Source of the DNA: Halorussus rarus
GTDB lineage: Archaea > Halobacteriota > Halobacteria > Halobacteriales > Haladaptataceae
Length of the DNA: 64,000 nt
NCBI RefSeq assembly: GCF_003369835.1
Contig: NZ_QPMJ01000001.1
Coordinates: forward strand, 310,001-374,000
Direction: 5' to 3'
In this document: positions 1 through 64,000 of the stretch, piece by piece
How positions within the stretch are numbered: position 1 is the first letter of the stretch
Layout of the letters: the number at the start of each line of letters is the position of its first letter
Position numbers and translations under genes: made by a program
Notes under the pieces: model-generated
Told to the model about the DNA's origin: nothing
The model's input: only the letters and a program-made list of their open reading frames with translations
The model's database searches: none

Positions 1-755
1 TCCTTCTCCTTCTCGGACTTGCGCTCCTCCTCTTCCTGCTTGTCGAGTTCGCGCAGGCGCTTCTGGACGCGGACGAAGTCCTCGTGGTGCTGGTCGGCGG
101 CCTCCTGGGCCTCCACGAAGCTCTCGTGCATCTCGTCGGCGTCGTCGCGGATCTCGTCGGCCTCCCGATAGGCCTCGATCATCTGGTTGTGGTGCTCCTG
201 GGCCTTGTCGGCGAGCTCGGTCACCTTCTCGTGGTGCCGGCTGGCCTCGGCGCGGACCTCCTCGGCCTCCTCGACGAGCCCCTCGAGGTCCTCGCTGTCG
301 TCGAGCTTCTCCTTGCGCTCCTGGAGCTTCTCGCGCTTGGCCTCGATCTTCTCGATGAGCTCGCGCTCCTCCTCGGTCGAGAGCACCTCTGTCTGCTGCT
401 TGAACTCGAGGTCCTCGATCTCGGACTCGAGCTCCTCGATGTCCTTGCCCTCGTTGAGCTCGAGGTCGGACTTGCGCTGCTCGACCTCGTCGAACAGCTC
501 GTTGGCCTTCGCGTTGAGCTCGTTGCGCTTCTCCTTGTGCTCCTGGACCTTCTCGTTGAGCTCGTCGCGCTGCTCGCGGTGCTCCTGTGCCTCGTCGACC
601 TTCTCGCGCGTCTTCGCGTTCAGGTCGTCGCGCTTGGACGCGCGCTTGCTGGCCTTCTGGTTCAGCTCGTTTCGTCGGTCACGGAGCTGGCCCGCGAGTT
701 TGATCAGTTCGCCCTTCGACTTGGTCTGGAGTTCCTCTTCGGTTACACTTACCAT
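1..755 (-). CDS. Coiled-coil protein, C-terminus beyond window
   Basis: About 251 codons are visible, starting MVSVTEEELQTKSKGELIKL, and the frame stays open to the window edge, so the C-terminus is missing. Almost the whole visible protein is charged heptad sequence rich in Glu, Lys, Arg and Leu with no Pro or Gly breaks, which indicates one long coiled coil. It has no signal peptide or membrane segment. Long cytoplasmic coiled-coil proteins of this kind are common and conserved in haloarchaea, and their role is unknown. The ATG at 755 is the first Met of the frame. An AT-rich stretch (758-764) lies just upstream and a stronger TATA-like box lies near 927-935, so the mRNA may carry a leader. 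The assignment as a real gene is firm; the function is not. Confidence 0.85.
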   Translation of the reverse strand, partial: MVSVTEEELQTKSKGELIKLAGQLRDRRNELNQKASKRASKRDDLNAKTREKVDEAQEHREQRDELNEKVQEHKEKRNELNAKANELFDEVEQRKSDLELNEGKDIEELESEIEDLEFKQQTEVLSTEEERELIEKIEAKREKLQERKEKLDDSEDLEGLVEEAEEVRAEASRHHEKVTELADKAQEHHNQMIEAYREADEIRDDADEMHESFVEAQEAADQHHEDFVRVQKRLRELDKQEEEERKSEKEK

Positions 756-1082
756 GCTAATTAAACCTCGATTCCATGCCCGCCGCGGCGTTCGGCGAGC
801 CAGCGGACGACAGCGACTGCTGTCCTCGACTGGCAATCGACCTGTGACAATAGTCCCATGTCATTTGTCGCGCGATGCTTGCCGAACGCTCGTGGCGTTC
901 TGGTATCAGCAAATATTCGCTGTGTCTATATAAATGTTGCGCAGATTCGCCGCGTGGAAAGCGTTCACACGCCCGCTACCGGCCGTGTAACGCCTTCCCA
1001 CACCTTTCGGGGGGTTATAAAGAAGCGACCGCCCGGGGCCGGACGCAGCGGCCGTCGTCGCTCCGCGGACCCGCCGCTCGCC
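756..1082. other. Intergenic region with two TATA-like boxes
   Basis: This stretch lies between the start of the coiled-coil gene and the stop of the GH2-like gene, both on the minus strand. I see no convincing ORF. It is more AT-rich than its surroundings between 840 and 960. It holds two TATA-like boxes that read on either strand (about 927-935 and 1014-1022) and a perfect 6-bp hairpin (884-889 with 895-900, loop of 5). Most likely it carries the promoter and leader of the coiled-coil gene plus the terminator of the upstream gene. A small RNA is possible. Confidence 0.5.
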
Positions 1083-2975
1083 TCAGAGCGGGTAGACGTT
1101 CTGGACCGATCCGTCTACGCGTCCGAAGGAGAGTTCGACCGCCTGCGCGTCGGCCGGCACGTCTAGCGTCCCGGCCCGCTCCCGGCCGTAGGCGTCGACC
1201 TCGACGTCGGTCCCGCCGGTCCGGTCGCCCGCGGTCCACGAGACGGTGCCCGACACCGCTTCGGGCGTGTCGTTGAGCACCGTCAGCTCCCGGGTCGCGC
1301 CGCCGGCGGGGTACGCGTCGAGGACGACCTGCACCGGCTGCAGCGAGGCCGCCATCGCGGCGTACCCCGGCTTCTCGGAGCCGTCGGCCGCCAGCACGCC
1401 CATGCCCGCGCCCTCGCCGGCGTCTCGGAGCGCGTCGGCCGCGAGCAGGCCGGTCCCCCGCCGGCGCAGCGTCTCGGTCACGCCCTTGAGAACGCGGCTC
1501 TGGTACGCCTGCGAGGCGTCGACCGCACTCCCGTCCTCGCCGGCCAGTTCCTCCACCCGGCCGGCGACGTATGCGTCGTGAGCGTCGGCGTCGAATCCGG
1601 CGGCGTCGCCGCCCTCCTCGGCGGTCAGCGACCCCGCGCCGAACCCGCCGACCGCGCCGCCGCAGCCGTACCGGTCGAGCACCCAATCGGCGTCGGTCGG
1701 CTCGCCGAACTCCCACCCTGGGTAGACGTGGGCCGCGTCGGGGTCGATGCCCGGCGCGCCCGAGACCGGGAACACCGCGGCGTCGTCGGGCAGCGACTCG
1801 GCGAGCTCGCGGTCGGCGGTCGCGTCGTGACCCGCCCGCCAGGCCCGCCAGCGCACCTTGTATCGGGCCAGTCGGGAGGGGCCGACGCCCGCGAGGTGGT
1901 CGGTCGGGTCGGCCCGCACGCCGAACGCGGCCACGCTGGGGTGGCGCTCGACCGCCGACGCGAGCGTCCCGGCCAGGTCGGCGGCGTCGTCGGGGTCGTA
2001 CTCCTCGGGTCCGGTGATCGGCAGGTCCTGCCAGACCAGTAGCCCCGCCTCCGCCGCGGCCTCGTAGAACTCGGCGGGCGGGACGTGGCCGTACGCCCGG
2101 ACGAGGTTGGCGTTCGCGTTGGCCGCCCGCTCGACGTCCCACGTCGGGTCGCCGGTGGGGAGCAGCGAGAACCCCCGCGCCCGGACCCGCTGGCCGTTGA
2201 CGACCAGCCCGTCGCCGTCCCCGCCCGCCCGGACCTCGCTGAGGCCGGTCTTGACGACTCGCTCGGAGTCGCCGAGCTTGGCTCGGACCGCGTACTGGTG
2301 TTGCGGGCCGTGGCCCGCGGGCCACCAGAAGGCCGGATCCCGGAGTTCGAGGGTCTTCTCGACGGTCACGCGGTCGCCGGCGTCGGCCTCGATGCGGGCT
2401 CGCTCCATCACGCCGCCGCCCCGGAACCCCTGGGGCCGGACCGACAGCGAGACGCGGTCGTCCAGGTCCTCGCCCGCCTCGACCGCCAGCGCGGCGTCGA
2501 TGACCGCGCCGTCGTCGGTCCGGCGGGGCGTCAGCGAGAGCGCGTCGACGAACGTCTCCGGGTGGGTGTCGAGCTCGGCGCCCCACCAGATGCCGGGCAC
2601 CGCCCGCTCGTCGGGCACCCGGTCGGTCGCGTAGACGCCGCCGAACGACTCGGGCGCGCGGCACTCGACGACCAGTTCGTTGTCGGCGTCGAGGTCGAGC
2701 TCGTAGCGCGCGGGGACGAAGTAGGCGTCGTGTTCGCCGAGCAACTCCCCGTTGAGCCAGACGCGGGCGTCGGCGAACAGCCCCCGGAGTTCGAGGGTCG
2801 CGCGCTCGTCGCCGTCGCGGGGGTCGGCGAACTCGGTCCGGTACGCGGCGGCGTCGGCGCCGGCGAACCGTTCCGGGCGACCCGGTACCTCGACCGGATG
2901 CCACTCGTCGGGGGAGGGCGGCTCGGCTCCGGCGGACGCGTCGACCGCCGCGCCCGTCCAGTCGGTGAGGGACAT
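1083..2975 (-). CDS. GH2-like protein, probably catalytically inactive
   Basis: The 630-residue protein has the glycoside hydrolase family 2 layout: an N-terminal jelly-roll sugar-binding domain (about 25-150, with the FADARVWLNG signature at 67-76), an Ig-like domain (about 155-255), a TIM-barrel-like region (about 255-450) and a C-terminal beta domain (about 545-630). In active GH2 enzymes the acid/base Glu follows Asn in a segment after RHPSV; here residues 344-357 read RHPSVAAFGVRADP with no Asn-Glu. The nucleophile motif, usually SEFG in mannosidases, reads GGFG (443-446). Both catalytic carboxylates therefore seem lost. No signal peptide is seen, so it is probably cytoplasmic. Start 2975 is chosen because an upstream minus-strand TATA-like box near 3003 predicts a leaderless transcript there. 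The fold is likely; the enzymatic role is doubtful. Confidence 0.8.
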   Translation of the reverse strand: MSLTDWTGAAVDASAGAEPPSPDEWHPVEVPGRPERFAGADAAAYRTEFADPRDGDERATLELRGLFADARVWLNGELLGEHDAYFVPARYELDLDADNELVVECRAPESFGGVYATDRVPDERAVPGIWWGAELDTHPETFVDALSLTPRRTDDGAVIDAALAVEAGEDLDDRVSLSVRPQGFRGGGVMERARIEADAGDRVTVEKTLELRDPAFWWPAGHGPQHQYAVRAKLGDSERVVKTGLSEVRAGGDGDGLVVNGQRVRARGFSLLPTGDPTWDVERAANANANLVRAYGHVPPAEFYEAAAEAGLLVWQDLPITGPEEYDPDDAADLAGTLASAVERHPSVAAFGVRADPTDHLAGVGPSRLARYKVRWRAWRAGHDATADRELAESLPDDAAVFPVSGAPGIDPDAAHVYPGWEFGEPTDADWVLDRYGCGGAVGGFGAGSLTAEEGGDAAGFDADAHDAYVAGRVEELAGEDGSAVDASQAYQSRVLKGVTETLRRRGTGLLAADALRDAGEGAGMGVLAADGSEKPGYAAMAASLQPVQVVLDAYPAGGATRELTVLNDTPEAVSGTVSWTAGDRTGGTDVEVDAYGRERAGTLDVPADAQAVELSFGRVDGSVQNVYPL

Positions 2976-3087
2976 ACTGGGGGAACTAAACCCACACCAG
3001 ATAGGTCTTACGTCCGACCGACGGCCACTTTCACTTTCGCTCCGGGCATGGCTCAATTTAAGTAGGATGGCGGGACCAGCATCGGGT

Positions 3088-3240
3088 ATGCTCGAAGACC
3101 TGCGGTGCGCCTGCGACGCGGTCGGCTGCGAGCGCGCGCTCGGCGAGGACGAGTTGATGCTCCGGATGACGACCGAGGCGGGCGAGCGACGGGCCTACGA
3201 GTGCGCCTGCGGCGCGGTCACCGTGACCGTCGTCCGGTAG
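3088..3240 (+). CDS. Small Cys-rich protein (50 aa)
   Basis: This 50-residue protein carries two CAC motifs (Cys7/Cys9 and Cys39/Cys41) plus Cys14, a spacing that suggests a single metal site, probably zinc. The remainder is acidic and typical of haloarchaeal coding DNA. A TATA-like box at 3055-3062 sits about 28 nt before the ATG, predicting a leaderless transcript, which supports a real gene despite its size. Haloarchaea encode many one-domain small zinc proteins, some of which influence biofilm formation and motility, but I cannot place this one in a named family. It lies just upstream of the DUF371 gene and the two may be cotranscribed. Confidence 0.7.
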   Translation: MLEDLRCACDAVGCERALGEDELMLRMTTEAGERRAYECACGAVTVTVVR

Positions 3241-3344
3241 CATGCCGCCGACCCGCGGGGCGACGCGACCGCCCGCCGACGTCGCGACGCCGCATCGAGA
3301 AGGCGTCCCTGAAGTAGCCCCCGCCCGAACCTCCGGCAGCGACG

Positions 3345-3764
3345 ATGAAAGAGGTCCTCCACGCGCGCGGCCACGAGAACGTCTCGGCCGCCCACGCCAG
3401 CACCTTCGAGGTCACGACCGACGACTACCTCACGCCCGCGGGCGACTGCATCCTCGGCGTCGAGGCCGACCGCGCGCCCGCCGACTTCGATTCGGCGTTC
3501 GTCGACGCCTGCCGGGACGTCGGGGCGACCGTCACCGCGACGTTCGAGGCAGACGGCCACCGCGAGACCGTGGTCGGTCGCGGCGACCCCGACCTGACGC
3601 TCGAGAGCGACCGGAGCGCGGTCGGCCGGACCAGCGACTACGTCGACGACCGGACCGTGATGGTCGGCGCCGAGTTCGCCGCGGAGGGGTTCGACAGGGA
3701 CCTCGTCGCGGCGCTGGCCGAGGGCGCGGACCTGACGGTGACGCTCCGGGTGGAACGCCCCTGA
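3345..3764 (+). CDS. DUF371 family protein
   Basis: The 139-residue product matches the archaeal DUF371 family in length and in its N-terminal pattern of a Gly-His-x-Asn segment (HARGHENVSAAH), followed by a stretch reading TPAGDCILGVEAD. The family is nearly confined to archaea, is predicted to be a soluble single-domain beta-rich protein, and has no established function. The start is the first ATG of the frame, about 100 nt after the small Cys-rich gene. The gene converges with the methyltransferase gene, whose stop lies 16 nt downstream. Confidence 0.85.
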   Translation: MKEVLHARGHENVSAAHASTFEVTTDDYLTPAGDCILGVEADRAPADFDSAFVDACRDVGATVTATFEADGHRETVVGRGDPDLTLESDRSAVGRTSDYVDDRTVMVGAEFAAEGFDRDLVAALAEGADLTVTLRVERP

Positions 3765-3779
3765 CCCGTTCCGGGACAC

Positions 3780-4826
3780 TCACTTCTTCGTCGCCTGCAG
3801 GAGTTCGCTCCCGGGGTCGCGCCGGAGGCCGGTCCGCGAGACGTCGGCGAACCCCGCGTCCCGGAGCCAGTCTGCGACCGCGTCGGCGTCGTGGACGGTC
3901 CGGCCGAGCGTCACCCGGTAGCCGAGCGCGACGAACGCGACCGCGGCGCGCCCGACGTTCATCCGGCCGCCGCCCTCGAACTGGTCGAGGACGACCACCC
4001 GACCGCCGGGTGCGAGCGCCTCGCGGGCCGTCTCGAACAGCGCCCGCACGCCCGCCTCGTCGTGGCCGTGCGCGACGTTGAACAGCAGGACGACGTCGTA
4101 CCCGTCGCCGACGTCGTCGGTGCGGTAGTCGCCCCCGCGCGTCTCGAACCGGTCGGTCAGCCCCCGGTCGCCGGCCTCCGACTCGGCGACGCCGAGGGCG
4201 TCGGGATGGTCGAACACGACCGCCGACAGGCCCGGATGGCGCTCGCACAGTTCGGCGGCGTACAGCCCGTGTCCGCCGCCGAGGTCCAGTAGCGACGTCG
4301 CGCCCGCCGGCACGCCGATCTCGTCGACGACCGGGTCGGCCAGCAGCGTCGCCGCCGCCCGGAATCCGCGCTGGGCGGTCGGCCACAGGTCGGGGTGGTC
4401 GTTCAGCCAGTCGTAGACCGTCTGGGGCGGGGTGCCCTCGCGGACCGCGGTCTCGAGGTGCTCCTCCCAGAACGGGAAGACGACGTCCCGCCAGAAGGCG
4501 AACCACGGCGCGATGTTCGCCCGTCCGTCGTCGGTGAGCCAGCGGCGGGTCGTCGGGGTCCGCTCGTAGGTACCGCCGTCTCGCTCGACGTAGCCTAAAG
4601 CATCGAGGAAGCCGAGCAGCGACCGCAGTCCGCCCTCGTCGGCGTCGAGGCTCGCGGCGAGTTCCCGCGGCGTCAGCGGTTCGTCGAGTGCCTCGAACAG
4701 CCCGAGGTCGTGCGCCAGCGCCACCGCCCGGAAGCCGCCCGCGCCGAAGAGGTCGAGTATCGACGACGGGCCCCGATTGAGCCGGTGGAGCGCGACCCGC
4801 TCGACCAGATTCGGTTGTACCGGCAT
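3780..4826 (-). CDS. SAM-dependent methyltransferase, O-methyltransferase type
   Basis: A 348-residue class I SAM-dependent methyltransferase of the plant/antibiotic O-methyltransferase group. The N-terminal half (about 20-100) is a winged-helix dimerisation domain, seen in the LGLFEALDEPLTPRELAASL segment. The C-terminal half holds the Rossmann fold with SAM motif I (LLDLGGGHG, 179-187), a later acidic loop and the LAPGGRVVVLDQ motif. Family members methylate hydroxyl groups of small molecules; the substrate cannot be read from sequence. The MPVQPN start at 4826 is preferred over longer frames because the upstream extension is Arg-rich and unlike haloarchaeal protein. It diverges from the endonuclease III gene. 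Confidence 0.85.
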   Translation of the reverse strand: MPVQPNLVERVALHRLNRGPSSILDLFGAGGFRAVALAHDLGLFEALDEPLTPRELAASLDADEGGLRSLLGFLDALGYVERDGGTYERTPTTRRWLTDDGRANIAPWFAFWRDVVFPFWEEHLETAVREGTPPQTVYDWLNDHPDLWPTAQRGFRAAATLLADPVVDEIGVPAGATSLLDLGGGHGLYAAELCERHPGLSAVVFDHPDALGVAESEAGDRGLTDRFETRGGDYRTDDVGDGYDVVLLFNVAHGHDEAGVRALFETAREALAPGGRVVVLDQFEGGGRMNVGRAAVAFVALGYRVTLGRTVHDADAVADWLRDAGFADVSRTGLRRDPGSELLQATKK

Positions 4827-4942
4827 GGCTCGGACCTGACGTGGCCGGCGCAAAACGCTTCCGGACTCGCCGCGCCGAGCACGGCCGACCTGCAGTCGTC
4901 CCGGCGGCCGGAGGCGGCGCCTCCGGGCGAACCGGAGCGACC

Positions 4943-4949
4943 GTTTTAA
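4943..4949 (+). promoter_or_regulatory. TATA-like box of nth
   Basis: The AT-rich heptamer TTTTAAT in very GC-rich surroundings is centred about 27 nt before position 4973. It predicts transcription starting at or within a few bases of the ATG at 4975, which favours that start over the GTG at 4966. Confidence 0.55.
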
Positions 4950-4974
4950 TCCCGCTCCGCCACGAGTGTCCGAC

Positions 4975-5826
4975 ATGGCAGACGACCCCGAACCCGCGGA
5001 GAACATCAGCGGGGGCGAACCGGCCGCGAGCTCGTTCGCGGAGTTCGCCGCCGGGGAGCCCGAGACCCGCGCGGAGGCCGTGGTGGACCGACTGGGCGAA
5101 CGCTACTGGCAGAAGACCTACGGCGGCCGGGACGCCTTCGAGTGTCTGGTCCGGACCGTCCTGAGCCAGAACACCAGCGACGTGGCGAGCCAGCCCGCCC
5201 ACGACGCGCTGATCGAGCGGTACGGCAGTTCAGCCGACGGCGACGGGGCCGCGTCCGAAGGGGACGGGGACCTCGCGGCCGCGCTGGCCGACGCCGACCA
5301 GCCAGAACTCGCCGACGCCATCCGGTCGGCGGGGCTCTACAACCAGAAGTCGGCCCGACTGATCGACATCGCCGGACTCGTCCTCGAGGAGTGGGGCTCC
5401 GCGGCCGCCTTCGACGACTTCGTCCGCGAGGGCAATCCCGGCGAGGTGCGGGCGGCCCTGCTCGACATGGACGGGGTCGGCCCCAAGACCGCCGACTGCG
5501 TGCTGCTGTTCGCCGGCGGGCGGCCGGGCGTCTTCCCCGTCGACACCCACGTCCACCGCATCTACCGTCGGCTCGGCGTCGCACCCGCCGACGCCGACCA
5601 CGAGGGGGTCCGGGCCGTCCTGGAGCGGGAGGTGCCGGCGGAGAAGTGCGGCTTCGGCCACACCGCGACGATACAGTTCGGCCGGGAGTACTGCACCGCT
5701 CGAAAGCCGGCGTGTCTCGACGGTCCCGAAGCGTGTCCCCTCTACGACCTCTGCGACAGGGTCGGCGTCGATCCCGACTCTGGGTCCGTGGTCGACCCCG
5801 CCGAAGCAGTCCCGGACACGGAATAG
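4975..5826 (+). CDS. nth: Endonuclease III (DNA glycosylase/AP lyase)
   Basis: Base-excision-repair glycosylase that removes oxidised pyrimidines and cleaves the abasic site. The 283-residue protein has the helix-hairpin-helix LLDMDGVGPKTA (162-173) containing the catalytic lysine K171, and the catalytic Asp190 in FPVDTHVHR. The C-terminal iron-sulphur loop has four cysteines (240, 247, 254, 260). The spacing is C-x6-C-x6-C-x5-C rather than the textbook C-x6-C-x2-C-x5-C, so the middle loop is four residues longer. An acidic insertion (about 83-108) is typical of haloarchaeal adaptation. Start 4975 follows from the TATA position; an in-frame GTG at 4966 is the alternative. Confidence 0.93.
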   Translation: MADDPEPAENISGGEPAASSFAEFAAGEPETRAEAVVDRLGERYWQKTYGGRDAFECLVRTVLSQNTSDVASQPAHDALIERYGSSADGDGAASEGDGDLAAALADADQPELADAIRSAGLYNQKSARLIDIAGLVLEEWGSAAAFDDFVREGNPGEVRAALLDMDGVGPKTADCVLLFAGGRPGVFPVDTHVHRIYRRLGVAPADADHEGVRAVLEREVPAEKCGFGHTATIQFGREYCTARKPACLDGPEACPLYDLCDRVGVDPDSGSVVDPAEAVPDTE

Positions 5827-5845
5827 ACCCGGGCAGTCGGGGAGG

Positions 5846-6106
5846 TTACGTCTCGTCCGGCTCGACCGAGACGAACCCGTCACCGCAGACGGTGACCTCG
5901 TACCCGTAGTACGTGAACACCACCTTCCCCTCCATCCTGGCGGCGGTCGACGTGGGGGCGAACAGTTCCTCCAGCGCGTCCGGGTCGACCGCCTCGTACA
6001 GGGGGTCCAACTCCTCGGGCTCGACCCCCTCGGTCTCGGCGACGGCTTCGATGACCGACTGGCACACGCTTCGGTCCCCCACTGTCGCGGTCTGGACGTT
6101 GCTCAT
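5846..6106 (-). CDS. HalOD1 output domain protein
   Basis: The 86-residue protein is essentially one HalOD1 domain. It shows the usual order: a helix with VIEAVAETEGVEPEELDPLYEAVDPDALEEL broken into short conserved blocks, then a beta-rich C-terminus with VVFTYYGYEVTVCGDG. HalOD1 occurs in haloarchaea alone or fused to response-regulator and sensor domains and is thought to act as an output module; its partner here is unknown. The gene is convergent with nth, 20 nt away. A TATA-like stretch near 6135 would give a transcript starting close to the ATG. Confidence 0.88.
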   Translation of the reverse strand: MSNVQTATVGDRSVCQSVIEAVAETEGVEPEELDPLYEAVDPDALEELFAPTSTAARMEGKVVFTYYGYEVTVCGDGFVSVEPDET

Positions 6107-6186
6107 TGGGCCGCAATAGTTCGCTCCGCCCCTTGAATTTGTTGGGTAGTGTATATATCACAGGGCCTCTTAAAGGCCGCTGGCAA

Positions 6187-6675
6187 TCATCCAGATCCGT
6201 CTTCGCTTGTGAACTGTTCGCCGAAGTGGTTGTAGGGCCGGGTCCGCTCGGACCGCACCATCTCCATCCGCTCGACGTCGATGCCGAGGTCGTTCAGACG
6301 CGCGAGGCTCTGCTCTATCCCCTGCTTGTCGTACCCCACCAGCTCTATCGAGACGTTCTCGGTGCTGGTCAGGAGCTCCCGCACGCTCACGACGCCCGAG
6401 ACCTCCATGATCTCGTCCACGAGGGACTCCTGCTCCTCGAAGGGGACGGTCGCCACGACGAGGAGGTGGTGGCCCAGTCCGGCCCGGTCGTAGTCGACCG
6501 TCGGGTAGTACCCGGTGATGACGCCCCGCTCCTCGAGCCTGCTGATGCGGTTGCCGACCGTGCTCGACGAGACGCCGACCTGCTCGCCGATCTCGGCGGT
6601 CGTGTGGGTCCGGGCGTTCCGCTGGAGCAGAAAGAGGATGCCCTTGTCCACGCTGTCGAGTTCGTCGAACGCCAT
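6187..6675 (-). CDS. Lrp/AsnC family transcriptional regulator
   Basis: A 162-residue one-component regulator. An N-terminal winged HTH (about 8-55, including TAEIGEQVGVSSSTVGNRISRLEERGVI) binds DNA, and a C-terminal alpha-beta RAM-like domain (about 65-145) is expected to bind an amino acid or other small effector and to mediate oligomerisation. Lrp-type regulators control amino-acid and central metabolism genes; no target is evident beside it. The MAFDEL start at 6675 is chosen over the upstream MPGTDC extension because the HTH normally begins within about ten residues of the start. A short GC-rich palindrome (6164-6178) just past the stop could aid termination. Confidence 0.9.
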   Translation of the reverse strand: MAFDELDSVDKGILFLLQRNARTHTTAEIGEQVGVSSSTVGNRISRLEERGVITGYYPTVDYDRAGLGHHLLVVATVPFEEQESLVDEIMEVSGVVSVRELLTSTENVSIELVGYDKQGIEQSLARLNDLGIDVERMEMVRSERTRPYNHFGEQFTSEDGSG

Positions 6676-6865
6676 ACAGTCCGTACCCGGCACACCCAGT
6701 AGAAACTTTCCGCGACGATCGCCGGTGCGGGCGGACCGTCACCGGACGTTCGCCCGAGCCGACCGGATTCGGTCGGGGCGGTCGCCGGTTCGACCGAGCG
6801 ACGACCGCGGCGGAGTCGGCCGCTCCGCGGCGGGGCTGCTCGCGGGAGGTCGGGCTATCGGGCGG

Positions 6866-7225
6866 TCACCGTGCCTCGTCGGCCGCCGCGAGCGACAGGT
6901 ACGGTTCGAGCTGGTCGCGTCGGCTCCGTCGCTCGACGGTCCCGCGCTCGGCGTCGTACCGGACGACGCCGGCGTCGCGGAGCTTCGGGAGGTGGACGTG
7001 GAACAGGCTCGCGCGGATCCGGTCGCGGCGGCTCGCGGACGCCTCGCCCTCCCGCAGGGCGAGTTCGGCCGCGAGGTCGTCGAGGTCGGTCGCGCCGACG
7101 GTCCGGGAGAGGTACCGGAGCGCGCGGCGTCGGCGGGCGTCGGCGAGCAGCCCGAAGATGGCGGTCGGCGAAAGGTCGGTTGCGTCTGTACCCTGGGTGA
7201 TGGAATCTCGCGTTTCAGTGTTCAT
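6866..7225 (-). CDS. DUF7344-type winged-helix protein
   Basis: A roughly 119-residue protein with one winged-helix domain of the ArsR-like haloarchaeal DUF7344 type. The markers are IFGLLADARRRRALRYL near the N-terminus and LFHVHLPKLRDAGVVRYD in the recognition-helix and wing region. These proteins are presumed transcription regulators, but their targets are mostly unknown. In-frame Met codons occur at 7237 and 7225; I prefer 7225 but cannot exclude the longer form. A paralogue with the same domain lies at 12684-13082. The roughly 190-nt region between this gene and the Lrp gene shows no ORF. Confidence 0.85.
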   Translation of the reverse strand: MNTETRDSITQGTDATDLSPTAIFGLLADARRRRALRYLSRTVGATDLDDLAAELALREGEASASRRDRIRASLFHVHLPKLRDAGVVRYDAERGTVERRSRRDQLEPYLSLAAADEAR

Positions 7226-7324
7226 ACTGAGCTCCATACTCGGCTTACGCGGCACTGCACGACTCGTCTCACGGCGCTACTTCGGCAGAGTACGGTTCAC
7301 TCCCCTCAGGCACACCTTATAAAA

Positions 7325-7765
7325 TTATTCCTCCCTTTGAATCCCGGTTCCCCGGTCCGCCCGCTCGGCCCCCTCGGCCGCGGCGAGCAGGTGGTCCCGG
7401 AGGTGGCGGACGTCCCGGCGCTCCCGGTCGCGCCACGGTCGGAGGAGCAACCGCCGCGCCCGCTTCCGGAGGAACGACGCGAGGTACGCCACCTGCCGGT
7501 CGGTGAGCGTCACCGTCCGGGTCGTCCCGCGGGTCTCGGCGCCCGCGGCCACACCCGGCCCGTCCGTCCTCCCGAGTTCGGGCGACGACCCGGCGGACCC
7601 ACTCGCTTCGCCCCGCTGGCGCTCGATGTCCAGCCGGAGGTCGTGGACGAACGCCCACTCCCGGGACCGGGACCGGAGCGCGTACTGGAGCCGGTTCTCC
7701 CGCTCGCGGAGCCAGTTGGCGAGGACGTACCACTCCTCGGCCTCGAGGGTGACCTTCCGCTCCAT
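7325..7765 (-). CDS. Uncharacterised protein with internal duplication
   Basis: I do not recognise a named family for this 146-residue protein. Its two halves resemble each other. Residues 4-50 run VTLEAEEWYVLANWLRERENRL, a basic stretch with Trp, then an Asp-Leu-Arg helix; residues 84-130 run VTLTDRQVAYLASFLRKRARRL, again a basic stretch with Trp, then a similar helix. The linker (50-80) is Gly/Ser-rich. The protein is more basic than its neighbours, which is unusual in a salt-in cytoplasm and could suit nucleic-acid or membrane binding. No signal peptide or membrane helix is evident. It diverges from the PHP gene across about 64 nt. Confidence 0.7.
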   Translation of the reverse strand: MERKVTLEAEEWYVLANWLRERENRLQYALRSRSREWAFVHDLRLDIERQRGEASGSAGSSPELGRTDGPGVAAGAETRGTTRTVTLTDRQVAYLASFLRKRARRLLLRPWRDRERRDVRHLRDHLLAAAEGAERADRGTGIQREE

Positions 7766-7829
7766 CGTCTCGTCTCCGCCGGCTCTTCGATGGCGGGACT
7801 TTTGGCGTTTCGGGCAGTACGGGGAATAG

Positions 7830-8552
7830 ATGGCCCCAGAGGTAACGATAGCTATCGACCCGCACGTCCACTCCGAAGGGTCCTACGACGGCCACGAGCC
7901 GGTCGAGCTCCTGCTGGCCCAGGCCAGCGACATCGGGCTCGACGGCATCGTGGTGACCGACCACGACGCCATCGTCGAGTCGCTCCGGGCGGCCGAGCTC
8001 GCGCCGGAGTACGGGCTGGTGGGGATTCCGGGCGTCGAGGTTTCGACCGCGGCCGGCCACCTGCTCGCCATCGGCGTCGAGGAGCGCCCCGACCCCCACC
8101 GACCCCTCGACGAGACGGTCGCCGAGGTCCGCGACGCCGGCGGCGCCGCGGTCGTGCCCCACCCGTTCCAGCGGACCCGCCACGGCGTCCGGAAGGGCCA
8201 CATCACCGACTGCGACGCCATCGAGGTGTACAACGCCTGGATCTTCACGGGCTACCGGAACCGCCGGGCGCGCCAGTTCGCGGCCCGCAACGACTACCCC
8301 GGGGTCGCGGCCAGCGACGCCCACTCGGCGAAGTACCTCGGTCGGGCGTACACCGAGCTCACCGTCCAGGGCGTCTCCTCGAAGGCCGAACTCGACCGCG
8401 AGCGCATCGTCGAGGCGCTCGCGGAGGGCAACGCCGAGATCCACGGCCGCCGCCAGCCGCTGCCCCGGAGCGCCCGCCACTACGCGCTCGGCGCCGGCCG
8501 GAAGGTCGGCCACGGCGTCGCCGCCAGCATGTCGAGCCTGGCCCGGTTCTGA
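7830..8552 (+). CDS. PHP domain metal-dependent phosphoesterase
   Basis: A 240-residue PHP-fold hydrolase with the full set of metal-binding motifs: HxH at 12/14 (DPHVHSEGS), TDHD (43-46), Glu70 in the GVEVS strand, His111 in PHPF, and SDAH (162-165). Such proteins hydrolyse phosphomonoester or phosphodiester bonds using two or three metal ions. Those close to this length include nucleoside 3',5'-bisphosphate and RNA 5' end phosphatases, but the substrate here is not known. A TATA-like box near 7800-7806 predicts a leaderless start at 7830. The C-terminus (about 210-240) is basic and Ala/Gly-rich. Confidence 0.88.
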   Translation: MAPEVTIAIDPHVHSEGSYDGHEPVELLLAQASDIGLDGIVVTDHDAIVESLRAAELAPEYGLVGIPGVEVSTAAGHLLAIGVEERPDPHRPLDETVAEVRDAGGAAVVPHPFQRTRHGVRKGHITDCDAIEVYNAWIFTGYRNRRARQFAARNDYPGVAASDAHSAKYLGRAYTELTVQGVSSKAELDRERIVEALAEGNAEIHGRRQPLPRSARHYALGAGRKVGHGVAASMSSLARF

Positions 8553-8672
8553 GATCCGCTCCGAAACTGCCCGCCGCTACCGATTCGCTACTCCTCGTCC
8601 GTCGATTCCGGCCGGTGTGGGCGCAAGCAATGGGGTTTTTAAGGCGCGAACGTCTGGATTCAGCCACGCGAC

Positions 8673-9830
8673 ATGAGTACGCTGGTTGTGTGCGTCGACC
8701 GGAACGACGACATCGGGACCAAGACGGGTCTCGAGACCCCGGTCGCGGGGTGGGAGGCCGTCCGGTCGCTCGTGACCGACGTCGGCCTCGCCGACCCCGA
8801 GGACTCCAGCGTCAACTGTCTTCTCGAATCCCTGCGCGTGGCCCGCGACCTGCGCGACGGCGACGAGGAGGTGACCGTGGCGGTCATCTCCGGCGCCGCC
8901 GAGACGATGGTCGGCCGGGACCGCGCGGTCGCCGAGCAGATGGACGACCTCATCGCCGAGACCGCCCCCGACTCGGCGGTCGTCGTCATCGACAGCGCCC
9001 AGGACGAGCGGCTCGTCCCCATCATCGAGAGCCGGGTACAGGTCGACGCGGTCGACCGGGTCGTCGTCCGGCAGGCCCGCGACATCGAGTCGACCTACTA
9101 CCTGCTCAAGCAGTTCCTCGCCGACGAGGAACTGCGCCAGACCATCCTCGTCCCCATCGGGGTCGCGCTGCTGGCGTTCCCGGTCCTGCTGATGGTGGCG
9201 GGGCCGGCGACCGCGGTCGCGGCCATCACCGCCGTCATCGGCCTGTTCGTCCTCTACAAGGGGCTGGGCGTCGACGAGTACGTGGCCGACCTGCCCGCCG
9301 ACGTCCGGGACGCCCTCTACTCCGGGCGGGTCTCCATCGTCACCTACGTCGTCGCGGCGGGGCTCTCGCTCATCGGCCTGTTCGCCGGCGCGCTCCGCAT
9401 CTCGGATCCCTCGGCGCCCACCCAGGGCGTCCTCATGCCGGCGATGGCGTTCGCGTTCGCCAGCGTGCCCTGGCTGGCCGCGGCGGCGCTGGCGGCCTCG
9501 ACCGGCCGGCTGCTCGACGAGGTCATCCGGAACGACCGGGTGCGCAACTCCTACCTCAACCTCCCGTTCGGCGTCATGGCGGTCGGGCTGGTGGTCCGGG
9601 GGTTCTCGGCGTACTTCCTCCAGCGCGAGGGGTACGTCGCCCCGATGGTCGTCCCCCAGATGGACCTCGGGAGCCTCTCGGTCGAGCGCATCGTCCTCTT
9701 CCCGGGGACCAGGATGGCGCTGTTCGTCGTCGCGGGCGTCGTGGTGAGCCTGCTCGGCGTTCAGCTCTCGTCGTACTTCACCGGCACCGCGCTCGGCGAG
9801 GAGTTCGACGAGGAGGAGCTGCCGGAGTAA
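8673..9830 (+). CDS. DUF373 family membrane protein
   Basis: The 385-residue protein has a soluble N-terminal domain of the DUF373 type (about 1-145, beginning TLVVCVDRNDDIG and including VVVIDSAQDERLVPIIESR) followed by about six hydrophobic segments between 155 and 375. DUF373 proteins are found throughout archaea as integral membrane proteins of unknown function. A clear TATA-like box (GTTTTTAAGG, 8634-8643) sits about 34 nt before the ATG, so the transcript probably starts within a few bases of it. The roughly 120-nt gap after the PHP gene contains only this promoter. Confidence 0.9.
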   Translation: MSTLVVCVDRNDDIGTKTGLETPVAGWEAVRSLVTDVGLADPEDSSVNCLLESLRVARDLRDGDEEVTVAVISGAAETMVGRDRAVAEQMDDLIAETAPDSAVVVIDSAQDERLVPIIESRVQVDAVDRVVVRQARDIESTYYLLKQFLADEELRQTILVPIGVALLAFPVLLMVAGPATAVAAITAVIGLFVLYKGLGVDEYVADLPADVRDALYSGRVSIVTYVVAAGLSLIGLFAGALRISDPSAPTQGVLMPAMAFAFASVPWLAAAALAASTGRLLDEVIRNDRVRNSYLNLPFGVMAVGLVVRGFSAYFLQREGYVAPMVVPQMDLGSLSVERIVLFPGTRMALFVVAGVVVSLLGVQLSSYFTGTALGEEFDEEELPE

Positions 9831-9900
9831 TTCCGGCCTCCTCCTCGCGACGGCCGCCCGATTCGCCGCACCTAAATCCGCCCGCCGCCGACACACCGCC

Positions 9901-10659
9901 ATGACCGAAGATTCGTCGTCGACCGACGACCCCGCCGCGAACGACGGGTCGTGGGTCAGCCTCTTCTCGGGCGGCAAGGACTCCTCGTGGGCGCTGTACC
10001 GCGCACTGGAGGCGGGACTCGACGTCTCGCGACTCGTCACGGTCCACCCCGAGGGCGACTCCTACATGTACCACGTGCCGGCGACCCGGCTCGCCTCGCT
10101 CGCCGCCGAGAGCGTCGGCGTCCCGCTCGTGGAGGTCGAACCCGACGACTTCGAGGCCGAGGCTGCGGCCGAGTCGGGCGCGCAGGGCGACGCCGAACTC
10201 CGCCCGCTCGAAGCCGCGCTCCGGGACCTCGCGGCCGACCTCCCGGGCGGCCTCGCGGGCGTGACCGCGGGCGCGGTCGAGAGCGAGTACCAGACCTCCC
10301 GCATCGAGGCGATGGCCGACCGCCTCGACGCCGAGGTGTTCGCGCCGCTCTGGCAGGAGGACCCGCGCGAACTCGCCGACGCGATGCTCGACGCGGGCTT
10401 CGAGATCACCGTCATCCGGGTCGCGGCCTACGGCCTCGACGAGTCGTGGCTCGGGCGGCGGCTGGACCGGGAGGCACTCGCGGACCTGGAGGAACTCAAC
10501 GAGCGCCACGGGGTCCACATCCTGGGCGAGGGCGGGGAGTTCGAGACGCTGGTGACCGACGGGCCCCACATGGAGCGGCCCATCGAACTGGAGTACGAGA
10601 CCGAGTGGGACGGGACGCGCGGAACCCTCCGGATTACGGACGCTCGGTTGGAGTCGTAG
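9901..10659 (+). CDS. dph6: Diphthine--ammonia ligase
   Basis: Catalyses the last step of diphthamide formation on translation elongation factor aEF2, the ATP-dependent amidation of diphthine. The 252-residue protein has the PP-loop ATP-binding motif SGGKDS (23-28) and the family segments SYMYHVPATRLASLAAESVG, GAVESEYQTSRIE and a C-terminal GEGGEFETLV. Its length fits archaeal Dph6 proteins. An acidic N-terminal extension (1-15) precedes the fold. A TATA-like box (CCTAAATCC, 9871-9879) predicts a leaderless start at 9901. Confidence 0.92.
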   Translation: MTEDSSSTDDPAANDGSWVSLFSGGKDSSWALYRALEAGLDVSRLVTVHPEGDSYMYHVPATRLASLAAESVGVPLVEVEPDDFEAEAAAESGAQGDAELRPLEAALRDLAADLPGGLAGVTAGAVESEYQTSRIEAMADRLDAEVFAPLWQEDPRELADAMLDAGFEITVIRVAAYGLDESWLGRRLDREALADLEELNERHGVHILGEGGEFETLVTDGPHMERPIELEYETEWDGTRGTLRITDARLES

Positions 10660-10740
10660 CGCGAGAGTTACTACGCGGGAACGCTCGCCCGGGGACCGCC
10701 GAAACGCTTCTACTCGTCGGCGGCCGAACGTCACACGGCG

Positions 10741-11310
10741 ATGGTCCTCGAAGACCGCATCCGGAGGGGCGAGGAACTCGACCCCGTCTCGCCGGAACAG
10801 GTGATGCGCTACTGGCTGGGCGAGGAGGTCGACGCGGCCGGCGGCGACCTCGACCCCGACGCGCTGGGAACCGAACCCGCGCTCCGGCAGGAACTGCTCG
10901 ACCGCAACGATATCGCCGAGCGAATCTTCGGCTCGGAGGTCGCAGACTGGTACCGGGTCGACCTCTCGGCGGCGGAGTTGCGGAACCTCCGGGTGGTCGT
11001 CGGCCCCCACGACGAGGACTGGCGGGCGCTCACCGACGACAACCGCATCGAGTCCGTCGCCCGGCGCGTCCACGAGGCCGACGACCTCGAGCGACTGGAC
11101 GAGGAGGCGCCGAAGGACCTCCTGGAGGTGGTCGAGTTCGCCGACGACCTGGCCGAGGGCGGCGACGTGGGTCGGCTCGTCGTCGTCGAGGAGGGCGAGG
11201 ACCCGGCCTACGTCGCCGACGGGAACCACCGGGCGGTCGCTCACGTCCTCCACCTGCTCCGCGGCGGCGAGTTCGAGGGGCAGGAGGCGTACCTGGGCGT
11301 CAGGGAGTAG
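10741..11310 (+). CDS. Uncharacterised acidic protein, ParB-like motif
   Basis: I do not recognise the family with confidence. The 189-residue, very acidic protein contains DGNHRAVAHVLH near the C-terminus (about 160-171). This resembles the motif of the ParB/sulfiredoxin-like fold in which Asp-Gly-x-His-Arg lines a nucleotide-binding or nuclease site. It is preceded by a strand reading RLVVVEEGEDPAYVA, as in that fold. The N-terminal half is helical and has no recognisable motif. There is no membrane segment. It is the last plus-strand gene before a convergent intergenic repeat. Confidence 0.65.
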   Translation: MVLEDRIRRGEELDPVSPEQVMRYWLGEEVDAAGGDLDPDALGTEPALRQELLDRNDIAERIFGSEVADWYRVDLSAAELRNLRVVVGPHDEDWRALTDDNRIESVARRVHEADDLERLDEEAPKDLLEVVEFADDLAEGGDVGRLVVVEEGEDPAYVADGNHRAVAHVLHLLRGGEFEGQEAYLGVRE

Positions 11311-11521
11311 TTGCAGACCGCGTTTGTAGAGCGAGTCCCAGCGACTGTACCGCGAGCGAACGAAGTGCGCGAGCGGACCAAGGGAGGACCAACGGGACGA
11401 CCGCCGTGTCTGCGTGAGCGGAGTGAACGCAGGCTCGTCAGAGCTTCGCTCTGACGGTGTTTTTGGTCGAGCTTTTGCAAGGGAGGCGCGTTCATGCGCC
11501 GACCGCTGGAAAAGGCCGTGG
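11311..11521. repeat. Convergent intergenic terminator-like repeat, copy A
   Basis: This 211-nt gap separates convergent genes. It contains an 8-bp hairpin with a 3-nt loop (11437-11444 with 11448-11455) followed by five T residues (11460-11464), then the core TTTTTGGTCGAGCTTTTGCA (11460-11479) and a second small hairpin GGCGC-GTTCAT-GCGCC (11485-11500). An A-run near the right end (11510-11513) gives a U-tract to the opposite transcript. An upstream palindrome with a GTGAGCGGAGTGAAC loop lies at about 11411-11432. The core recurs at 15304-15350 and 24823-24846. Best read as a bidirectional terminator belonging to a repeat family. Confidence 0.6.
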
Positions 11522-12490
11522 TTAGTCGCCGTTCAGAATCTGGGTGTGCGCGCCGATAAGCGCGCCCGCGAGGTCCATGTTCTCGACGTGGGTCTTCTCG
11601 TCGATGATGGAGTCGCGGATGTCGCAGTCCACGATGGTCGCGTTCGGGAAGACGATGGAGTTGTTCACGCTGGAGTTGACGACCTCCGCGCCCCGCATGA
11701 CGTGGACGTTCTCGCCGACCGTGGTGTTCTCGACGGTCGCGGAGTCGGCGATCTGGTTCTCGCCGTCGAGCTTCCAGCCGACCGCCTCGAGGTAGCTCTC
11801 GGGCGTGCCGATGTCGAACCACGCCTCGTCGAAGGTGTAGGCGTACACCGAGTCGCGGCCCTGGAGCCACTGGACGAACCAGCCCGGCTCGTCGGGGTTG
11901 TTCCCGCTCTCGAGGTACTCGTCGAACAGCGGGATGTTGTCGGCGGTGAACGCGTAGCACGCGATGGAGACCAGCGTGCTCTTGGGGTCGTCGGGCTTCT
12001 CCTGGAAGTCGACGACCTCGTCGCCGTCGAGTTCGACCAGCCCGTAGGACCGCGCGCGCTCGCGGGAGCCGACGTCGTAGGCGGCCAGCGTCGGCGACTC
12101 CCTGGCCTCGAAGAAGTCGACGAAGTCGCTGACCCCGAAGCTGATGAGGTTGTCGCCGGCGATGACGAGGGTGTCGTCGGCGATGTCCTCGCGGTCGAAC
12201 AGCTGGGCCAGCGCGCCCACGACGCCGAACTTCTCGTCCTCCTCGGTCGTGTCCTCGACGGTGAGCCGGGGCTTGTCGAACTCGCTGTCCTCGATGTGGG
12301 CCTCGAAGTCGTCGGCGAACCGCTCGTTCGTCGAGACGTACACCTCGTCGATGCGGTCGTCGGCCTCCAGCTCGGCGAATATCTGGTCGATGACGGTCGA
12401 GTCGCCGACCGGTAGAAACATCTTCGGTCGGTGCTTCGTGATCGGCCAGAGCCGCGTCGCGTACCCACCCGCAAGAACGACGGCTTTCAT
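11522..12490 (-). CDS. Sugar-1-phosphate nucleotidyltransferase
   Basis: Transfers a nucleotide to a sugar 1-phosphate, making an activated sugar for glycans or polysaccharide. The 322-residue protein has the signature LAGGYATRLWPIT (6-18) with the downstream KMFLPVGD segment holding the conserved Lys-x-x-x-Pro, a GDN motif for metal binding, and FDIGTPESYLEA typical of the family. From about 240 the sequence becomes a hexapeptide-like left-handed beta-helix (IADSATVENTTVGENVHV onward). This form is common in archaeal glucose-1-phosphate thymidylyl- or uridylyltransferase-like enzymes, so base and sugar specificity cannot be decided. No other sugar genes are adjacent. Start 12490 gives the Met immediately before the Rossmann strand. 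Confidence 0.9.
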   Translation of the reverse strand: MKAVVLAGGYATRLWPITKHRPKMFLPVGDSTVIDQIFAELEADDRIDEVYVSTNERFADDFEAHIEDSEFDKPRLTVEDTTEEDEKFGVVGALAQLFDREDIADDTLVIAGDNLISFGVSDFVDFFEARESPTLAAYDVGSRERARSYGLVELDGDEVVDFQEKPDDPKSTLVSIACYAFTADNIPLFDEYLESGNNPDEPGWFVQWLQGRDSVYAYTFDEAWFDIGTPESYLEAVGWKLDGENQIADSATVENTTVGENVHVMRGAEVVNSSVNNSIVFPNATIVDCDIRDSIIDEKTHVENMDLAGALIGAHTQILNGD

Positions 12491-12683
12491 GCGAACACGG
12501 TCGTCCCCACGCGGTAAGTCCTTTTTCATTTCCGCGGTCGGACACGACGCGACGGTCCTCGAAGCCACTCCGTCGCCCGCGTCCGGGCGTTCTCCCGCCT
12601 GGTCGCGTCCTCCGGTCTGGCCGTCGAGCGTCGCTGGGCTCCACTCGCCGGCCGACGGCGGACGGCCATCGCGACGACGGACG

Positions 12684-13082
12684 TTACCGGTCGTCGGACT
12701 CGTGGGCCAGCGCGAGTTCGACCCACTCGCCGACGATCGGGCCCCCGCGGTACCGGACCGTCTCGCTCCGCGGGTCGTACTCCAGGACGCCCGCCGACTC
12801 GAGTTTCGGCAGGTGGTTGTGGTGGAGGTTCACCGCTATCCGGTCGCGGTCGGCCGGCGTTCCCTCGCCCTCGCGGTCGGCGACGTGCTCGACGAGGTCC
12901 GAGAACGACGCGACGCCGTCGTCGGTGTCGTCGAGGTAGTCGAGGACGCGGCGACGATGTCCGTCGGCGAGGACCTCGAAGAGCGAATCGAGGTCCGTCG
13001 CCGTCGGTCGTTCGCTCGGAACGGCCGGTCGACCGTCCGTCGCTGTCCCCTCTCCTCCCGTTTCTGCGTGTTCGTTGCTCAT
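12684..13082 (-). CDS. DUF7344-type winged-helix protein
   Basis: A 132-residue protein with a disordered acidic N-terminus (1-28) followed by one winged-helix domain. The family markers are LFEVLADGHRRRVLDYL, then VNLHHNHLPKLESAGVLEYDPRSETVRY in the recognition-helix and wing region. It resembles the protein encoded at 6866-7225 and the DUF7344 group of presumed haloarchaeal transcription regulators. It is followed by a 193-nt gap before the sugar nucleotidyltransferase gene, which holds that gene's promoter and no ORF. Its own upstream neighbour is the PAS-GAF-HTH regulator on the same strand, 59 nt away. Confidence 0.87.
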   Translation of the reverse strand: MSNEHAETGGEGTATDGRPAVPSERPTATDLDSLFEVLADGHRRRVLDYLDDTDDGVASFSDLVEHVADREGEGTPADRDRIAVNLHHNHLPKLESAGVLEYDPRSETVRYRGGPIVGEWVELALAHESDDR

Positions 13083-13141
13083 GTTGCGGCGCGCCGACCA
13101 TTGCTTTCTTCCGGACTACAAAGAACGATGGACCTAAACAC

Positions 13142-14764
13142 CTAGGGTCGGTCGCCGTCGCGGTCGAAGAACGCCCCGAGCAGTTCCCGCTGGGCCTTCC
13201 GGATGTGCTGGTGGAACGTCGGCGACGAGACGCCGAGCGAGTCGGCGACCTCCTCGGCGGTGCTGTCCCGGGGCCACTCGTAGTAGCCCGCGAAGAACGA
13301 CGCCCGGAGCGCGGTCCGCTGGGCCTCGGTGAGCCGGTCGTCGAGGTCGCGCCGGAACTCGCGGGCCGTCTGGAGGTCGCGCTCGGTCTCGCGCTTGGCG
13401 GCCAGTTCGAGGCCGGGGAACTCGGCCCGGACGCGCTCGACCACGCCCCGCACGTCGACGTCGGCCGGGAGTTCGGCCACGACGCGGGCCTCGCCGGCCT
13501 CCGACACCGCCTCGGTCGTGTTGGCGCCGTACTCCGAGAGGGTCAGCACGAGCGACGACCCCGACACCGTGAACTCGAACAGCGTCTCCTCGCCGCCGTC
13601 GCTGACCACGCGGGCGTCCTCGACCGTCTCCCACTCCGCCGCGAACGCCAGCACCGCGTCGGGATCCGCGCCGCTGACCGCGTCGTAGAACAGCAGGCTC
13701 CCCTCGGGGCCGGCGGTCATGCCGTCGAGTCGGACCCGGCAGTCCAGCTCGTCGGCGAGCGCGACGAAGAACGAGTCGGCGTCGGTCACCCGGAGCTCGA
13801 CCTCGACGACCGTGTCCGAGAGCGCGAGTCGACGGTGCTTGACCGCGCCGATGGCGAAGCCGATGACCTCGCCCAGCACGTCGAACGCGTCGGCCTCGCG
13901 CTCGCTGAACGCCGAGAGCCGGGTCGACCCGACCGTGAGCACGCCGTAGGTCGTGTTGCCGTAGCGGATCGGGACCGCGATGGCCGACCGCGTCCCGCGG
14001 TCGACGACCTCCGCCCGGAGCCGTTCGTCGATGGCGTCGGCGTCCGGGATGTCCTGGACGATCTGGTGCTGGCCCGAGTAGTAGGCCCGCAGGAACGGCT
14101 CGTCGCTGTCCTCGCGGACGTCGACGTCGGCGATGAGGTCGCGGACCTCGTCGTCGAGTCCCGCGCCGACGACGCCGGTCACCCCGCCGGTCGCGGGCAC
14201 CGGTTCGGCGACCCACGCGACGTGGTAGAGCTCCGACTCCACGAGCCGGTCGCAGACCGTCCGCTCGATCTCCTCGCGGGTCGGCTCGCCGATGAGCGTC
14301 CGGATGACCTCGTGGACCACCTCGTTGATGCGGTCGAGCGTGGCCAGCTCGTCGCGCTGGCTCTCGAGGATTCGCTCGCGGACCCGCCGGGCGGTCACGT
14401 CCCGGTAGATCAACACCGTTCCGGCGAGCCTGCCGTCGGCGTCGTAGTAGGGCGAGCACGTCGTCTGGAACACGCGCTCGGAGTCGTCGGTGGGGAGTCG
14501 CTCCTCGAACGTCCCCGCGGTCTCGCGGTCGAGCACCCGCAGCTCCCGCTCGCGGAGGCTCCGGGCGCTCTCCTCGTCGAAGAACTCCGCGTCCGTCTTC
14601 CCGACCACGTCGGCCGGGTCGCACCCCAGGAAGTCCGCGGCCGCCGCGTTGGCGAACCGGTACCGTCCCTCCAGGTCCTTCACGATGAGCGCGTCGGTGT
14701 GGCTCTCGACGATGGCCTCCAGCAGTCGGGCGTACTCGCCCGGATGGTCGTCGGTGTCGCCCAT
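13142..14764 (-). CDS. PAS-GAF-HTH regulator, bacterio-opsin activator type
   Basis: A 540-residue one-component regulator. Domains in order: a PAS domain (about 10-130, starting LLEAIVESHTDALIVKDLEGRY), a helical linker, a GAF domain (about 165-310), a haloarchaeal bacterio-opsin-activator-associated domain (about 320-475), and a C-terminal HTH of the HTH_10 type (about 480-535; LTEAQRTALRASFFAGYYEWPRDSTAEEVADSLGVSSPTFHQHIRKA in short conserved blocks). Proteins of this type sense redox, light or small molecules and bind promoters directly. There is no histidine kinase domain. The ATG at 14764 gives the natural N-terminus of the PAS domain. It diverges from a zinc-ribbon regulator; an AT-rich minus-strand promoter lies near 14798-14806. 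Confidence 0.88.
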   Translation of the reverse strand: MGDTDDHPGEYARLLEAIVESHTDALIVKDLEGRYRFANAAAADFLGCDPADVVGKTDAEFFDEESARSLRERELRVLDRETAGTFEERLPTDDSERVFQTTCSPYYDADGRLAGTVLIYRDVTARRVRERILESQRDELATLDRINEVVHEVIRTLIGEPTREEIERTVCDRLVESELYHVAWVAEPVPATGGVTGVVGAGLDDEVRDLIADVDVREDSDEPFLRAYYSGQHQIVQDIPDADAIDERLRAEVVDRGTRSAIAVPIRYGNTTYGVLTVGSTRLSAFSEREADAFDVLGEVIGFAIGAVKHRRLALSDTVVEVELRVTDADSFFVALADELDCRVRLDGMTAGPEGSLLFYDAVSGADPDAVLAFAAEWETVEDARVVSDGGEETLFEFTVSGSSLVLTLSEYGANTTEAVSEAGEARVVAELPADVDVRGVVERVRAEFPGLELAAKRETERDLQTAREFRRDLDDRLTEAQRTALRASFFAGYYEWPRDSTAEEVADSLGVSSPTFHQHIRKAQRELLGAFFDRDGDRP

Positions 14765-14852
14765 TCCCGGTTCGGTCGAAACCAGTCGCGCCGAGGACAT
14801 AAAATTACGCCCGCGGGAAAGGGTTATAGTCGCCCGGTGGCGACGGATGGAC

Positions 14853-15143
14853 ATGCGCGAGGCCGACGAGACCACCCGCGAGCGCATCGCCGCCCACCTC
14901 CGCGAGACGACCGCCTCGCCGAGCGCGCTGGCCACCGAATTCGACGTGACGGCCGGAGCAGCCATCGACCACGTCCGCCACGTCGCCCAGTCGCTGTCCG
15001 CCAACGACGAGGAGCTGCTCGTCGCCCCGCCGGAGTGTCGGGACTGCGGCTTCAGCGACTTCGACGACCCGGCGAACCGCCCCTCGCGGTGCCCGGAGTG
15101 CAAGAGCGAGTCGGTCGAGGACCCCGAGTTCAGAATCGCGTAG
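14853..15143 (+). CDS. ArsR-like HTH and zinc-ribbon regulator
   Basis: A 96-residue protein predicted to regulate transcription. The N-terminal half (about 1-58) is a winged helix with SPSALATEFDVTAGAAIDHVRHVAQSL. The C-terminal half is a zinc ribbon with CxxC knuckles in PPECRDCGF and SRCPECKSE. This two-domain arrangement is widespread in archaea and its targets are mostly unknown. An in-frame ATG at 14847 would add two residues; I prefer 14853 because the TATA-like box at 14824-14829 predicts a start there. It diverges from the PAS-GAF-HTH gene. Confidence 0.85.
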   Translation: MREADETTRERIAAHLRETTASPSALATEFDVTAGAAIDHVRHVAQSLSANDEELLVAPPECRDCGFSDFDDPANRPSRCPECKSESVEDPEFRIA

Positions 15144-15364
15144 CCGCCGTACCGACTGCGGTTTGCTTCGGCAAATACGGTTCGCTGTCGCGGTTTGCGG
15201 TGCTTTGAGTACCAGATAGCTCTACCGCGAGCGAGGGCGGAGCCCGAGCGAGCGGCCCAAGCGACGACCAGAGCGAGCGAAGCGAGCGGCGGGAGGAGCG
15301 CAGTGGTTTTGGTCGAGCTTTTACAAGGGCGGCGCGTTCAGGCGCCGCCCGCAGTAAAAGGTCG
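15144..15364. repeat. Convergent intergenic terminator-like repeat, copy B
   Basis: A 221-nt gap between convergent genes. The core GGTTTTGGTCGAGCTTTTAC (15305-15324) matches copy A almost exactly, and is followed by a perfect 9-bp hairpin with a 6-nt loop (15327-15335 with 15342-15350) whose loop GTTCAG parallels GTTCAT of copy A. The left part is rich in CGAGCGAAGCGAG-type motifs (about 15228-15300). The A-run at 15355-15358 supplies a U-tract for the minus-strand transcript. No ORF is evident. Confidence 0.6.
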
Positions 15365-15778
15365 TCAATCGAAACCCAGCGACCGGTCCGACGAGAGGTC
15401 GTACTCCATCGACGAACCCACCTCCACGAACTCGTAGCCGTCGTCCGCGAGGTACACCGCGCCGTCTTCCACGGTCACCTCGACGGATTCGAGCACCGCG
15501 CCCTCGCAGGGGCCGTAGGTGCAGGCGCCCGAGTCGTCCTCGAAGAGCGCGCCGTGCTTGCCGCAGACCAGTTCGCCGTCGCGCTTGCTCGCCCCGCTGC
15601 CCTTGTCGAGGCGGACGTCGGTCCAGTGCTGGCAGTAGTTCTCGAAGGCTGTCACCTCGCCCGCCGCGGTCCGGGTCAGGACGGCCTCGCGCTCGTCGAA
15701 GCCGTCCCGGACCGTGAACAGCAGCGTGGAGTCGGCGGGGACCTCGGAGACGTCGGCGATGCGGCTGTCCTCGTCCAT
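15365..15778 (-). CDS. Rieske-type [2Fe-2S] protein
   Basis: A 137-residue soluble protein carrying the two Rieske cluster motifs: Cys49-x-His51 (NYCQHWTD) and Cys72-x-x-His75 (VCGKHGALF). Its overall form resembles the small Rieske ferredoxins that feed electrons to dioxygenases or reductases. Two further cysteines (86 and 91) follow. No membrane anchor or Tat signal is present, so it is cytoplasmic. No partner oxygenase is adjacent; the gene starts 108 nt from the stop of the aminotransferase gene on the same strand. The MDEDSR start at 15778 is the first plausible Met before the fold. Confidence 0.88.
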   Translation of the reverse strand: MDEDSRIADVSEVPADSTLLFTVRDGFDEREAVLTRTAAGEVTAFENYCQHWTDVRLDKGSGASKRDGELVCGKHGALFEDDSGACTYGPCEGAVLESVEVTVEDGAVYLADDGYEFVEVGSSMEYDLSSDRSLGFD

Positions 15779-15886
15779 CACCCCGCCAGTAGCGAGTGCG
15801 GGGTTTTGAGCCTTCGCATCGCGGTCCCCGGTCTCTGCGGCTCGGCCCCTCACGAGAACGAACTCGGTTCCGGCTCGGGCCCGGAT

Positions 15887-16834
15887 TCACTCTGCGCGCT
15901 CGCGGTCGTCGGCGTAGTGCTCGCGCTCGACCCGGGCGTCGAAGGCGTCGGTCAGCGCGTCGGTAATCGGCCCCCGACCGAGCGCGGTTCGCTCGCCGTC
16001 CCGCCCCTCGACCGCGGCGAGCGGCCGGACCTCCCACGTCGAGTTGGTCAGGAACGCCTCGTCGGCGTCCCGGAGGTCGGCGGGCGCGTAGGCGGCCTCC
16101 GCGGTCGGAATCTCCTCCCGCTCGGCCAGGTCGAGCACGACCCGGCGCGTGATGCCCGGCAGCACCGGCCCGTCGAGGCTCGGCGTGTGTAGCGTCCCGT
16201 CTCGGACGAAGAACAGGTTGCTCGTCGCGCCCTCCGCGAGGTTGCCGTCCGCGTCGAGCATGAGGGCCTCGTCGGGCGCGTCCCGCTCGTCGGTCGTCCC
16301 GTCGGGGGACTCGCCGTCTCCGTCGCCGAGTTCGAGCCGGGCGAGAATCCCGTTCAGGTAATTGTGGGTCTTCGCGTGCGCTGGAAGCGCGGCGTCGGGG
16401 ACCCGGCGGGTCTCGACCACCGCGGCGGTCGCCGGCCCGTCCCACACCGGTTCGCCGCCGCGGTCGGCCGACCCGCCCCGCGGGAGCTCCGCGACGTAGA
16501 CGACGACCGTGGGGTCCTCGACCGGCCCGGGCGCGAGCTTGCCGGGCTGGGCGCCCCGCGAGACCGAGAGCTTGACGTAGGCGTCCTCGAACTCGTTCGC
16601 GTCCAGCGTCTCCCGGATGCGCTCCCGGAGGTCGACGTCCGACAGGCCGTGGTCGAGCCCGAGCGCCTCGCAGGTCCGGTCGAGTCGCTCGGCGTGGGCC
16701 GCCCACTCGAAGGGACGACCGCCGTAGGCCCGGAGCGTCTCGAAGGCGGCGTCGCCGTACATGAACCCGCGGTCGCGGACGCTGACGGTCGCCTCCTCGG
16801 CGGGGACGAGGTCGCCGTCGACGTGGTAGTACAT
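15887..16834 (-). CDS. pabC: Class IV aminotransferase / aminodeoxychorismate lyase
   Basis: A 315-residue fold-type IV PLP enzyme. The PLP lysine is K155 in HAKTHNYLNG, the early active-site segment is VRDRGFMYGDAAFETLRAY (19-37), and the phosphate-binding region reads EGATSNLFFVRDG. The family includes branched-chain aminotransferases, D-amino-acid aminotransferases and aminodeoxychorismate lyase; the length and the FETLRAY region suit PabC, which makes 4-aminobenzoate. PabA and PabB are not in this window, so the assignment rests on resemblance. An acidic insertion (about 170-190) is haloarchaeal. The 188-nt gap downstream, before the HhH protein gene, shows no ORF. Confidence 0.8.
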   Translation of the reverse strand: MYYHVDGDLVPAEEATVSVRDRGFMYGDAAFETLRAYGGRPFEWAAHAERLDRTCEALGLDHGLSDVDLRERIRETLDANEFEDAYVKLSVSRGAQPGKLAPGPVEDPTVVVYVAELPRGGSADRGGEPVWDGPATAAVVETRRVPDAALPAHAKTHNYLNGILARLELGDGDGESPDGTTDERDAPDEALMLDADGNLAEGATSNLFFVRDGTLHTPSLDGPVLPGITRRVVLDLAEREEIPTAEAAYAPADLRDADEAFLTNSTWEVRPLAAVEGRDGERTALGRGPITDALTDAFDARVEREHYADDRERAE

Positions 16835-17022
16835 GCGTCGGGGTAGGCGGGCCGGGGGCTTGTGTTGGTGGGGTCGGCCGCAGCTCGCAATACTCGCGGT
16901 AGTCGAGAGGTTCCGAAAGAAACGACGGCGGTCGTCTCGCGGGGGTCGCGGGCGGCGCCGGCGAAGGCCAGCCGACGCGAGCCCGGACTCCGCGGTCGAT
17001 ACGCCCGGGTCGCGGGGCCGAG

Positions 17023-17823
17023 TTACCGCGCCTGCGCCCGGTCGATCCAGCCCTGGATGCGCTTGTCCGAGAGGCCGGTCTCCTCGGCGAGCTGCTCGGC
17101 GTCGGCCTTCGCGAGCTCGGTCACGTCGGCGACGCCCGCGTCGCGGAGCCGCTCGGCGTAGGCCGGGCCGATGCCCTTGACGTCCTCGAGCGGCTCGCCC
17201 TCGCCGACCGGTTCCCCGTCGGCCGCGTCGGGCTCCTCGCCCTCGGTGTCCTCGGGCGTCGGCTCGGGCTCGTCGCCCGCCGACTGGTCGGGCTCGGCCG
17301 CGTCGGTCGAGGGTCCGACCGCCTCCGAGGGTTCGGCGGCCTCGTCGACCTCGGTCTCGGCGCCCTGGCCCTCGGGCGCCGTCGTCACGGCGTCGGTGTC
17401 GACGCTGGCCTCGGCGTCCTCGGATTCGTCCTCGTCCGTCCCTTCGGGCTCTTCGGTCGCGTCGACCTCGTCAGCCGGTTCGGACTCGTCGGTCGCACCG
17501 CTCTCGTCAACGTCGGTGGTCGCTTCGGATTCGGCGTCGACTTCTGGCTCGCCTTCCGTCTCGGCCGGTTCCGCGTCGGTCGCCTCGGCCTCCTCGATTC
17601 CGGCCACTCCGTCTTCCTCCTGAGTGGCCTCGGCGTCCGACTCCGCACCGGTGGACTCCTCGGCGTCGGCGTCGACGCCCTTGACGGCGCTCTCGGCTTC
17701 CGCGTCCGGTTCGACCGACTCGTCGGGCTCGCGCTCGATGGTGACGCCGGACTCGCTCCGACGCATCCGCGAGCGGTCGTCCTCGAGTCCAAGCAACGAC
17801 TTCAGCTTCGTGAGCAGTCCCAT
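17023..17823 (-). CDS. Acidic protein with C-terminal HhH domain
   Basis: The 266-residue protein has a short N-terminal block (MGLLTKLKSLLGLEDDRSRM), a long Glu/Asp/Ala/Thr-rich low-complexity stretch (about 30-205) that is probably disordered, and a C-terminal domain (about 207-266) with a helix-hairpin-helix motif, LEDVKGIGPAYAERL, followed by a second HhH-like half ending in SDKRIQGWIDRAQAR. HhH domains of this type bind DNA without sequence preference or mediate protein contacts. The same module is fused to the C-terminus of PHA synthase at 50371-51933. Function is unknown. The gene sits 27 nt from the end of aroE on the same strand. Confidence 0.82.
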   Translation of the reverse strand: MGLLTKLKSLLGLEDDRSRMRRSESGVTIEREPDESVEPDAEAESAVKGVDADAEESTGAESDAEATQEEDGVAGIEEAEATDAEPAETEGEPEVDAESEATTDVDESGATDESEPADEVDATEEPEGTDEDESEDAEASVDTDAVTTAPEGQGAETEVDEAAEPSEAVGPSTDAAEPDQSAGDEPEPTPEDTEGEEPDAADGEPVGEGEPLEDVKGIGPAYAERLRDAGVADVTELAKADAEQLAEETGLSDKRIQGWIDRAQAR

Positions 17824-17850
17824 TTGCTCGACAGTAGACGGCGGCGGTAC

Positions 17851-18687
17851 TTAAAGCCGTGCCCGAAGCGCCGCGTTCATCGCGTCCACGGGGGCCGCCC
17901 GACCTGTCCAGATCTCGAACGCTTCGACGCCCTGGTACAGCAGCATCCACGCCCCGTCCACGGTCGTCGCCCCGACCTCGCGGGCCTCGCGCAGCAGGCG
18001 CGTGTCGAGCGGTCGATACACCGCGTCGAGCACCGCGAGGTCGGCGTGGAGCGCATCGACCGGCACCGGCGAGCGGTCCTCCTCCATCCCGACGCTGGTG
18101 GCGTTGACCAGCACGTCGGCTTCCGGGACCTTCGCTTCCAGCGAGTCGAGGCCGCCCGCGGCGACTCCCGCCGCCCCGGCCGGCGTCTCGCGGTCGACGT
18201 CGGCGGCGAGCCGCTCGGCGCGTTCGACGGTCCGGTTGGCCACGTGGACGTCGGCGCCCGCGTCGACCAGCGCGAATGCGGTCGCCCGGGCCGCCCCGCC
18301 GGCGCCCACCACCACGGCGTCCCGGTCGGCCAGCGTCACGTCGTGGTGGGCGAACGCCCGGCGCACGCCCGCGGCGTCGGTGTTGTGGCCGGTCGGCGGC
18401 GTCTCGTCGTCGGCGTCCGAGAAGTCGAGGGTGTTGACCGCGCCGATGCGGGCCGCGAGGTCGTCCGGTTCGACCAGCGCGAGGGCGTCCTGCTTGAAGG
18501 GAATCGTGACGTTGAGCCCCGCGATGCCGAGCGCACGGGCCCCCTCGACGGCGGCCCCGAGATCGTCGGGGTCGGGTTCGAAGGTGACGTACCGGGCGTC
18601 CGTCCCGAGCGCGTCGTACGCGGCCTCGTGCATCGGCGGCGAGAGCGAGTGGCCCACGGGGTTCCCGAGGAGTCCGAACACGTCCAT
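17851..18687 (-). CDS. aroE: Shikimate dehydrogenase
   Basis: NADP-dependent reduction of 3-dehydroshikimate to shikimate in the aromatic amino-acid pathway. The 278-residue protein shows the substrate-binding SLSP motif (14-17), the catalytic Lys65 in NVTIPFK and Asp104 in HNTDAAG, the nucleotide-binding loop [10 protein letters not shown] (127-136) and the [11 protein letters not shown] segment where the Arg favours NADP. The YQG signature near the end is present. Start 18687 is the Met directly before the first strand. It diverges from a cation exchanger gene. Other shikimate-pathway genes are absent apart from the ADTH synthase gene at 28563-29357. Confidence 0.94.
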
Positions 18688-18826
18688 GGTGGCCGGATGG
18701 CGGGCGGCCGGGTTAACTACTGGGGTCGGTGCGATCTGGCGGCGAGAGCCGTGCAACCGGTTCTCACAATCAATAACTATCCAAGTTTTTATGCCGGTAC
18801 TCCGGGAGGAAGCCCAGTAGAGACGC

Positions 18827-19804
18827 ATGACACTACTCCAGACACTGGGCGGGGCGCTCGTCTCGGTCGACGCGCTCTACCTCGTCGGCGGCATCCTGCT
18901 GCTGTACCTGGGCGCGGAGCTTCTGGTCTCCAGCGCGTCGTCGCTGGCCATCGGCTACGGCGTCGCGCCCGCGACGGTCGGGGTCACCATCGTCGCGTTC
19001 TCGACGACCGCTCCGGAACTGTTCGTGAGCGTCATCGGGGGCATCGGCATCTCCGACGACATCGGCCTGGGCAACATCATCGGGTCGAACATCGCGAACA
19101 TCGGCCTCGTGCTCGGCGCCTCGGCGCTGGTCCAGCCGCTGGCGGTCGACTCGAAGCTGCTGTGGCGCCACGGCCCGTTCATGCTGGCGGCGGCCGTGCT
19201 GCTGGTGGTCCTCGGGAGCGATGGGACGCTGGGCCCACTCGACGGCGGGGCTATGCTCGTGCTCCTGGCGGTGTTCACCGGCTACATGCTGTACAGCTCG
19301 CGGAACGCCGACGGGGACGTCATCCCCGAGGAGATGCAGGTCGAGGACGACTCCGGGTCGGCGAGCCTCCGCGAGATAGGGCTGCTCGTCGGCGCGGGCG
19401 TCTGCCTGCTCGGCGGGTCGGTCGGCCTCGTGCAGGGCGGGACCGCCATTCTGCGGTCGTTCGGCTTCGGCGACCTCTTCATCGGCGTCACCATCATCGC
19501 GTTCGGCACCTCGCTGCCCGAACTGGCGACGTCGCTCGTGAGCTCGATCCGCGACGAGGCCGCGTTCAGCGTCGGGAACGTCGTCGGGTCGAACATCTAC
19601 AACGTCCTGGCGGTCATCGGTCTGCTCGCGCTGGTCAATCCCCTGTCGGTGCGGCCCACCGTCCAGACGTTCCACTTCCCGATGGTGATCGGCTTCACGG
19701 TCGGCGCGATGGCGCTGATGGCCTACGGACGAAACCTCTCGCGGTGGAGCGGGATGGCGCTCGTCGGCAGCTACGCCGGCTTCGTCTACCTGCTGCTGCC
19801 CTGA
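18827..19804 (+). CDS. Calcium/sodium antiporter (CaCA family)
   Basis: A 325-residue membrane protein with about ten transmembrane segments in two homologous halves. Each half carries the exchanger signature: [14 protein letters not shown] with [12 protein letters not shown] in the first, and [14 protein letters not shown] with [11 protein letters not shown] in the second. The acidic residues in these repeats coordinate the cation. It fits the prokaryotic YrbG-type exchangers that extrude calcium against sodium. A T-rich box (18786-18793) about 37 nt upstream and a GGAGGA sequence (18805-18810) serve the ATG at 18827. The next plus-strand gene encodes another, divergent exchanger-like protein. 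Confidence 0.9.
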
Positions 19805-19881
19805 CCGGGACGGAATCGCGACGGCCTCTGCGCCCCCAGAACGCAAGACCTACTTTTCGCGCTGGGTTACTTCGGGCCAGA

Positions 19882-21225
19882 ATGTTAGGTCGGTTACGCC
19901 ATCCGCTGTCCGCAGTCGGCGCGACGACGGCGCTCACGCTCCCTTGGGTCTACGTCTGGGCGACCGGCGCCACCGCCCCGCTGGGCGACCTCCAGACGGT
20001 CGCGGTGACCGGCGTCGCGGTCCTCGGGGCCTCGTTCATGCTCGCGTGGGCCGCCGAGACCGCCGAGGAGGACGTGCCCAGGGCGTTCGCGCTCGCGGTC
20101 CTCGCGGTCCTCGCGGTCGCCCCCGAGTACGCTGTCGACGCCCTCTACGCGTGGACCGCCGGCGCGAACGCCGGCACCGAGGCCGGCACGGAGGCCGCCA
20201 ACCTCGCCGTGGCGAACATGACCGGCGCGAACCGCATCCTCATCGGTCTGGGCTGGTCGGCCATCGCGCTGTTCACGGTCTACCGGACGGGTAACTCCGC
20301 CGACCCCGCGGTCCGGACGGAGTCGGGCTTCCTGGCGAGCAACGTCGAACTCGACCGCGACATCGCCACCGAGATCACCTTCCTGCTCGCCGCCACGGCG
20401 TACGCCTTCTTCGTCCCGCTGGGTAACGGCATCGGCATCACCGACACCGTCGTGCTGGTCGGTCTCTACTTCACCTACATCGCCATCATCATCCGGGGCG
20501 AGGTCGAGGAGACCGACGAGCAGGTCGGCGTGCCGGCGTACTTCCAGTCGCTCTCGAAGGGACCGCGGATCGCCTCGGTCCTGCTCATGTTCGGCTACTC
20601 GGGGGTGATGATCTACACGGCGGTCCACCCGTTCGCCCACGGCCTCGAGCACCTCGGCACAAGCCTCGGCATCCCGCCGTTCTTCATGATCCAGTGGATC
20701 GCGCCGCTGGCCTCCGAGTCGCCCGAGCTCATCGTGGTCGCCTACCTCGTCAACAAGGCGCGGTCGACCGCCGGATTCAACGCGCTCATCTCCTCGAAGC
20801 TCAACCAGTGGACCCTGCTCATCGGCACGCTGGCGGTCGTCTACTCCATCGCCGCGAGCCAGATCGGCACCCTGCCGTTCGACGAGAAGCAGACCGCCGA
20901 GATCTGGATCACGGCCGCCCAGAGCTTCTTCGCCATCGGCATCCTGACGAACTTCGAGATCAGCGTCCGCGAGGCGGTCACGCTCCTCGTCCTGTTCGTG
21001 AGCCAGATCGCCATCGAGTTCTACTTCATCCGGACGCTGCCCGAGGCCCAGGCCAACGACCTGAGCATCCTCGTCCTCCACGGCTACACCGTCCTCTACC
21101 TCGTCCTCGGCGCTGCGCTGTTCTACCTGCGGCGGGGCGAACTCCGGTACCTGTTCGGCAAGACAGTGACCACCGCCCGCGAGGCCATCAACGGGCAGCC
21201 GAGCCGCCCGGAGCACGCCGACTGA
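19882..21225 (+). CDS. Sodium/calcium exchanger-like membrane protein
   Basis: A 447-residue polytopic membrane protein with roughly eleven to twelve hydrophobic segments. It shares exchanger-like features with its upstream neighbour, for example APEYAVDALYAW in the first half and ASESPELIVVAYLVNKARSTAGFNALISSKLNQWTLL broken into short blocks in the second, where PE follows a small polar pair as in CaCA alpha-repeats. It is longer and more divergent than the 325-residue exchanger and its ion specificity cannot be stated. The ATG at 19882 begins a short polar N-terminus before the first helix. The separation of 77 nt makes cotranscription with the upstream exchanger possible. Confidence 0.85.
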   Translation: MLGRLRHPLSAVGATTALTLPWVYVWATGATAPLGDLQTVAVTGVAVLGASFMLAWAAETAEEDVPRAFALAVLAVLAVAPEYAVDALYAWTAGANAGTEAGTEAANLAVANMTGANRILIGLGWSAIALFTVYRTGNSADPAVRTESGFLASNVELDRDIATEITFLLAATAYAFFVPLGNGIGITDTVVLVGLYFTYIAIIIRGEVEETDEQVGVPAYFQSLSKGPRIASVLLMFGYSGVMIYTAVHPFAHGLEHLGTSLGIPPFFMIQWIAPLASESPELIVVAYLVNKARSTAGFNALISSKLNQWTLLIGTLAVVYSIAASQIGTLPFDEKQTAEIWITAAQSFFAIGILTNFEISVREAVTLLVLFVSQIAIEFYFIRTLPEAQANDLSILVLHGYTVLYLVLGAALFYLRRGELRYLFGKTVTTAREAINGQPSRPEHAD

Positions 21226-21335
21226 CTCGCGGACTTCCCTCCGCTCCGACGCCGACCCGGTTCCGACGCGGACTCGCCGCTGGCCGGGACTCGCTTCCGA
21301 CGCGCTTTTCGCGCTCCCGGGTCCTACTGACGCCC

Positions 21336-22739
21336 GTGATCGCCATCGTCGTCAGCAGGGCCGACTCGGCGTCCGAACGCATCGGCGAGCACCTGCTCGA
21401 CCTCGCCGACTGGGAGACTCGCGAGGACGACGCCCGACCCGACGGGGCGGGCGGCGGCCGGTACTACCGCCGCGAGGGGTTCGAGCTCCGGGAGTTCGAC
21501 GACCTCCACCTCGAACTCGAGGACGCGGCCGCGGCCTTCGGCGGGACGGACGGCACCGATTCGGGCGCTCCAGACTCGAACGCCGACTCACGCGACCCGG
21601 ACCTGCTCGTGTTCGTCTCCCGGCACTCGGGCAACACCGGCCCGCTGCTGACGGCCCACTTCACCGGCAACTTCGGCCCGGCCGAGTTCGGCGGGGTCGA
21701 CGGCGGCCTCGCGGCGGCCTGCCCGAACGCCCACGCTCGCCTGCTTTCGGCGTTCGACGAGCACGCGCCAGACGACTACGAGGTCGGCGCGGAGTGCACC
21801 CACCACGGCCCCTCGTCGGTGGGCGTCCCCTCGATGTTCGTGGAACTCGGCAGCGACGAGCCCCAGTGGTCGGACCCCGCCGGCGCGCGGGCCGTGGCGG
21901 CGGCCGTGCTCGATCTGGCGGGCGTCGACCCCCACCGCGACCGCCAGGTCGTCGGCTTCGGCGGCGGCCACTACGTCCCCCGGTTCGAGCGCGTCGAGCG
22001 CGAGACCGACTGGGCGGTCGGCCACGTCGGCGCCGACTGGGCGCTCGACGCGATGGGGTCCCCCGAGAACAACCGCGATGTGGTCCGGGCCGCCTTCGAG
22101 GCGAGCCGGGCCGAGCGCGCGGTGGTGGAGGGCGACCGGCCCGACCTGGCGTCGGTCGTCGCCGACCTGGGCTACGAGGTCGTGAGCGAGACCTGGCTCC
22201 GGGAGACCACCGGCGTCCCACTCGCCCTGGTCGAGTCGCTCGAGGACGACCTCTCGACGGTCGACGAGGGGCTGCGGTTCGGCGACCGCGCTCGCGACGG
22301 TGCGGCGCAGACCGGTGCCGATGGCTCCGGGAGCGACTACGAGGTGGTCGACCTCCCCGCGGACCTGCTCGCGGAGGCCCAGGGGATCGACGCCGACGCC
22401 GCGCGCGAGGCGGTCGCGAGCGCGGCGCTCGCGTTCGAGACCGAGCAGAGCGGGACCCGGGCCGCGGGCCGGGCGGCGGTCGGGGAACCGGCCGACCGCG
22501 AGGCGCTGGTCGACGGGCTGGTCGCGGTGCTCCGGGAGAAGTACGACTCGGTCGCGCGCGAGGACGGCGCGGTCGTCGCGCGCGAGACCGGCTTCGACCC
22601 GGAGAAGGCCCGGAAACTCGGCGTTCCGGAGGGACCGGCGTTCGGAAAACTGTCGGCAGGCGAGCCGGTCGACGTAGACGGCGAGGAGATCGACCCCGAG
22701 GCGGTCCGCACCGAACGCACGCGCAGGTTCTCGGTCTGA
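21336..22739 (+). CDS. dtdA: D-aminoacyl-tRNA deacylase (DTD2 type)
   Basis: Removes D-amino acids wrongly attached to tRNA, protecting translation. The 467-residue protein shows the DTD2/GEK1 motifs: SRHSGNTGPLLTAHFTGNFG near 90-110, THHGPSSVGVPSMFVELGS near 150-168, and GGGHYVPRFE near 210. A GTG start at 21336 gives the family N-terminus (VIAIVVSRADSASERIG), with no upstream ATG in frame that fits. Acidic insertions (about 30-45 and 70-85) and a longer C-terminal region (about 330-467) distinguish the haloarchaeal form from shorter archaeal homologues. Confidence 0.92.
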   Translation: MIAIVVSRADSASERIGEHLLDLADWETREDDARPDGAGGGRYYRREGFELREFDDLHLELEDAAAAFGGTDGTDSGAPDSNADSRDPDLLVFVSRHSGNTGPLLTAHFTGNFGPAEFGGVDGGLAAACPNAHARLLSAFDEHAPDDYEVGAECTHHGPSSVGVPSMFVELGSDEPQWSDPAGARAVAAAVLDLAGVDPHRDRQVVGFGGGHYVPRFERVERETDWAVGHVGADWALDAMGSPENNRDVVRAAFEASRAERAVVEGDRPDLASVVADLGYEVVSETWLRETTGVPLALVESLEDDLSTVDEGLRFGDRARDGAAQTGADGSGSDYEVVDLPADLLAEAQGIDADAAREAVASAALAFETEQSGTRAAGRAAVGEPADREALVDGLVAVLREKYDSVAREDGAVVARETGFDPEKARKLGVPEGPAFGKLSAGEPVDVDGEEIDPEAVRTERTRRFSV

Positions 22740-22801
22740 TTCCGGGCGAACCCCGGGATATGTCACCGAGCGTCAGACATTCGTCCGACAGAGAGGGGAA
22801 A

Positions 22802-22810
22802 GATAATTAT
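22802..22810 (+). promoter_or_regulatory. TATA-like box of ftsZ1
   Basis: GATAATTAT in GC-rich surroundings is centred about 27 nt upstream of 22833. It supports ATG 22836 as a near-leaderless start and makes the in-frame ATG at 22809, which lies inside the box, unlikely. Confidence 0.55.
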
Positions 22811-22835
22811 GCTCCGTTCTCAAGCCAACTTCAGC

Positions 22836-23981
22836 ATGGACTCGCTAGTCGAAGACGCCATCGAGGAAGCCGAGGGGGGACAGGACTCCCGACAGCGCAG
22901 TTCGGGGGCCGGGGCGAAGGCGCAGGCCGCGAACGCGTCGGGGACGATGACCGACGAGGAACTCAAGGACGTCCTCCAGGACCTCCAGACCGACATCACC
23001 GTGGTCGGCTGCGGCGGCGCCGGCGGCAACACCGTCAACCGGATGGCCGAGGAGGGCATCCACGGCGCGAAGCTCGTGGCCGCCAACACCGACGTACAGC
23101 ACCTCGTGGAGATCGAGGCCGACACAAAGATCCTGATGGGCGAGCAGAAGACCCAGGGCCGGGGCGCCGGCTCGCTCCCCCAGGTCGGCGAGGAGGCCGC
23201 CCTCGAGAGCCAGGACGAGATCTACGACGCCATCCAGGGTTCGGACATGGTGTTCGTCACCGCCGGCCTCGGCGGCGGCACCGGCACCGGCTCGGCCCCG
23301 GTGGTCGCGAAGGCCGCCCGGGAGTCGGGCGCGCTCACCATCTCCATCGTGACGACGCCGTTCACCGCCGAGGGCGAGGTCCGCCGGACCAACGCCGAGG
23401 CGGGTCTGGAGCGGCTCCGGGACGTCAGCGACACCGTCATCGTCGTGCCGAACGACCGCCTGCTCGACTCGGTCGGCAAGCTGCCGGTCCGCCAGGCGTT
23501 CAAGGTCGCCGACGAGGTGCTGATGCGGTCGGTCAAGGGCATCACCGAGCTCATCACCAAGCCCGGCCTCGTGAATCTGGACTTCGCCGACGTCCGGACC
23601 GTCATGGAGAAGGGCGGCGTCGCCATGATCGGCCTCGGCGAGAGCGACTCGGACTCGAAGGCCCAGGACTCGGTGAAGTCGGCGATGCGCTCGCCGCTGC
23701 TCGACGTCGACATCTCGGGCGCCAACTCCGCGCTGGTCAACGTCACCGGCGGCAACGACATGTCCATCGAGGAGGCCGAGGGCGTGGTCGAGGAGATCTA
23801 CGACCGCATCGACCCCGACGCCCGCATCATCTGGGGTACCTCCATCGACGAGGAGCTCGACGGCGAGATGCGCACGATGATCGTCGTCACCGGCGTCGAG
23901 TCCCCGCAGATCTACGGCCGGAACGAGGCCCAGCAGGCCAAGGCCAACAAGCGGCTCCAGGACATCGACTACGTGGAGTAG
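22836..23981 (+). CDS. ftsZ1: Cell division protein FtsZ1
   Basis: Tubulin-superfamily GTPase that polymerises at midcell; in haloarchaea FtsZ1 scaffolds the divisome and cooperates with FtsZ2. The 381-residue protein has a short N-terminal tail (1-50), the nucleotide-binding [15 protein letters not shown] segment, the tubulin signature GGGTGTGS (146-153) and a T7 loop with [11 protein letters not shown]. It ends soon after the globular domain with a brief tail. The FtsZ1 subtype is inferred from the [13 protein letters not shown] start and from its position directly upstream of secE-spt5, an arrangement known in haloarchaea. Confidence 0.95.
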
Positions 23982-24151
23982 CCCCGCACGGTCCGCCCAC
24001 CGCGCGCCCGGTTTCGACCCGGCCGAGTCCTGCCCGGCCCGCCCTGCCCCGCTCTCCACCGCTCGCAGTTCCGCGAGCCGTTGCGTTCGGCGCCGCGCCG
24101 CCCGAACCAGAGCAATAGATAGAAAAAGGGGCGTCTCCAAGCCCCGATAAC

Positions 24152-24319
24152 ATGGACGTCAAGCTAGACCTCTCGTCGTACGTGCGAGTACTCAAGCTCG
24201 CCAGCACGCCCTCGTGGGAGGAGTTCTCGAAGATCTCGAAGATCGCCGGCGCCGGGATCATCCTGGTGGGACTCCTCGGTTTTATCATCTTCGCCGTCAT
24301 GAGTTTCCTCCCAGCGTAG
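24152..24319 (+). CDS. secE: Protein translocase subunit SecE
   Basis: Sec61-gamma/SecE clamps the SecY channel in the membrane. The 55-residue protein has the amphipathic helix SYVRVLKLASTPSWEEFSKI (about 9-28) and a single C-terminal transmembrane helix (about 32-52), the normal architecture for archaeal SecE. Translation from the ATG at 24152 is followed by a TAG ten bases before the spt5 start, and the secE-spt5 pair is a widely conserved archaeal arrangement. A TATA-like box (ATAGATAG, near 24114-24121) precedes it. Confidence 0.95.
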   Translation: MDVKLDLSSYVRVLKLASTPSWEEFSKISKIAGAGIILVGLLGFIIFAVMSFLPA

Positions 24320-24329
24320 GTGACCTGAT

Positions 24330-24767
24330 ATGGGAATGTACGCAGTCAAGACGACCGCGAGCCAGGAGCGCACCGTCGCGGACATGATCATCAACCGGGA
24401 GGAGCCCGAGATCCACGCCGCGCTCGCGCCCGACTCGCTGACGAGCTACGTGATGGTGGAGGCCGACAACGACGCGGTCATCAACCGCGTCCTCGAGGAG
24501 ATCCCCCACGCCCGCAGCATGGTGCCGGGCAAGAGCGACATCTCGGAGGTCGAGCACTTCCTGTCGCCCACGCCCGACGTCGAGGGCATCGCGGAGGGCG
24601 ACATCGTCGAGCTCATCGCCGGCCCGTTCAAGGGCGAGAAGGCCCAGGTCCAGCGCATCGACGAGGGCAAGGACCAGGTGACGGTCGAACTGTACGAGGC
24701 GACCGTTCCGATTCCGGTGACGGTCCGCGGGGACCAGATCCGAGTGCTGGACTCCGAAGAGCGGTAA
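24330..24767 (+). CDS. spt5: Transcription elongation factor Spt5 (NusG-like)
   Basis: Binds the clamp of RNA polymerase with Spt4 to promote processive elongation. The 145-residue protein contains an NGN domain (about 1-85, with MYAVKTTASQERTVADMI) and a KOW domain (about 88-145, with GDIVELIAGPFKGEKAQVQRI). This is the standard archaeal Spt5 length. A GGTGA sequence just downstream of the secE stop fits a Shine-Dalgarno site, indicating translation from a shared mRNA. A strong hairpin plus T-run follows (24803-24829). Confidence 0.96.
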   Translation: MGMYAVKTTASQERTVADMIINREEPEIHAALAPDSLTSYVMVEADNDAVINRVLEEIPHARSMVPGKSDISEVEHFLSPTPDVEGIAEGDIVELIAGPFKGEKAQVQRIDEGKDQVTVELYEATVPIPVTVRGDQIRVLDSEER

Positions 24768-24962
24768 CCGCGACTGTACGCCGAACGAAGTGAGGCGTTT
24801 CGCCGACCGCTGACGCGGTCGGGATTTTTGGTCCAGATTTTTGCGTTCACGAGATGCTTTGCGTCTCGTGAGCCAATCAGAACGCTCCGCGTTCTGATGA
24901 CGCCGAGCGGTGCCCGCAGCGAACGGAGTGAGCGAGGACACCCGAGGCGGAAAAAGGTGGTC
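24768..24962. repeat. Convergent intergenic terminator-like repeat, copy C
   Basis: A 195-nt gap between spt5 and a convergent gene. It holds an 8-bp hairpin with a 4-nt loop (24803-24810 with 24815-24822) followed by five T residues (24825-24829), a good terminator for spt5. The core GATTTTTGGTCCAGATTTTT follows (24823-24842). Two further hairpins lie at about 24848-24871 and 24878-24898 (9 bp, 3-nt loop). The right end has five A residues (24951-24955), giving a U-tract to the minus transcript. GAACGAAGTGAG-type motifs flank it on both sides. Confidence 0.6.
24803..24829 (+). terminator. Hairpin plus T-run after spt5
   Basis: A perfect 8-bp GC-rich stem (24803-24810 pairing with 24815-24822) with loop TGAC is followed directly by GATTTTT. 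It lies 36 nt past the spt5 stop. Archaeal termination depends mainly on U-tracts, with hairpins contributing. Confidence 0.6.
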
Positions 24963-25526
24963 TTACAGACCTTCCAGCGACCGCAACTTCTGCTCGACGC
25001 TCGGCGGCGCGGCGCTCGGCCCGTCGCGGACCCGGTGGTCCGGAATCAGCAGCGGCGCGGGGTTCTGGTCGAGCGCGGTCCGGACCACGTTCAGGTCGTC
25101 CTCGTCGGTGTGGTCGATCTCGCTCGTCATCCGGGCCAGCGTCTCGACGTCGATCTGGTCGCCGTAGGGGATCTTTCGGACGCGCTCGAGCACGCGGCGC
25201 TGGTCGGTCGGCACCGTGAGCGCGACCTCCACGTCCGAGAAGTCGTCCTCCTCGACCCCGCCGAGGTAGTCGAAGATGCGGTCGAGCAGGTCGTGGTCCT
25301 CGGCGGCCTCCTCGTCGGGGACCTCCGGGAACGAGACGCTGAGGACCCGGCCGCTGGCGACGCCCAGCTGGACGTAGCGCTCGAGGTACGGCGACTCGCG
25401 CGCGAAGATGCCGGTGACGCCGTCCCCGCCCGTAACGTCGCCGATGTCGGTCGCGACGCCACCGGGGCCGTCGGTGTTTCCGTCCTCGGCGTCGCCCGCG
25501 CCGGCGTCGTCGCCACTGTCGTTCAT
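24963..25526 (-). CDS. Alkyltransferase-like protein lacking active Cys
   Basis: The C-terminal half (about 108-187) matches the DNA-binding domain of O6-alkylguanine-DNA alkyltransferase (MGMT): RRVLERVRKIPYGDQIDVETLARM, then NPAPLLIPDHRV. The active-site motif PCHR is PDHR (162-165), so the alkyl-acceptor cysteine is replaced by Asp163. In known alkyltransferase-like proteins the Cys is also replaced, often by Trp or Ala, and the protein flags alkylated guanine for excision repair; that role is inferred here. The N-terminal part (about 35-105) resembles the MGMT N-domain weakly and begins with an acidic tail. It diverges from trpC across 92 nt. Confidence 0.8.
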   Translation of the reverse strand: MNDSGDDAGAGDAEDGNTDGPGGVATDIGDVTGGDGVTGIFARESPYLERYVQLGVASGRVLSVSFPEVPDEEAAEDHDLLDRIFDYLGGVEEDDFSDVEVALTVPTDQRRVLERVRKIPYGDQIDVETLARMTSEIDHTDEDDLNVVRTALDQNPAPLLIPDHRVRDGPSAAPPSVEQKLRSLEGL

Positions 25527-25589
25527 GCCCGCCGGTTGGAGCGGTCCGAACTTCAAGATTCCGCGGGCCGGCGCGCCGGGGCGCAAGTC

Positions 25590-25597
25590 TTATGTAC
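25590..25597 (+). promoter_or_regulatory. TATA-like box of trpCBA
   Basis: TTATGTAC is centred about 27 nt before the paired ATG codons at 25619 and 25622, indicating a leaderless operon transcript. Imperfect direct copies ATGTACAAT (25592-25600) and ATGCACAAT (25612-25620) bracket the spacer. Confidence 0.5.
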
Positions 25598-25618
25598 AAT
25601 TCCGTCCGTTGATGCACA

Positions 25619-26425
25619 ATGATGAACGACAGCGAGGAACTCGCGCCCGCGGTCGCCGCCATCCTGGAGTCGGCGGAGAACCGAGGCGCCCCCGACGGCG
25701 GGCCGGTCTCGGTCGAGGCGCGGTCGCTGCCCGCGGCCCTCTCGCGGGCCGAGAACGACGGGCGGGTCCCCGTCATCGCGGAGGTGAAGCCGACGAGCCC
25801 GACGACCGAGGGGACACGCGACGCCGACCCGGTCGAACTGGCCGAGGCGATGGTCGAGGGCGGCGCGGCCGCCCTGTCGGTGCTGACCGAGCCCGACCAC
25901 TTCGGCGGGTCGCCCGAGGACCTCCGCCGGGTCCGCGAGGCCGTCGACGTCCCGGTGCTCCGGAAGGACTTCCTGGTCCGGGAGGCCCAGCTCGACACCG
26001 TGGAAGCCGACGTCGTCCTGCTCATCGCCCGGTTCGTGGGCGACGACCTCACCGAACTGGTGGCGGCCGCGAAGGAACGGGGGTTCCAGCCGCTGGTCGA
26101 GGTCCACGACGCCGCGGAGCTGTCGCGCGCGGTCGAGGCCGGCGCCGACCTCGTCGGCGTGAACAACCGCGACCTGGCCCGGCTGGAGGTGGACCTCGAA
26201 ACGTTCGAGGGCGTCGCGCCCGAAGCGCCCGACGACGCGACCCTGATCGCCGAGAGCGGCGTCGGCACGCCCGCCGACGTCCGCCGGATGCGCGAGGCGG
26301 GCGCCGACGGCCTGCTGGTCGGGAGCGCGATAATGGACGGCGTTCCGGAGTCACAGTCCGGAAGTCGAGGGACCTCGCCCCTCGAGAACGTGACGGAGAA
26401 CACGCGGAGGCTGACACAGGCATGA
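25619..26425 (+). CDS. trpC: Indole-3-glycerol phosphate synthase
   Basis: Closes the indole ring in tryptophan synthesis, converting 1-(2-carboxyphenylamino)-deoxyribulose 5-phosphate to indole-3-glycerol phosphate. The 268-residue TIM barrel shows [12 protein letters not shown] near the N-terminus with the substrate Lys, the [12 protein letters not shown] strand with the catalytic Lys, and [18 protein letters not shown] near the end. Two ATG codons occur in tandem (25619, 25622); either is compatible with the TATA position. It is the first gene of trpC-trpB-trpA; the order CBA is the haloarchaeal norm. Confidence 0.95.
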
Positions 26426-26441
26426 CGAAGGAGACACGAAC

Positions 26442-27701
26442 ATGAGCAGCGAATCCGATTCCAAGTTCGGCGACTACGGCGGTCAGTACGTCCCCGAGGC
26501 GCTGATGCCCGCCGTCGAGGAGCTGACCGACGCCTACGAGCGCTACGTCCTCGAGAACGAGGACGGCTTCATGGACGAGTTCCGCGAGCGATTGGGCGAG
26601 TTCGGCGGGCGGCCCACGCCGCTCCAGCGGGCCGACCGGCTGAGCGAGCGCTACGACCGGGAGGTCTACCTCAAGCGCGAGGACCTCCTCCACGGCGGCG
26701 CCCACAAGCTCAACAACGCGCTCGGCCAGGTCCTGCTGGCGAAGTACATGGGCAAGGAGCGCATCGTGGCCGAGACCGGCGCGGGCCAGCACGGCACCGC
26801 CACCGCGATGGCGTGCGCCCACCTCGACATCGACTGCGAGATCTACATGGGCCGGACCGACATCAATCGCCAGCGGCCCAACGTCTTCCGGATGCGGCTC
26901 CACGACGCCGCGGTCAATCCGGTCGACGTCGGGTCGGGGACGCTCAAGGAGGCCATCAACGAGACGATGCGCGACTGGGCGACCAACGTCGAGGACACCC
27001 ACTACGTCATCGGCTCGGTGGTCGGGCCCCACCCGTTCCCCCGGATGGTCCGGGACTTCCAGTCGGTCATCTCCGAGGAGGCCCGCGAGCAGGTCCGGGA
27101 ACGCGCCGGCCGGCTGCCCGACAGCGTGGTCGCGTGCGCGGGCGGCGGGTCGAACACGATGGGCGCGTTCCACGAGTTCGTGCCCGACGAGGACGTCGAC
27201 CTCTACGCGGTGGAGGCCGGCGGCTCCTCGCTCACCGTCGACGAGGAGGAGGAGCTGGCGCCCCACTCGGCCTCGCTGTCGGTCGGCGACGAGGGCGTCC
27301 TCCACGGCGCGCGCACCAAGCTCCTCCAGAGCCGCGAGGGCCAAATTCTCGAGTCCCACAGCGTGAGCGCCGGGCTCGACTACTCTGGAGTCGGCCCGGA
27401 GCTGGCGTACCTCGCCGACGAGGGCCGGGTGACGCCGGTCAACGTCGGCGACGACGCCGCCCTGGAGGCGTTCCACCGGCTCTCGACGCTGGAGGGCATC
27501 ATCCCCGCGCTCGAATCCAGCCACGCGCTGGCGTACCTCGAAGAGGCCGCGCTCGGCGACGAACCGGACGACCTCGGCGACCTCGTCGTCGTCAACGTCT
27601 CGGGCCGGGGCGACAAGGACCTCGACACGGTCATCGAGGAGAGCGACCGCCGGAACCTCGACGAGGCTCCCTCCATGGAGGTGTTCGAGGGTGAGCAGTG
27701 A
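26442..27701 (+). CDS. trpB: Tryptophan synthase beta chain
   Basis: PLP enzyme condensing indole with serine. The 419-residue protein has the PLP lysine K89 in [12 protein letters not shown], the phosphate-binding loop GGGSNTMG and the conserved [16 protein letters not shown]-terminus, and matches the TrpB1 class that pairs with TrpA. The AAGGAG sequence (26428-26433) is a likely ribosome binding site. trpA begins inside its 3' end, indicating coupled translation. Confidence 0.97.
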
Positions 27702-28536
27702 CGCCGAGCGGGCAGCCGGGAGCGATATCGAGGCCGCGTTCGCCGACGAACCGGCGCTGGTCTCGTACGTCGCGGCCGGCGACCCCGATGTAGAATCTAC
27801 CAAGGAGTACGTCAGGGCGCTCGTGCGCGGCGGGTCGGACGTCGTGGAGCTCGGTCTCCCCTTCTCCGAGCCAATCGCCGAGGGGCCGACCATCCAGAAG
27901 GCCGTCCGCCGGGCGCTCGACGCCGGGATGACTCCCGACCGCTACCTCGACCTCGCGGCGGACCTCTCCGAGGACGTGGACGTTCCGCTGGTCTGCATGA
28001 CGTACTACAATTTGATATACCAGTACGGCGACGAGGAAGGGCCCGAACCCTTCGTCGAGGCCGCCGCGGAGGCGGGTCTCTCGGGGCTCATCGTCCCGGA
28101 CCTGCCGGTCGACGAGAGCGACCCCCTGAAGGCTGCCTGCGACGCGCACGGCCTCGACCTGATCTTAATGGTCGCGCCCACGACGACCGACGAGCGCCTC
28201 GACCGGATGCTCGACCGGGCGACCGGGTTCGTCTACGTGCAGGGCCGGATGGGGACGACCGGCGCGCGCTCGGACGTCAGCAGCGAGACCCACGTCAGCC
28301 TCGGCCGACTCGACGAGACCGACCTCCCGAAGGCGGTCGGGTTCGGCATCAGCGAGCGCGAGCACGCCCGGGAGATAGTCGCGGGCGGCGCCGACGGCGT
28401 CATCGTCGGCAGCGCGTTCGTGGACATAATTGCTGAACAGGAGGACACGGCTGACAGGCTCGAAGCCAAGGCCCGCGAACTCAAGGCGGGCGCGGTCGCC
28501 GGCGCCGAGGAAGTGCCGGAACCGGAAGGCAGATAA
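27691..28536 (+). CDS. trpA: Tryptophan synthase alpha chain
   Basis: Cleaves indole-3-glycerol phosphate to indole, which is channelled to TrpB. The 281-residue TIM barrel has the catalytic Glu in [21 protein letters not shown], the second catalytic Asp in VPDLPVDES and a phosphate-binding [10 protein letters not shown] segment. It starts with GTG at 27691, overlapping the end of trpB by 11 nt. The C-terminal tail beyond about 262 is Ala/Glu-rich. Confidence 0.95.
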
Positions 28537-28562
28537 CCGACCTTGCCACACTTTCGCACAAC

Positions 28563-29357
28563 ATGGACGCAGGAACCGCGGCACGACTCGACCGGATCGG
28601 CACAGACGGGAAGTACGTAATCGTCCCGATGGACCACGGCATCACGCTCGGCGCGGTGACCGGGCTCGGGGACATCGAATCGACCATCGACGCGGTCACG
28701 CGCGGAGGCGCGGACTCGGTCCTGACCCAGAAGGGTATCGCGCCCCGGGTCCACCCGAACAAGAACGACGCGGGCTACGTCATCCACCTCAACGCCTCGA
28801 CGTCCATCGGCCCGGACAACAACGACAAGCGCCTGACCGGCACCGTCAAGGAGGCGGTCCGGGCGGGCGCCGACGCGGTCTCGTTCCACATCAACGTCGG
28901 CAGCAAGTACGAGCGCGAGCAGCTCGAGGACCTCTCGAAGATTACCGACGACGCCGACGAGTACGGGATGCCCGTGCTCGCGATGGCCTACGCCCGCGGC
29001 CCTGGCGTCGACGAGCACGACGCCGAGAACCTCGGCCAGGCGGTCCGGCTCGCCGAGGAGGTCGGCTCCGACGTGGTCAAGACCGCATACAGCGGCGACG
29101 CCGAGAGCTTCGAGCACGTCGTGGCGTCCACCAGCCTCCCGGTGGTCATCGCCGGCGGCGAGCCCGAGGGCGACCGCGCGACACTCGACGCGGTCCGCGG
29201 CGCGATGGACGCCGGCGCGGCCGGCGTCTCGATGGGCCGGTCCATCTTCCAGCACGACGACCCCGAGGCCATCACCCGAGCGGTCGCCGCAGTTGTCCAC
29301 GAGGGCTACGCGGCCGACGAGGCGCTCCGCGAAGCCGAACTCGCCGTCGAAGCCTGA
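28563..29357 (+). CDS. 2-amino-3,7-dideoxy-D-threo-hept-6-ulosonate synthase
   Basis: Class I aldolase-fold enzyme of the archaeal shikimate entry route; together with dehydroquinate synthase II it replaces the classical DAHP route. The 264-residue protein starts with DRIGTDGKYVIVPMDHGITLG, has an active-site Lys in the SDVVKTAYSGDAE segment and a phosphate-binding GVSMGRSIFQHDDP motif. It follows trpA by 26 nt and is probably in the same operon, linking the pathway entry to tryptophan synthesis. The usual partner, dehydroquinate synthase II, is not next to it in this window. Confidence 0.92.
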   Translation: MDAGTAARLDRIGTDGKYVIVPMDHGITLGAVTGLGDIESTIDAVTRGGADSVLTQKGIAPRVHPNKNDAGYVIHLNASTSIGPDNNDKRLTGTVKEAVRAGADAVSFHINVGSKYEREQLEDLSKITDDADEYGMPVLAMAYARGPGVDEHDAENLGQAVRLAEEVGSDVVKTAYSGDAESFEHVVASTSLPVVIAGGEPEGDRATLDAVRGAMDAGAAGVSMGRSIFQHDDPEAITRAVAAVVHEGYAADEALREAELAVEA

Positions 29358-29687
29358 TTCGGGGGTTCGAGTGGAGTGGCGACTTTGAGGATTGGCGATG
29401 CGAATTTTCGCTGTCGAAGTGGCGCGTGCAATCGCCGTTTTATGCGGCCGTGAACCCGCGCGAGGGATGAGCGAACGAGCGGCAGCGAGTGAGTGAATCG
29501 GCTGGGGAGGTGCGTGGCGGACGGTTGCGGTGCGGTTTCACAGGTGTCGTGTGAGCGGCGGTAATCGCTGACTTTGACACCTGCTGCTCACTCGGTAAAT
29601 CTATCTTGGTCAGACTCTCCGGAACTGTCCTCGCTACTTCCGACCAAGAACAGAACGGATAAACGCATCCGACAAAATTTACCGAGC
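29358..29687. other. Intergenic region with inverted repeats upstream of mfnA
   Basis: A 330-nt gap with no convincing ORF. Its left half (about 29440-29565) has a run of GAGCGAACGAGCGGCAGCGA followed by GTGAATCGGCTGGGGAGG, a sequence type I associate with a dispersed haloarchaeal repeat; only one copy is here. The right half carries nested inverted repeats: CTCGGTAAAT (29591-29600) with ATTTACCGAG (29677-29686), and CTTGGTC (29605-29611) with GACCAAG (29642-29648). The right outer arm ends one base before the mfnA ATG. Confidence 0.55.
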
Positions 29688-30737
29688 ATGCAGCGAGCGC
29701 CGCAGGACTTCGGGCGGGTCCTCTCGTCGATGTGCACGGAGCCTCATCCCGCCGCCCGGGAGGCGGCCGAGCGGTTCCTCGCCGACAACCCCGGCGACCC
29801 CACGACCTATCCCGCGGTGGCCGACCTCGAGCGCGAGGCGGTCGAGACCCTCGGCGAGATCACCGGGCTGGCCGACCCCCACGGCTACGTCGCCAGCGGC
29901 GGGACCGAGGCCAACCTCCAGGCGGTCCGGGCCGCCCGGAACCTCGCGGACGCGTCCTCGCCAAACGTCGTCGCGCCCGAGAGCGCTCACTTCAGCTTCC
30001 AGAAGGCCGCCGAGGTGCTCGACGTCGAACTCCGGCTCGCGGCGACCGACGGCGACCGGCGGGTCGACCTCGCGGAGGTCCGGCGGCTCGCGGACGACGA
30101 CACGGCCGTAATCGTCGGCGTGGCCGGCACCACCGAGTACGGCCGGGTCGACCCGATTCCGGCGCTCGGCGACGTGGCCTCGGACGTCGACGCGCTCCTC
30201 CACGTCGACGCGGCGTGGGGCGGGTTCGTCCTGCCGTTCACCGACCACGAGTGGAATTTCGCGCACGCCCCGGTCGACACGCTGGCCATCGACCCCCACA
30301 AGATGGGTCGGGCGCCGATCCCCGCCGGCGGCTTCCTCGCCCGCGACCCGGCGGTGCTGGACGCGCTGTCGGTCGAGACGCCGTACCTCGAGTCGACCGC
30401 CCAGCCGACCCTGACCGGTACCCGGAGCGGCGCGGGCGTGGCCGGCGCACACGCCGCGATGGCGGCCCAGTGGCCCGAGGCGTACCGCGAGAACTACCAG
30501 CGCGGCCAGGCCAACGCCGAGTGGGTGGCCGACGCGCTCGACTCCCGGGGGTACGACGTGGTCGACCCGGTCCTCCCGCTGGTCGCGGCCGACATCCCCC
30601 GCGAGGAGATCGAGGCGCTCCAGTCGATGGGGTGGCGGGTCTCGCCCACCGCGGCCGGCGAACTCCGCGTCGTCTGCATGCCCCACGTCACCCGCGAGAT
30701 GCTCGAGGCGTTCGCGGCCGACCTCGACGCGGTCTGA
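29688..30737 (+). CDS. mfnA: L-aspartate/L-tyrosine decarboxylase
   Basis: PLP-dependent decarboxylase; archaeal MfnA homologues make tyramine for methanofuran in methanogens, but in haloarchaea the likely product is beta-alanine from aspartate for coenzyme A. The 349-residue protein has [14 protein letters not shown] for PLP phosphate contact, [13 protein letters not shown] with the PLP aspartate, and the Schiff-base lysine K205 in IDPHKMG. The start at 29688 is set by the family N-terminus and by a TATA-like GATAAAC (29658-29664) about 27 nt upstream, so the transcript is probably leaderless. Confidence 0.92.
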
Positions 30738-30790
30738 GGGAGCGGTTCGAGGACGAACAGTTTTCCGCCAGTCCGTCGTCTGTCGGGTCG

Positions 30791-31414
30791 ATGGCGAGTC
30801 CTCCTGCCGACCGGTCGGTCTCCGACTCCGCGCCCGCATCGCCCGAACCCGGCCCGCCCGAACCGCCGGCGGGCTACGGCGAACCCGTCGAGTTCTCCTA
30901 CCCGGGGCTGTGGCTGTCCGTCGGGTCGCTGGTGCTGTTCGGCCTCGCGGTCCTCGGGTTCGGCAGGCTGATGAGCGCGATTCGCGGGGACGCGGCGCTG
31001 GAGTTCACCGTCGGCCCGGCCGGCATCGGCGTCGTCGCCGCCCTCTCGGTCGCGACCATCGTCGTCCACGAACTGGTCCACGGCCTGGTCTACCGCGTGC
31101 TGGGCTACCGGGTCAAGTACGGCCTCGCGCTCAATATGGGCGCGGCCTACGCCGCCGCGTTCGGCCAGTTCCAGACGCGCCGGGACAACCTGCTGGTCGG
31201 TCTCGCGCCGCTCGCGGTCTTCACCGTCGTTCTGACGCCACTGCTCGCGGGCCCGCTCCCGGTCGCGCTCGCGGCGTTCCTCGTCCTCGTCGTGAACACC
31301 TCGGGCGCCATCGGGGACCTCTACCTCTCGTGGCGCCTGCTCCGGATGCCCGAGGGCGCGCTGCTGTACGACGTCGACATTCGACACTCGTACATCTTCT
31401 ACCCCGAGGGATGA
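30791..31414 (+). CDS. DUF3267 membrane metalloprotease
   Basis: A 207-residue membrane protein with about four hydrophobic segments after a Pro-rich N-terminus (1-35). The HExxH zinc motif HELVH (93-97) begins the second hydrophobic region, and a conserved NTSGAIGDLYLSW segment near 165-177 supplies a second metal-ligand region, as in the DUF3267 group of putative zinc proteases. The fold resembles intramembrane site-2-type proteases, but no substrate is known. The start ATG at 30791 fits the upstream TATA-like run of A/T near 30765-30775. Confidence 0.87.
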   Translation: MASPPADRSVSDSAPASPEPGPPEPPAGYGEPVEFSYPGLWLSVGSLVLFGLAVLGFGRLMSAIRGDAALEFTVGPAGIGVVAALSVATIVVHELVHGLVYRVLGYRVKYGLALNMGAAYAAAFGQFQTRRDNLLVGLAPLAVFTVVLTPLLAGPLPVALAAFLVLVVNTSGAIGDLYLSWRLLRMPEGALLYDVDIRHSYIFYPEG

Positions 31415-31421
31415 GGGGCGA

Positions 31422-31859
31422 TTATCGGTCCCCCTTGTAGTCCTTCTGCGGGACGTCCGCGACCTCCCCGCCGGCCTCCTGCCAGGCGGTGAAGCCCCCC
31501 TCGAGGTGCGCGACGTCCGAGTAGCCCATCTCGCCGAGTCGCCTGGCCGCCAGCGCCGACCGGCCGGCCTCATTGCAGAACAGGACGTAGCGCTTCTCGG
31601 GGTCGAAGAACTCCTTGTGGTACTTCGTCTCCGGGTCGGCCCAGAACTCTATCATCCCGCGCGGGGCGTGCTGCGCGTCGGGAATCGACCCCTCTATCCA
31701 CACCTCGCGGATGTCGCGCACGTCCACGACCACGGTCTCCCCGTCGCGCGATTCGCCCGCCTCGTCGAGTTCCGCCCGCAGTTCCTCGACGGTGACAGAC
31801 TCCACCGCCTCGTCGGCGGCCTCGGCCATGCCCCACGCCGTCCGGTCCAGTTCGGTCAT
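31422..31859 (-). CDS. Rhodanese-like domain protein
   Basis: A 145-residue single-domain rhodanese. The N-terminal acidic helix is followed by VVVDVRDIREVWIEGSIPDA, then the active-site loop FCNEAGRSALAARRL holding the catalytic cysteine, and a final AHLEGGFTAW strand. Such proteins transfer sulphur between thiol donors and acceptors. The catalytic Cys is present, so it is probably active. It converges with the membrane protease gene, whose stop is 7 nt away. No sulphur-metabolism genes are adjacent. Confidence 0.92.
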   Translation of the reverse strand: MTELDRTAWGMAEAADEAVESVTVEELRAELDEAGESRDGETVVVDVRDIREVWIEGSIPDAQHAPRGMIEFWADPETKYHKEFFDPEKRYVLFCNEAGRSALAARRLGEMGYSDVAHLEGGFTAWQEAGGEVADVPQKDYKGDR

Positions 31860-31982
31860 GGGCGCGGAGTACAGGCTCCGACGCGAAGAACCTTGCGACG
31901 GGCTACCATCCCGGGGATGGTCCTCCGATCGCGGAACCCCGCTCGGTCCGAGACGGCGCCTCGGTCGTCGAACGTCTCCGGT

Positions 31983-32654
31983 TCAGGACTCGGCCGACTC
32001 GGCGCCCGACCCCTCGTCGGCGTCCGACGCCGACCGGACGTCGCGCTGGGCGTCGCCGCCGACCGGTTCGACTGCCGCGCCCAGCGCGTTGCGCTTGACG
32101 CTCCGGAGCCCCTTCTCGGCGGCCCGCTTCGAGGAGTAGCCCTGGCCCGAGTCGGCGATGACGTTGCCGTTGTCGTGGACCAGCCGCCAGCGCCACTTGC
32201 CGTCCTTGCCCTCGAACACCTCGAAGGTGGCCTTGGCGGGCGCCGCGAGCGCCTCGACGGTCGACCCGTCGAGCTGAGTCATCCGGACGCGGCCGCCGGA
32301 CTTCTCGCCGACGAGCCGCTTGGCGGCGTCCCGACCCCGGCCGACCAGCGAGGGCGCGGCCGTCTCGGCGGTGTCCAGCGCGTCGAGCGCGGTCGAGAGC
32401 AGCGACCCGGAGAACTCCCGGACCAGCACGCGCTCGCCGTCCCGGTACAGCGAGACTGTGAGTCCCCGCCACTCGACGCCATCGGCCGCGGCGCTCTCGG
32501 GCATCTCGACCGCGGGGCCCTCCTCGGTCCACGTCTCGTCCCGCCGGTAGTCGACGCCGACGCTCGCCGCCGCCAGGTCGCCGTCGTCGCTCCGGTACGA
32601 GAGGTTGGCGCGCAGCCGCGGGTGCGCGACGAGCGTGTACTCGTGGTCGAACAT
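31983..32654 (-). CDS. DUF1508 domain protein
   Basis: A 223-residue protein with an N-terminal half of unknown fold and a DUF1508/YegP-like domain (about 141-196) recognised by FEVFEGKDGKWRWRLVH, then NGNVIADSGQGYSSKRAAEKGLRSVKRNA in short blocks. The domain is a small beta-alpha dimer and haloarchaeal versions usually occur alone or doubled; fusion to a longer N-terminus is less common. The tail (about 200-223) is acidic and low-complexity. Function is unknown; the start ATG at 32654 diverges from the VTT-domain gene. Confidence 0.85.
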   Translation of the reverse strand: MFDHEYTLVAHPRLRANLSYRSDDGDLAAASVGVDYRRDETWTEEGPAVEMPESAAADGVEWRGLTVSLYRDGERVLVREFSGSLLSTALDALDTAETAAPSLVGRGRDAAKRLVGEKSGGRVRMTQLDGSTVEALAAPAKATFEVFEGKDGKWRWRLVHDNGNVIADSGQGYSSKRAAEKGLRSVKRNALGAAVEPVGGDAQRDVRSASDADEGSGAESAES

Positions 32655-32777
32655 GCCGCCGAGTAACGGCCGGACGGGTATGAGTCTGTTCGCCGGAGCG
32701 ATTGCGAGGCGGATGGCTCGGCGTCGACGCCGCGGCGAGACAAAAAGCTCATAACCGTGCTACGGCGTCTATGGACT

Positions 32778-33335
32778 GTGTTTACCGCCGCCGGCCCAGC
32801 GTTCGTAGACACCGCCGCGCTGACCTCGCTCGAGTGGATCGCGCACGTCGTCGAGACCGCGACCGGATGGGCCGGGCTCGGCATCATCTTCGTCTACTCG
32901 TTCCTCATCGCGTTCGCGCTCCCCGGCGTGAGCGAGGTGGTGCTGGCGGCGCCGCTCGACCTCGGCCTCTCGCAGGCCGAGCGGCTCGGGCTCATCATCG
33001 TCGTCAGTGGGGTGGGCAAGGCCGCCGGCAGCATGCTGGCGTTCCACATCGGCCAGGAGGCCAAGGAGTCGGGGCCCATCATCGACTTCCTCCGGCGGTC
33101 CCGGTTCGACGTCATCGAGTGGTCCGAGAACAAGACCGTCCAGCTCGCCCAGAGGTGGGGGTACCTCGGCATGGCGGCGGCGCTGTCGGTCCCGTTCTTC
33201 CCGGACACCATCTCCATCTACGCGTTCGCGGTGCTCGAGGAGGACTACGCGAAGTTCGCGCTGGCGACGTTCGCCGGGAGCGTCGGCCGCCTGCTCGTGA
33301 CCCTCTTCCTCGTCGGCTCGGTCGCGGCGCTCTGA
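32778..33335 (+). CDS. VTT/DedA-like membrane protein
   Basis: A roughly 185-residue integral membrane protein with about four to five hydrophobic segments. The motif FPDTISIYAFAVLEEDYAKFALATF and the preceding LALGMAAALSVPFF-like region resemble the VTT (SNARE-associated/DedA) fold, whose members include lipid scramblases and transporters; its activity is not known. A GTG at 32778 lies about 27 nt after a CATAAC box (32750-32755), favouring it as a leaderless start; an in-frame GTG at 32757 would be upstream of the predicted transcription start. Confidence 0.8.
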   Translation: MFTAAGPAFVDTAALTSLEWIAHVVETATGWAGLGIIFVYSFLIAFALPGVSEVVLAAPLDLGLSQAERLGLIIVVSGVGKAAGSMLAFHIGQEAKESGPIIDFLRRSRFDVIEWSENKTVQLAQRWGYLGMAAALSVPFFPDTISIYAFAVLEEDYAKFALATFAGSVGRLLVTLFLVGSVAAL

Positions 33336-33424
33336 CCCGGTTCCGCCGGGACGCTCGGTTCTCCCGTCGCCCGACATCTTCCCCAAGCGAAGGGTTAACG
33401 GCCCGTGCGTCCCCACACGCGGAC

Positions 33425-33460
33425 ATGAAGTGCAACGAGGTGAGCGGCCGTGGCCGATAG
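33425..33460 (+). CDS. Possible leaderless 11-residue upstream ORF
   Basis: MKCNEVSGRGR followed by TAG. Its ATG sits where the box GTTAAC (33394-33399) predicts transcription to begin, and its last 11 nt overlap the GTG start of sppA in another frame. It could be a translated leader that couples initiation of sppA. It is too short to judge as a protein. Confidence 0.35.
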   Translation: MKCNEVSGRGR

Positions 33461-34469
33461 CTCGCGGGTCGTGCCGGCGCTCGCAGCGCTGGTCGGCGTG
33501 GCCCTGACGGCCGCGCTCGGGTGGCTCCTGTTCGTGGTCGTGCCCGACGGCAACCTCGCGCGCCTGCTCGGGGTCGTGCTCGCGGTGGCGGTCGGCGCCG
33601 CCGGCGCGCGGACCGCCGGCAGGGTGGCCTCGAGCTGGGCCGCCTCGTACGACGTGGCCGAAGTCGCGGTCGAGGGGCCCATCACCCGCGACGGCGGCGG
33701 GAGCACCGTCCCGCCCCGGCCCGGCGGGACCCCGGCCGACGACATCGTCGACCAGATCGAGCGCGCCGACGAGGACGACGCCGCCGAGGCGCTGCTGGTG
33801 CGGCTCAACACGCCCGGCGGCGAGGTGGTCCCGAGCGAGGACATCCGGCTCGCGGCCGAGCGGTTCGACGGCCCGACGGTCGCCTACGCGACCGACGTCT
33901 GCGCAAGCGGCGGCTACTGGATCGCCAGCGGCTGCGACGCCATCTACGCCCGCGAGGGGAGCATCGTCGGCTCCATCGGGGTCATCGGCTCGCGGGTCAA
34001 CGCTAAGGGGATGGCCGACAAGCTCGGCCTGGAGTACGAGCGGCTCGCTGCCGGCGAGTACAAGGACGCCGGCCAGTCGCTCAAGGAGATGACCGAGGAC
34101 GAGCGACAGTACCTCCAGGGGCTCATCGACGGCTACTACGAGGAGTTCGTCGACCGCGTGACCGAGGGCCGGGACCTCAGCGACGAGCAGGTCCGGGACA
34201 CCGAGGCGCGGGTGTACCTCGGCGACGACGCCGAGGCCATCGGGCTCGTCGACGACCTCGCCACCAAACAGGAGGTCGAGGACCGGCTCGCGGCCGACCT
34301 CGGCGTCGAGGAGGTGACCGTCGAGGAGTTCGAGCCCGAGCGCGGCGTGATGGAACGGCTCCGGGGCGGCTCGCAGGCGGTCGCCTACGCCTTCGGCGCG
34401 GGCGTCGCCGGCGCGGTCGCGGGCGACGACGCGACCGGCGCCGACGGCTTCGAGTTCGAGCTCCGATAG
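33450..34469 (+). CDS. sppA: Signal peptide peptidase SppA-like (S49)
   Basis: Membrane-anchored serine protease that degrades cleaved signal peptides. The 339-residue protein has one or two N-terminal hydrophobic segments (about 8-30 and 36-55) followed by an S49 protease domain (about 68-290). The nucleophile Ser153 lies in VCASGGYWIAS and the general-base Lys205 in AGEYKDAG, with NTPGG at 120-124 as the oxyanion region. It starts with GTG at 33450; no in-frame ATG gives the anchor. A short acidic and Gly-rich C-terminal tail follows. A T-rich run (TCGTTTTGGTCGGG, near 34481) downstream could end transcription. Confidence 0.9.
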   Translation: MADSSRVVPALAALVGVALTAALGWLLFVVVPDGNLARLLGVVLAVAVGAAGARTAGRVASSWAASYDVAEVAVEGPITRDGGGSTVPPRPGGTPADDIVDQIERADEDDAAEALLVRLNTPGGEVVPSEDIRLAAERFDGPTVAYATDVCASGGYWIASGCDAIYAREGSIVGSIGVIGSRVNAKGMADKLGLEYERLAAGEYKDAGQSLKEMTEDERQYLQGLIDGYYEEFVDRVTEGRDLSDEQVRDTEARVYLGDDAEAIGLVDDLATKQEVEDRLAADLGVEEVTVEEFEPERGVMERLRGGSQAVAYAFGAGVAGAVAGDDATGADGFEFELR

Positions 34470-34535
34470 GTCCGACCGACTCGTTTTGGTCGGGTTCAGG
34501 TCGGTTCTCCGTGCAACAGGCAACAACAATTATTG

Positions 34536-34559
34536 ATACGTCCGGTGTGCCGGATGTAT
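34536..34559 (+). promoter_or_regulatory. Hairpin operator candidate at the GH5-like gene start
   Basis: A 10-bp inverted repeat with one G-T pair (34536-34545 with 34550-34559, loop TGTG) lies between a TATA-like AATTATTG (34529-34536) and the ATG at 34558, overlapping the predicted leaderless transcription start. Its position suits a repressor site or a translation-blocking hairpin. Confidence 0.45.
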
Positions 34560-35751
34560 GGGCGACCGCTTTACGCGGCGCAAGTTCATCGCTTCCAGCG
34601 CCGCAGCGAGTCTCGTGGGGGTCACCGGTTGCAGTTCGCTGACCGGCGGCAACACCAGTCGACCCGCCGACAGCGGCGGCGACGCGACCGGCCGCCGGGC
34701 GGCTGCGCCCCGGACCACCGTCGACCAGTCCGAGCTGGAGCCGCTCGACGTCCGCGGCGCCATCTACATCCCGGCCCGCGCGTTCAACTTCTACCAGCAG
34801 TGGGCCGAGTACGACCGCGAGGTCATCGAGCGCGACCTGGGGTACGCCAGCCGGGTGAACCTCAACGCAATCCGGACGTGGACGAGCCTCGAGGTCTGGC
34901 GCGAGGAGCCCGAGGCCCTCCGCGAGCGGATCGAGCACTTCCTCTCGACCGCCGACGACAACGGCCAGCAGGTGCTGCTCGGCCTGTTCGACTTCGCCGG
35001 CAAGGAACCGACGAGAGAGCGGCTCCACGACACCGACCCCCGGTCCGCGACCGGCGTGCGCGAGCCGTCGTCGAAGATCGCGCGCAACGAGCGGCTGTGG
35101 GACGAGCCCCGGGAGTACGTCCGGTGGTTCATGGAGCACTTCGGGGACGACGACCGGCTGCTGGCCATCGAGGTCATGAACGAGCCCGGCTGGCAGTCGC
35201 ACTACCAGGAGTTCGCCCACGGCATGTACAAGACCGCCGACGAACTCCAGGGCGACGCCCGGCTCACCATCGGGTCGACGAGCATGGCCAACAACGCCGA
35301 CTACGTCGACTGGGACGTCGACGCCCTCCAGTTCCACTACAACTTCGCCGAGAGCCCCGCGGTCTACATGGACATGCTCCGGTCGAACAGGGACATCGCC
35401 GAGGACCTCGACGTCCCGGTGTGGCTCTCGGAGTGGCAGCGCGTGCGCCACTCGACCGGCTTCGCGACCGAGCCGCCGGACGACCAGAAGTACTCGAACT
35501 ACTCGTCGCTCGCGCCGCTCATCCACGAGGCCGGGTTCGGCAACTTCTTCTGGTCGCTGATGGTCCAGCCCGCGTTCGTCCCGGCCCAGCGCCAGCACGG
35601 CGTGCTCAACGGGCTGTTCCACGAGGACGGCGCGGTCTGGAGCCTCGACGACGCCCGGGCCATCAAGGCCATGTCGGGCGACCCCTCGTTCGACGGCGAG
35701 GAGCGCCAGCAGTGGCCCGAGTGGGCCGCCGCGGTGAAGGACGGGTCGTAG
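34558..35751 (+). CDS. Tat-exported GH5-like glycoside hydrolase lipoprotein
   Basis: A 397-residue protein with a twin-arginine signal (FTRRKFIASS) and a lipobox ending at Cys25 (VTGCSS), so it is exported folded and anchored at the cell surface. The mature part is a TIM barrel of the cellulase/mannanase clan: acid/base Glu209 in MNEPG and nucleophile Glu292 in LSEWQ, both at the expected barrel strands, with DALQFHYNF between. The likely substrate is a plant or algal beta-glycan such as mannan, but this is not decidable. No polysaccharide-uptake genes are adjacent; the next gene is convergent and also encodes a secreted protein. Confidence 0.87.
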   Translation: MGDRFTRRKFIASSAAASLVGVTGCSSLTGGNTSRPADSGGDATGRRAAAPRTTVDQSELEPLDVRGAIYIPARAFNFYQQWAEYDREVIERDLGYASRVNLNAIRTWTSLEVWREEPEALRERIEHFLSTADDNGQQVLLGLFDFAGKEPTRERLHDTDPRSATGVREPSSKIARNERLWDEPREYVRWFMEHFGDDDRLLAIEVMNEPGWQSHYQEFAHGMYKTADELQGDARLTIGSTSMANNADYVDWDVDALQFHYNFAESPAVYMDMLRSNRDIAEDLDVPVWLSEWQRVRHSTGFATEPPDDQKYSNYSSLAPLIHEAGFGNFFWSLMVQPAFVPAQRQHGVLNGLFHEDGAVWSLDDARAIKAMSGDPSFDGEERQQWPEWAAAVKDGS

Positions 35752-35795
35752 CCGGCGCCCTCCCGGTGTACCTCACGAAAACGCCGCCCTGGCCG

Positions 35796-36533
35796 TCAGC
35801 CGGCTGATATTGGCCCCGGCTCTCGCGCGGGAAAGCTCACGTTGACGTCCGGCACGGCCTCGGCGACCGACTGCCGGGCGTCCCAGTACCGCTCGGCCAG
35901 CGAGAACCCGAGGGAGTTGCGCGCCCACCAGCTCTTCCGGTCGAGCATCGTCCACGGGTTCGTCGTCGCCGCGACCGACGCGTCCCAGCCCTCGGCGTGC
36001 CAGCGGTCCACCGCCTCGCAGTAGTTCCGCAGTCGGACGCGCGAGCCGGATTCGGTCGTCGGCGCGTACTGGTGCCACGGCTCGACCACGTGGAGCTTGA
36101 CGTGCGACCCGTTCATCGGCAGAGTGGCCGGCGTCCCCGTCTCCTTGATGTAGTGGTACACCGAGAAGACGACACGCCGGACTTCGCCGGTCCGCTCGTC
36201 GACCAGCACGTACACCGGCTCGTGGTCGTCGGCGTGGCTGTCCACCGGCGTCACGCCCTCCTGGTGGCTGTACCGCAGGAAGTAGACGTAGACGTCGGTC
36301 GGGTGCTCGGGCGAGGAGAAGATGCCGGCGTAACTGGCGGTCGGGCGGACCGCGAGGTGGTCGACGTCGGTCTCGGGCTGGTAGGCCTTCAGCCGGGACT
36401 CGTCGTACTCGCAGGAGACGCCCGACTGGTCGGCGGCGAGCGCCGGCGCGCCGACGACTGTCGCGGGTAGCAGCGCCGCGAGTAGGAGCGTCGCGAGCAG
36501 CGGCGCCGCGAGGGTGACGGTGGCGGTGCGCAT
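35796..36533 (-). CDS. Uncharacterised secreted protein
   Basis: A 245-residue protein with an N-terminal signal peptide (about 1-34, a hydrophobic Leu/Ala run ending near APALAA) and no later membrane segment, so it is exported by Sec. I do not recognise the family firmly. The segment DSHADDHEPVYVLVDERTGEVRRVVFSVYHY resembles, weakly, the His/Asp-rich core of NPP1/Vps62-like proteins. Several aromatic residues and two cysteines (41 and about 177) occur in the mature part. A minus-strand CTTAAC box near 36566 predicts a start close to the ATG. Confidence 0.75.
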   Translation of the reverse strand: MRTATVTLAAPLLATLLLAALLPATVVGAPALAADQSGVSCEYDESRLKAYQPETDVDHLAVRPTASYAGIFSSPEHPTDVYVYFLRYSHQEGVTPVDSHADDHEPVYVLVDERTGEVRRVVFSVYHYIKETGTPATLPMNGSHVKLHVVEPWHQYAPTTESGSRVRLRNYCEAVDRWHAEGWDASVAATTNPWTMLDRKSWWARNSLGFSLAERYWDARQSVAEAVPDVNVSFPAREPGPISAG

Positions 36534-36747
36534 CCGGTCGCGGGAGCTAGCGGACTCACGGTGTTAAGTGGGTCGGCGAGTCCGCCGCGAACGGACCGGC
36601 GGCTCGGGGGAAGCGTCGGACACACCGCTCCCCGTCGCGGAATCGCGGAGAAGCGAGCCCACCCCGGTTCCGGCCTGTCCGGCCGAGCGCTCGCGCCCCG
36701 TCAGGCTGCGGCTCGCGCGCCGCCCTGGTCGGGCGCGACGCCGGCGG

Positions 36748-38673
36748 TTACTTGAACCGGAACGTCTCGAGGTTCTTGGGCGCGAACGTCCGCATGTTGA
36801 AGTCGTGGTAGAGCGACGACGAGAGGTCCTGGACGCTCGACTCGTCGCCGTGGACGCACAGCACCTTCTCGGGCCGTGGGTTCATCGTCTTCACGAAGTT
36901 CATCAGGCCCTGGCGGTCGGCGTGGCCGGAGAAGCCGTCGACCGTCTCGACGTCGAGCTTGAGCGAGAGCTTCCCGTTGCGGCCGCGGCCGCCGCCGCGG
37001 TTCATCGGGATCTCGTCCCAGCCGTTCTGGATGCGCCGGCCCAGCGTCCCCTGGGCCTGGTAGCCGACGAACACCATCCGGCTGTCCGGGTCGGGGCCGA
37101 CGTGCTCGAGCCACGACATGATGGGGCCGCCGGTGACCATGCCGGAGGTCGAGAGGATGATGCACTGGTCGCCGTCGGCGACGTCGCGGCGCTCCTCCTC
37201 GCCGCCGTCGATGTGGTTGAACTGGTCGGCGAGGAACGGGTTCTCGTCCTCGTGGAAGATGCGGTCACGGAGGTCGTCCCGGAGGTACTCGGGGTAGGTC
37301 GTGTGGATGGCGGTCGCCTCCCAGATCATGCCGTCTAAGTGGACCGGCATCTCGGGAATGTCGCCGTTGCGCATCGCCTCCTCGATGACCAGCATCATCT
37401 CCTGGGACCGACCCACAGCGAACGCCGGGATGAGGACCTTCCCGCCCTTCTCGTAGGTCTCGTTGATGACCTTTCTGAGCTTGCGCTCGGAGTCCTCCTG
37501 GTCGGTCTGGTAGTCGTTGCGACCGCCGTAGGTCGACTCCAGGACGAGGGTCTCGACCCGCGGGAAGTCGTTGACCGCGCCGTTGAACAGCCGGGTGTCG
37601 TCGTAGTGGATGTCGCCGCTGAACGCGACGTTGTACAGGCCGTCGCCGATGTGGAAGTGCGACACCGCGGAGCCGAGGATGTGGCCCGCGTTGTGGAGGG
37701 TCAGCTTCACGTCGGGCGCGATGTCGGTGACGTCGCCGTACTCCAGCGGGATGGTGTGCTTGATGGCCTCCCGGACCATCTCGGACTCGTACGGCGGCGC
37801 GCGGCCCTCCTTGGCCGCGACGTCGAGGTAGTCGAGCTGGAGCAGGCCCATCAGGTCCCGGGTGGGCTCGGTGGTGTAGATGGGGCCGTCGTAGCCGTAC
37901 TTGAACAGCAGCGGGATGAGCGCCGAGTGGTCGAGGTGGGCGTGGGTCAGCACTACCGCGTCGATGGTGTTGGCGCCCGCGCCCAGCGCCTCCTCGACCT
38001 GGAGGTACGGCACCTCGTCCTCGGCGCCCGGCTTGTCGCCGCAGTCGATGAGGATGCGGGTCTCGGGCGTCGAGAGGATGAACGAGGCCCGGCCGACCTC
38101 CCGGCAGCAGCCGAGCGTGGTGATCCGGACGTACTCGTCGTCGGACATCTCCTCGCGGTGGATCTGGCGGCCCACCTTCTCGAGGATGTCCCGGCGCTCG
38201 TCGCGCTCCTGCTTGAGGAAGTTCCGGACGTTCGAGACCGTCGAGGACTCGATGGGCGGGGTCCGGACGACCTCGGGCGTCCAACCGACCTCCTGGGTAA
38301 TCTCCCGGAGGGTCGAGCCGTGCTTGCCGATGACCATCCCGGGCTTCTCGGCCTCGATGACGACCTCGCCCGTGTCGGCGTGGAAGTCGAGGTCGGTCAC
38401 GCCCGCCTCCTCCGGGATGACGTCGAGCACGTCCTCGCGGGCGTCCTCGGGTCGGGACAGCACGTCCGGGTCGGGCCGGACCGTGATGCGCTTGCGGAGC
38501 TGGCTCGCCAACTGCCGGATGAGGTCGCCGTTCCGGGCGAACTTCTTGGGGTCGCGCGTGTACACGACCAGTTCCGGGCCCTCGTACTTCACGTCCGACA
38601 CCGAGATGTCGCTCGGTAACTCGCTCGTAATCTCTGCTCGCAGGTCCTCGAGTTGCTGGTCTACTTTACTCAT
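36748..38673 (-). CDS. fttA: Transcription termination factor/RNase FttA (aCPSF1)
   Basis: Beta-CASP ribonuclease that cleaves nascent RNA and terminates archaeal transcription. The 641-residue protein has two N-terminal KH domains (about 1-135; the second with PGMVIGKHGS at 111-120), a metallo-beta-lactamase domain with the zinc motif THAHLDH (243-249), a beta-CASP insertion (about 395-540), and the C-terminal motifs FSGHAD and CVHGDES. All metal ligands are present. The ATG at 38673 gives the conserved MSKVDQQLEDLRAEI start. Its upstream leader may be long and structured. Confidence 0.96.
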   Translation of the reverse strand: MSKVDQQLEDLRAEITSELPSDISVSDVKYEGPELVVYTRDPKKFARNGDLIRQLASQLRKRITVRPDPDVLSRPEDAREDVLDVIPEEAGVTDLDFHADTGEVVIEAEKPGMVIGKHGSTLREITQEVGWTPEVVRTPPIESSTVSNVRNFLKQERDERRDILEKVGRQIHREEMSDDEYVRITTLGCCREVGRASFILSTPETRILIDCGDKPGAEDEVPYLQVEEALGAGANTIDAVVLTHAHLDHSALIPLLFKYGYDGPIYTTEPTRDLMGLLQLDYLDVAAKEGRAPPYESEMVREAIKHTIPLEYGDVTDIAPDVKLTLHNAGHILGSAVSHFHIGDGLYNVAFSGDIHYDDTRLFNGAVNDFPRVETLVLESTYGGRNDYQTDQEDSERKLRKVINETYEKGGKVLIPAFAVGRSQEMMLVIEEAMRNGDIPEMPVHLDGMIWEATAIHTTYPEYLRDDLRDRIFHEDENPFLADQFNHIDGGEEERRDVADGDQCIILSTSGMVTGGPIMSWLEHVGPDPDSRMVFVGYQAQGTLGRRIQNGWDEIPMNRGGGRGRNGKLSLKLDVETVDGFSGHADRQGLMNFVKTMNPRPEKVLCVHGDESSVQDLSSSLYHDFNMRTFAPKNLETFRFK

Positions 38674-39015
38674 AGTGAAAAAGTCGTTCCGTCTGTCCGT
38701 GCTGACCCCTTGGCGGTCCCGAGGCGCCGACCGGCCGCGCGCCACTGCTGGCGAATCGCTCGGTGACGAGCGTCGAACCGGTCGGAGTGGCATCAGGACT
38801 ACGATGCAGAGTACAGCACAGCATAGATCTCGCTTCTCCGCGGGGTGTTGGAACTCGCACTCTGCGAGTCGCCCTCGCCCCCGGCGACACCGGGGCGGAC
38901 CGGACGCTCACTCGGGGACGCAGGAAAACCCGCTTAATCGGCATTAGTCCCCGGGGTTATAAAAGCCTTCTCAAAAATCCGCAGAACCAAACCGCTGGAA
39001 CCCCTGGTCGGGTCC
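38674..39015. other. Intergenic region with fttA leader hairpins
   Basis: A 342-nt divergent gap without an ORF. It contains a two-way TATA-like GTTATAAAAG (38957-38966) that could serve either flanking gene. Two adjacent hairpins lie at 38854-38870 (7-bp stem, 3-nt loop) and 38879-38895 (6-bp stem, 5-nt loop). If the box drives fttA, the mRNA has a leader of about 260 nt including both hairpins. Confidence 0.5.
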
Positions 39016-39531
39016 ATGCGACTGACTCGCGACCGCGTCGCCGAGGAGTACGAGTGGGTCCGCGGTCGGGCCGACGCGGTGGTCCCCCTCATCAACGACG
39101 TCCGGGCGGACCTCGGCGACCTGTTCGAGACCGACGTCGACGAGGTGACCCCGGACGACTACCGCCGGGAGGTCGACGCCGTCTTCGCCGACGGCGACCG
39201 CGCGGTCAACGTCGCCGCGATGGTGGCCATCCTCCGGGACCTGGACGTCGAGGGCGACTACCCGGGGTTCGTGGTGGACGAACTCCTCGGCCGGGAGCTC
39301 GCCGGGACCATCGCCGGCGGGCAGCCCCTCCGCCTGCTCGGCGAGGCGACGTTCCACTACGCGGACGTGACGACCCACGGCGACCCCGAGGACCCCGCGG
39401 GCGCCGATGACCTCGACGCCGCCCTCGCGGCCGGGTTCCAGACGCGACTGCCGGGCTGGGACTGGACCGAGAGCGAGAGTCCGTTCGCGGTCGGAGAGGG
39501 GCTGGATTCATCCGTAGAGGAACACGAGTAG
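39016..39531 (+). CDS. Uncharacterised acidic haloarchaeal protein
   Basis: I do not recognise a named family. The 171-residue soluble protein is acidic, mixed alpha-beta, with no signal peptide or membrane helix. Its middle contains GYPGFVVDELLGRELAGTIAGGQPLRLLGEATFHYADVTTHGD in shorter conserved-looking blocks, and a C-terminal tail from about 150 that is polar. The codon use and third-position GC match neighbouring genes, supporting a real CDS. It ends next to the 191-bp inverted-repeat element. Confidence 0.7.
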   Translation: MRLTRDRVAEEYEWVRGRADAVVPLINDVRADLGDLFETDVDEVTPDDYRREVDAVFADGDRAVNVAAMVAILRDLDVEGDYPGFVVDELLGRELAGTIAGGQPLRLLGEATFHYADVTTHGDPEDPAGADDLDAALAAGFQTRLPGWDWTESESPFAVGEGLDSSVEEHE

Positions 39532-39837
39532 ACCATTAGCAGACGCTCGGTGACACTAACCACCGGCAAACGCTCCGTGACCCAAGGACGGTCTGGGTGG
39601 ACCGAAAGGGGCCGGCCGGTCGCGTACACTTTAGGCGTCTCAGCGACCCCTATCGGAGCCGGGCGTTGCGGAGAGGCTCCGATATGTCGCTGAGCGCCCG
39701 TCTCGTGAGCGTAGCGAACGAGACCTCGGAAGACGCAGCCCGCGCAGCGTAGCGAGCAGGAACGTCTTCCGGTGGCGACCGGCCGGGGGCTTTCTAAACC
39801 GAGTCCTTCCAGTCTTGTCAGCTGCTGTCGTTGGCTG
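39532..39837. other. Convergent intergenic region around structured element
   Basis: A 306-nt gap between convergent genes. Apart from the inverted-repeat element at 39604-39794, it contains an imperfect direct repeat, GCAGACGCTCGGTGAC (39539-39554) and GCAAACGCTCCGTGAC (39566-39581), and a short T-rich tail. No ORF is convincing. Confidence 0.5.
39604..39794. repeat. 191-bp element with terminal inverted repeats and nested hairpins
   Basis: Terminal 20-nt arms (39604-39623 and 39775-39794) match as inverted repeats at 17 of 20 positions: GAAAG, three mismatched bases, then a perfect CCGGCCGGTCGC. Inside, 39634-39660 pairs with 39675-39698 in a long stem of about 22 pairs with one bulge and a small internal loop. 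A second stem pairs 39700-39706 with 39718-39724, and a third pairs 39728-39735 with 39763-39770. There is no ORF and no clear target-site duplication. It may be a mobile miniature element, a bidirectional terminator or a structured RNA. Confidence 0.6.
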
Positions 39838-40611
39838 TCACTCCTCCGAATCGTCCGACACCTCGTCGCCCTCCCACCCCTCGACGTACACCCGTCCCTC
39901 GTCCACGCCCTGCTCGGACAGGTACTCCCGCGTGTCGACGACCATCTCTGGAACGCCGCAGACGTAGAAGTCCCGACTCCCGAAGTCGTCCAGGTAGTCG
40001 CCGAGGTGGTCCTGGACGTGGCCCTCCGGCCCCCGCCAGTCTTCGTCGGCCTCCGAGAGCACGTAGGCGACCTCCAGGTCGTCGTTGGCGGCAGCGAGCT
40101 GGTCGAGCGTCTCGCGGTAGATGACGTGCTCCTGGTCCTTCTCGCCGAAGAAGAAGTGGGCGTGGCCGCTGCCCTCCTCGACGTACTGCTTGACCATCGC
40201 CACCATCGGCGTGATGCCGGTCCCGGTCGAGACGAACGCGACGTCCCGGTCGAGATCCCGGAGGGAGAGGTTGCCGTCGAGCTCCTCGATTTCGACGGTG
40301 TCGCCGGGGTCGCGCTCGTGCATCCACGTCGACGCGACGCCGTCGGGGTAGCGCTTGATGGCGAGCGCGATGCGCTCGGTGCCGGGGAGTACCGTCGCCG
40401 TATAGGGCCGGACGACCTCGTCGTCCGAGTCCCCGCCCTCGCCCTGCTCCGCGTCGTCCGCGGCCGGGCTCTCGGCGCGGTCGAAGTGGACGTGGGTGTG
40501 CTGGCCGGGGTCGTACTCGAAGGTGTAGCCGTCGGACTCCAGCACGAACTGCTTGACCGTCGGGGTCATCTGGTGGACGGACGTGACCGTGACCTCGTGC
40601 GTGTCGGTCAT
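39838..40611 (-). CDS. FAD-dependent NAD(P)H oxidoreductase
   Basis: A 257-residue member of the ferredoxin-NADP reductase superfamily. The N-terminal FAD barrel includes VRPYTATVLPG (the RxYT/S FAD motif, about 68-78) with an acidic insertion (about 50-65), followed by the NAD-binding half with VAFVSTGTGITPMVAMV and a late VCGVPEMV segment. It lacks a fused iron-sulphur or haem domain, so it passes electrons to a separate partner not encoded nearby. The ATG at 40611 fits the fold. A second protein of similar type is encoded at 62850-63500. Confidence 0.88.
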   Translation of the reverse strand: MTDTHEVTVTSVHQMTPTVKQFVLESDGYTFEYDPGQHTHVHFDRAESPAADDAEQGEGGDSDDEVVRPYTATVLPGTERIALAIKRYPDGVASTWMHERDPGDTVEIEELDGNLSLRDLDRDVAFVSTGTGITPMVAMVKQYVEEGSGHAHFFFGEKDQEHVIYRETLDQLAAANDDLEVAYVLSEADEDWRGPEGHVQDHLGDYLDDFGSRDFYVCGVPEMVVDTREYLSEQGVDEGRVYVEGWEGDEVSDDSEE

Positions 40612-40743
40612 TGATTCGGGGGAGGTACGCCGAGAAGCCGGATAACTCGGACGGCCGGTGCGACCGGGGCGGCCCTCGCCCGGCGTGGCCTAGGGTACCG
40701 CGCCACGAACGAAGCCTAAGGAGCGCGGCGGCGTACCCTCGCT

Positions 40744-41451
40744 ATGAGCCTCCTCGTCGCCGGGAAGCGGTCGCCGGACCCCGACGCACTCGCCGACGCC
40801 GCCGCGGACGGGTTCGAGCGCGTCGAACTGTACCTCGAGCGCGAGCACCTCGACGCCTTCGACGAGACGCTGTCGGCCTGCCGGCGTGCGACCGTGGACG
40901 TCGCGTCGGTCCACACGCCCCACGTCGCACCCGACGAGGCGGCGTACTTCCGGCGGGCCGACGGCCTCGCCGACGCGCTCGACGCCGTCCTCGTGGTCCA
41001 CTCCACCCGGACGAACCTGGTCGCGATTCCCGAAATTCTGGACGCCACCGACTTCGCCGCTCCCTTCGGCTTCGAGAACTCGACCGGCCACAGCGAGTTC
41101 CACGTCCGGAACGCGATTCTCGACGCCGGCCACGACCTGATTCTCGACACGGCCCACCTCTACACCGCCGAACGGGAGTATCTCGACTCGCTGGAGCGTC
41201 TGCTCGACGACCACGCGGACCGCATCCCGGTCGTCCACTGCTGCGACGGACGGCGCGTGCGAGACGGCCTGGCGTTCGGCGACGGAACGATGGACGTGCC
41301 GGCCGTCGTCGCGACCCTCCGCGAGCGATTGGATGACGCCGTCGTCGTCCTGGAAGTGCCGACCGACCGCCAGGCCGAGACGCTGGACCGGTACGAGTCG
41401 GTGGTCAGTGGAGGGACGCCCCAGGAAGTCCGCAGTGCCGACCGAAACTGA
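40744..41451 (+). CDS. Xylose-isomerase-like TIM barrel protein
   Basis: A 235-residue protein with the AP endonuclease 2/xylose isomerase-like TIM-barrel pattern: PFGFENSTG with the metal Glu, LILDTAHLYTA with the metal Asp/His pair, and VVHCCDGRRVRDGLAFGDGTMDVPAVV with a His and a downstream Asp/Gly loop. The metal ligands expected of the fold are all present, pointing to a sugar epimerase/isomerase or AP-endonuclease-like enzyme. Specificity is unknown. The MSLLVAG start at 40744 is the first in-frame ATG. Confidence 0.82.
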   Translation: MSLLVAGKRSPDPDALADAAADGFERVELYLEREHLDAFDETLSACRRATVDVASVHTPHVAPDEAAYFRRADGLADALDAVLVVHSTRTNLVAIPEILDATDFAAPFGFENSTGHSEFHVRNAILDAGHDLILDTAHLYTAEREYLDSLERLLDDHADRIPVVHCCDGRRVRDGLAFGDGTMDVPAVVATLRERLDDAVVVLEVPTDRQAETLDRYESVVSGGTPQEVRSADRN

Positions 41452-41484
41452 GGATTTTTCCGCCGCGGCTCCGAGCGACACGGT

Positions 41485-41973
41485 ATGCAACCCGCGACGC
41501 TGTGCTACCTCCTCCGGCCCGACGACGAGGAGGTGCTACTCATCCGCAAGAAGCGCGGCCTCGGCGAGGGGCTGTACGTCGGCCCCGGCGGGAAGGTCGA
41601 GGACGGCGAGACGCCCAGGGAGTGCGTGGTCCGCGAGGTCGAGGAGGAGATCGGCGTGACGCCCCGCGACCCCGAGAAGGTCGGCGAGTTCCGGTTCGTC
41701 TTCGGGAACGACCCCCGGATGTTCGTCCACGTGTTCCGCGCGGAGGCGTTCGCGGGCACGCCCGCGGAGTCCCCGGAGGCCGACCCCGAGTGGTTCGACT
41801 ACGACGCGGTGCCCTACGACGAGATGTGGGAGGACGACCGCTACTGGCTGCCCCACCTGTTTGCGGGCGAAACCTTCGCGGGCGAGTTCGTCTTCGACGC
41901 GGAGGGCGACGAACTGCTGGAGTGGGACGTCGAGACGGGCGTCCGGGACGTGGACGCGGTCGCGGAGTTCTGA
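41485..41973 (+). CDS. Nudix hydrolase, MutT/MTH1-like
   Basis: A 162-residue Nudix enzyme with a complete Nudix box, GGKVEDGETPRECVVREVEEEIGV, in which the metal-binding REVEEEIG is intact. The order of elements (ATLCYLLRPDDEEVLLIRKKRG, then the box, then DPEWFDYDAVPYDEMWEDDRYWLPHL) matches MTH1-like pyrophosphatases that clear oxidised nucleotides such as 8-oxo-dGTP. It lies 33 nt after the TIM-barrel gene and may be cotranscribed. Confidence 0.92.
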   Translation: MQPATLCYLLRPDDEEVLLIRKKRGLGEGLYVGPGGKVEDGETPRECVVREVEEEIGVTPRDPEKVGEFRFVFGNDPRMFVHVFRAEAFAGTPAESPEADPEWFDYDAVPYDEMWEDDRYWLPHLFAGETFAGEFVFDAEGDELLEWDVETGVRDVDAVAEF

Positions 41974-41993
41974 TTTTCGCGGTGCCGAGTCGG

Positions 41994-42281
41994 CTACGGC
42001 GTCTCGTCGCGCTCCGCGTCCGAGAGTTGGGCGACGAACCGGCGGTTCGGCGGCGGCGAAACGGCGAGTTCGACCTCCGCGACCAGCGTGTAGTACCGCC
42101 GCCGACCCTCCCTGTAGGAGTCGACGACGCCGGCTTCCGTCAGCGCGTCGAGGTGGTGGGTCGCGGTCTTCCCGTCCATCCCGACGGCTTCCATCAGCTC
42201 CGAGACGTATCGGTCGCGGCGGCTGAGCTCCCGGAGGATGTCGAGGCGGGCCTTCGAGCCGAGCAGTTCGAGCGTGTCCAT
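41994..42281 (-). CDS. ArsR-type winged-helix regulator
   Basis: A 95-residue DNA-binding protein made of a single winged helix: LELLGSKARLDILRELSRRDRYVSELMEAVGMDGKTATHHLDALTEAGVV in consecutive blocks, then a wing ending in RRYYTLVAEVEL. It lacks the metal-binding cysteines of classical ArsR, so the signal is different or absent. The MDTLEL start at 42281 is directly next to the predicted transcription start. It diverges from the amphi-Trp gene across 58 nt, sharing one TATA-like box, and may control that gene. Confidence 0.88.
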   Translation of the reverse strand: MDTLELLGSKARLDILRELSRRDRYVSELMEAVGMDGKTATHHLDALTEAGVVDSYREGRRRYYTLVAEVELAVSPPPNRRFVAQLSDAERDETP

Positions 42282-42306
42282 ACTGGAGATAATATTCCAA
42301 AGAACA

Positions 42307-42312
42307 CTTATC
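42307..42312. promoter_or_regulatory. Shared bidirectional TATA-like box
   Basis: CTTATC read on plus and GATAAG on minus is centred about 27 nt from the starts of both divergent genes (42340 on plus, 42281 on minus), predicting near-leaderless transcripts in both directions. Confidence 0.5.
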
Positions 42313-42339
42313 TTCTTTGCTCCGCAATACTCGAACGCA

Positions 42340-42639
42340 ATGGCCGAAGTCCCCGAGTCCGAGGAGGAGGAACAGCAGCCGAACACCATCACCGACGGCT
42401 ACTTCGAGGAGGAGTACCACATCGACGCCGAGTCGGCCGGCGAGTTCCTGATCGAGCTGGGCGAGCAGCTCCGCGACCAGGACGAGATCAACATCACCGG
42501 CGACGACTGGGAGCTGCCGTTCGCGTTCGGCGAGCCGGTCGAACTCGACATCGAGTTCGAGGGCGACGGCGAGCCGGAGCTCGAAATCGAGGTCGAACTG
42601 GATGGGCGCATCGAGGACGAGGCGCCCGACCTGTCCTGA
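42340..42639 (+). CDS. Amphi-Trp domain protein
   Basis: A 99-residue, strongly acidic protein. An N-terminal acidic tail is followed by the amphi-Trp domain, a short amphipathic unit built around the Trp in INITGDDWELPFAFGEPVELDIEFEG split over successive blocks. Amphi-Trp proteins are common in haloarchaea and their role is not established. Its promoter is the bidirectional box shared with the ArsR-type gene, hinting at linked regulation. Confidence 0.85.
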   Translation: MAEVPESEEEEQQPNTITDGYFEEEYHIDAESAGEFLIELGEQLRDQDEINITGDDWELPFAFGEPVELDIEFEGDGEPELEIEVELDGRIEDEAPDLS

Positions 42640-42815
42640 CGAGGGACGCGAACGTCTCGCCCCGGGTCGCCCAGTACAGCGCCGACCGGCTGCTCGCCGG
42701 CCGGCATCGCGTCGAGTCCGGCAGTCGGTCCACGTCTCGTCGCGGCCGTCGCTTCTTCCGAACCGTTACCGACGCTTCACCGCATTTAAGACCGCATCGA
42801 AGAAACTCCTATCCA

Positions 42816-44273
42816 ATGAGCGACGACGACCAGGAACTCGGCATCACCGAGTCCAAGGAGCACAGCCCCGGCGAGTGGTACGCCGAAGTGGTCAAGAAGG
42901 CCCAGCTCGCCGACTACGCCCCCATGGGCGGGTTCATCGTCACCCGGCCCCGCGGGTACGCCCTCTGGGAGGGCGTCCAGGACTACCTCGACGGGCGGTT
43001 CAAGGACACGGGCGCCCAGAACGCCTACTTCCCCGCGCTCATCCCCGAGAGCTACCTCGAGCGCGAGAGCGACATCGTCGAGGGGTTCGACCCCGAGGTG
43101 GCGTGGGTCACCCACGGCGGCCACGACGAACTCGAGGAGCGGCTCGCGTTCCGGCCCACCAGCGAGTCCATCATCACGCCGTTCATGAGCGAGTGGGTCC
43201 GGAGCCACCGCGACCTCCCCCTGCGGCTCAACCAGTGGTGTTCGGTCATCCGGTGGGAGGCCACCGAGACCAAGCCGTTCTTCCGGACCAAGGAGTTCCT
43301 CTGGCAGGAGGGCCACACCGCCCACGAGTCCAAGGACGAGGCGTGGGACGAGACGATGACCCGACTCGACCAGTACGAGAGCCTCTACGAGGACGTGCTG
43401 GCCATCCCCGTCCTCCGGGGGCGCAAGCCCGAGCACGACAAGTTCCCCGGCGCCGACACCACCACGACCGTCGAGGCGCTGATGCCCGACGGCAAGTCGG
43501 TCCAGGGCGGGACCTCCCACTACCTCGGCCAGGGGTTCGCGGAGGCGTACGACCTGACCTACACCGACGAGGACGAGGACGAGCAGGTCGCCCACACCAC
43601 CTCGTGGGGGCTGTCGTGGCGCGCGCTCGGCGCGCTCATCATGACCCACTCCGACGACCAGGGGTTCGTCTGTCCGCCCAAAATCGCGCCCGAGCAGGTC
43701 GTCATCGTCCCCATCTGGAACGAGGACACCCGCGAGGAGGTCCTCGACTACGCCGAGGAAGTCGCCGACGACCTCGAGGACGAGGGCGTCCGCGTCGAAC
43801 TCGACGACCGCGACGAGCGCAACCCCGGCTTCAAGTTCAACGAGTGGGAGCTGAAGGGCGTCCCGGTCCGCATCGAGATCGGCCCCAACGAGGTCGAGGA
43901 CGACGAGCTCACGGTCGTCCACCGGCCCGACGGCGAGGACGTCGTCGAGGACCGCGAGGACGTCGCCGACACGGTCGAGGACCACTTCGAGCGGGTGTAC
44001 GCGAAGCTCTACGACGCCGCCAAGGAGAACTTGGAGGAGAACGTCCGCGAAGCCTACGAGACCTCCGAGATCCTCGGTACCATCGGCCGCTACGGCGGCT
44101 ACGTCAAGACGCCGTGGTGCGGCGACGACGCCTGCGAGCAGGTGATCAAGGAGGAGATCGCCGCCGAGATCGTGATGGTCCCGATGGACCGCGACGAGGA
44201 ACCCATCGGCGAGGAGTGCGGCGTCTGCGGCGACGAGGCCGAGGAGACGGCGTACTTCGCGAAGTCGTACTGA
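42816..44273 (+). CDS. proS: Prolyl-tRNA synthetase
   Basis: Class II aminoacyl-tRNA synthetase charging tRNA-Pro. The 485-residue protein is of the short archaeal/eukaryotic type without the bacterial editing insertion: motif 2 region QWCSVIRWEATETKPFFRTKEFLWQEGHTAHE in short blocks, motif 3 with THSDDQGFVCPPKIAP, an anticodon-binding domain with VVIVPIW, and a C-terminal zinc-like domain containing ECGVCGDEAEETAYFAKSY with two cysteines. A TATA-like ATTTAAG (42784-42790) predicts a leaderless ATG at 42816. The 176-nt gap upstream holds this promoter and nothing else. Confidence 0.96.
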   Translation: MSDDDQELGITESKEHSPGEWYAEVVKKAQLADYAPMGGFIVTRPRGYALWEGVQDYLDGRFKDTGAQNAYFPALIPESYLERESDIVEGFDPEVAWVTHGGHDELEERLAFRPTSESIITPFMSEWVRSHRDLPLRLNQWCSVIRWEATETKPFFRTKEFLWQEGHTAHESKDEAWDETMTRLDQYESLYEDVLAIPVLRGRKPEHDKFPGADTTTTVEALMPDGKSVQGGTSHYLGQGFAEAYDLTYTDEDEDEQVAHTTSWGLSWRALGALIMTHSDDQGFVCPPKIAPEQVVIVPIWNEDTREEVLDYAEEVADDLEDEGVRVELDDRDERNPGFKFNEWELKGVPVRIEIGPNEVEDDELTVVHRPDGEDVVEDREDVADTVEDHFERVYAKLYDAAKENLEENVREAYETSEILGTIGRYGGYVKTPWCGDDACEQVIKEEIAAEIVMVPMDRDEEPIGEECGVCGDEAEETAYFAKSY

Positions 44274-44321
44274 GTCGGCGAAGCTTCCTCTTCTGGCGGC
44301 CTTCCGGCTCGCGTGGGGTGG

Positions 44322-44744
44322 TCAGCTCTCGTGCGGAACGGACATCACGACGGCCTCGCCCGACAGCACCCGCTCGGCGTCGCCGTCGTCCGATTCGGTG
44401 CGCTCGGCCTCCGCCACGGTCTCGACCCGGAGCCTGTCGTCGCCAAGGTCCTCTCTCACCGTCACCGTCGCGGTCACGGTCTGGCCCGGCCGGACCGGGT
44501 TCTCGAAGTCGAGGTCCTGCGAGAGGTAGACGATGTCGCCGGGCAGGTCCGCGAGCGCGGCGCTGACGACCCCGGCCGAGAGCATCCCGTGGGCGACCCG
44601 ACCGCCGAAGAACGTCTCGGCGGCGTAGGCGTCGTCGAGGTGGATGGGGTTGTCGTCGCCGGTCAGGTCGGCGTAGGCGTCGACGGTTTCCTCGGTGACT
44701 CGGAGGGTCGATCCTGCGGAATCGCCGGGGGCTGCGACTGGCAT
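44322..44744 (-). CDS. MaoC-type (R)-enoyl-CoA hydratase
   Basis: A 140-residue hot-dog-fold hydratase, PhaJ-like, that adds water to trans-2-enoyl-CoA. The hydratase 2 motif is intact: LTGDDNPIHLDDAYAAETFFGGRVAHGMLSAG, with the catalytic Asp and His in its first half. It would convert fatty-acid breakdown intermediates to (R)-3-hydroxyacyl-CoA for PHA. A minus-strand TATA-like box (44767-44775) predicts a leaderless ATG at 44744. A longer paralogue is encoded at 47945-48676, near phaR. Confidence 0.9.
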   Translation of the reverse strand: MPVAAPGDSAGSTLRVTEETVDAYADLTGDDNPIHLDDAYAAETFFGGRVAHGMLSAGVVSAALADLPGDIVYLSQDLDFENPVRPGQTVTATVTVREDLGDDRLRVETVAEAERTESDDGDAERVLSGEAVVMSVPHES

Positions 44745-44832
44745 GTCCGAACCCGTGCGGCCGTCCGATTTCAATCCTCCGGTTAACATGTGAAACGGGG
44801 TTTTAATGGTGGCCTCGTGCGTGAACTCCTCC

Positions 44833-45639
44833 ATGCCATATGCGGACAACGAGGGGGTCTCGCTGTACTACGAACTCGCGGGTCCCGAGACCGGCGACGT
44901 CGTCGCGCTCGTGGAGGGCCTCGGCTACGGCCGGTGGATGTGGCGCTGGCAGCGCGACCGACTGGTGGACGAGGGGTACCGCGTCGTCGTCTGGGACAAC
45001 CGCGGCACCGGCGACTCCGACGAACCCGAGGGGCCGTACACGATAGCGGAGATGGCGAGCGACCTCGAGGCGGTGCTCGACGCCGTCGGCGTCGCACGCG
45101 CCCACGTCGTCGGCGCGAGCATGGGCGGGATGATCGCCCAGCAGTACGCGCTCGACTACGACCGAGCGGCCTCGCTCGGCCTGCTGTGCACCAGCCCCGG
45201 CGGCGACGACGCGGTCCCCACGCCCGAGGAGACCCAGGCCCGGATGTTCGACGCGCCCGGGGACGCCGACGAGCGCGAGGCGCTCCGGTACAAGATGCAG
45301 CCCGCGATGACCGACGAGTTCTGGGCGGAAAACCAGGACCTGATCGAGGACATCGTCGACTGGCGGCTGGCGGGCGACGCGAGCGACGCCGCCCGCGAGG
45401 CCCAGGCCGCCGGCGTCGCGGCGTTCGATTCGAGCGACCGTCTCGACGAGATCGACGTGCCGGTGCTGGTCGCCCACGGCACCGACGACCGGGTCCTGCC
45501 GGTCGAGAACGCCGACCTGCTGTACGAAGGACTGCCGAACGCTCGCCTCGCCGTCTTCGAGGGCGGGCCCCATCTCTTCTTCATCGAGCGGGCCGAGGCC
45601 GTCAACGACCGCCTCGCGGAGTTCCTCGCCCATGTTTAG
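44833..45639 (+). CDS. Alpha/beta hydrolase
   Basis: A 268-residue alpha/beta-hydrolase with nucleophile Ser96 in GASMGG, acid Asp218 in GTDDRVLP and His247 in GGPHLFF. An oxyanion segment GLGYGRWMWRWQRDRL follows the first strand, and GLGYGRW is shared with the paralogue at 53150-54088. The substrate is not known; its start, eight nt before the acyl-CoA synthetase start (the two genes overlap by 8 nt at 45632-45639), implies a role in acyl ester or thioester metabolism. TTTTAATGG at 44801-44809 predicts a leaderless ATG at 44833. Confidence 0.87.
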   Translation: MPYADNEGVSLYYELAGPETGDVVALVEGLGYGRWMWRWQRDRLVDEGYRVVVWDNRGTGDSDEPEGPYTIAEMASDLEAVLDAVGVARAHVVGASMGGMIAQQYALDYDRAASLGLLCTSPGGDDAVPTPEETQARMFDAPGDADEREALRYKMQPAMTDEFWAENQDLIEDIVDWRLAGDASDAAREAQAAGVAAFDSSDRLDEIDVPVLVAHGTDDRVLPVENADLLYEGLPNARLAVFEGGPHLFFIERAEAVNDRLAEFLAHV

Positions 45640-47248
45640 CCACGACGCGACTCCCTACGAGTGGGTCGGCGCCTGGAGCGAGAAGCGCGCGCAGCTGTCG
45701 CCCGACAAGACCGGGCTGGTGGACGCGACCACCGGCGAGCGGCACACCTACGCCGACCTGGACCGGCGCGCGAACCGGACCGCGCGGCTCCTCCGCGAGG
45801 AGGGTGTCGAGCGGGACGGCGGCCGGCGAGACGACGCGGCCGCGGGCGGTCGCGTCGCGGTCCTCTCGCGCAACCGGCCGGAACTGGTCGACCTGTTCTT
45901 CGCCACCGCCAAGACCGGCGGCGTGCTCGCGCCGCTCTCGCACCGGCTCGCGGCGGGCGAACTGGTCGAGATGCTCAACGACGTCGAGCCCGCGCTGTTG
46001 GTCGTCGAGGAGCCCTTCGCGGACCTCGCCGGCGACGTGCTCGACCACGACGACCGCACGTTCGACTGCACTGTCGTGTCGTTGCCGACCGGCGAGGCGG
46101 CTGAATCGGCCGGTGCCACCGTCCCCGAGCGCGACTGGGAGGCGTGGACCGACGCGCTGTCCGACGACGACTCGCCGGTCGAGACCGCCGACCTGTCGAT
46201 GGACGATCCCCACCTGCTCCTCCACACCGGCGGGTCCACGGGTATCCCGAAGGAGACGGTCCTGACCCACGGTTCCATCCTCTGGAACTCGTTCAACACC
46301 ATCACGGCGTGGGGCCTCCGCCCGGAGGACGTGACGCCGATGGTGTTCCCGATGTTCCACACCGGCGGGTGGAACGTGCTCTCGATTCCGCTCTTCCACC
46401 TCGGCGCCACGGTGGTCGTCGCCCGGGAGTTCGACCCCGGCGAGGTGCTCCACCTGGTGGAGTCGGAGGGCGCGACGGTCCTCGTGGCGGTGCCGGCGGT
46501 GCTCCGGATGATGACGACCCACGACGACTGGGAGTCGACCGACCTCTCGACGCTGCGGTTCGCCAAGTCCGGCGGCGGTCCCTGCCGGGAGTCGGTGATG
46601 GAGGCGTGGTGGGCCCGGGACGTCGACCTCTCGCAGGGGTACGGCCTGACCGAGTGCGGGCCGAACAACTTCGCGATGCCCGACGGCTGGCCCGAGGCGA
46701 AGGCCGACAGCGTGGGCGTGCCCGCGATGCACGTCGACGCCCGCGTCGTCGACCCCGACGGCGAGCCGCTCCCCGCCGGCGAGATCGGCGAACTCGAACT
46801 CGCGAGCCCCCACGCGGCCGACCGGTACTGGCGCAACGAGACCGAGACGAGCGAGACGTTCGGCGAATGGGTCGCGACCGGCGATCTCGCCCGTAGGGAC
46901 GAGGACGGCTACTACTACATCGAGGGTCGGAAGAAGAACATGTACGTCTCGGGCGGCGAGAACGTCTACCCCGCCGCCGTCGAGGACCGCATCGCCGACC
47001 ATCCGAAGGTCGAGGAGGTCGTCGTCGTCCCGGTCCCCGATGACCAGTGGGGCCAGGTCGGCAAGGCCGTCGTCCAGGGCGACGAGTCGCTGACGCTCGA
47101 CGAGCTCACCGGCTTCCTCGACGGGCGGCTGGCCCGGTTCAAGCACCCGCGGCACCTCGCGTTCGTCGACGAGATGCCGACGAGCGGCCCCTCGAAGATC
47201 GACCGGGGCGCCGTGAAGGCCGAGTTCGGCGAAGAAGCCGAGCACTGA
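45632..47248 (+). CDS. AMP-forming acyl-CoA synthetase
   Basis: ANL-superfamily enzyme that activates a carboxylic acid as an acyl-AMP, then thioesterifies it to CoA. The 538-residue protein has the AMP-binding motif HTGGSTGIPKE, the GYGLTECGPNNF loop, the GDLARRDEDGYYYIEGRKKNMYVSGGENVYP hinge region and a late SGPSKIDRGAV segment with the catalytic Lys. Its size suggests a medium- or long-chain substrate. It overlaps the upstream hydrolase gene by 8 nt and probably forms an operon with it. Confidence 0.92.
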   Translation: MFSHDATPYEWVGAWSEKRAQLSPDKTGLVDATTGERHTYADLDRRANRTARLLREEGVERDGGRRDDAAAGGRVAVLSRNRPELVDLFFATAKTGGVLAPLSHRLAAGELVEMLNDVEPALLVVEEPFADLAGDVLDHDDRTFDCTVVSLPTGEAAESAGATVPERDWEAWTDALSDDDSPVETADLSMDDPHLLLHTGGSTGIPKETVLTHGSILWNSFNTITAWGLRPEDVTPMVFPMFHTGGWNVLSIPLFHLGATVVVAREFDPGEVLHLVESEGATVLVAVPAVLRMMTTHDDWESTDLSTLRFAKSGGGPCRESVMEAWWARDVDLSQGYGLTECGPNNFAMPDGWPEAKADSVGVPAMHVDARVVDPDGEPLPAGEIGELELASPHAADRYWRNETETSETFGEWVATGDLARRDEDGYYYIEGRKKNMYVSGGENVYPAAVEDRIADHPKVEEVVVVPVPDDQWGQVGKAVVQGDESLTLDELTGFLDGRLARFKHPRHLAFVDEMPTSGPSKIDRGAVKAEFGEEAEH

Positions 47249-47344
47249 CCGCCGACGTGCCGTCGCTCGGCCGGCGATGCGCACGTGCGTCGTCGATTCG
47301 CGTTGCACGCCCGTCGACCCGTCCGCGACCGCAGACCGCGACCG

Positions 47345-47851
47345 TCAGTGGCGGAGCCGTTCGGTCTCCGATCCGAAGCGGCCCTCGTTCGAATCGAGCG
47401 TCGCGATGCCGTCGGCGACGGTGTACTCGCGGCCGTCCTTTGCGTGCGGGAACACGCCGACCAGTTCGTCGTCGCGCCGGACGGCCAGGCAGGCGATCGG
47501 AAGCCGCACCTCGGTGCGGTCCTCGTCGGTCAGCTCCGAGTGGACCTCGCGCTCCTCGAAGCAGTGGGCGACCGACGCGCCGGTCCGGTCGGCCCACTCC
47601 CGGAACTCGTCGACGGCGTCGAGCACCGCGCCGCCGAGCGCGGGGCGCTCGCCCTCGAGGCGCCGACAGACCTTCCGGCCCCAGACCTCGACGTCGCACT
47701 CGTCGACGACCCCCTCGGATTCGAGGCGCTCGAGTCGCTCGAACAGCGCGGCGGGAACGCTCTCGGCCCCGCCGGGCGCGAACCCCTGCGCGTACAGTCG
47801 AACCCGCAGCGGAGACTCCCCAGTTCGCAGTTCTGCATTAGCGTTGTTCAT
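47345..47851 (-). CDS. HTH domain-containing haloarchaeal protein
   Basis: A 168-residue protein resembling a haloarchaeal family annotated as HTH domain-containing, with the order RVRLYAQGFAPGG, LFERLERLESEGVVDECDVEVWGRKV, then FREWADRTGASVAHCFEEREVHSELT and a final LPIACLAVRRDDELVGVFPH. The HTH is not of a classical winged type and DNA binding is unproven. The MNNANA start at 47851 is preferred to the upstream MEMRHGG extension, since a minus-strand TTAAAC box (47888-47893) puts the predicted start near 47863. Confidence 0.8.
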   Translation of the reverse strand: MNNANAELRTGESPLRVRLYAQGFAPGGAESVPAALFERLERLESEGVVDECDVEVWGRKVCRRLEGERPALGGAVLDAVDEFREWADRTGASVAHCFEEREVHSELTDEDRTEVRLPIACLAVRRDDELVGVFPHAKDGREYTVADGIATLDSNEGRFGSETERLRH

Positions 47852-47944
47852 GATTCCCCCGTGCCGCATCTCCACGACGTGCCCGGGTTAAACGGTTTCG
47901 TCACGTGGAAACAAACCGTCAATTATGTCTCGGGGAACAAATCC

Positions 47945-48676
47945 TTACACGGAACCGGACGGAGTCGACGAGTCGTCGGCTCCGTCGGGTGCGGGATCGA
48001 CCAGGACCGTCGCGTCGCCCTCGACGATGGTCTCGCCGTCGGGCCGCTCGACGGCCACGGAGAGTCGGTATCGGTCGTCGCCGAGGGACTCGACGATGCG
48101 ACACGTCGCGGTGAGCCGGTCCCCGACGCGCGCCGGTCCGAGGAACGACAGCTCCTGGGAGAGGTAGATCACGGTCCCCGGCAGCGCCGCCAGCGCCGCG
48201 CTGGCGAGCCCCGAGACGAGCGCGCCGTGAGCGATGCGCCCGCCGAACCGCGTCCCCGCGGCGTACGACTCGTCGAGGTGGAGCCGGTTGGTGTCGCCGC
48301 TTGCGTCGGCGAAGCGCCGGACGTCCTCGTCCGAGACGGTCTTCGAGAACTCGACGTAGTCGCCGACCGACAGGTCCTCCCGGGCCCCGACCGAGCGCTC
48401 TAACTCCCAGTCGGACCTGGCGTACGCGAGCGACTCTGCCTGCGCGGGTTCGACCGGATCGTCGAGCTCGCGAGCAGGCAGCTCGGCGTCCTCCGAGGCG
48501 GTCTCGGCGACGCCGTCGGGGAGCGTCGCCAGCGCGACGCGGTTCGCGTTGGCGGCCGCGGTGAACGACAGTTCGAGCGCCCGCGTCCACGCGGTGGTGA
48601 ACTCCCGGAACGGGTTCGCCCACGGGCTCTCGAACGGCATCCCCCAGGGACCGCTCGTGCGTTTCGTGTCCTCCAT
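47945..48676 (-). CDS. MaoC-type hydratase, PHA-linked
   Basis: A 243-residue protein whose C-terminal half (about 105-225) is a MaoC/PhaJ hydratase domain with ASGDTNRLHLDESYAAGTRFGGRIAHGALVSG, so the catalytic Asp and His are kept. The N-terminal part (about 1-100) is helical and Ala-rich and is not present in simple PhaJ proteins; it might target the enzyme to the PHA granule. It diverges from phaR, a common arrangement in haloarchaeal PHA clusters. A minus-strand ATAAGG box (48701-48706) predicts a leaderless ATG at 48676. Confidence 0.85.
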   Translation of the reverse strand: MEDTKRTSGPWGMPFESPWANPFREFTTAWTRALELSFTAAANANRVALATLPDGVAETASEDAELPARELDDPVEPAQAESLAYARSDWELERSVGAREDLSVGDYVEFSKTVSDEDVRRFADASGDTNRLHLDESYAAGTRFGGRIAHGALVSGLASAALAALPGTVIYLSQELSFLGPARVGDRLTATCRIVESLGDDRYRLSVAVERPDGETIVEGDATVLVDPAPDGADDSSTPSGSV

Positions 48677-48923
48677 GGTACAGTACGACGTGCCCACCCG
48701 ATAAGGGTCCTGTGCCCGAGGACAGGTGCCGCTCCGAAGCCAAATGGGGGGCGCAAACAGGCCTAAATTCTATCTACCGGAAGGAGAATCGGTTTCGTCG
48801 GTCGGACAGGGCGTTCCGGTCGCGGAGTTGAATGGTGACGAGCGGTAAAGCGCTCCACTCTCCGGTAATGAAATCCATCTGGGAGTCATCTTTATAGGTG
48901 TTCCCGCCCTCTCTCTTACCGGG
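48677..48923. promoter_or_regulatory. Divergent maoC-phaR control region
   Basis: This 247-nt region carries a minus-strand box for maoC (48701-48706) and TTTATAG for phaR (48891-48897), about 27 nt before 48921. Three copies of TACCGG-type sequence occur: 48775-48780, its inverted form at 48862-48867, and 48917-48922 at the start of phaR. They are candidates for a regulator site, possibly PhaR itself. Confidence 0.45.
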
Positions 48924-49250
48924 ATGACGGGGGGAGACGACGACGCCACGTGGCCAGCGGCCGCGTTCGCCGAACAGATGCAACACGCCAGCGAGGAGGC
49001 GATGGAGCAACAACAGGAGCTGTTCCGCCGCTGGCTCTCGGCGAGCACCGGGGGAGACCGGACCGAAGACCTCTCGGAGTACGCGGCCACGAGCGTCGAG
49101 ACGGCCACCTTCAAGACGCGCGTCCAGAGCGGCGGCCGGATCAGTATCCCCGACGTGGAGCGCGAGGCCCTGGACATAGAGGAGGGGGACATCGTCCAGG
49201 CCATCGTCCTCCCGGTGACCCCGCCCAACGGTGATTCAAATGTCGAGTAA
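48924..49250 (+). CDS. phaR: PHA-associated AbrB-type regulator PhaR
   Basis: A 108-residue protein with an N-terminal amphipathic helical region (about 10-45, Gln/Glu-rich) and a C-terminal AbrB/SpoVT DNA-binding beta domain (about 62-100, KTRVQSGGRISIPDVEREALDIEEGDIV). In haloarchaea such proteins bind PHA granules with the helix and repress the phaRP promoter with the AbrB domain, releasing it when polymer is made; that mechanism is inferred from homologues. phaP starts inside its 3' end, so both are made from one mRNA. Confidence 0.88.
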   Translation: MTGGDDDATWPAAAFAEQMQHASEEAMEQQQELFRRWLSASTGGDRTEDLSEYAATSVETATFKTRVQSGGRISIPDVEREALDIEEGDIVQAIVLPVTPPNGDSNVE

Positions 49251-49791
49251 TGATCAGACACGGAACCCGATGAACGCGATGTTCGAGATGCAGCGAAACG
49301 CCATCCAGCAGAGCCAGCAGATGATGCAGCAGGGCATCGACATGCAGCAGCGCATGACCGAGTCCATGATGCGGAACAACCTGAGCTCGGGCCACAACGC
49401 CCAGCGGCAGGGGACCGAGCTGGCCCGCAACTGGATGGACGCCTACTTCCGGACGCTCGGGACGATGTTCGGCCGGGGAGACGCCTCCGAGGTGAGCGAG
49501 TCGCTCCGCGAGCAGTTCGAGGAGTTCAACGACGCCCAGGACGACGCGTGGGACTCGTTCGAGGACAGCCTCGACCAGGCGATGGACGCCTACGAGGACC
49601 TCAACGAGAGCCAGAAGGAGCTCATCGACCGGTCGTTCAACTCGTTCTTCGAGATGCAGCGCGAGACGGGCGAGCGGGTCGCCGACGCCGCCGAGCAGAT
49701 GGAGCGACAGGCCCAGGAGAGCCAGTCCACGACCGGCTCGTCGAGTTCGTCGAGTTCGACGAGCTCCTCGGGCTCGTCGAGTTCCTCGTAG
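49240..49791 (+). CDS. phaP: PHA granule-associated phasin PhaP
   Basis: A 183-residue structural protein of the PHA granule. It is Gln/Met-rich at the N-terminus (about 8-45), then a long helical region with charged heptads, and a Ser-rich tail (about 160-183) encoded by TCGTCGAGT-type repeats. Phasins coat the polymer and set granule number and size. The ATG at 49240 overlaps the 3' end of phaR by 11 nt; the GTG at 49231 would add three residues and is less likely. It sits between phaR and phaE. Confidence 0.9.
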   Translation: MSSNDQTRNPMNAMFEMQRNAIQQSQQMMQQGIDMQQRMTESMMRNNLSSGHNAQRQGTELARNWMDAYFRTLGTMFGRGDASEVSESLREQFEEFNDAQDDAWDSFEDSLDQAMDAYEDLNESQKELIDRSFNSFFEMQRETGERVADAAEQMERQAQESQSTTGSSSSSSSTSSSGSSSSS

Positions 49792-49837
49792 CGCACCGAA
49801 CCGACCCGAGAGCGGACACACGACGTTATTTAGTACG

Positions 49838-50374
49838 ATGTCAGAATCCAGTACAGCGACCGAGCGACCGGGGGAGTGGCCGTACGACGACGCGATCTTC
49901 GACGCGCTCAGGGAGTCGGTCGAGGCGCAGGGCGAGTTCGTCGACCGGTGGGCGGCCGCGATGCGCGACGCGAGCGACGAGGGGCACCTCTGGACGGACG
50001 CCGCGGAGGGGTACGCCCGGGCCTACGAGGTGTGGATGGAGGCGTCCCAGCGGACGTTCGAGCGGTCGACCGACCTGATGGCGGGCGAGGAGGTGTCGAT
50101 GGAGGAGTTCCGCGATCTCTGGCTCGACGCGGCCAACGACGCGTTCAAGGAGCTGGCGTCGTCGGACGCGTTCGCTGCCGCGCTCGCCCAGAACGTGGAG
50201 GGGCTCGACGTGATGCAGGACGCCGAGGACGCCGCCCAGACGGCGCTCCACAGCTACGGCTTCGCCACCGAGGGCGACGTGGTCGAGGTCGGCGAGCGGC
50301 TGGTCGAGCTCGAACGCCGGCAGCACGAGGTCGAGCGCAAGCTCGACCGGGTGCTCGACGCGGTGGAAGAATGA
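49838..50374 (+). CDS. phaE: Class III PHA synthase subunit PhaE
   Basis: A 178-residue, helical, acidic partner of PhaC that has no catalytic residues and is required for synthase activity. It shows WMEASQRTFERSTDLMAGEEVSMEEFRDLWLDAANDAFKELASS in successive blocks and a C-terminal coiled coil with RLVELERRQHEVERKLDRVLDAVEE, as in haloarchaeal PhaE. Its stop TGA overlaps the ATG of phaC (ATGA), implying coupled translation. Confidence 0.92.
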   Translation: MSESSTATERPGEWPYDDAIFDALRESVEAQGEFVDRWAAAMRDASDEGHLWTDAAEGYARAYEVWMEASQRTFERSTDLMAGEEVSMEEFRDLWLDAANDAFKELASSDAFAAALAQNVEGLDVMQDAEDAAQTALHSYGFATEGDVVEVGERLVELERRQHEVERKLDRVLDAVEE

Positions 50375-51933
50375 GCGAAGCGACCGACGACGCGGGCCCC
50401 GACGAGCCGCGCCGGCTCAGCGCCCTGGACGCGATTTCGGAGCTGGAGCGCCAGTCGTGGGAGAACGCCGGGGAGTTCGTCGAGACGATGACGCTCGCGC
50501 CCGAGCGCATCCAGGACGCCGCGCACGTCGACGTGGGGCAGACGCCCAACGAGGCGGTGTACTCGGAGAACAAGCTGGACCTGCTCCACTACGAGCCGCG
50601 GGCCGACGAGACGTACGACGTGCCCATCCTCCTCGTGTACGCGCTCATCAACAAACCCTACATCCTCGACCTCCAGCCCGACCGGAGCGTCGTCCGGCGA
50701 CTCCTCGAGGCGGGGTTCGACGTCTACCTCATCGACTGGGGCGAGCCCTCGACCCTCGACACCTCGCTGTCGCTGTACGACTACGTCGAGCGGTACGTCG
50801 GCAACTGCGTCGACGTGGTCCGCGACCGCGCGGACGTGGACGCGCTGAACCTGTTCGGCTACTGTATGGGCGGGACGATGAGCGCGATGTACGCCGCCCT
50901 CTACCCCGAGAAGGTGCGCAACCTCGGGCTGATGGCGACCGGCCTCTGCTACGACGGCACCGGCGGCGTCCTCGAACGCTGGGGCGGCGAGCAGTACGAC
51001 CCCGGCAAGCTCGTCGAGACGTTCGGGAACGCCCCCGGCGGGCTACTGAGCGTCGGGTTCGCGATGATGGACCCCGTCCAGAACTTCCTCACGAAGTACC
51101 TCCGGCTGTACGACAACCTCGAGGACGAGGAGTTCGTCGAGAACTTCGTCCGGATGGAGCGGTGGGTCCGGGACTCGCCCGACGTCGCGGGCGAGGTCTA
51201 CCGGGAGTTCATCGAGTACATCTACCAGGACAACCTGCTCATGCAGAACGAGCTCCGCCTGAACGGTCGCCACGTCGACGTCGGGGAGCTCGACATGCCG
51301 ATACTCCAGCTGGTCGCGAAGCACGACCACCTGGTCCCGCCGTCGGCGAGCGTCCCGTTCAACGACGTCGTCCCGAGCGACGACGTGACGACCATCGAGT
51401 CGCCGACCGGCCACATCGGTCTCTCGGTCTCCTCGAAGGCCCACGCCGAGGTGTGGCCCCAGGCCTGCGAGTGGTTCGCGGCCCGGTCCCAGCCCGACGC
51501 GGAGGACGGTCGGGAAGCCGACGCCGAAGCGGCGGCGGCCGAACGCCGCGCGGAAGCCGGGGCCGAGGCCGCGGCCGAATCCGGAGACGGTGGCGCCGAC
51601 CCCGAAGGAGCCGCAGATACGGCCGAGGCGACCGAAGGCGGGACCGACGAGGCGGCCGAGACCGAGTCGGGCGAACCGGCGGCGACGACCGAACCGGCGG
51701 ACGTGCGGGCCGGCACCGCCCCGGAAGGCAGCAGCCTCGAGGCCATCTCCGGCATCGGCCCGGCCTACGAGGAGCGACTCGCCGAGGCGGGGTTCGAGAC
51801 GGTCGAGGACCTTGCCGGGGCCGACTCGGTCGACCTCGCCAGGCGGACGACCCTCTCGGAGAAGCGCGTCCAGCGGTGGATCGAGCAGGCCGAGGCGCTC
51901 GTCGAGCGCCGCGGCGAGTTCGACGACGGGTGA
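50371..51933 (+). CDS. phaC: Class III PHA synthase PhaC with C-terminal HhH module
   Basis: Polymerises (R)-3-hydroxyacyl-CoA. The 520-residue protein has an alpha/beta-hydrolase core (about 60-375) with the synthase triad: Cys165 in FGYCMGG, Asp319 in AKHDHLVPP and His348 in PTGHIGL. The core is followed by a long acidic Ala/Glu-rich linker (about 375-452) and a helix-hairpin-helix domain (about 453-512; LEAISGIGPAYEERL, then LSEKRVQRWIEQAEAL). The last module resembles the C-terminus of the acidic protein at 17023-17823. Such an extension is not part of the catalytic domain and could bind DNA or protein. A palindromic T-rich site follows (51950-51979). Confidence 0.93.
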   Translation: MSEATDDAGPDEPRRLSALDAISELERQSWENAGEFVETMTLAPERIQDAAHVDVGQTPNEAVYSENKLDLLHYEPRADETYDVPILLVYALINKPYILDLQPDRSVVRRLLEAGFDVYLIDWGEPSTLDTSLSLYDYVERYVGNCVDVVRDRADVDALNLFGYCMGGTMSAMYAALYPEKVRNLGLMATGLCYDGTGGVLERWGGEQYDPGKLVETFGNAPGGLLSVGFAMMDPVQNFLTKYLRLYDNLEDEEFVENFVRMERWVRDSPDVAGEVYREFIEYIYQDNLLMQNELRLNGRHVDVGELDMPILQLVAKHDHLVPPSASVPFNDVVPSDDVTTIESPTGHIGLSVSSKAHAEVWPQACEWFAARSQPDAEDGREADAEAAAAERRAEAGAEAAAESGDGGADPEGAADTAEATEGGTDEAAETESGEPAATTEPADVRAGTAPEGSSLEAISGIGPAYEERLAEAGFETVEDLAGADSVDLARRTTLSEKRVQRWIEQAEALVERRGEFDDG

Positions 51934-51949
51934 GTTCGGCCGACCCATT

Positions 51950-51979
51950 TTCGTGCTTACTGGTAAGAAATCGCACGAA
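51950..51979 (+). terminator. Hairpin after phaC
   Basis: The arms TTCGTGC and GCACGAA (51950-51956 with 51973-51979) enclose a smaller CTTAC-TG-GTAAG stem, 17 nt past the phaC stop. It may end or attenuate the phaREPC transcript before the separate phaB promoter. Confidence 0.4.
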
Positions 51980-52004
51980 TGCACGGCGACAGGACAGTTC
52001 TCTG

Positions 52005-52018
52005 CATAAACGTTTATG
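52005..52018 (+). promoter_or_regulatory. 14-bp palindrome with TATA-like half upstream of phaB
   Basis: CATAAACGTTTATG is a perfect palindrome. Its right half, GTTTATG, is centred about 27 nt before the ATG at 52042. It suits a promoter overlapped by an operator. Confidence 0.5.
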
Positions 52019-52041
52019 GCGACGAGCGGTGGCGACCACGT

Positions 52042-52152
52042 ATGGGGGTTGACCGAACTACCACACACCCAGGAGGACCGCCTACGGAACTAGCGACGCC
52101 CCGAGCCGACAGGCTCGACCCAGCGCGCGTCGTCGGGGGGCTACCGCGATGA
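52042..52152 (+). CDS. Possible 36-residue ORF coupled to phaB
   Basis: Begins MGVDRTTTHPGGPPTELATP and ends in TGA that overlaps the ATG of phaB as ATGA. Its ATG coincides with the transcription start predicted from the box at 52011-52018, so it would be leaderless. Against coding, its third positions are clearly less GC-rich than in neighbouring genes. It could be a translated leader that couples ribosomes to phaB, or a microprotein. No domain is recognisable. Confidence 0.4.
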   Translation: MGVDRTTTHPGGPPTELATPRADRLDPARVVGGLPR

Positions 52153-52892
52153 GCGTCGAGGAGAAGACGTGCCTGGTCACGGGGGCCTCCCGCGGCATCG
52201 GGAGCGGCGTCGCAGAGGAACTCGGACGGAGCGGAGCCAACGTCGTCGTCAACTACGTCTCCTCGGAGGACGAGGCCTACGACACCGCCGAACGGATCGA
52301 GTCCGAGGGCGGCACTGCGACCGTCGCGCAGGCCGACGTCTCGGACCGCGAGGCGGTCGACGAACTGGCCGACGAGGTCCACGAGGCGTTCGGGTCGATC
52401 GACGTGCTCGTCAACAACGCGGGCATCACCGTCGACCGGAAGTTCGAGAACATGACCCGCGAGGACTGGGACCGGGTGATGGACGTGAACCTGGGCGGGA
52501 CGTTCAACTGCACGAAGGCGTTCTACGACGACATCGAGTCGGCCGACGAGGGCCGACTCGTCAACATCTCCAGCGTCGTCGGCCAGCAGGGCAACTACGG
52601 CCAGGCCAACTACGCGGCGACCAAGAGCGGCATGTTCGGCTTCACCCGGTCGCTGGCCCTCGAACTGGCCGGGTCGGGGTCGACCGCGAACTGCGTCGCC
52701 CCCGGCTTCACCCAGACCGACATGCTCGCGGAGGTCCGCGAGGACATCCGCGAGCGGATCAGGGAGAAGATCCCGCTCAACCGCTTCGCCGAGGTCGAGG
52801 ACGTGGCCTGCGCGGTCCGGTTCCTCGCCAGCGAGGAGTCGTCGTACATGACCGGGCAGGTCGTCAGCGTCAACGGCGGCATGGAGTGGTGA
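52149..52892 (+). CDS. phaB: Acetoacetyl-CoA/3-oxoacyl-CoA reductase
   Basis: Short-chain dehydrogenase that reduces 3-oxoacyl-CoA to (R)-3-hydroxyacyl-CoA for PHA. The 247-residue protein has the cofactor loop TGASRGIG (12-19), the NNAGITVDR strand, Ser in NISSV, and the active-site Tyr-x-x-x-Lys in QANYAATKSG. A C-terminal MTGQVVSVNGGMEW completes the fold. It follows phaC by 215 nt with its own promoter. It matches haloarchaeal PhaB in position and length; the cofactor, probably NADPH, cannot be set from sequence. Confidence 0.9.
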   Translation: MSVEEKTCLVTGASRGIGSGVAEELGRSGANVVVNYVSSEDEAYDTAERIESEGGTATVAQADVSDREAVDELADEVHEAFGSIDVLVNNAGITVDRKFENMTREDWDRVMDVNLGGTFNCTKAFYDDIESADEGRLVNISSVVGQQGNYGQANYAATKSGMFGFTRSLALELAGSGSTANCVAPGFTQTDMLAEVREDIRERIREKIPLNRFAEVEDVACAVRFLASEESSYMTGQVVSVNGGMEW

Positions 52893-53054
52893 CGGCGGTT
52901 CGCCGGGCGCGCTGACCGCTCCGGTTCGGGGGGCTCTTTTCCGGACGCGCCTGTTAGGGGACGAGGACTGGACCGTGAGCCTCGCTCCCGCTCGAAGTAC
53001 CACCATCGTACTTTCCTCTTTGCGGAATCTCGACCACTTTGAGGAAGAAGTAGT

Positions 53055-53086
53055 CCCGCTTGCACTTTAGAAAAATCGCAAGCGGG
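53055..53086. terminator. Inverted repeat between phaB and a hydrolase gene
   Basis: CCCGCTTGC (53055-53063) and GCAAGCGGG (53078-53086) form a perfect 9-bp stem with a 14-nt AT-rich loop containing AAAAA. It could terminate phaB or regulate the next gene, whose start is 64 nt away. Confidence 0.4.
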
Positions 53087-53149
53087 CAACCGGATGAAGA
53101 CGTTCCGGAATAGAAAGACTTTAACCCCTGGAATGGCCGCGAGTTATCA

Positions 53150-54088
53150 ATGCCCACGGTCACCAACGACGGTCTCTCTCTCTACTACGAGACCGGGGGA
53201 GACCCCGACGCCGAACCGGTCGTCTTCCTGCAGGGCTGGGGAGTGGGACGCTGGCTGTGGCGCTGGCAGCGGCGAGAGCTGACCGACCAGTTCCGGGTGA
53301 TACTGCCGGACAATCGCGGGACGGGACGGTCCGAGACCCCCGGCGGCCCGCGGAACGTGCCGGAGCTGTTCGTCGAGCGGACCGGCCGGCTGTGGTCGAA
53401 CTGGCTGTCGCTGTTCTGGTCGCCGATGCTGGTCGACCCGTGGTTCCGGTGGCTGGAGGGGTTCGACCGACCGTACACCATCTCGTCGATGGCGGGGGAC
53501 CTCGACGCCGTGCTGGCGGACGCGGGCGTCGACCGCGCTCACGTCGTCGGCGCGAGCATGGGCGGGATGGTCGGCCTGCAGTACGCGCTGGAGTACGACC
53601 GGGCGGAGTCGCTGACGCTGCTGGGGTCGACGCCCGGCGGCCGGGACGCGGTGCTCCCCGACCCGGAGGTCCAGATGAAGATGCTCGGGGGCGCCGCGCG
53701 GCCCGCCGACCGGGCGGAGCTCCGCCGCCGGACGCGGCTGACCCTGTCCGAGGAGTTCGTCGAGTCCAACGGCGACCTCGTCGACCGCATCGTCGACTGG
53801 CGGACCGAGTGCGACGCCACGCCCCGCGGCCGGTTCCTCCAGGCGGTCGCCGCCACCTCCTTCGACGCGACCGGCCGGCTGGACGACGTCGGAGTTCCGG
53901 CGCAGGTGCTCCACGGGACGGCCGACCGCGTCCTCCCGGCCGAGAACGGCCGCCTGCTGGCCGACGGGCTCCCCGACGCCTCCTACACCCCCATCGACGG
54001 CGGCTCGCACCTCTTCTTCGTCGAGCAGCCCGAGCGGGTGAACGACCGCCTCGTCGAGTTCTTCGAGGAGCACGGCGCCGAGGCGTAG
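53150..54088 (+). CDS. Alpha/beta hydrolase with Trp-rich insertion
   Basis: A 312-residue alpha/beta-hydrolase, paralogous to the one at 44833. It has nucleophile Ser136 in GASMGG, acid Asp in GTADRVLP and His in GGSHLFF. The difference is an insertion of about 40 residues (about 68-107) rich in Trp, Phe and Leu (LWSNWLSLFWSPMLVDPWF), right after the NRGTG loop and before the region shared with the paralogue. It could form a hydrophobic lid over the active site. Adjacent to the PHA genes, so a role in polymer or acyl ester turnover is plausible. A TTTAAC box (53119-53124) predicts a leaderless ATG at 53150. Confidence 0.85.
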   Translation: MPTVTNDGLSLYYETGGDPDAEPVVFLQGWGVGRWLWRWQRRELTDQFRVILPDNRGTGRSETPGGPRNVPELFVERTGRLWSNWLSLFWSPMLVDPWFRWLEGFDRPYTISSMAGDLDAVLADAGVDRAHVVGASMGGMVGLQYALEYDRAESLTLLGSTPGGRDAVLPDPEVQMKMLGGAARPADRAELRRRTRLTLSEEFVESNGDLVDRIVDWRTECDATPRGRFLQAVAATSFDATGRLDDVGVPAQVLHGTADRVLPAENGRLLADGLPDASYTPIDGGSHLFFVEQPERVNDRLVEFFEEHGAEA

Positions 54089-54146
54089 CGTCGAGCAGTC
54101 CTCGGCGGTCGCGGCCGATTCACGAGGCCTCGGCTGGCGAGACGAC

Positions 54147-54929
54147 TCATCGGTCGAGCGCGAACCGTTCGACAGCGTCGACGAACGCGGCGGGCCGCTC
54201 CAGGTTGGAGACGTGGCCGGCGCCCTCGATGACGCGGAGTCGAGCGTCGGGCGCCGCGAGGACGTGTTCGTCCTCGCCGAGCCGGTTGAGGAGGTCCCAC
54301 TGGCCGTTGAGCACGAGCGCCGGCCCCGGGAACGAGCCGAACGCCGACCGGAAGTCGACGCCGGCGAGGTCGAACCCCGCGTTCCCGAACTGCCGGGGGT
54401 AGAACCCCGACGCGAGTATCTCGCGCTTGACGTCGGCGTCGAGGTCGCGGCGCTTCACCCAGTACCGGGCGAGCGCCTCGACGGCCTGGTTCGCGAGTCG
54501 GCTCTCGGTGACGGTCTCGGAGGCGGCCGAGACCGCGCGTGTGAGCGGTTCGAGGACCCCGACGGGGTTCGCGCTGCTCCCCGCCGCGACCAGCGCGTCG
54601 ACCTTCTCGGGGTGGCGGCGGGCGTACGCCGTCGCGACGTAGCCGCCGAGCGAGAGTCCGACGACGGTCGCGCGACCCCCGGCCGCGGCCTCGACGACCT
54701 CGTCGACCCGCCGGAGCGCGCGCTCCAGCGCGAACTCCTCGTCCGCCAGCGCGCCGTGGCCGGGGAGGTCGGGGACGACGACCCGGTAGTCGCCGGCCAG
54801 CGCCGCCCGCTGGGGCGTCCACATCTTCCGCGTGAACAGCACGCCGTGGACGAACACGACCGGCTGCGCCGCCGCGGGACCCGCGACGTCGACGCCGCGG
54901 AGCGCCGTCTCCGCCGTCTGATTACTCAT
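54147..54929 (-). CDS. Alpha/beta hydrolase
   Basis: A 260-residue alpha/beta-hydrolase with HGVLFTRKMWTPQRAAL as oxyanion segment, nucleophile Ser in GLSLGG, an Asp in the LNGQWDLLNRLG region and His in GAGHVSNLERP. It is more distant from the other two hydrolases in this region and may act on small esters or as a dehalogenase-like enzyme. A minus-strand CCTTAGG box (54951-54957) predicts a leaderless ATG near 54929. It converges with the Trp-rich hydrolase gene. Confidence 0.85.
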   Translation of the reverse strand: MSNQTAETALRGVDVAGPAAAQPVVFVHGVLFTRKMWTPQRAALAGDYRVVVPDLPGHGALADEEFALERALRRVDEVVEAAAGGRATVVGLSLGGYVATAYARRHPEKVDALVAAGSSANPVGVLEPLTRAVSAASETVTESRLANQAVEALARYWVKRRDLDADVKREILASGFYPRQFGNAGFDLAGVDFRSAFGSFPGPALVLNGQWDLLNRLGEDEHVLAAPDARLRVIEGAGHVSNLERPAAFVDAVERFALDR

Positions 54930-55052
54930 GGCACCGCTACCGGCAGCGCGTCCTTAGGCGCTGGGGGCGATTCCGCCCGCGGAACCGCGGTCGACCCCGG
55001 CGACGGCGGGCAGTCAAAAAGCCCATGACGGCTCGATAGCGAGGGGAGACAG

Positions 55053-56078
55053 ATGACCGACGAACGCGGAACGGTCGGCCTCGCGGGCTACGGTACGTAC
55101 GTCCCGGACGAGGTCGTGACTGGCGAGGAGATCGCGGCGGAGAGCGGGCTTCCCGAGGAGGTCGTGGTCGAGAAGATGGGGGTGCGCGAGAAGCGGGTCT
55201 GTCCGCCGGACGCCGACCACGCCACGGACATGTGCGTGAAGGCCGGCGAACGCGCCTTGGCGGACGCCGGAATAGCACCCGAGGACGTCGATATGGTGCT
55301 GTACCACGGGTCGGAGTTCAAGGACTTCGTGGTGTGGAGCGCGGCCGCGAACGTGGCCGAGCGCCTGGGCGCCGAGAACGCCTACGCGGTCGAGAGCTAC
55401 GCGCTGTGTGCGGGCGCACCCCTCGCGATTCGGCAGGCCAAGGCGCAACTTCTCGCTGACAGCCCGGAGACGGTGCTGCTGGTGTCGGCGAGCCGCGAGG
55501 AGGACCTGGTCGACTACGAGAACGAGGACTCGTCGTTCATGTTCAACTTCGGCAGCAGCGCGTGCGCGATGGTCCTCGAAGCGAATCCGATCGCCGACCG
55601 AACGCGGGCGACGATTCGGGAGAGCGCCGCAATCACCGACGGCAGCTTCTCCGAAGACGTGGTGATGCCGGCCGGCGGCTCTCGGAATCCCGCGAGCCAC
55701 GTCACGGTCGAGGCGGGCCTCCACGCGCTCGACGTGCCCGACCCCGACGGGATGAAAGAGCGTCTCGCGGACGTGAGCTTGGCGAACTTCGAGACAGTCG
55801 CGGACGACGCCCTCTCGCGGTCGGGGTACGCCCGCGACGACCTCGACTTCGTGGCGCTGACCCACATGAAGCGGTCGTTCCACGAGTACCTCACCAACCG
55901 CCTGGACGCACGGAACTACTACCTCGACGAGTACGGTCACGTCCAGAGCGTCGACCAAATCCTCGCGCTCGACGAGGGCCTGGAGCGGGGACTGGTCGAA
56001 TCCGGCGACGTGGTCTGTTTCCTCGCGGCGGGAACCGGCTACACTTGGGCCGCCACCGTCCTGGAGTGGCGCGGCTGA
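55053..56078 (+). CDS. KAS III/thiolase-fold acyltransferase-like protein
   Basis: A 341-residue thiolase-superfamily protein resembling beta-ketoacyl-ACP synthase III. Cys119 lies in YALCAGAPLAIRQAK where the active-site Cys of KAS III is found, His271 in LTHMKRSFH fills the first histidine position, and the usual Asn is replaced by His296 in YGHVQSV. Archaea lack bacterial fatty-acid synthase, so an acyl-CoA-dependent condensation, ketone or hydroxymethylglutaryl-type reaction is more likely; its substrate is unknown. It lies in the PHA/acyl-CoA region. A GAGGGGAG sequence precedes the ATG. Confidence 0.8.
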   Translation: MTDERGTVGLAGYGTYVPDEVVTGEEIAAESGLPEEVVVEKMGVREKRVCPPDADHATDMCVKAGERALADAGIAPEDVDMVLYHGSEFKDFVVWSAAANVAERLGAENAYAVESYALCAGAPLAIRQAKAQLLADSPETVLLVSASREEDLVDYENEDSSFMFNFGSSACAMVLEANPIADRTRATIRESAAITDGSFSEDVVMPAGGSRNPASHVTVEAGLHALDVPDPDGMKERLADVSLANFETVADDALSRSGYARDDLDFVALTHMKRSFHEYLTNRLDARNYYLDEYGHVQSVDQILALDEGLERGLVESGDVVCFLAAGTGYTWAATVLEWRG

Positions 56079-56180
56079 CCGGCGGGCGGGACGACAGCCG
56101 TCACTCGCGGCTACAAGAGCGATTTCGAAGTCGGTCGTTCGAAATAGGCGAATCTGCCGCGGGTCGAATTCGGGGCGCGG

Positions 56181-57413
56181 TCAGAGACCGAGCCGTTCCC
56201 TGGCGAACCGCGCCAGCAGCGGCAGGTCGTCGAAGTGAAGCAGTTTCATGACGTCGCGAGTGCTCCCGGCGTTGGCCTTGCGGAGCGCGTCGGCGTCGAC
56301 GCGGTTGAGGTCCCGGATGAGGGTGTCGTACCGGCCGTTCGGCGCGAGGTAGAGGAGCTGAGTCATCAGCAGACGGGTCCGCATCTGCGGGGCGACCCGC
56401 TCGTTCCAGAGGTCGTCGTAGATCGCCAGCTTCTCGGCCGAGGTGTCGCGGTCGCTCGACATGAAGCACCGGTCGGCGGTGATGGCGGCCGCCCGGCCCG
56501 ACTTCATGCAGGTGTGGATGCCCTCGCCCCACAGCGGGTCGATGGTCGGCACCGTGTCGCCGACCGCCATGAAGTTGTCCGTGCTGAAGCCGTCGGGCAT
56601 CTGGATGTGGGCCGACCCGCGGTGCTGCTTGCCCGCGATGCGCTCGGCGTCGGCGAACCGGGGGTCGGTGTCGAGCCAGTACTGGAGGTAGTCGTCGATG
56701 CCCATCCCGTCCTTCGCGTAGTCGCGGTGGGCCTCGTTCTGGATGTAGCAGAGCCCGACCTTCGCGGTGTCCTCGCCGGTGTGGAAGATCCAGGAGTAGC
56801 CGCCCGGCGCGAGGTCGTGGTCGAGCCGGAGCATCATCGCGTCGGTGAGGTCGGCGTAGCCGTCCGCGTCCACGTCGACGCCCTCCAGCTCGTACTCGAC
56901 GCCGATGGCCTGGTTCTTCCGCTGGAGGTCGGTGACCCCCAGCTCCTTGGCCAGCGGCGCGGCGGGTCCGGTCGCGTCCACGACGACGTCGCCGTACACC
57001 TCCTTGTCGCCGTTGTAGCGCACGCCGACGACCTCGCCGTCGTCCATCACGGGCTTCGAGACCCGGGCGTCGAACCAGTACTCGGCGCCGTCCTCGCGGG
57101 CGTCCTCGACCAGGAAGTTCTTGAAGTCGGCGAACTCCAGGACCGCGCCGGGCTGGTGCCGGACGAAGTGTTCGTTCGGCGATTCGAGGACCACGTCGTC
57201 GGTGTAGTTCATCACGACGTCGTCCGGGATTCCGAACGCGCCCATCATCGACGGGAACGTCCCGGCGGTCGACTTGTTGCTCTGAGCGGGGAACTCCTCT
57301 TCGGCCTCGGTCTCGAGGACGACCACGTCGTAGTCGCGCTCGGCGAGGTCGCGCGCGCACTGCGCCCCGGCCGGCCCGGCCCCCGCGACGACGACGTCGA
57401 AGTGCTCAGACAT
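56181..57413 (-). CDS. Geranylgeranyl reductase family protein
   Basis: A 410-residue FAD enzyme that saturates isoprenoid double bonds, probably a digeranylgeranylglycerophospholipid reductase for archaeal lipids. Markers are the FAD motif VVVAGAGPAGAQCARDL at the N-terminus, GGYSWIFHTG (the family's Tyr-x-Trp-x-Phe core) and a central VGDTVPTIDPLWGEGIHTCMKSGR segment with the FAD-binding GD. It has no membrane segment, but family members act at the membrane. The upstream 379-nt region contains a small overlapping ORF and several hairpins. Confidence 0.9.
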   Translation of the reverse strand: MSEHFDVVVAGAGPAGAQCARDLAERDYDVVVLETEAEEEFPAQSNKSTAGTFPSMMGAFGIPDDVVMNYTDDVVLESPNEHFVRHQPGAVLEFADFKNFLVEDAREDGAEYWFDARVSKPVMDDGEVVGVRYNGDKEVYGDVVVDATGPAAPLAKELGVTDLQRKNQAIGVEYELEGVDVDADGYADLTDAMMLRLDHDLAPGGYSWIFHTGEDTAKVGLCYIQNEAHRDYAKDGMGIDDYLQYWLDTDPRFADAERIAGKQHRGSAHIQMPDGFSTDNFMAVGDTVPTIDPLWGEGIHTCMKSGRAAAITADRCFMSSDRDTSAEKLAIYDDLWNERVAPQMRTRLLMTQLLYLAPNGRYDTLIRDLNRVDADALRKANAGSTRDVMKLLHFDDLPLLARFARERLGL

Positions 57414-57660
57414 AGCAGGTCGCCTCGGTCGGAGGAGAAGCCGTCGTCTCGCCCGCGATTCGTCCCGCGTCGGTCGACGCGCCGTCGGTCCCCCGCCCGC
57501 GACCGGGCGTCCGACGGCGTCGGCCGGCGCCGACCCGCGCGTCCGACGGTGTCGCTCGGACGCGCGGGCCCCTCGTCGCGCCCCCGGCGGCCTCGCCGCC
57601 GGATCGCGCCCGGGTGGTCGGCGAGGGTGCCTCGCCGGTGTCGTATTCGTCCGCAGTCAT
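57406..57660 (-). CDS. Possible 84-residue basic ORF overlapping reductase start
   Basis: The frame starts MTADEYDTGEAPSPTT, then becomes Arg/Gly/Thr-rich, and its stop lies 8 nt inside the reductase gene. A TATA-like run (CATAAAAAAC on plus, 57689-57699) sits where a leaderless start at 57660 would need it. Its first 16 residues look haloarchaeal; the rest, unlike its neighbours, is basic. It may be a leader ORF, a remnant or a real small protein. A 13-bp perfect hairpin (57534-57546 with 57556-57568) lies inside it. Confidence 0.35.
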   Translation of the reverse strand: MTADEYDTGEAPSPTTRARSGGEAAGGATRGPRVRATPSDARVGAGRRRRTPGRGRGTDGASTDAGRIAGETTASPPTEATCYV

Positions 57661-57792
57661 CTCTACTGCTGGTAGTCACCTCTCCCATAAAAAACGGACG
57701 CAAACGCTCTCGTACCCGGATTCTGTTGGCCCCGCTCGGGCAAAAGACGCGTTCGTGTCAGAGGAATACCTTTTCGCGTCCCGGCCCCCGAT
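57414..57792. other. Structured leader region of the geranylgeranyl reductase
   Basis: A 379-nt gap. It holds the minus-strand promoter (57689-57699), the possible 84-residue ORF and at least three GC-rich hairpins: 57534-57568 (13-bp stem, 9-nt loop), GTCGGC with GCCGAC (57519-57534) and GGCGG with CCGCC (about 57587-57601). No other coding signal is clear. Confidence 0.45.
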
Positions 57793-58884
57793 TTACGCCG
57801 AGTTCTCGGTGTCGGTCGTCTCGGTCCGAGCCGTTCGCGCTCCGCCCGGCTCCGCTTCGGTCGTCCCCGTTCCGGACGTCGTCCCGGCGCCGCGCGAGAC
57901 CGACGCGACCGTCCGGGTCGCGTCGTCGTCGCGGTGGATCACCGTCACGGTGCCGGGCACACGGTCGCGGAACGCGACGTCGGCCCGGTACTCCACGGTC
58001 GCGACGCACTGGGCGCAAAAGTCCGACTCCGGTTCGGTGGTGGCGACCGTCACCCGGAGCGCGTCGGGTCCGGTGACCGCGACCTCCGCGAGTCGGGCGC
58101 CGTAGCAGGGGTTCGGCGCGCGTATCGACCCCTCGACCGCGACCGCCCCCCCGCCGAACGCGACCTCGGCCTCGTCGGCCGCGCCGCACGTCCCCCCGAA
58201 CGCGGTGAACGTCCGGTCGACGACCGCGGGCGGACAGCCGATCTCGGTCGTGACCGTCTCTGACTCCACCCCGCCGTCGGGCCCGACCCGCACGTCGGTC
58301 CGGGAGTCGTTGCAGTCGAACAGCGACCGGGGTATCCGGACCGTCTCGCCGGGTGCGTCCGTACCGTCTGTGTCGGGTGGAGTGGCCGTCACGTCGGTCC
58401 CGGCCGCGACGGTCGCCTCGCCACCGCTCCCGGTCGTCGCTTCTCCGCCGACGCCTGCGACAGTCAGCGCGTAGTTCGCGGGTTCGAGTAGGCGAAGCGA
58501 GAGGTAGCCGTCCGCCGGGAACGCGACGCGGCGGTCGAGTAGCGCCGAGTCGTCTCCGTCCCGGCGGAGTTCGAGGCCGACGGTCCGCGCCCGCTCGCTG
58601 TCGTTCCACACCCGGACGAGGTGCGGGCGGTTGTTCTCGGGGTTCCGGACGCCGTCGAGGCTGCCGACGGTAATCGTGGCGAACGGCCGGTCGGTCGACG
58701 AGTCGATGCCGTCGAAGCCGTCCCCCTCGACCGTCGTCCCTCCGGCAGTCGTTCCGGTGGTCGTCTCGGTCGCCCGTCCACCGACGTCGGCCGACCGTCT
58801 CCCGGCGTCGGCCGGCGCGCCAGCGAAACTTGCCACACCGGTCGTCCCCAGTCCGAGCGCCCCCAGCAGTTCCCGTCGATTCAT
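57793..58884 (-). CDS. Uncharacterised exported protein with Tat-like signal
   Basis: A 363-residue protein with a Tat-like signal (MNRRELLGALGLGTTGVAS), so probably exported folded. The mature part is Thr/Glu-rich and beta-rich, with six cysteines in CNDSR, GCPPAV, CGAADE, PNPCYG and FCAQCV contexts, suggesting disulphides or metal binding. I do not recognise a named family. No lipobox Cys follows the signal, so it is likely secreted or attached otherwise. It diverges from a small membrane protein. Confidence 0.8.
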   Translation of the reverse strand: MNRRELLGALGLGTTGVASFAGAPADAGRRSADVGGRATETTTGTTAGGTTVEGDGFDGIDSSTDRPFATITVGSLDGVRNPENNRPHLVRVWNDSERARTVGLELRRDGDDSALLDRRVAFPADGYLSLRLLEPANYALTVAGVGGEATTGSGGEATVAAGTDVTATPPDTDGTDAPGETVRIPRSLFDCNDSRTDVRVGPDGGVESETVTTEIGCPPAVVDRTFTAFGGTCGAADEAEVAFGGGAVAVEGSIRAPNPCYGARLAEVAVTGPDALRVTVATTEPESDFCAQCVATVEYRADVAFRDRVPGTVTVIHRDDDATRTVASVSRGAGTTSGTGTTEAEPGGARTARTETTDTENSA

Positions 58885-59067
58885 GGACGACGGCACGACG
58901 CTCCCGCGGATACGCTTTTGGGCGCAGAATCCTCGTAGTCGAAGCGGTGACGCTGTTCGCGAGTTCGGTCGGCGCCAGGCCGACGCGCAGTCCACCATTT
59001 TACCCAGACCAGGAGTTACCAATTGGAAAAACTTAACATATAACACTCACTTGTGCTTCGTGAACTC

Positions 59068-59487
59068 ATGACGAAAGCGCTCAAAGGTTCGGGCTTCCTC
59101 GGACTCGCGACGATGATGGCGGTGGGACTCCACCAGTTCACGATGCTCGCCGGCGGCGGAGGCGTACCGGGATGGATGATCGGCGGCCACGCCCACCTCG
59201 GCGTCCTCTCCATCCTCGCCATCGTGATGGGGTTCGCGGTTCCGGCGGTCGGCGTCGCCGGAACGCTTCGGACCGTCGTCACCGGCCTGTTCATCGCGGG
59301 TCAGTGGGGCATCCCGGGCATCGTGTGGCTCGGCGAGGGCTTCGGCCTCACCTTCCTGATGCCTACCGGGTTCCTCTGGGGCATCTGCCTCATCCTCGCC
59401 ATGCTCATCATGTTCTACAAGACGGTGACGCAGGACGCAGACGTCGCCGGCGGCGGGTCGTCGCCCGCGGCGCCCGCCGACGACTGA
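59068..59487 (+). CDS. Small four-helix membrane protein
   Basis: A 139-residue protein with about four transmembrane segments, starting at MTKALKGSG (59068; the earlier MLREL is less likely given the TATA-like CTTAACATATAAC at 59030-59042, centred 27 nt upstream). A conserved-looking GWMIGGHAHLGVLSILAIVMGF has two His in a membrane-proximal position, as in haem- or metal-binding families, but there is no second ligand to confirm this. The C-terminal tail is Gly/Ser/Ala-rich. Its function is unknown. It is followed by halocyanin. Confidence 0.8.
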   Translation: MTKALKGSGFLGLATMMAVGLHQFTMLAGGGGVPGWMIGGHAHLGVLSILAIVMGFAVPAVGVAGTLRTVVTGLFIAGQWGIPGIVWLGEGFGLTFLMPTGFLWGICLILAMLIMFYKTVTQDADVAGGGSSPAAPADD

Positions 59488-59579
59488 ACGGACCAGCGTC
59501 CGCGGCGTCCGAGAGGCCGCCGTTCGATCCCGAATGGTGACACTCAAGTGTCCGACATTCGAGGGAATCGTGTACACGA

Positions 59580-60008
59580 ATGACGACGCGACGCAAACTC
59601 CTCCTCGCGAGCGGAACGGCTCTCGCGACGACGCTCGGCGGCTGTTCCTCGACGGGAGGCTCCGGAAACGGGAACTCGACTGCGAAGCCGGACGCCGACA
59701 TCGCCGTCGGGCCGCAGAGCAGCCTCGTCTTCGACCCAGACTCGCTGACGGTGTCGGTCGGCGACGAGGTCACCTGGCGGTTCGACAGCTCGGGGCACAA
59801 CGTCTCCTGCAATCCCGCTCACTCCGATAGAGCACAACTACCGGCGGATGCGGACGCGTTCGCGAGCTACGACGGGAACAACAAGTACAGTGCCGACGCC
59901 GTCGGCTCGACGTTCAGCCACACCTTCGAGACTCCCGGGACGTACGTCTACGTCTGCGTCCCCCACGAGATGAGCGGAATGGTCGGCGAGATCGAAGTGA
60001 CGGCGTGA
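59580..60008 (+). CDS. Halocyanin-type blue copper protein
   Basis: A 142-residue electron carrier at the outer membrane face. The N-terminus has a Tat-like TRRKLLLASG followed by a lipobox (LGGCSS, Cys22), so it is a lipoprotein. The plastocyanin-like domain (about 40-140) keeps the type 1 copper ligands: His73 in SSGHNVSC, then Cys126, His129 and Met134 in VCVPHEMSGM. Halocyanins shuttle electrons in respiration or denitrification. An oxidase is not encoded in this window. It converges with korB. Confidence 0.92.
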   Translation: MTTRRKLLLASGTALATTLGGCSSTGGSGNGNSTAKPDADIAVGPQSSLVFDPDSLTVSVGDEVTWRFDSSGHNVSCNPAHSDRAQLPADADAFASYDGNNKYSADAVGSTFSHTFETPGTYVYVCVPHEMSGMVGEIEVTA

Positions 60009-60072
60009 CCGGCGTCCCGAACGCTGGGGCGTCGTTCGAGACGAGTAGAGACCGCAGAAGAGAGCCGCTACG

Positions 60073-60936
60073 TCAGTAGAACTCGCGGACGAGGTCCATC
60101 GCGCCCTCGGGCGCGCCGTCCGGGATGTCGGCCATGTTGGAGTCAAGACCGTGGAGATCCGAGTACGGGACGCTCTCCTCGTTCTGGTAGAGGATGCCCT
60201 GGTACTCCTTGTCGGCGTCCAGAATCTTCTCTTTGGCCGCCTCGCGGTCGGTCGGGTCGTAGTCCTCGTCGGCGAGGTCCACGATGGAGTCGCGGAAGTA
60301 GTCGTAGGTGTCCACGTCGTTGAACGTCACGCACGGGCTGAAGACGTTCACGAAGCCGAAGCCGTCGTGTTCGATGGCCTTCTGGACGATCTCGGTGTGG
60401 CGCTGGGCGTCCGTCGAGAACGACTGGGCGATGAAGCTCCCGCCCGCCGACAGCGCGAGCGCGAGGGGGTTGACCGGCGGCTGCTTCGGTCCCTCGGGGG
60501 TCGTGCTGGTCTCGAAGTCCTCGCGGCTGGTCGGCGAGGCCTGGCCCTTGGTCAGGCCGTAGATGCGGTTGTCCATGACCACGTAGGTCATGTCGACGTT
60601 CCGGCGGACCGCGTGGATGAAGTGGCCCGCGCCGATGGAGTAGCCGTCGCCGTCGCCGCCCGCGACCATCACCTCGAGGTCGGGGTTCGCGAGTTTCACG
60701 CCCGTGCCCACGGGGAGCGCGCGGCCGTGGACGCCGTGGAGCGCGTAGCTGTGCATGTAGGTGCCGATCTTGCCGGAGCAGCCGATGCCCGCCACGACGA
60801 AGGTGTTGTCCGGGTCGTTGCCCGTGTTGGCCAGCGCCTTCATCATGCCGTTCATCGTGCCGAAGTCGCCGCACCCCGGGCACCACGTCGGCTGCTTGTC
60901 TGACTTGAAGTCGGTGAAGCGTACGTCTGAACTCAT
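60073..60936 (-). CDS. korB: 2-oxoacid:ferredoxin oxidoreductase beta subunit
   Basis: With the alpha subunit, oxidatively decarboxylates a 2-oxoacid to an acyl-CoA, reducing ferredoxin. The 287-residue protein has the iron-sulphur cysteines Cys19 and Cys22 (TWCPGCGD) and a third in GIGCSGK, the thiamine diphosphate motif GDGDGYSIGAGH, and a late cysteine in FSPCVTFNDV. 2-oxoglutarate (Kor) is preferred over pyruvate by resemblance, which sequence alone cannot prove. Its ATG overlaps the korA stop by 4 nt. Confidence 0.9.
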   Translation of the reverse strand: MSSDVRFTDFKSDKQPTWCPGCGDFGTMNGMMKALANTGNDPDNTFVVAGIGCSGKIGTYMHSYALHGVHGRALPVGTGVKLANPDLEVMVAGGDGDGYSIGAGHFIHAVRRNVDMTYVVMDNRIYGLTKGQASPTSREDFETSTTPEGPKQPPVNPLALALSAGGSFIAQSFSTDAQRHTEIVQKAIEHDGFGFVNVFSPCVTFNDVDTYDYFRDSIVDLADEDYDPTDREAAKEKILDADKEYQGILYQNEESVPYSDLHGLDSNMADIPDGAPEGAMDLVREFY

Positions 60937-62693
60937 GCTGTGACCTCCTCGGTCTGCAGGCTCTCTTTGATCTCGTTCGCCAGTTCGTCGGCCTTGAACC
61001 TGACGCCGTTGTACTTGTTCACGCGCTTGACGCGGGTAAGGGCGTCGTGTTCGAGCAGGTCGGCGAACTGTCCGGTGGCGTTGCACTCGACGACGATGAC
61101 CTCGTCGGCCGCCTCGATCTCGTCGCCGAGGTCGGGCCGCGGGAAGATGTAGGGCACCGAGAGGAACCGGACGTCGACGCCGTCCTCGTCGAGGAACTCG
61201 AGGGCCTCGCGCATCGCGCCCTCGTTCGAGCCCCAGGAGATGACCAGGTTGTCCGAGTCGGGGTCGCCGAACTCGCGGGGCTCCCAGTCCTCCTCCTCCC
61301 GAGCGGTCTCGACCTTGCGGTTGCGCTTGTCGACCTGCTCGACCCGGACGTCGGTGTCCTCGGTCCGGCGGCCCAGCGAGTTGTGCTCCAGGCCGGTCGA
61401 CATGTGGGCGCCGTCGGTCGTGCCGGGGAACGCCCGCGGGCTGACGCCGTCGGCGGTCGAGAAGTGGGGCTGGAACCGGCCCTTCTCGTCGGTCCAGGCC
61501 TCGACCTCGTCCTCGTCGACGACCTTGCCGCGGTCGATCTCGACCGCGTCCATGTCGAACGTCTCGGGCTCGAACGTCTGCTCGGTCACGGCCATCGAGA
61601 GGTCCGCGAGCAGGAAGACGGGCGTCTGGTACTTTTCGGCGAGGTTGAACGCCTCGACGGTCTTGTGGAAGCACTCGGCGACGTTGGTCGGCGCGACGAC
61701 GAACCGGGGAATCTCGCCGTGACCGCCGTACAGCGTCATGTTGAGGTCGCCCTGCTCCTGCTTGGTCGGCATCCCGGTCGAGGGACCCGAGCGCATCACG
61801 TCCGCGATGACCAGCGGCGTCTCGCTGGTCGCCACGAGACCGAACGTCTCGGTCATCAGGTCGATGCCCGGCCCGGACGTGGCGGTCATCGAGCGGGCGC
61901 CGGCGCGGGCCGCGCCCAGCGCCATGTTGATGGCCGACAGCTCGTCCTCGGCCTGCACGACTTCGCCGCCGAACTGCTCGATGCGGCCGGTCAGGTACTC
62001 CATCACGTCGGTCGCGGGGGTGATGGGGTAGCCGGCGTAGAACCGACAGCCGGCCGCGATGGCGCCCATGCCGATGGCCTGGTCGCCGTTCAGCAGGACG
62101 TAATCGCTGTCGGTGGTCTCGAGGTCGTAGTCGAACTCGTGGTCGTACTCCTCGTCGACGAACTCCTGGCCCTTCCGGGCGGCCTCCTTGTTGTTCTCGA
62201 CGATGGACTCGCCCTTCGCGCCGAACTTCTTCTCCAGCGCGGAGTCGAGGTTCTCGATGGGGAAGTTGGTCACCTCGCAGGCCGCGCCCAGTGCGACGAT
62301 GTTCTGCATGATGGCGCCGCCGGCCTCCTCGGCGAGGCGCTGGAGCGGTACCGACAGCCCGATCATGCCCTCGGGCACCTCCACGTCCTCCATCTCGGTG
62401 CGCTCGCCGTCGTAGATGATGACGCTGCCCTCGTGGAGCTCGTCGAGGTTCTCGTCGATGGTGCGCTCGGTCAGCGCGACCAGGATGTCGAGGCGGTCGA
62501 CCACGCTCTCGACGCGGTCGACCGAGCTTCGAATCTTGTAGGCGGTGTAACCGCCCCGGATTCGGGACGCGAAGTCCTTCGAGGTGAACACGTGCCGTCC
62601 CGCGCGGGAAAGCGCCTGTGCGAAGATTTTCCCGGTAGAGTCGATCCCATCGCCGGCCTCGCCGCCGATGGCCCAGTTCAGGTCGTCTGGCAT
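60933..62693 (-). CDS. korA: 2-oxoacid:ferredoxin oxidoreductase alpha (gamma-alpha) subunit
   Basis: A 586-residue fusion of the gamma and alpha domains of archaeal 2-oxoacid:ferredoxin oxidoreductase. The gamma part (about 1-195) starts AIGGEAGDGIDSTGK; the alpha part has GDQAIGMGAIAAGCRFYAGYPITPATDVME with the pyrophosphate and oxoacid contact loop. Substrate assignment follows korB. The minus-strand A/T-rich box (ATCAAAAG on plus, 62721-62728) predicts a near-leaderless ATG at 62693. It diverges from the flavin oxidoreductase gene. Confidence 0.93.
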   Translation of the reverse strand: MPDDLNWAIGGEAGDGIDSTGKIFAQALSRAGRHVFTSKDFASRIRGGYTAYKIRSSVDRVESVVDRLDILVALTERTIDENLDELHEGSVIIYDGERTEMEDVEVPEGMIGLSVPLQRLAEEAGGAIMQNIVALGAACEVTNFPIENLDSALEKKFGAKGESIVENNKEAARKGQEFVDEEYDHEFDYDLETTDSDYVLLNGDQAIGMGAIAAGCRFYAGYPITPATDVMEYLTGRIEQFGGEVVQAEDELSAINMALGAARAGARSMTATSGPGIDLMTETFGLVATSETPLVIADVMRSGPSTGMPTKQEQGDLNMTLYGGHGEIPRFVVAPTNVAECFHKTVEAFNLAEKYQTPVFLLADLSMAVTEQTFEPETFDMDAVEIDRGKVVDEDEVEAWTDEKGRFQPHFSTADGVSPRAFPGTTDGAHMSTGLEHNSLGRRTEDTDVRVEQVDKRNRKVETAREEEDWEPREFGDPDSDNLVISWGSNEGAMREALEFLDEDGVDVRFLSVPYIFPRPDLGDEIEAADEVIVVECNATGQFADLLEHDALTRVKRVNKYNGVRFKADELANEIKESLQTEEVTA

Positions 62694-62849
62694 TCCTAAC
62701 TAGCCGGTAACCCATGCCAAATCAAAAGCCTTCTGAAGCGACTCCGCGGCAAGAACAACCGCGGGACAGTTTGTCGGAGTTGCGCGGCCGACGTTCGGTC
62801 GTGTCGGCCAGTCGCAGACTCTTTAGTCGCGCCCCGGCAAGTGGCGGGC

Positions 62850-63500
62850 ATGGACGGAACCGAAGTCGCGGTCCGCGCGGTCGAGACGGTCGGCACCGAC
62901 ACCGTAGCGCTGACGCTGGAGACCCCCGGGGGATTCGACGCCCGGCCGGGCCAGTTCGTCCAACTCGCCGCGACGGTCGACGGAGAGGAAATCACGCGCC
63001 ACTATACGCTCTCCTCGCCGGATGCGGACGAGACCTTCGAGACCACCGTCGAGGTCGACCCTTCGGGGTCGCTCAGTCCCTACCTCGCCGACCTCGAAGC
63101 CGGCGACACCGTCTCGGTCGCCGGTCCCTTCGGCGACGCCTACTACGAGGACGAGGACGGCGTCGTCGTCCTCGCCGGCGGGCCGGGCGTCGGCCCCGCG
63201 GTCGGCATCGGCGAGCGCGCCGTGGAAGAGGGCGCCGCCGTCACCGTGGTCTACGAGGACGACGACCCGGTCCACCAGGACCGCCTCGAGGCGCTCGCCG
63301 ACGCGGGCGCGACGGTCGTCATCACCGACGACGTCAGCGACCAGGAGGTGGTGTCGGTGCTCGCGGACGCGACCGGCCAGTTCTTCGTCTACGGCTTCGC
63401 GGACTTCCTCGACCGCGCGACCGCGGCGCTCGACGCCGCGGACCGCGACGCCGCGGCCGCCAAGACCGAGAACTTCGGGCCGGCGCCCGACGACGACTAA
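62850..63500 (+). CDS. FAD-dependent oxidoreductase
   Basis: A 216-residue ferredoxin-reductase superfamily protein. The FAD-binding barrel includes ITRHYTLSSPDADE with the RxYT/S motif, and the NAD-binding half begins VVVLAGGPGVGPAVGIG. It is shorter than typical members, since the C-terminal end of the NAD domain is trimmed. A CTTTAG box (62821-62826) predicts a leaderless ATG at 62850; a GTG at 62841 is possible but too near the transcription start. It diverges from korA, so a functional link is plausible but unproven. Confidence 0.85.
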   Translation: MDGTEVAVRAVETVGTDTVALTLETPGGFDARPGQFVQLAATVDGEEITRHYTLSSPDADETFETTVEVDPSGSLSPYLADLEAGDTVSVAGPFGDAYYEDEDGVVVLAGGPGVGPAVGIGERAVEEGAAVTVVYEDDDPVHQDRLEALADAGATVVITDDVSDQEVVSVLADATGQFFVYGFADFLDRATAALDAADRDAAAAKTENFGPAPDDD

Positions 63501-63669
63501 CAGGGCGCGAGCGGCTCCGCGTCGTCCGGCGGGTCGGTACATCCCCACCGGGAGAGCTTCATCGACTCGTCGGGCCGTAGAAACGATTCCGACCCGGACG
63601 CGGGGTCGTCCGACCGGGTGTGACCGCCCTGACCGGGTGTGACCCGCACCCGAGTCGGTCCGGGCCCCG
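63501..63669. other. Convergent intergenic region
   Basis: This 169-nt gap holds a 14-bp perfect direct repeat, GACCGGGTGTGACC, at 63612-63625 and 63631-63644 (period 19). A 21-codon minus-strand ORF (63497-63562) is possible but unsupported. No clear terminator is seen. Confidence 0.4.
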
Positions 63670-64000
63670 TCAGTGCTCGACGAACTCCACGAGGACGCCG
63701 CCGGTCGACTTCGGGTGGAGGAACGCGACGTCGTGACCCCACGCGCCGGGCCGGGGCTCCTCGTCGATGAGGTCGACATCGTGTTCGCGGGCGGTCGCCA
63801 GCGCGCCCTCGATGTCGTCGGTTTCCAGCGCGACGTGGTGGATTCCCGGCCCGTTCGCGTCGAGGTACCGCGAGACGGTCCCGTCTTCGAGGGGTTCGAG
63901 CAGCTCGAAGTAGCTATCGCCGAACGCGAGGAAGACGACCTTCAGGCCGTCGAACTCCTCCTCGTGGGCGACCGGCGCGTCGAACAGGTCGGCGTACAGG
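63670..64000 (-). CDS. mce: Methylmalonyl-CoA epimerase, N-terminus beyond window
   Basis: The visible 109 C-terminal residues belong to the VOC (glyoxalase/dioxygenase) fold: LKVVFLAFGDSYFELLEP, then GIHHVALETDDIEGALA and a final HPKSTGGVLVEFVEH with the metal-binding His and Glu. This matches methylmalonyl-CoA epimerase, which interconverts (R)- and (S)-methylmalonyl-CoA in propionyl-CoA metabolism; the route could supply propionyl-CoA for mixed PHA. The N-terminus and start lie to the right of the window. Confidence 0.88.
   Translation of the reverse strand, partial: LYADLFDAPVAHEEEFDGLKVVFLAFGDSYFELLEPLEDGTVSRYLDANGPGIHHVALETDDIEGALATAREHDVDLIDEEPRPGAWGHDVAFLHPKSTGGVLVEFVEH

Follow-up and report, generated by a model that had tools for sequence, protein, structure and literature searches.

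Dispersed intergenic palindromes of high copy number are familiar from the enterobacteria as the REP/BIME and ERIC sequences, and double-hairpin elements were reportedly described from fungal mitochondria by Paquin et al. in 2000. The fungal mitochondrial elements are short GC-rich hairpin modules, mostly intergenic and potentially mobile, according to the available part of PMC10085805. In haloarchaea, the accessible portion of PMC3119063 describes SMR-A of Haloquadratum walsbyi, a small mobile repeat (SMR) of ~110 bp with prominent inverted terminal repeats, which occurs in up to 54 copies per genome, carries no transposase, makes no target duplication and inserts into palindromes of other elements. 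SMR copies of one type are commonly >95% identical, and their mobilisation is called enigmatic there. The same portion of PMC3119063 reports haloarchaeal PATEs, which carry neither a transposase gene nor terminal inverted repeats and share with IS200/IS605 ends the palindromes near the ends and the absence of target duplication.

The window (the whole stretch of 64,000 nucleotides analysed, from Halorussus rarus) contains one of about forty related copies in a dispersed haloarchaeal family. With a probability of roughly 60%, we read this element as a member of a family of mobile elements in haloarchaea that are non-coding, intergenic and multi-hairpin and carry no transposase gene. Its parts are listed below.

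39532 to 39603, plus strand: left context, two ~27-nt hairpin-like units in direct repeat and the leader GGTCTGGGTGGACC; within the stretch missing at empty sites, and different among copies
39604 to 39794, plus strand: core element, long form, from GAAAG to CTTTC; near-identical copies lose homology within ~10 nt of its ends
39604 to 39623, plus strand: left arm of the outer stem, one of the two terminal inverted repeats, containing a GGG/GGG internal loop
39634 to 39698, plus strand: hairpin 1, an irregular palindrome with a conserved CCC/T internal loop, found in short and long forms
39700 to 39774, plus strand: double-hairpin module A (hairpins 2 and 3), in long-form copies only, placed between the ACC and GCG of the short form by alignments of the two forms
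39775 to 39794, plus strand: right arm of the outer stem
39795 to 39837, plus strand: right tail after CTTTC, weak consensus [GT]-[AG]-[AG]-[AG]..TTCT; within the stretch missing at empty sites

The core of 191 bases is non-coding, and 39604-39794 delimit a real unit. The first-pass annotation had described 20-nt arms matching at 17 positions, stems nested between them and no ORF, and recomputation gives the same picture: the terminal arms are complementary at 17/20 positions (85%), the nested stems 39639-39647/39686-39694, 39651-39660/39675-39684 and 39727-39735/39763-39771 are all 100% complementary, the hairpin in the 39700s shows up in the computed folds, and no long ORF fits. The end points given there fall on GAAAG...CTTTC, the boundaries shared by the whole family. 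The fold energy is lower than that of all 200 dinucleotide shuffles on either strand (z = -6.1 for plus and -7.9 for minus). The flanking genes are convergent, at 39016-39531 on the plus strand and 39838-40611 on the minus strand; their products are a 171-aa protein that matches no Pfam family and an FAD/NAD-binding oxidoreductase. A nearby gene (36748-38673) encodes the archaeal termination factor FttA (aCPSF1) according to Pfam; we claim no link to the element. The window has no Rfam and no tRNA match, and a known RNA family was rejected since Rfam 15 gave 0 matches above the gathering threshold for the window and six related loci. We also noticed that positions 39532-39590 and the left flanks of many Halorussus copies contain tandem ~27-nt units of the CACCGG..CGGTG type, which are capable of forming small hairpins; the pattern of this unit occurs at 34 places in the H. 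rarus genome against 8 for the reversed pattern, and only some of them adjoin known copies.

REP/BIME and ERIC resemble the family as dispersed, high-copy intergenic palindromes; the H. rarus genome has no RAYT-like Y1 gene. As far as descriptions can be compared, the modules are like the fungal mitochondrial double-hairpin elements in being short, GC-rich and mostly intergenic, whereas those reside in organelle genomes and the modules seen here lie inside a larger conserved element of archaeal chromosomes. Palindromes near the ends and no target duplication found are common to our family and the PATEs or IS200/IS605 elements, from which it differs by its terminal inverted repeats, absent from PATEs in the available text of PMC3119063. 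Likened by description to SMR-A in that same text, the family shares inverted terminal repeats, prominent in the window, a length too short to code, multiple copies and the lack of a transposase; in contrast to SMR-A, it has conserved internal hairpins, nested modules and a spread over many genera. The >95% identity between SMR copies is not reached, with the long-form H. rarus copies 81-86% identical to the window copy and few pairs reaching 95%. Since this identity is lacking and HqIRS42/43/55 were compared by description and not by sequence, SMR membership is not claimed; by analogy, our best reading is that the Haloquadratum small mobile repeats would be the nearest in kind. No paper describing this family was found by title or abstract, nor in the available parts of PMC3119063, PMC2864571 and PMC10085805, most subscription papers lying beyond the search.

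Trained on 18 copies of the short form, the covariance model R1 scores the window copy at 78.5 bits and finds 43 matches in the H. rarus genome at E<=1e-3, or 52 at E<=0.1, some of which are weak mirror matches on the opposite strand; a DNA search of this genome returned 64 matching pieces. All 18 Halorussus genomes match in the DNA search at E<=1, with 7 to 80 pieces each, and five congeners give 26 to 102 covariance-model matches each at E<=1e-5, G003 having more than 100, against zero at E<=1e-6 in one Halorussus genome (G009). Further afield, matches at E<=1e-6 occur in 67 of 292 sampled Halobacteria genomes and 30 of 77 genera, all within the same order or closer, and in 11 of 246 genomes of a phylum sample, every one in the same order; the two samples overlap and were searched with stricter filters that lose weak matches. 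Among the matches listed, the left arm is seen in Halorussus, Haladaptatus, Haloarcula, Halomicroarcula and a Halobacteriales MAG. For most copies the divergence amounts to 15-25% of positions, with compensating changes. The tolerant alignment and covariance search of this and related genomes proposed in the first-pass annotation found the family, and the three things whose absence was to leave a chance palindrome (other copies, conservation in related species and compensatory changes) are all present; the genome copies and the covariation rule out that explanation. Two exact-pattern hits in bacteria (L091, L093) have no model match and are taken as chance hits. A virus-borne element was rejected as well, with no match in phages and the exact pattern absent from viral_contigs, and no autonomous copy was found among the related loci examined, which are short.

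The major stems are preserved by compensatory changes, as the alignments of the copies show. Across the 18 short-form copies, standard pairs fill 97.6% of pair cells and 16 of 40 pairs are changed on both sides; none of 500 shuffles, which preserve column make-up and not relatedness, reaches any of five measures, and sliding the structure along the alignment leaves 33-42% paired, a control that flatters the structure because the structure was derived from the same alignments. The outer stem is 98.7-98.9% paired in alignment A1, and 25 of 56 pairs are changed on both sides in the long-form alignment of 21 copies.

A double-stranded cruciform predicts equal numbers of G-U and A-C pairs, whereas RNA or ssDNA of the GAAAG...CTTTC strand predicts a bias. 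Among the best-scoring 79 of 94 model-aligned matches, there are 70 G-U against 20 A-C pairs, with 21 pairs leaning to G-U and 5 to A-C (P = 0.0025; bootstrap G-U fraction 0.67-0.88), although a G-U-tolerant model may slightly inflate the bias and the relatedness of the copies makes P a guide only. The counts are 81 against 33 for all 94 rows, weak opposite-strand mirror matches included, 11 against 5 for the 18 short copies alone, and 48 against 8 for the long-form set, of which 21 come from one invariant U-G pair, leaving 27 against 8 without it. Given this excess on one strand, that strand seems to be selected for folding singly, as RNA or ssDNA.

All 38 H. rarus copies with gene calls, made by a home-made codon model, lie between predicted genes: 16 are in tandem surroundings with the same orientation and 10 with the opposite one, 6 are between convergent and 5 between divergent genes, and 1 has a left gene only. 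The neighbours are ordinary (73 proteins at 37 loci, 110 Pfam families with at most 3 members each), an association with a gene family was rejected, and no transposase is among the 25 of the 110 Pfam families listed. A bidirectional terminator, as first suggested, does not suit these placements: the orientation to genes is mixed, whereas an intrinsic terminator would be placed 3' of genes; the right profile of 145 copies has no T tract, which would follow the hairpin of such a terminator; and relatives lack the element at this junction.

Of the 18 Halorussus genomes, 11 have the oxidoreductase neighbour at E<=1e-60, that of H. rarus included. In 5 of the 10 others (G003, G004, G007, G013, G014) the genes abut within a few bases and no element is present; G017 carries a short-form element, G006 and G011 have variants bearing extra hairpins, and G002 and G016 have a different ORF. 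The stretch missing at the empty sites includes the left 27-nt units and the right tail of ~43 nt. Among other fetched loci, 22 of 428 site comparisons have a short gap, and the cleanest empty sites of those inspected are L150/L128, where L128 has abutting operon genes, and L151/L087; L015/L134 and L194/L089 align poorly and were excluded from the clean set. Because filled and empty sites belong to different species, we can only infer the exact junctions and the direction of change.

The homology of near-identical copies at different sites ends, in most pairs, 5-10 nt left of GAAAG and 0-4 nt right of CTTTC, as for the H. rarus copies L004 and L005 (95.5% over 202 bp). Homogenisation of the core by gene conversion could also end homology at the core limits. 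The stretch missing at empty sites also takes in the left units and right tails, which show no homogenisation; the mobile unit may extend beyond the core, or the core may insert into repeats older than itself.

The family is modular, with stem-only, short and long forms; the short form lacks window positions ~39700-39774, and the window copy is a long form with the 75-nt double-hairpin insert. Among 201 distinct cores, 10 are <90 nt, 145 are 90-159 nt and 46 are at least 160 nt, the range running from stem-only (L211, L222) to >250 nt. Module A is present or absent between otherwise alike copies; besides its usual place in long forms, it interrupts the hairpin 1 loop in L007 and L008, and L220 has it outside the core. 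Another double hairpin, module B, has the linker TCGTCAT or its reverse; it occurs in either orientation (L215, L216, L218, L221, L224, L225) and is also found beyond the core in L315 and L316, enclosed by a further hairpin in L316. Tandem repeats of the right arm with its tail are seen in Halorussus amylolyticus and some other genomes; in L022, L150, L153 and L230-L234 the repeated piece is the right arm plus ~50 nt of tail, and the left arm is not repeated. A further repeat with GGCTGGGGAGG is often found immediately left of the element in several genera (L226-L234, L219, L316), and upstream of the L070 and L139 copies.

Dispersed copies, presence and absence differences among congeners, mixed orientation, stem compensation, the one-strand G-U bias and the modules are the properties found for this family. 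As the copies come and go between species and the folded shape is kept, it looks like a small hairpin-based mobile element, and the first-pass suggestion of a non-autonomous mobile element gains from the dispersed copies, the empty sites in relatives and the mixed orientation, with no mobilising enzyme found. We infer that members have moved in the family's recent history, by way of a single-stranded intermediate and with a helper in trans. The GAAAG...CTTTC strand, as ssDNA or RNA, would fold into the intermediate through which the element multiplies, a trans-acting protein would recognise this folded form, and the element would enter intergenic DNA leaving no lasting target duplication; the double-hairpin modules, probably mobile themselves, would enter its loops and junctions, giving the long form of the window. 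No host function would need to be assumed.

The Haloarcula copies are a separate case. All 18 that were taken from Haloarcula genomes lie in one conserved plasmid segment, e.g. in pNG500 of H. marismortui, adjoining a gene annotated as SOSS complex subunit B family, and are a matter of shared descent and not of independent insertion. This shared non-coding segment (L246-L263; NC_006393 88370-89154) contains a TATA-like box and the element next to the SOSS-B family gene, and a 2.5-kb plasmid of Natronobacterium sp. AS-7091 has a match to part of it. An RNA linked to tRNA or rRNA was considered for Haloarcula and rejected, the locus being a plasmid segment.

The copies could alternatively be functional structured RNAs, regulatory or trans-acting, multiplied by duplication with each copy under selection. 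Strong covariation, the conserved asymmetric internal loop and the G-U bias, which fits an expressed RNA equally well, agree with this, as does the position of the 18 Haloarcula copies downstream of a TATA-like box. However, no promoter-like signal appears in the left profile of 145 copies, 10 of the 38 H. rarus copies are antisense to both neighbours, orthologous sites lack copies, and copy numbers vary widely among congeners. Of the structured RNA proposed in the first-pass annotation, the fold and the one-strand bias are real, with ssDNA an equally good fit, and we regard such a function as the less probable account, unlikely for the family as a whole.

Movement as ssDNA by a Y1 (HUH) transposase, in the manner of REP or IS200/IS605 elements, would suit the irregular hairpins, the one-strand folding bias and the finding of no target duplication, and PATEs of such a kind are known in haloarchaea (available part of PMC3119063). 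Against it, PF01797 has no match (E<=0.001) in 8 of the 18 Halorussus genomes, including the copy-rich G000, G003 and G004, so that this route is unlikely as a general answer. A lagging-strand preference would also give long runs of one orientation along replicons, whereas no clustering is seen (z = 0.19, 0.53, 1.43, -1.57 and -0.22; for G012, G003 and G017 based on the matches listed), and a replication-strand bias was rejected. We hold this reading to be very improbable.

If the element were a classical MITE and a DDE transposase recognising the 20-nt inverted repeats moved it in trans, the terminal repeats, size, intergenic position and empty sites would be explained; a MITE would not need the internal hairpins that covary here. 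The flanks, where the first-pass annotation had advised looking for target duplications, contain none that is consistent among 179 copies (Haloarcula left out), the best combination of k and offset giving 11/179 against 2.5 expected for a 3-mer, with ends not fixed to the nucleotide. Shared flank 7-mers number 98 against 85.5 (sd 6.1) and 10-mers 5 against 1.9 (sd 1.3), a small excess across 7- to 10-mers. A MITE seems a shade less credible again. Palindromes kept perfect by replication template switching, with folding unselected, are the least plausible account: L029, with hairpin 1 inverted, and L261, with its internal loop turned into perfect pairing, look like such events, but the patterns used detect only 2 among 201 cores, internal loops stay imperfect in most copies, and no G-U versus A-C asymmetry is predicted.

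If the family is indeed mobile through a folded single strand, it might, as a tentative and on balance doubtful extension, represent a new class of archaeal mobile element, copied via one-strand folded RNA or ssDNA with no transposase of a known kind and serving as a scaffold for other mobile hairpin modules, so that intergenic regions would partly be nested hairpin parasites. The family is old, widespread and of high copy number, and its strand-specific structural conservation offers a way to get at the form that moves, which would be a folded single strand. The approximate unit limits, the empty sites and the modules make a search for the helper gene and a mobility assay practical. The family would account for a share of the structured intergenic DNA that may otherwise be mistaken for regulatory RNA.

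Follow-up and report, generated by a model that had tools for sequence, protein, structure and literature searches.

A helix-hairpin-helix domain is a standard C-terminal part of haloarchaeal class III PHA synthases and recurs on phasin-like proteins

The phaC gene and its neighbours

The window, i.e. the entire stretch of 64,000 nucleotides from Halorussus rarus that was analysed, carries a phaC gene at 50371-51933 on the forward strand. The translation of 520 amino acid residues contains no internal stops and was compared with the NCBIfam model TIGR01836 for class III PhaC. The score of 404.7 bits, exceeding the cut-off of 365.3, bore out the first-pass annotation of the gene, and the catalytic triad proposed there, Cys165-Asp319-His348, showed no variation in 61 aligned PhaCs and was likewise upheld. 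The predicted model of the full-length protein was similar to solved PhaC structures. Class III synthases are paired with PhaE, and a phaE-type gene for a small haloarchaeal-type synthase subunit (49838-50374, forward strand) overlaps phaC by 4 bases; its match to PF09712 is weak (E=7e-4) and below the cut-off. Among the class III PHA synthases of haloarchaea, the product of 50371-51933 is an ordinary one.

The pha cluster around phaC comprises, besides phaE, a gene for an AbrB-type regulator, a phasin-like gene and a gene for a phaB-like reductase. The AbrB-type DNA-binding protein (48924-49250, forward strand; TIGR01439, E=2.5e-4, below the cut-off) is probably the phaR of the cluster, judging by its position. 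It is followed by a phaP-like phasin without a helix-hairpin-helix (HhH) domain (49231-49791, forward strand), which has a weak match to Phasin_2 below the cut-off. On the other side of phaC, the phaB-like acetoacetyl-CoA/3-oxoacyl reductase of the SDR type (52149-52892, forward strand) matched TIGR01830 with 297.9 bits, over the cut-off. A MaoC-like (R)-enoyl-CoA hydratase is encoded on the reverse strand at 47945-48697; its matches to the NCBIfam MaoC-type hydratases are below the cut-offs, and it is possibly phaJ.

An acidic linker and an HhH domain form the C-terminus of PhaC

Behind the catalytic domain, an acidic linker and an HhH domain at about residues 453-512 had been proposed, and both were confirmed. 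The linker was assigned to residues 375-450 (51493-51720, forward strand) from composition, identity, length and pLDDT. Among 61 PhaCs it contained 38% Asp and Glu on average and ranged in length from 2 to 123 residues. The HhH domain was assigned to residues 451-512 (51721-51906, forward strand) with Pfam, AlphaFold and Foldseek, where Pfam HHH_5 (PF14520) matched the residues 456-508 with 51.3 bits (cut-off 27, E=1.6e-13). When the domain alone was modelled with AlphaFold, four helices were obtained with block pLDDT values of 91-96. In the model of the whole PhaC, a confident catalytic core was followed by the disordered residues 404-454 (pLDDT below 50) and a confident C-terminal domain.

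The structure prediction, which had been suggested as a check of the HhH fold, gave a confident fold of the RadA/Rad51 N-terminal type. With Foldseek, the RadA/Rad51 N-terminal domains were the best matches (rmsd 1.0, TM 0.74 of the query); the probability was 1.00, but for a chain this short the E-value reached only 0.01-0.05. NusA AR2 and other domains were also among the Foldseek matches. Similarly, the sequence profile of the PhaC HhH matched L32e, Rad51/RadA and NusA.

The PhaC C-terminus may be pictured as a flexible acidic tether with a compact RadA-N-terminal-type HhH at its end. Since the synthase is located at the surface of the granules, such a tether would present the HhH as a docking module, tying the synthase or the granule to a partner. 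If this partner is a protein, it might be a second copy of the HhH, PhaE or some factor that is shared. The mean pairwise identity across haloarchaeal PhaCs was 47% for the HhH versus 23% for the linker, and we count it for docking that the HhH is conserved while the linker drifts and varies in length. The dN/dS values, determined with the closest relative on few codons, were 0.43 for the HhH, 0.23 for the core and 0.27 for the linker and indicate purifying selection, nothing beyond.

Alternatively, the HhH could be a structural tail without an external partner, helping the synthase to fold, to dimerise or to stay soluble in high salt. A fixed contact to the core is hard to reconcile with a disordered linker of such variable length. 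The long C-terminus of the Haloferax mediterranei PhaC is reported to be indispensable for activity (PMC2939530), which would suit a structural tail and is also compatible with a function within the synthase complex. In the same paper, H. mediterranei PhaC2 supplied with the C-terminus of PhaC3 was still inactive, arguing against a tail that simply supports the enzyme. We consider a solely structural function improbable.

The HhH domain is present in nearly all haloarchaeal PhaCs

The proposed search of haloarchaeal PhaCs for the module was run with the catalytic core alone as the query against 195 Halobacteriales genomes; among the matches, 110 PhaC-like genes were retrieved. The HhH was present in 103 of them. 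It follows that the domain belongs to the ancestral make-up of this synthase subtype, and the peculiarity that the first-pass annotation had implied for the tail of the window PhaC did not hold. One of the seven genes without HhH is truncated by a contig end; the other six are paralogues that lack PhaE, three of them sharing 54-60% identity with the window PhaC and three being distant (35-44%). In 80 further named PhaC loci the HhH was found throughout, in a set biased by a query that included the HhH. The two bacterial class III PhaCs compared have no HhH, and both stop at the catalytic core. As haloarchaeal PhaCs carry the HhH tail as standard, its role bears on the whole group.

A phaE homologue adjoins 99 of the 103 HhH-bearing PhaCs of the survey and none of the six complete paralogues without HhH (99/101 versus 0/6 when two contig-end cases are dropped). 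The absence of a neighbouring PhaE from all six would be in line with the structural tail. However, placed on the tree, the association comes down to only 3 independent changes (p=0.5 by a sign test), so that the striking table is not evidence for the link, and the presence of the HhH was rejected as a proxy for PhaE partnership.

One phaC clade has no adjoining phaE (L161, L164, L168 and L357, the last on a plasmid of Halorussus salilacus). The plasmid-borne H. salilacus gene adjoins a MaoC-type gene. Within this clade, the PhaC of L168 has lost the HhH, whereas its 94% identical relative L164 retains it.

The same HhH subtype is found on an acidic protein and on phasin-like proteins

The window encodes a second protein of this kind, the acidic protein P0002 (17023-17823, reverse strand), which has the N-terminus MGLLTKLKSLLG and ends in an HhH of the same subtype (HHH_5 at residues 211-264, 51.4 bits, E=1.5e-13). 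Its close resemblance to the PhaC C-terminus, which had been noticed by eye, was borne out by 55% identity over 58 residues without gaps (BLASTP E=4e-15) and is far above chance. A profile made from PhaC HhH domains only was then compared with the proteins of this genome. The acidic protein and PhaC scored 86.4 and 85.9 bits, and lower scores were obtained for TopA (60 bits), RadA (47 bits) and others. When a tree was built from 160 HhH domains, TopA and RadA formed groups of their own at 99% support. The PhaC, acidic-protein and phasin domains were intermixed; 57 columns are too few to resolve their order. In the same set, a Tyr or Phe follows hairpin 1 in 60/61 PhaC, 56/56 acidic-protein and 13/17 phasin domains and in none of the TopA and RadA domains.

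It had been suggested to test whether the module tracks with the acidic protein. Matches to the acidic protein were found in 182 of the 195 Halobacteriales genomes, some of them being the HhH of PhaC itself. Among the 18 genomes of the same genus that were searched, all have the acidic protein and 3 have PhaC. By hand reading, with five spurious hydrolase matches set aside, the acidic protein occurs in about 82 of the 93 genomes that lack PhaC. Tracking with PhaC was therefore rejected, and without co-occurrence the acidic protein is not a dedicated partner of PhaC. The acidic HhH protein with the MGLLTKLKSLLG start is near-universal in haloarchaea.

Phasin-like proteins that end in the PhaC-type HhH subtype were found as 15 distinct proteins in 14 genomes (L302/L308 at G007:C1:762637-763479 and 14 more in L309-L312, L314-L317, L338 and L340-L344). 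Two of the phasin-like proteins, in G111 and G121, have tandem HhH domains. The N-terminal part of one HhH phasin is homologous to the window phasin at 49231-49791 (BLASTP E=1e-16), and from this homology the HhH phasins would be located on granules. PhaC is present in 14/14 genomes with an HhH phasin (p=1.5e-4 for a random draw, phylogeny ignored). No mention of HhH phasins was found in the literature searched.

Thus, the same HhH subtype occurs on unrelated proteins, namely a phasin family, the near-universal acidic protein and the linker of a CheA, and we count this spread for a docking function. The latter is a CheA-type chemotaxis kinase with the domain within an acidic linker (L296, G002:C38:64400-66300). 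Two adjoining open reading frames with an HhH each lie beside an apparent phage capsid-type protein (L300, G005:C2:145800-147700), and a zinc-ribbon membrane protein has an HhH-like domain at its N-terminus (L307, G002:C38:108600-110600).

Haloarchaea are used for bioplastic production, and to our knowledge the mechanism by which archaea position and inherit their storage granules is not known. The HhH phasins offer a second, independent handle on this question. One docking subtype, carried by nearly every PhaC and by the HhH phasins, might allow these proteins to dock to each other or to a common partner, as a granule-organising system separate in origin from bacterial PhaM, PhaF and PhaH. 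We regard this as unlikely; if true, it would be an archaeal granule-organising system.

DNA or protein as the possible partner of the HhH domain

Another possibility is a sequence-independent attachment of the HhH to the nucleoid, by which the synthase itself would spread the granules along the chromosome, as do the bacterial PhaM, PhaF and PhaH. A nucleoid link is already in print for the H. mediterranei PhaC (PMC12028471), and Caulobacter PhaH places granules by an HhH (PMC13052382). The closest fold also belongs to a DNA-binding domain, as the RadA/Rad51 N-terminal (HhH)2 domain binds dsDNA (PMC1964548).

The residues of the domain are divided on this point. The G-h-G of hairpin 1 is present in all PhaC sequences, which is in favour of DNA contact. 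In hairpin 2 the G-h-G is found in only 4 of 164 PhaCs, the window PhaC not among them. DNA-binding (HhH)2 domains have two G-h-G hairpins, and here the second one is degenerate, which argues against DNA binding. In a hand alignment with RAD51, the positions of Lys40 and Lys70 are occupied by Arg in about 65% and 84%, respectively, again in favour. Against it, Asp or Glu is mostly found in this alignment at the positions of Lys73 and of Lys39, which we take to be a DNA-contact residue. The DNA-contact lysines of RAD51 used for the comparison were from PMC1964548 and PMC10990931. Haloarchaeal RadA is likewise without several of these lysines. Only few basic residues are conserved in the PhaC HhH family.

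The net charge of the PhaC HhH is always negative, with a mean of -9 and a range from -14 to -3, and this also speaks against a DNA tether. However, most haloarchaeal HhH domains are acidic, including those of DNA-repair proteins (UvrC -2, LigA -5, Hef -7 and RadA -10), and the acidic charge therefore does not exclude DNA. Since the DNA-repair domains of this genome are likewise acidic, the overall charge was rejected as a test of DNA binding. From the sequence features, DNA binding by the PhaC HhH is possible; nucleoid attachment through it is plausible by analogy to Caulobacter PhaH, but we consider a DNA tether less likely than not and rank it second, behind docking to a protein.

For a protein partner, the aromatic residues were considered. 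A Tyr or Phe follows hairpin 1 in 162 of 164 PhaCs and a Trp is found in the last helix in 163. Because this aromatic pair and one Arg are conserved on an acidic domain, we consider a protein partner likelier than DNA. The nearest folds include both a DNA-binding domain (RadA/Rad51 N-terminal) and a protein-binding one (NusA AR2 with SuhB). A shared protein partner appears at least as likely as nucleoid attachment, and a protein-docking role is slightly favoured. In conclusion, we tentatively propose that the HhH tail, standard in haloarchaeal PhaC, serves as a docking module at the end of a flexible tether, with probably a protein as its partner.

Comparison with known systems

The PhaC HhH has been described before. 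A 2025 paper reports an HhH at the end of the H. mediterranei PhaC and suggests a link to the nucleoid, citing Caulobacter PhaH (PMC12028471), so that our finding for PhaC is confirmed but not new. Compared by the description given there, the H. mediterranei protein (AF-I3R9Z4), from a different genus than the window organism, is likewise a class III synthase with a disordered C-terminal region and an HhH end. In the H. mediterranei PhaC3 (WP_004060696) we found the HhH at residues 484-538. The additions of the present analysis are the breadth of the HhH distribution among PhaCs and the HhH phasins.

For PhaH, the HhH phasin of Caulobacter crescentus, DNA binding and granule positioning were reported (PMC13052382). 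Compared by this description, PhaH is a granule protein with a C-terminal HhH as in PhaC, where the location on the granule is expected from the PhaC family. In contrast to PhaC, a synthase, PhaH is a bacterial phasin. By analogy, the HhH phasins can be regarded as its archaeal counterpart.

The RadA/Rad51 N-terminal domain has the same fold as the PhaC HhH (rmsd 1.0 over 59 columns; profile E=3.7e-8), but the PhaC-type HhH forms a separate sequence group with the Tyr and Trp hallmarks. The best PDB sequence match of the PhaC HhH profile was the N-terminal extension of the haloarchaeal ribosomal protein L32e (E=1.2e-9), which differs in being part of a ribosomal protein and in retaining the G-h-G of hairpin 2. 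NusA AR2, which was solved with its protein partner SuhB, is similar in fold (TM 0.67/0.77), whereas its sequence similarity to the PhaC HhH is weak (E about 1e-3).
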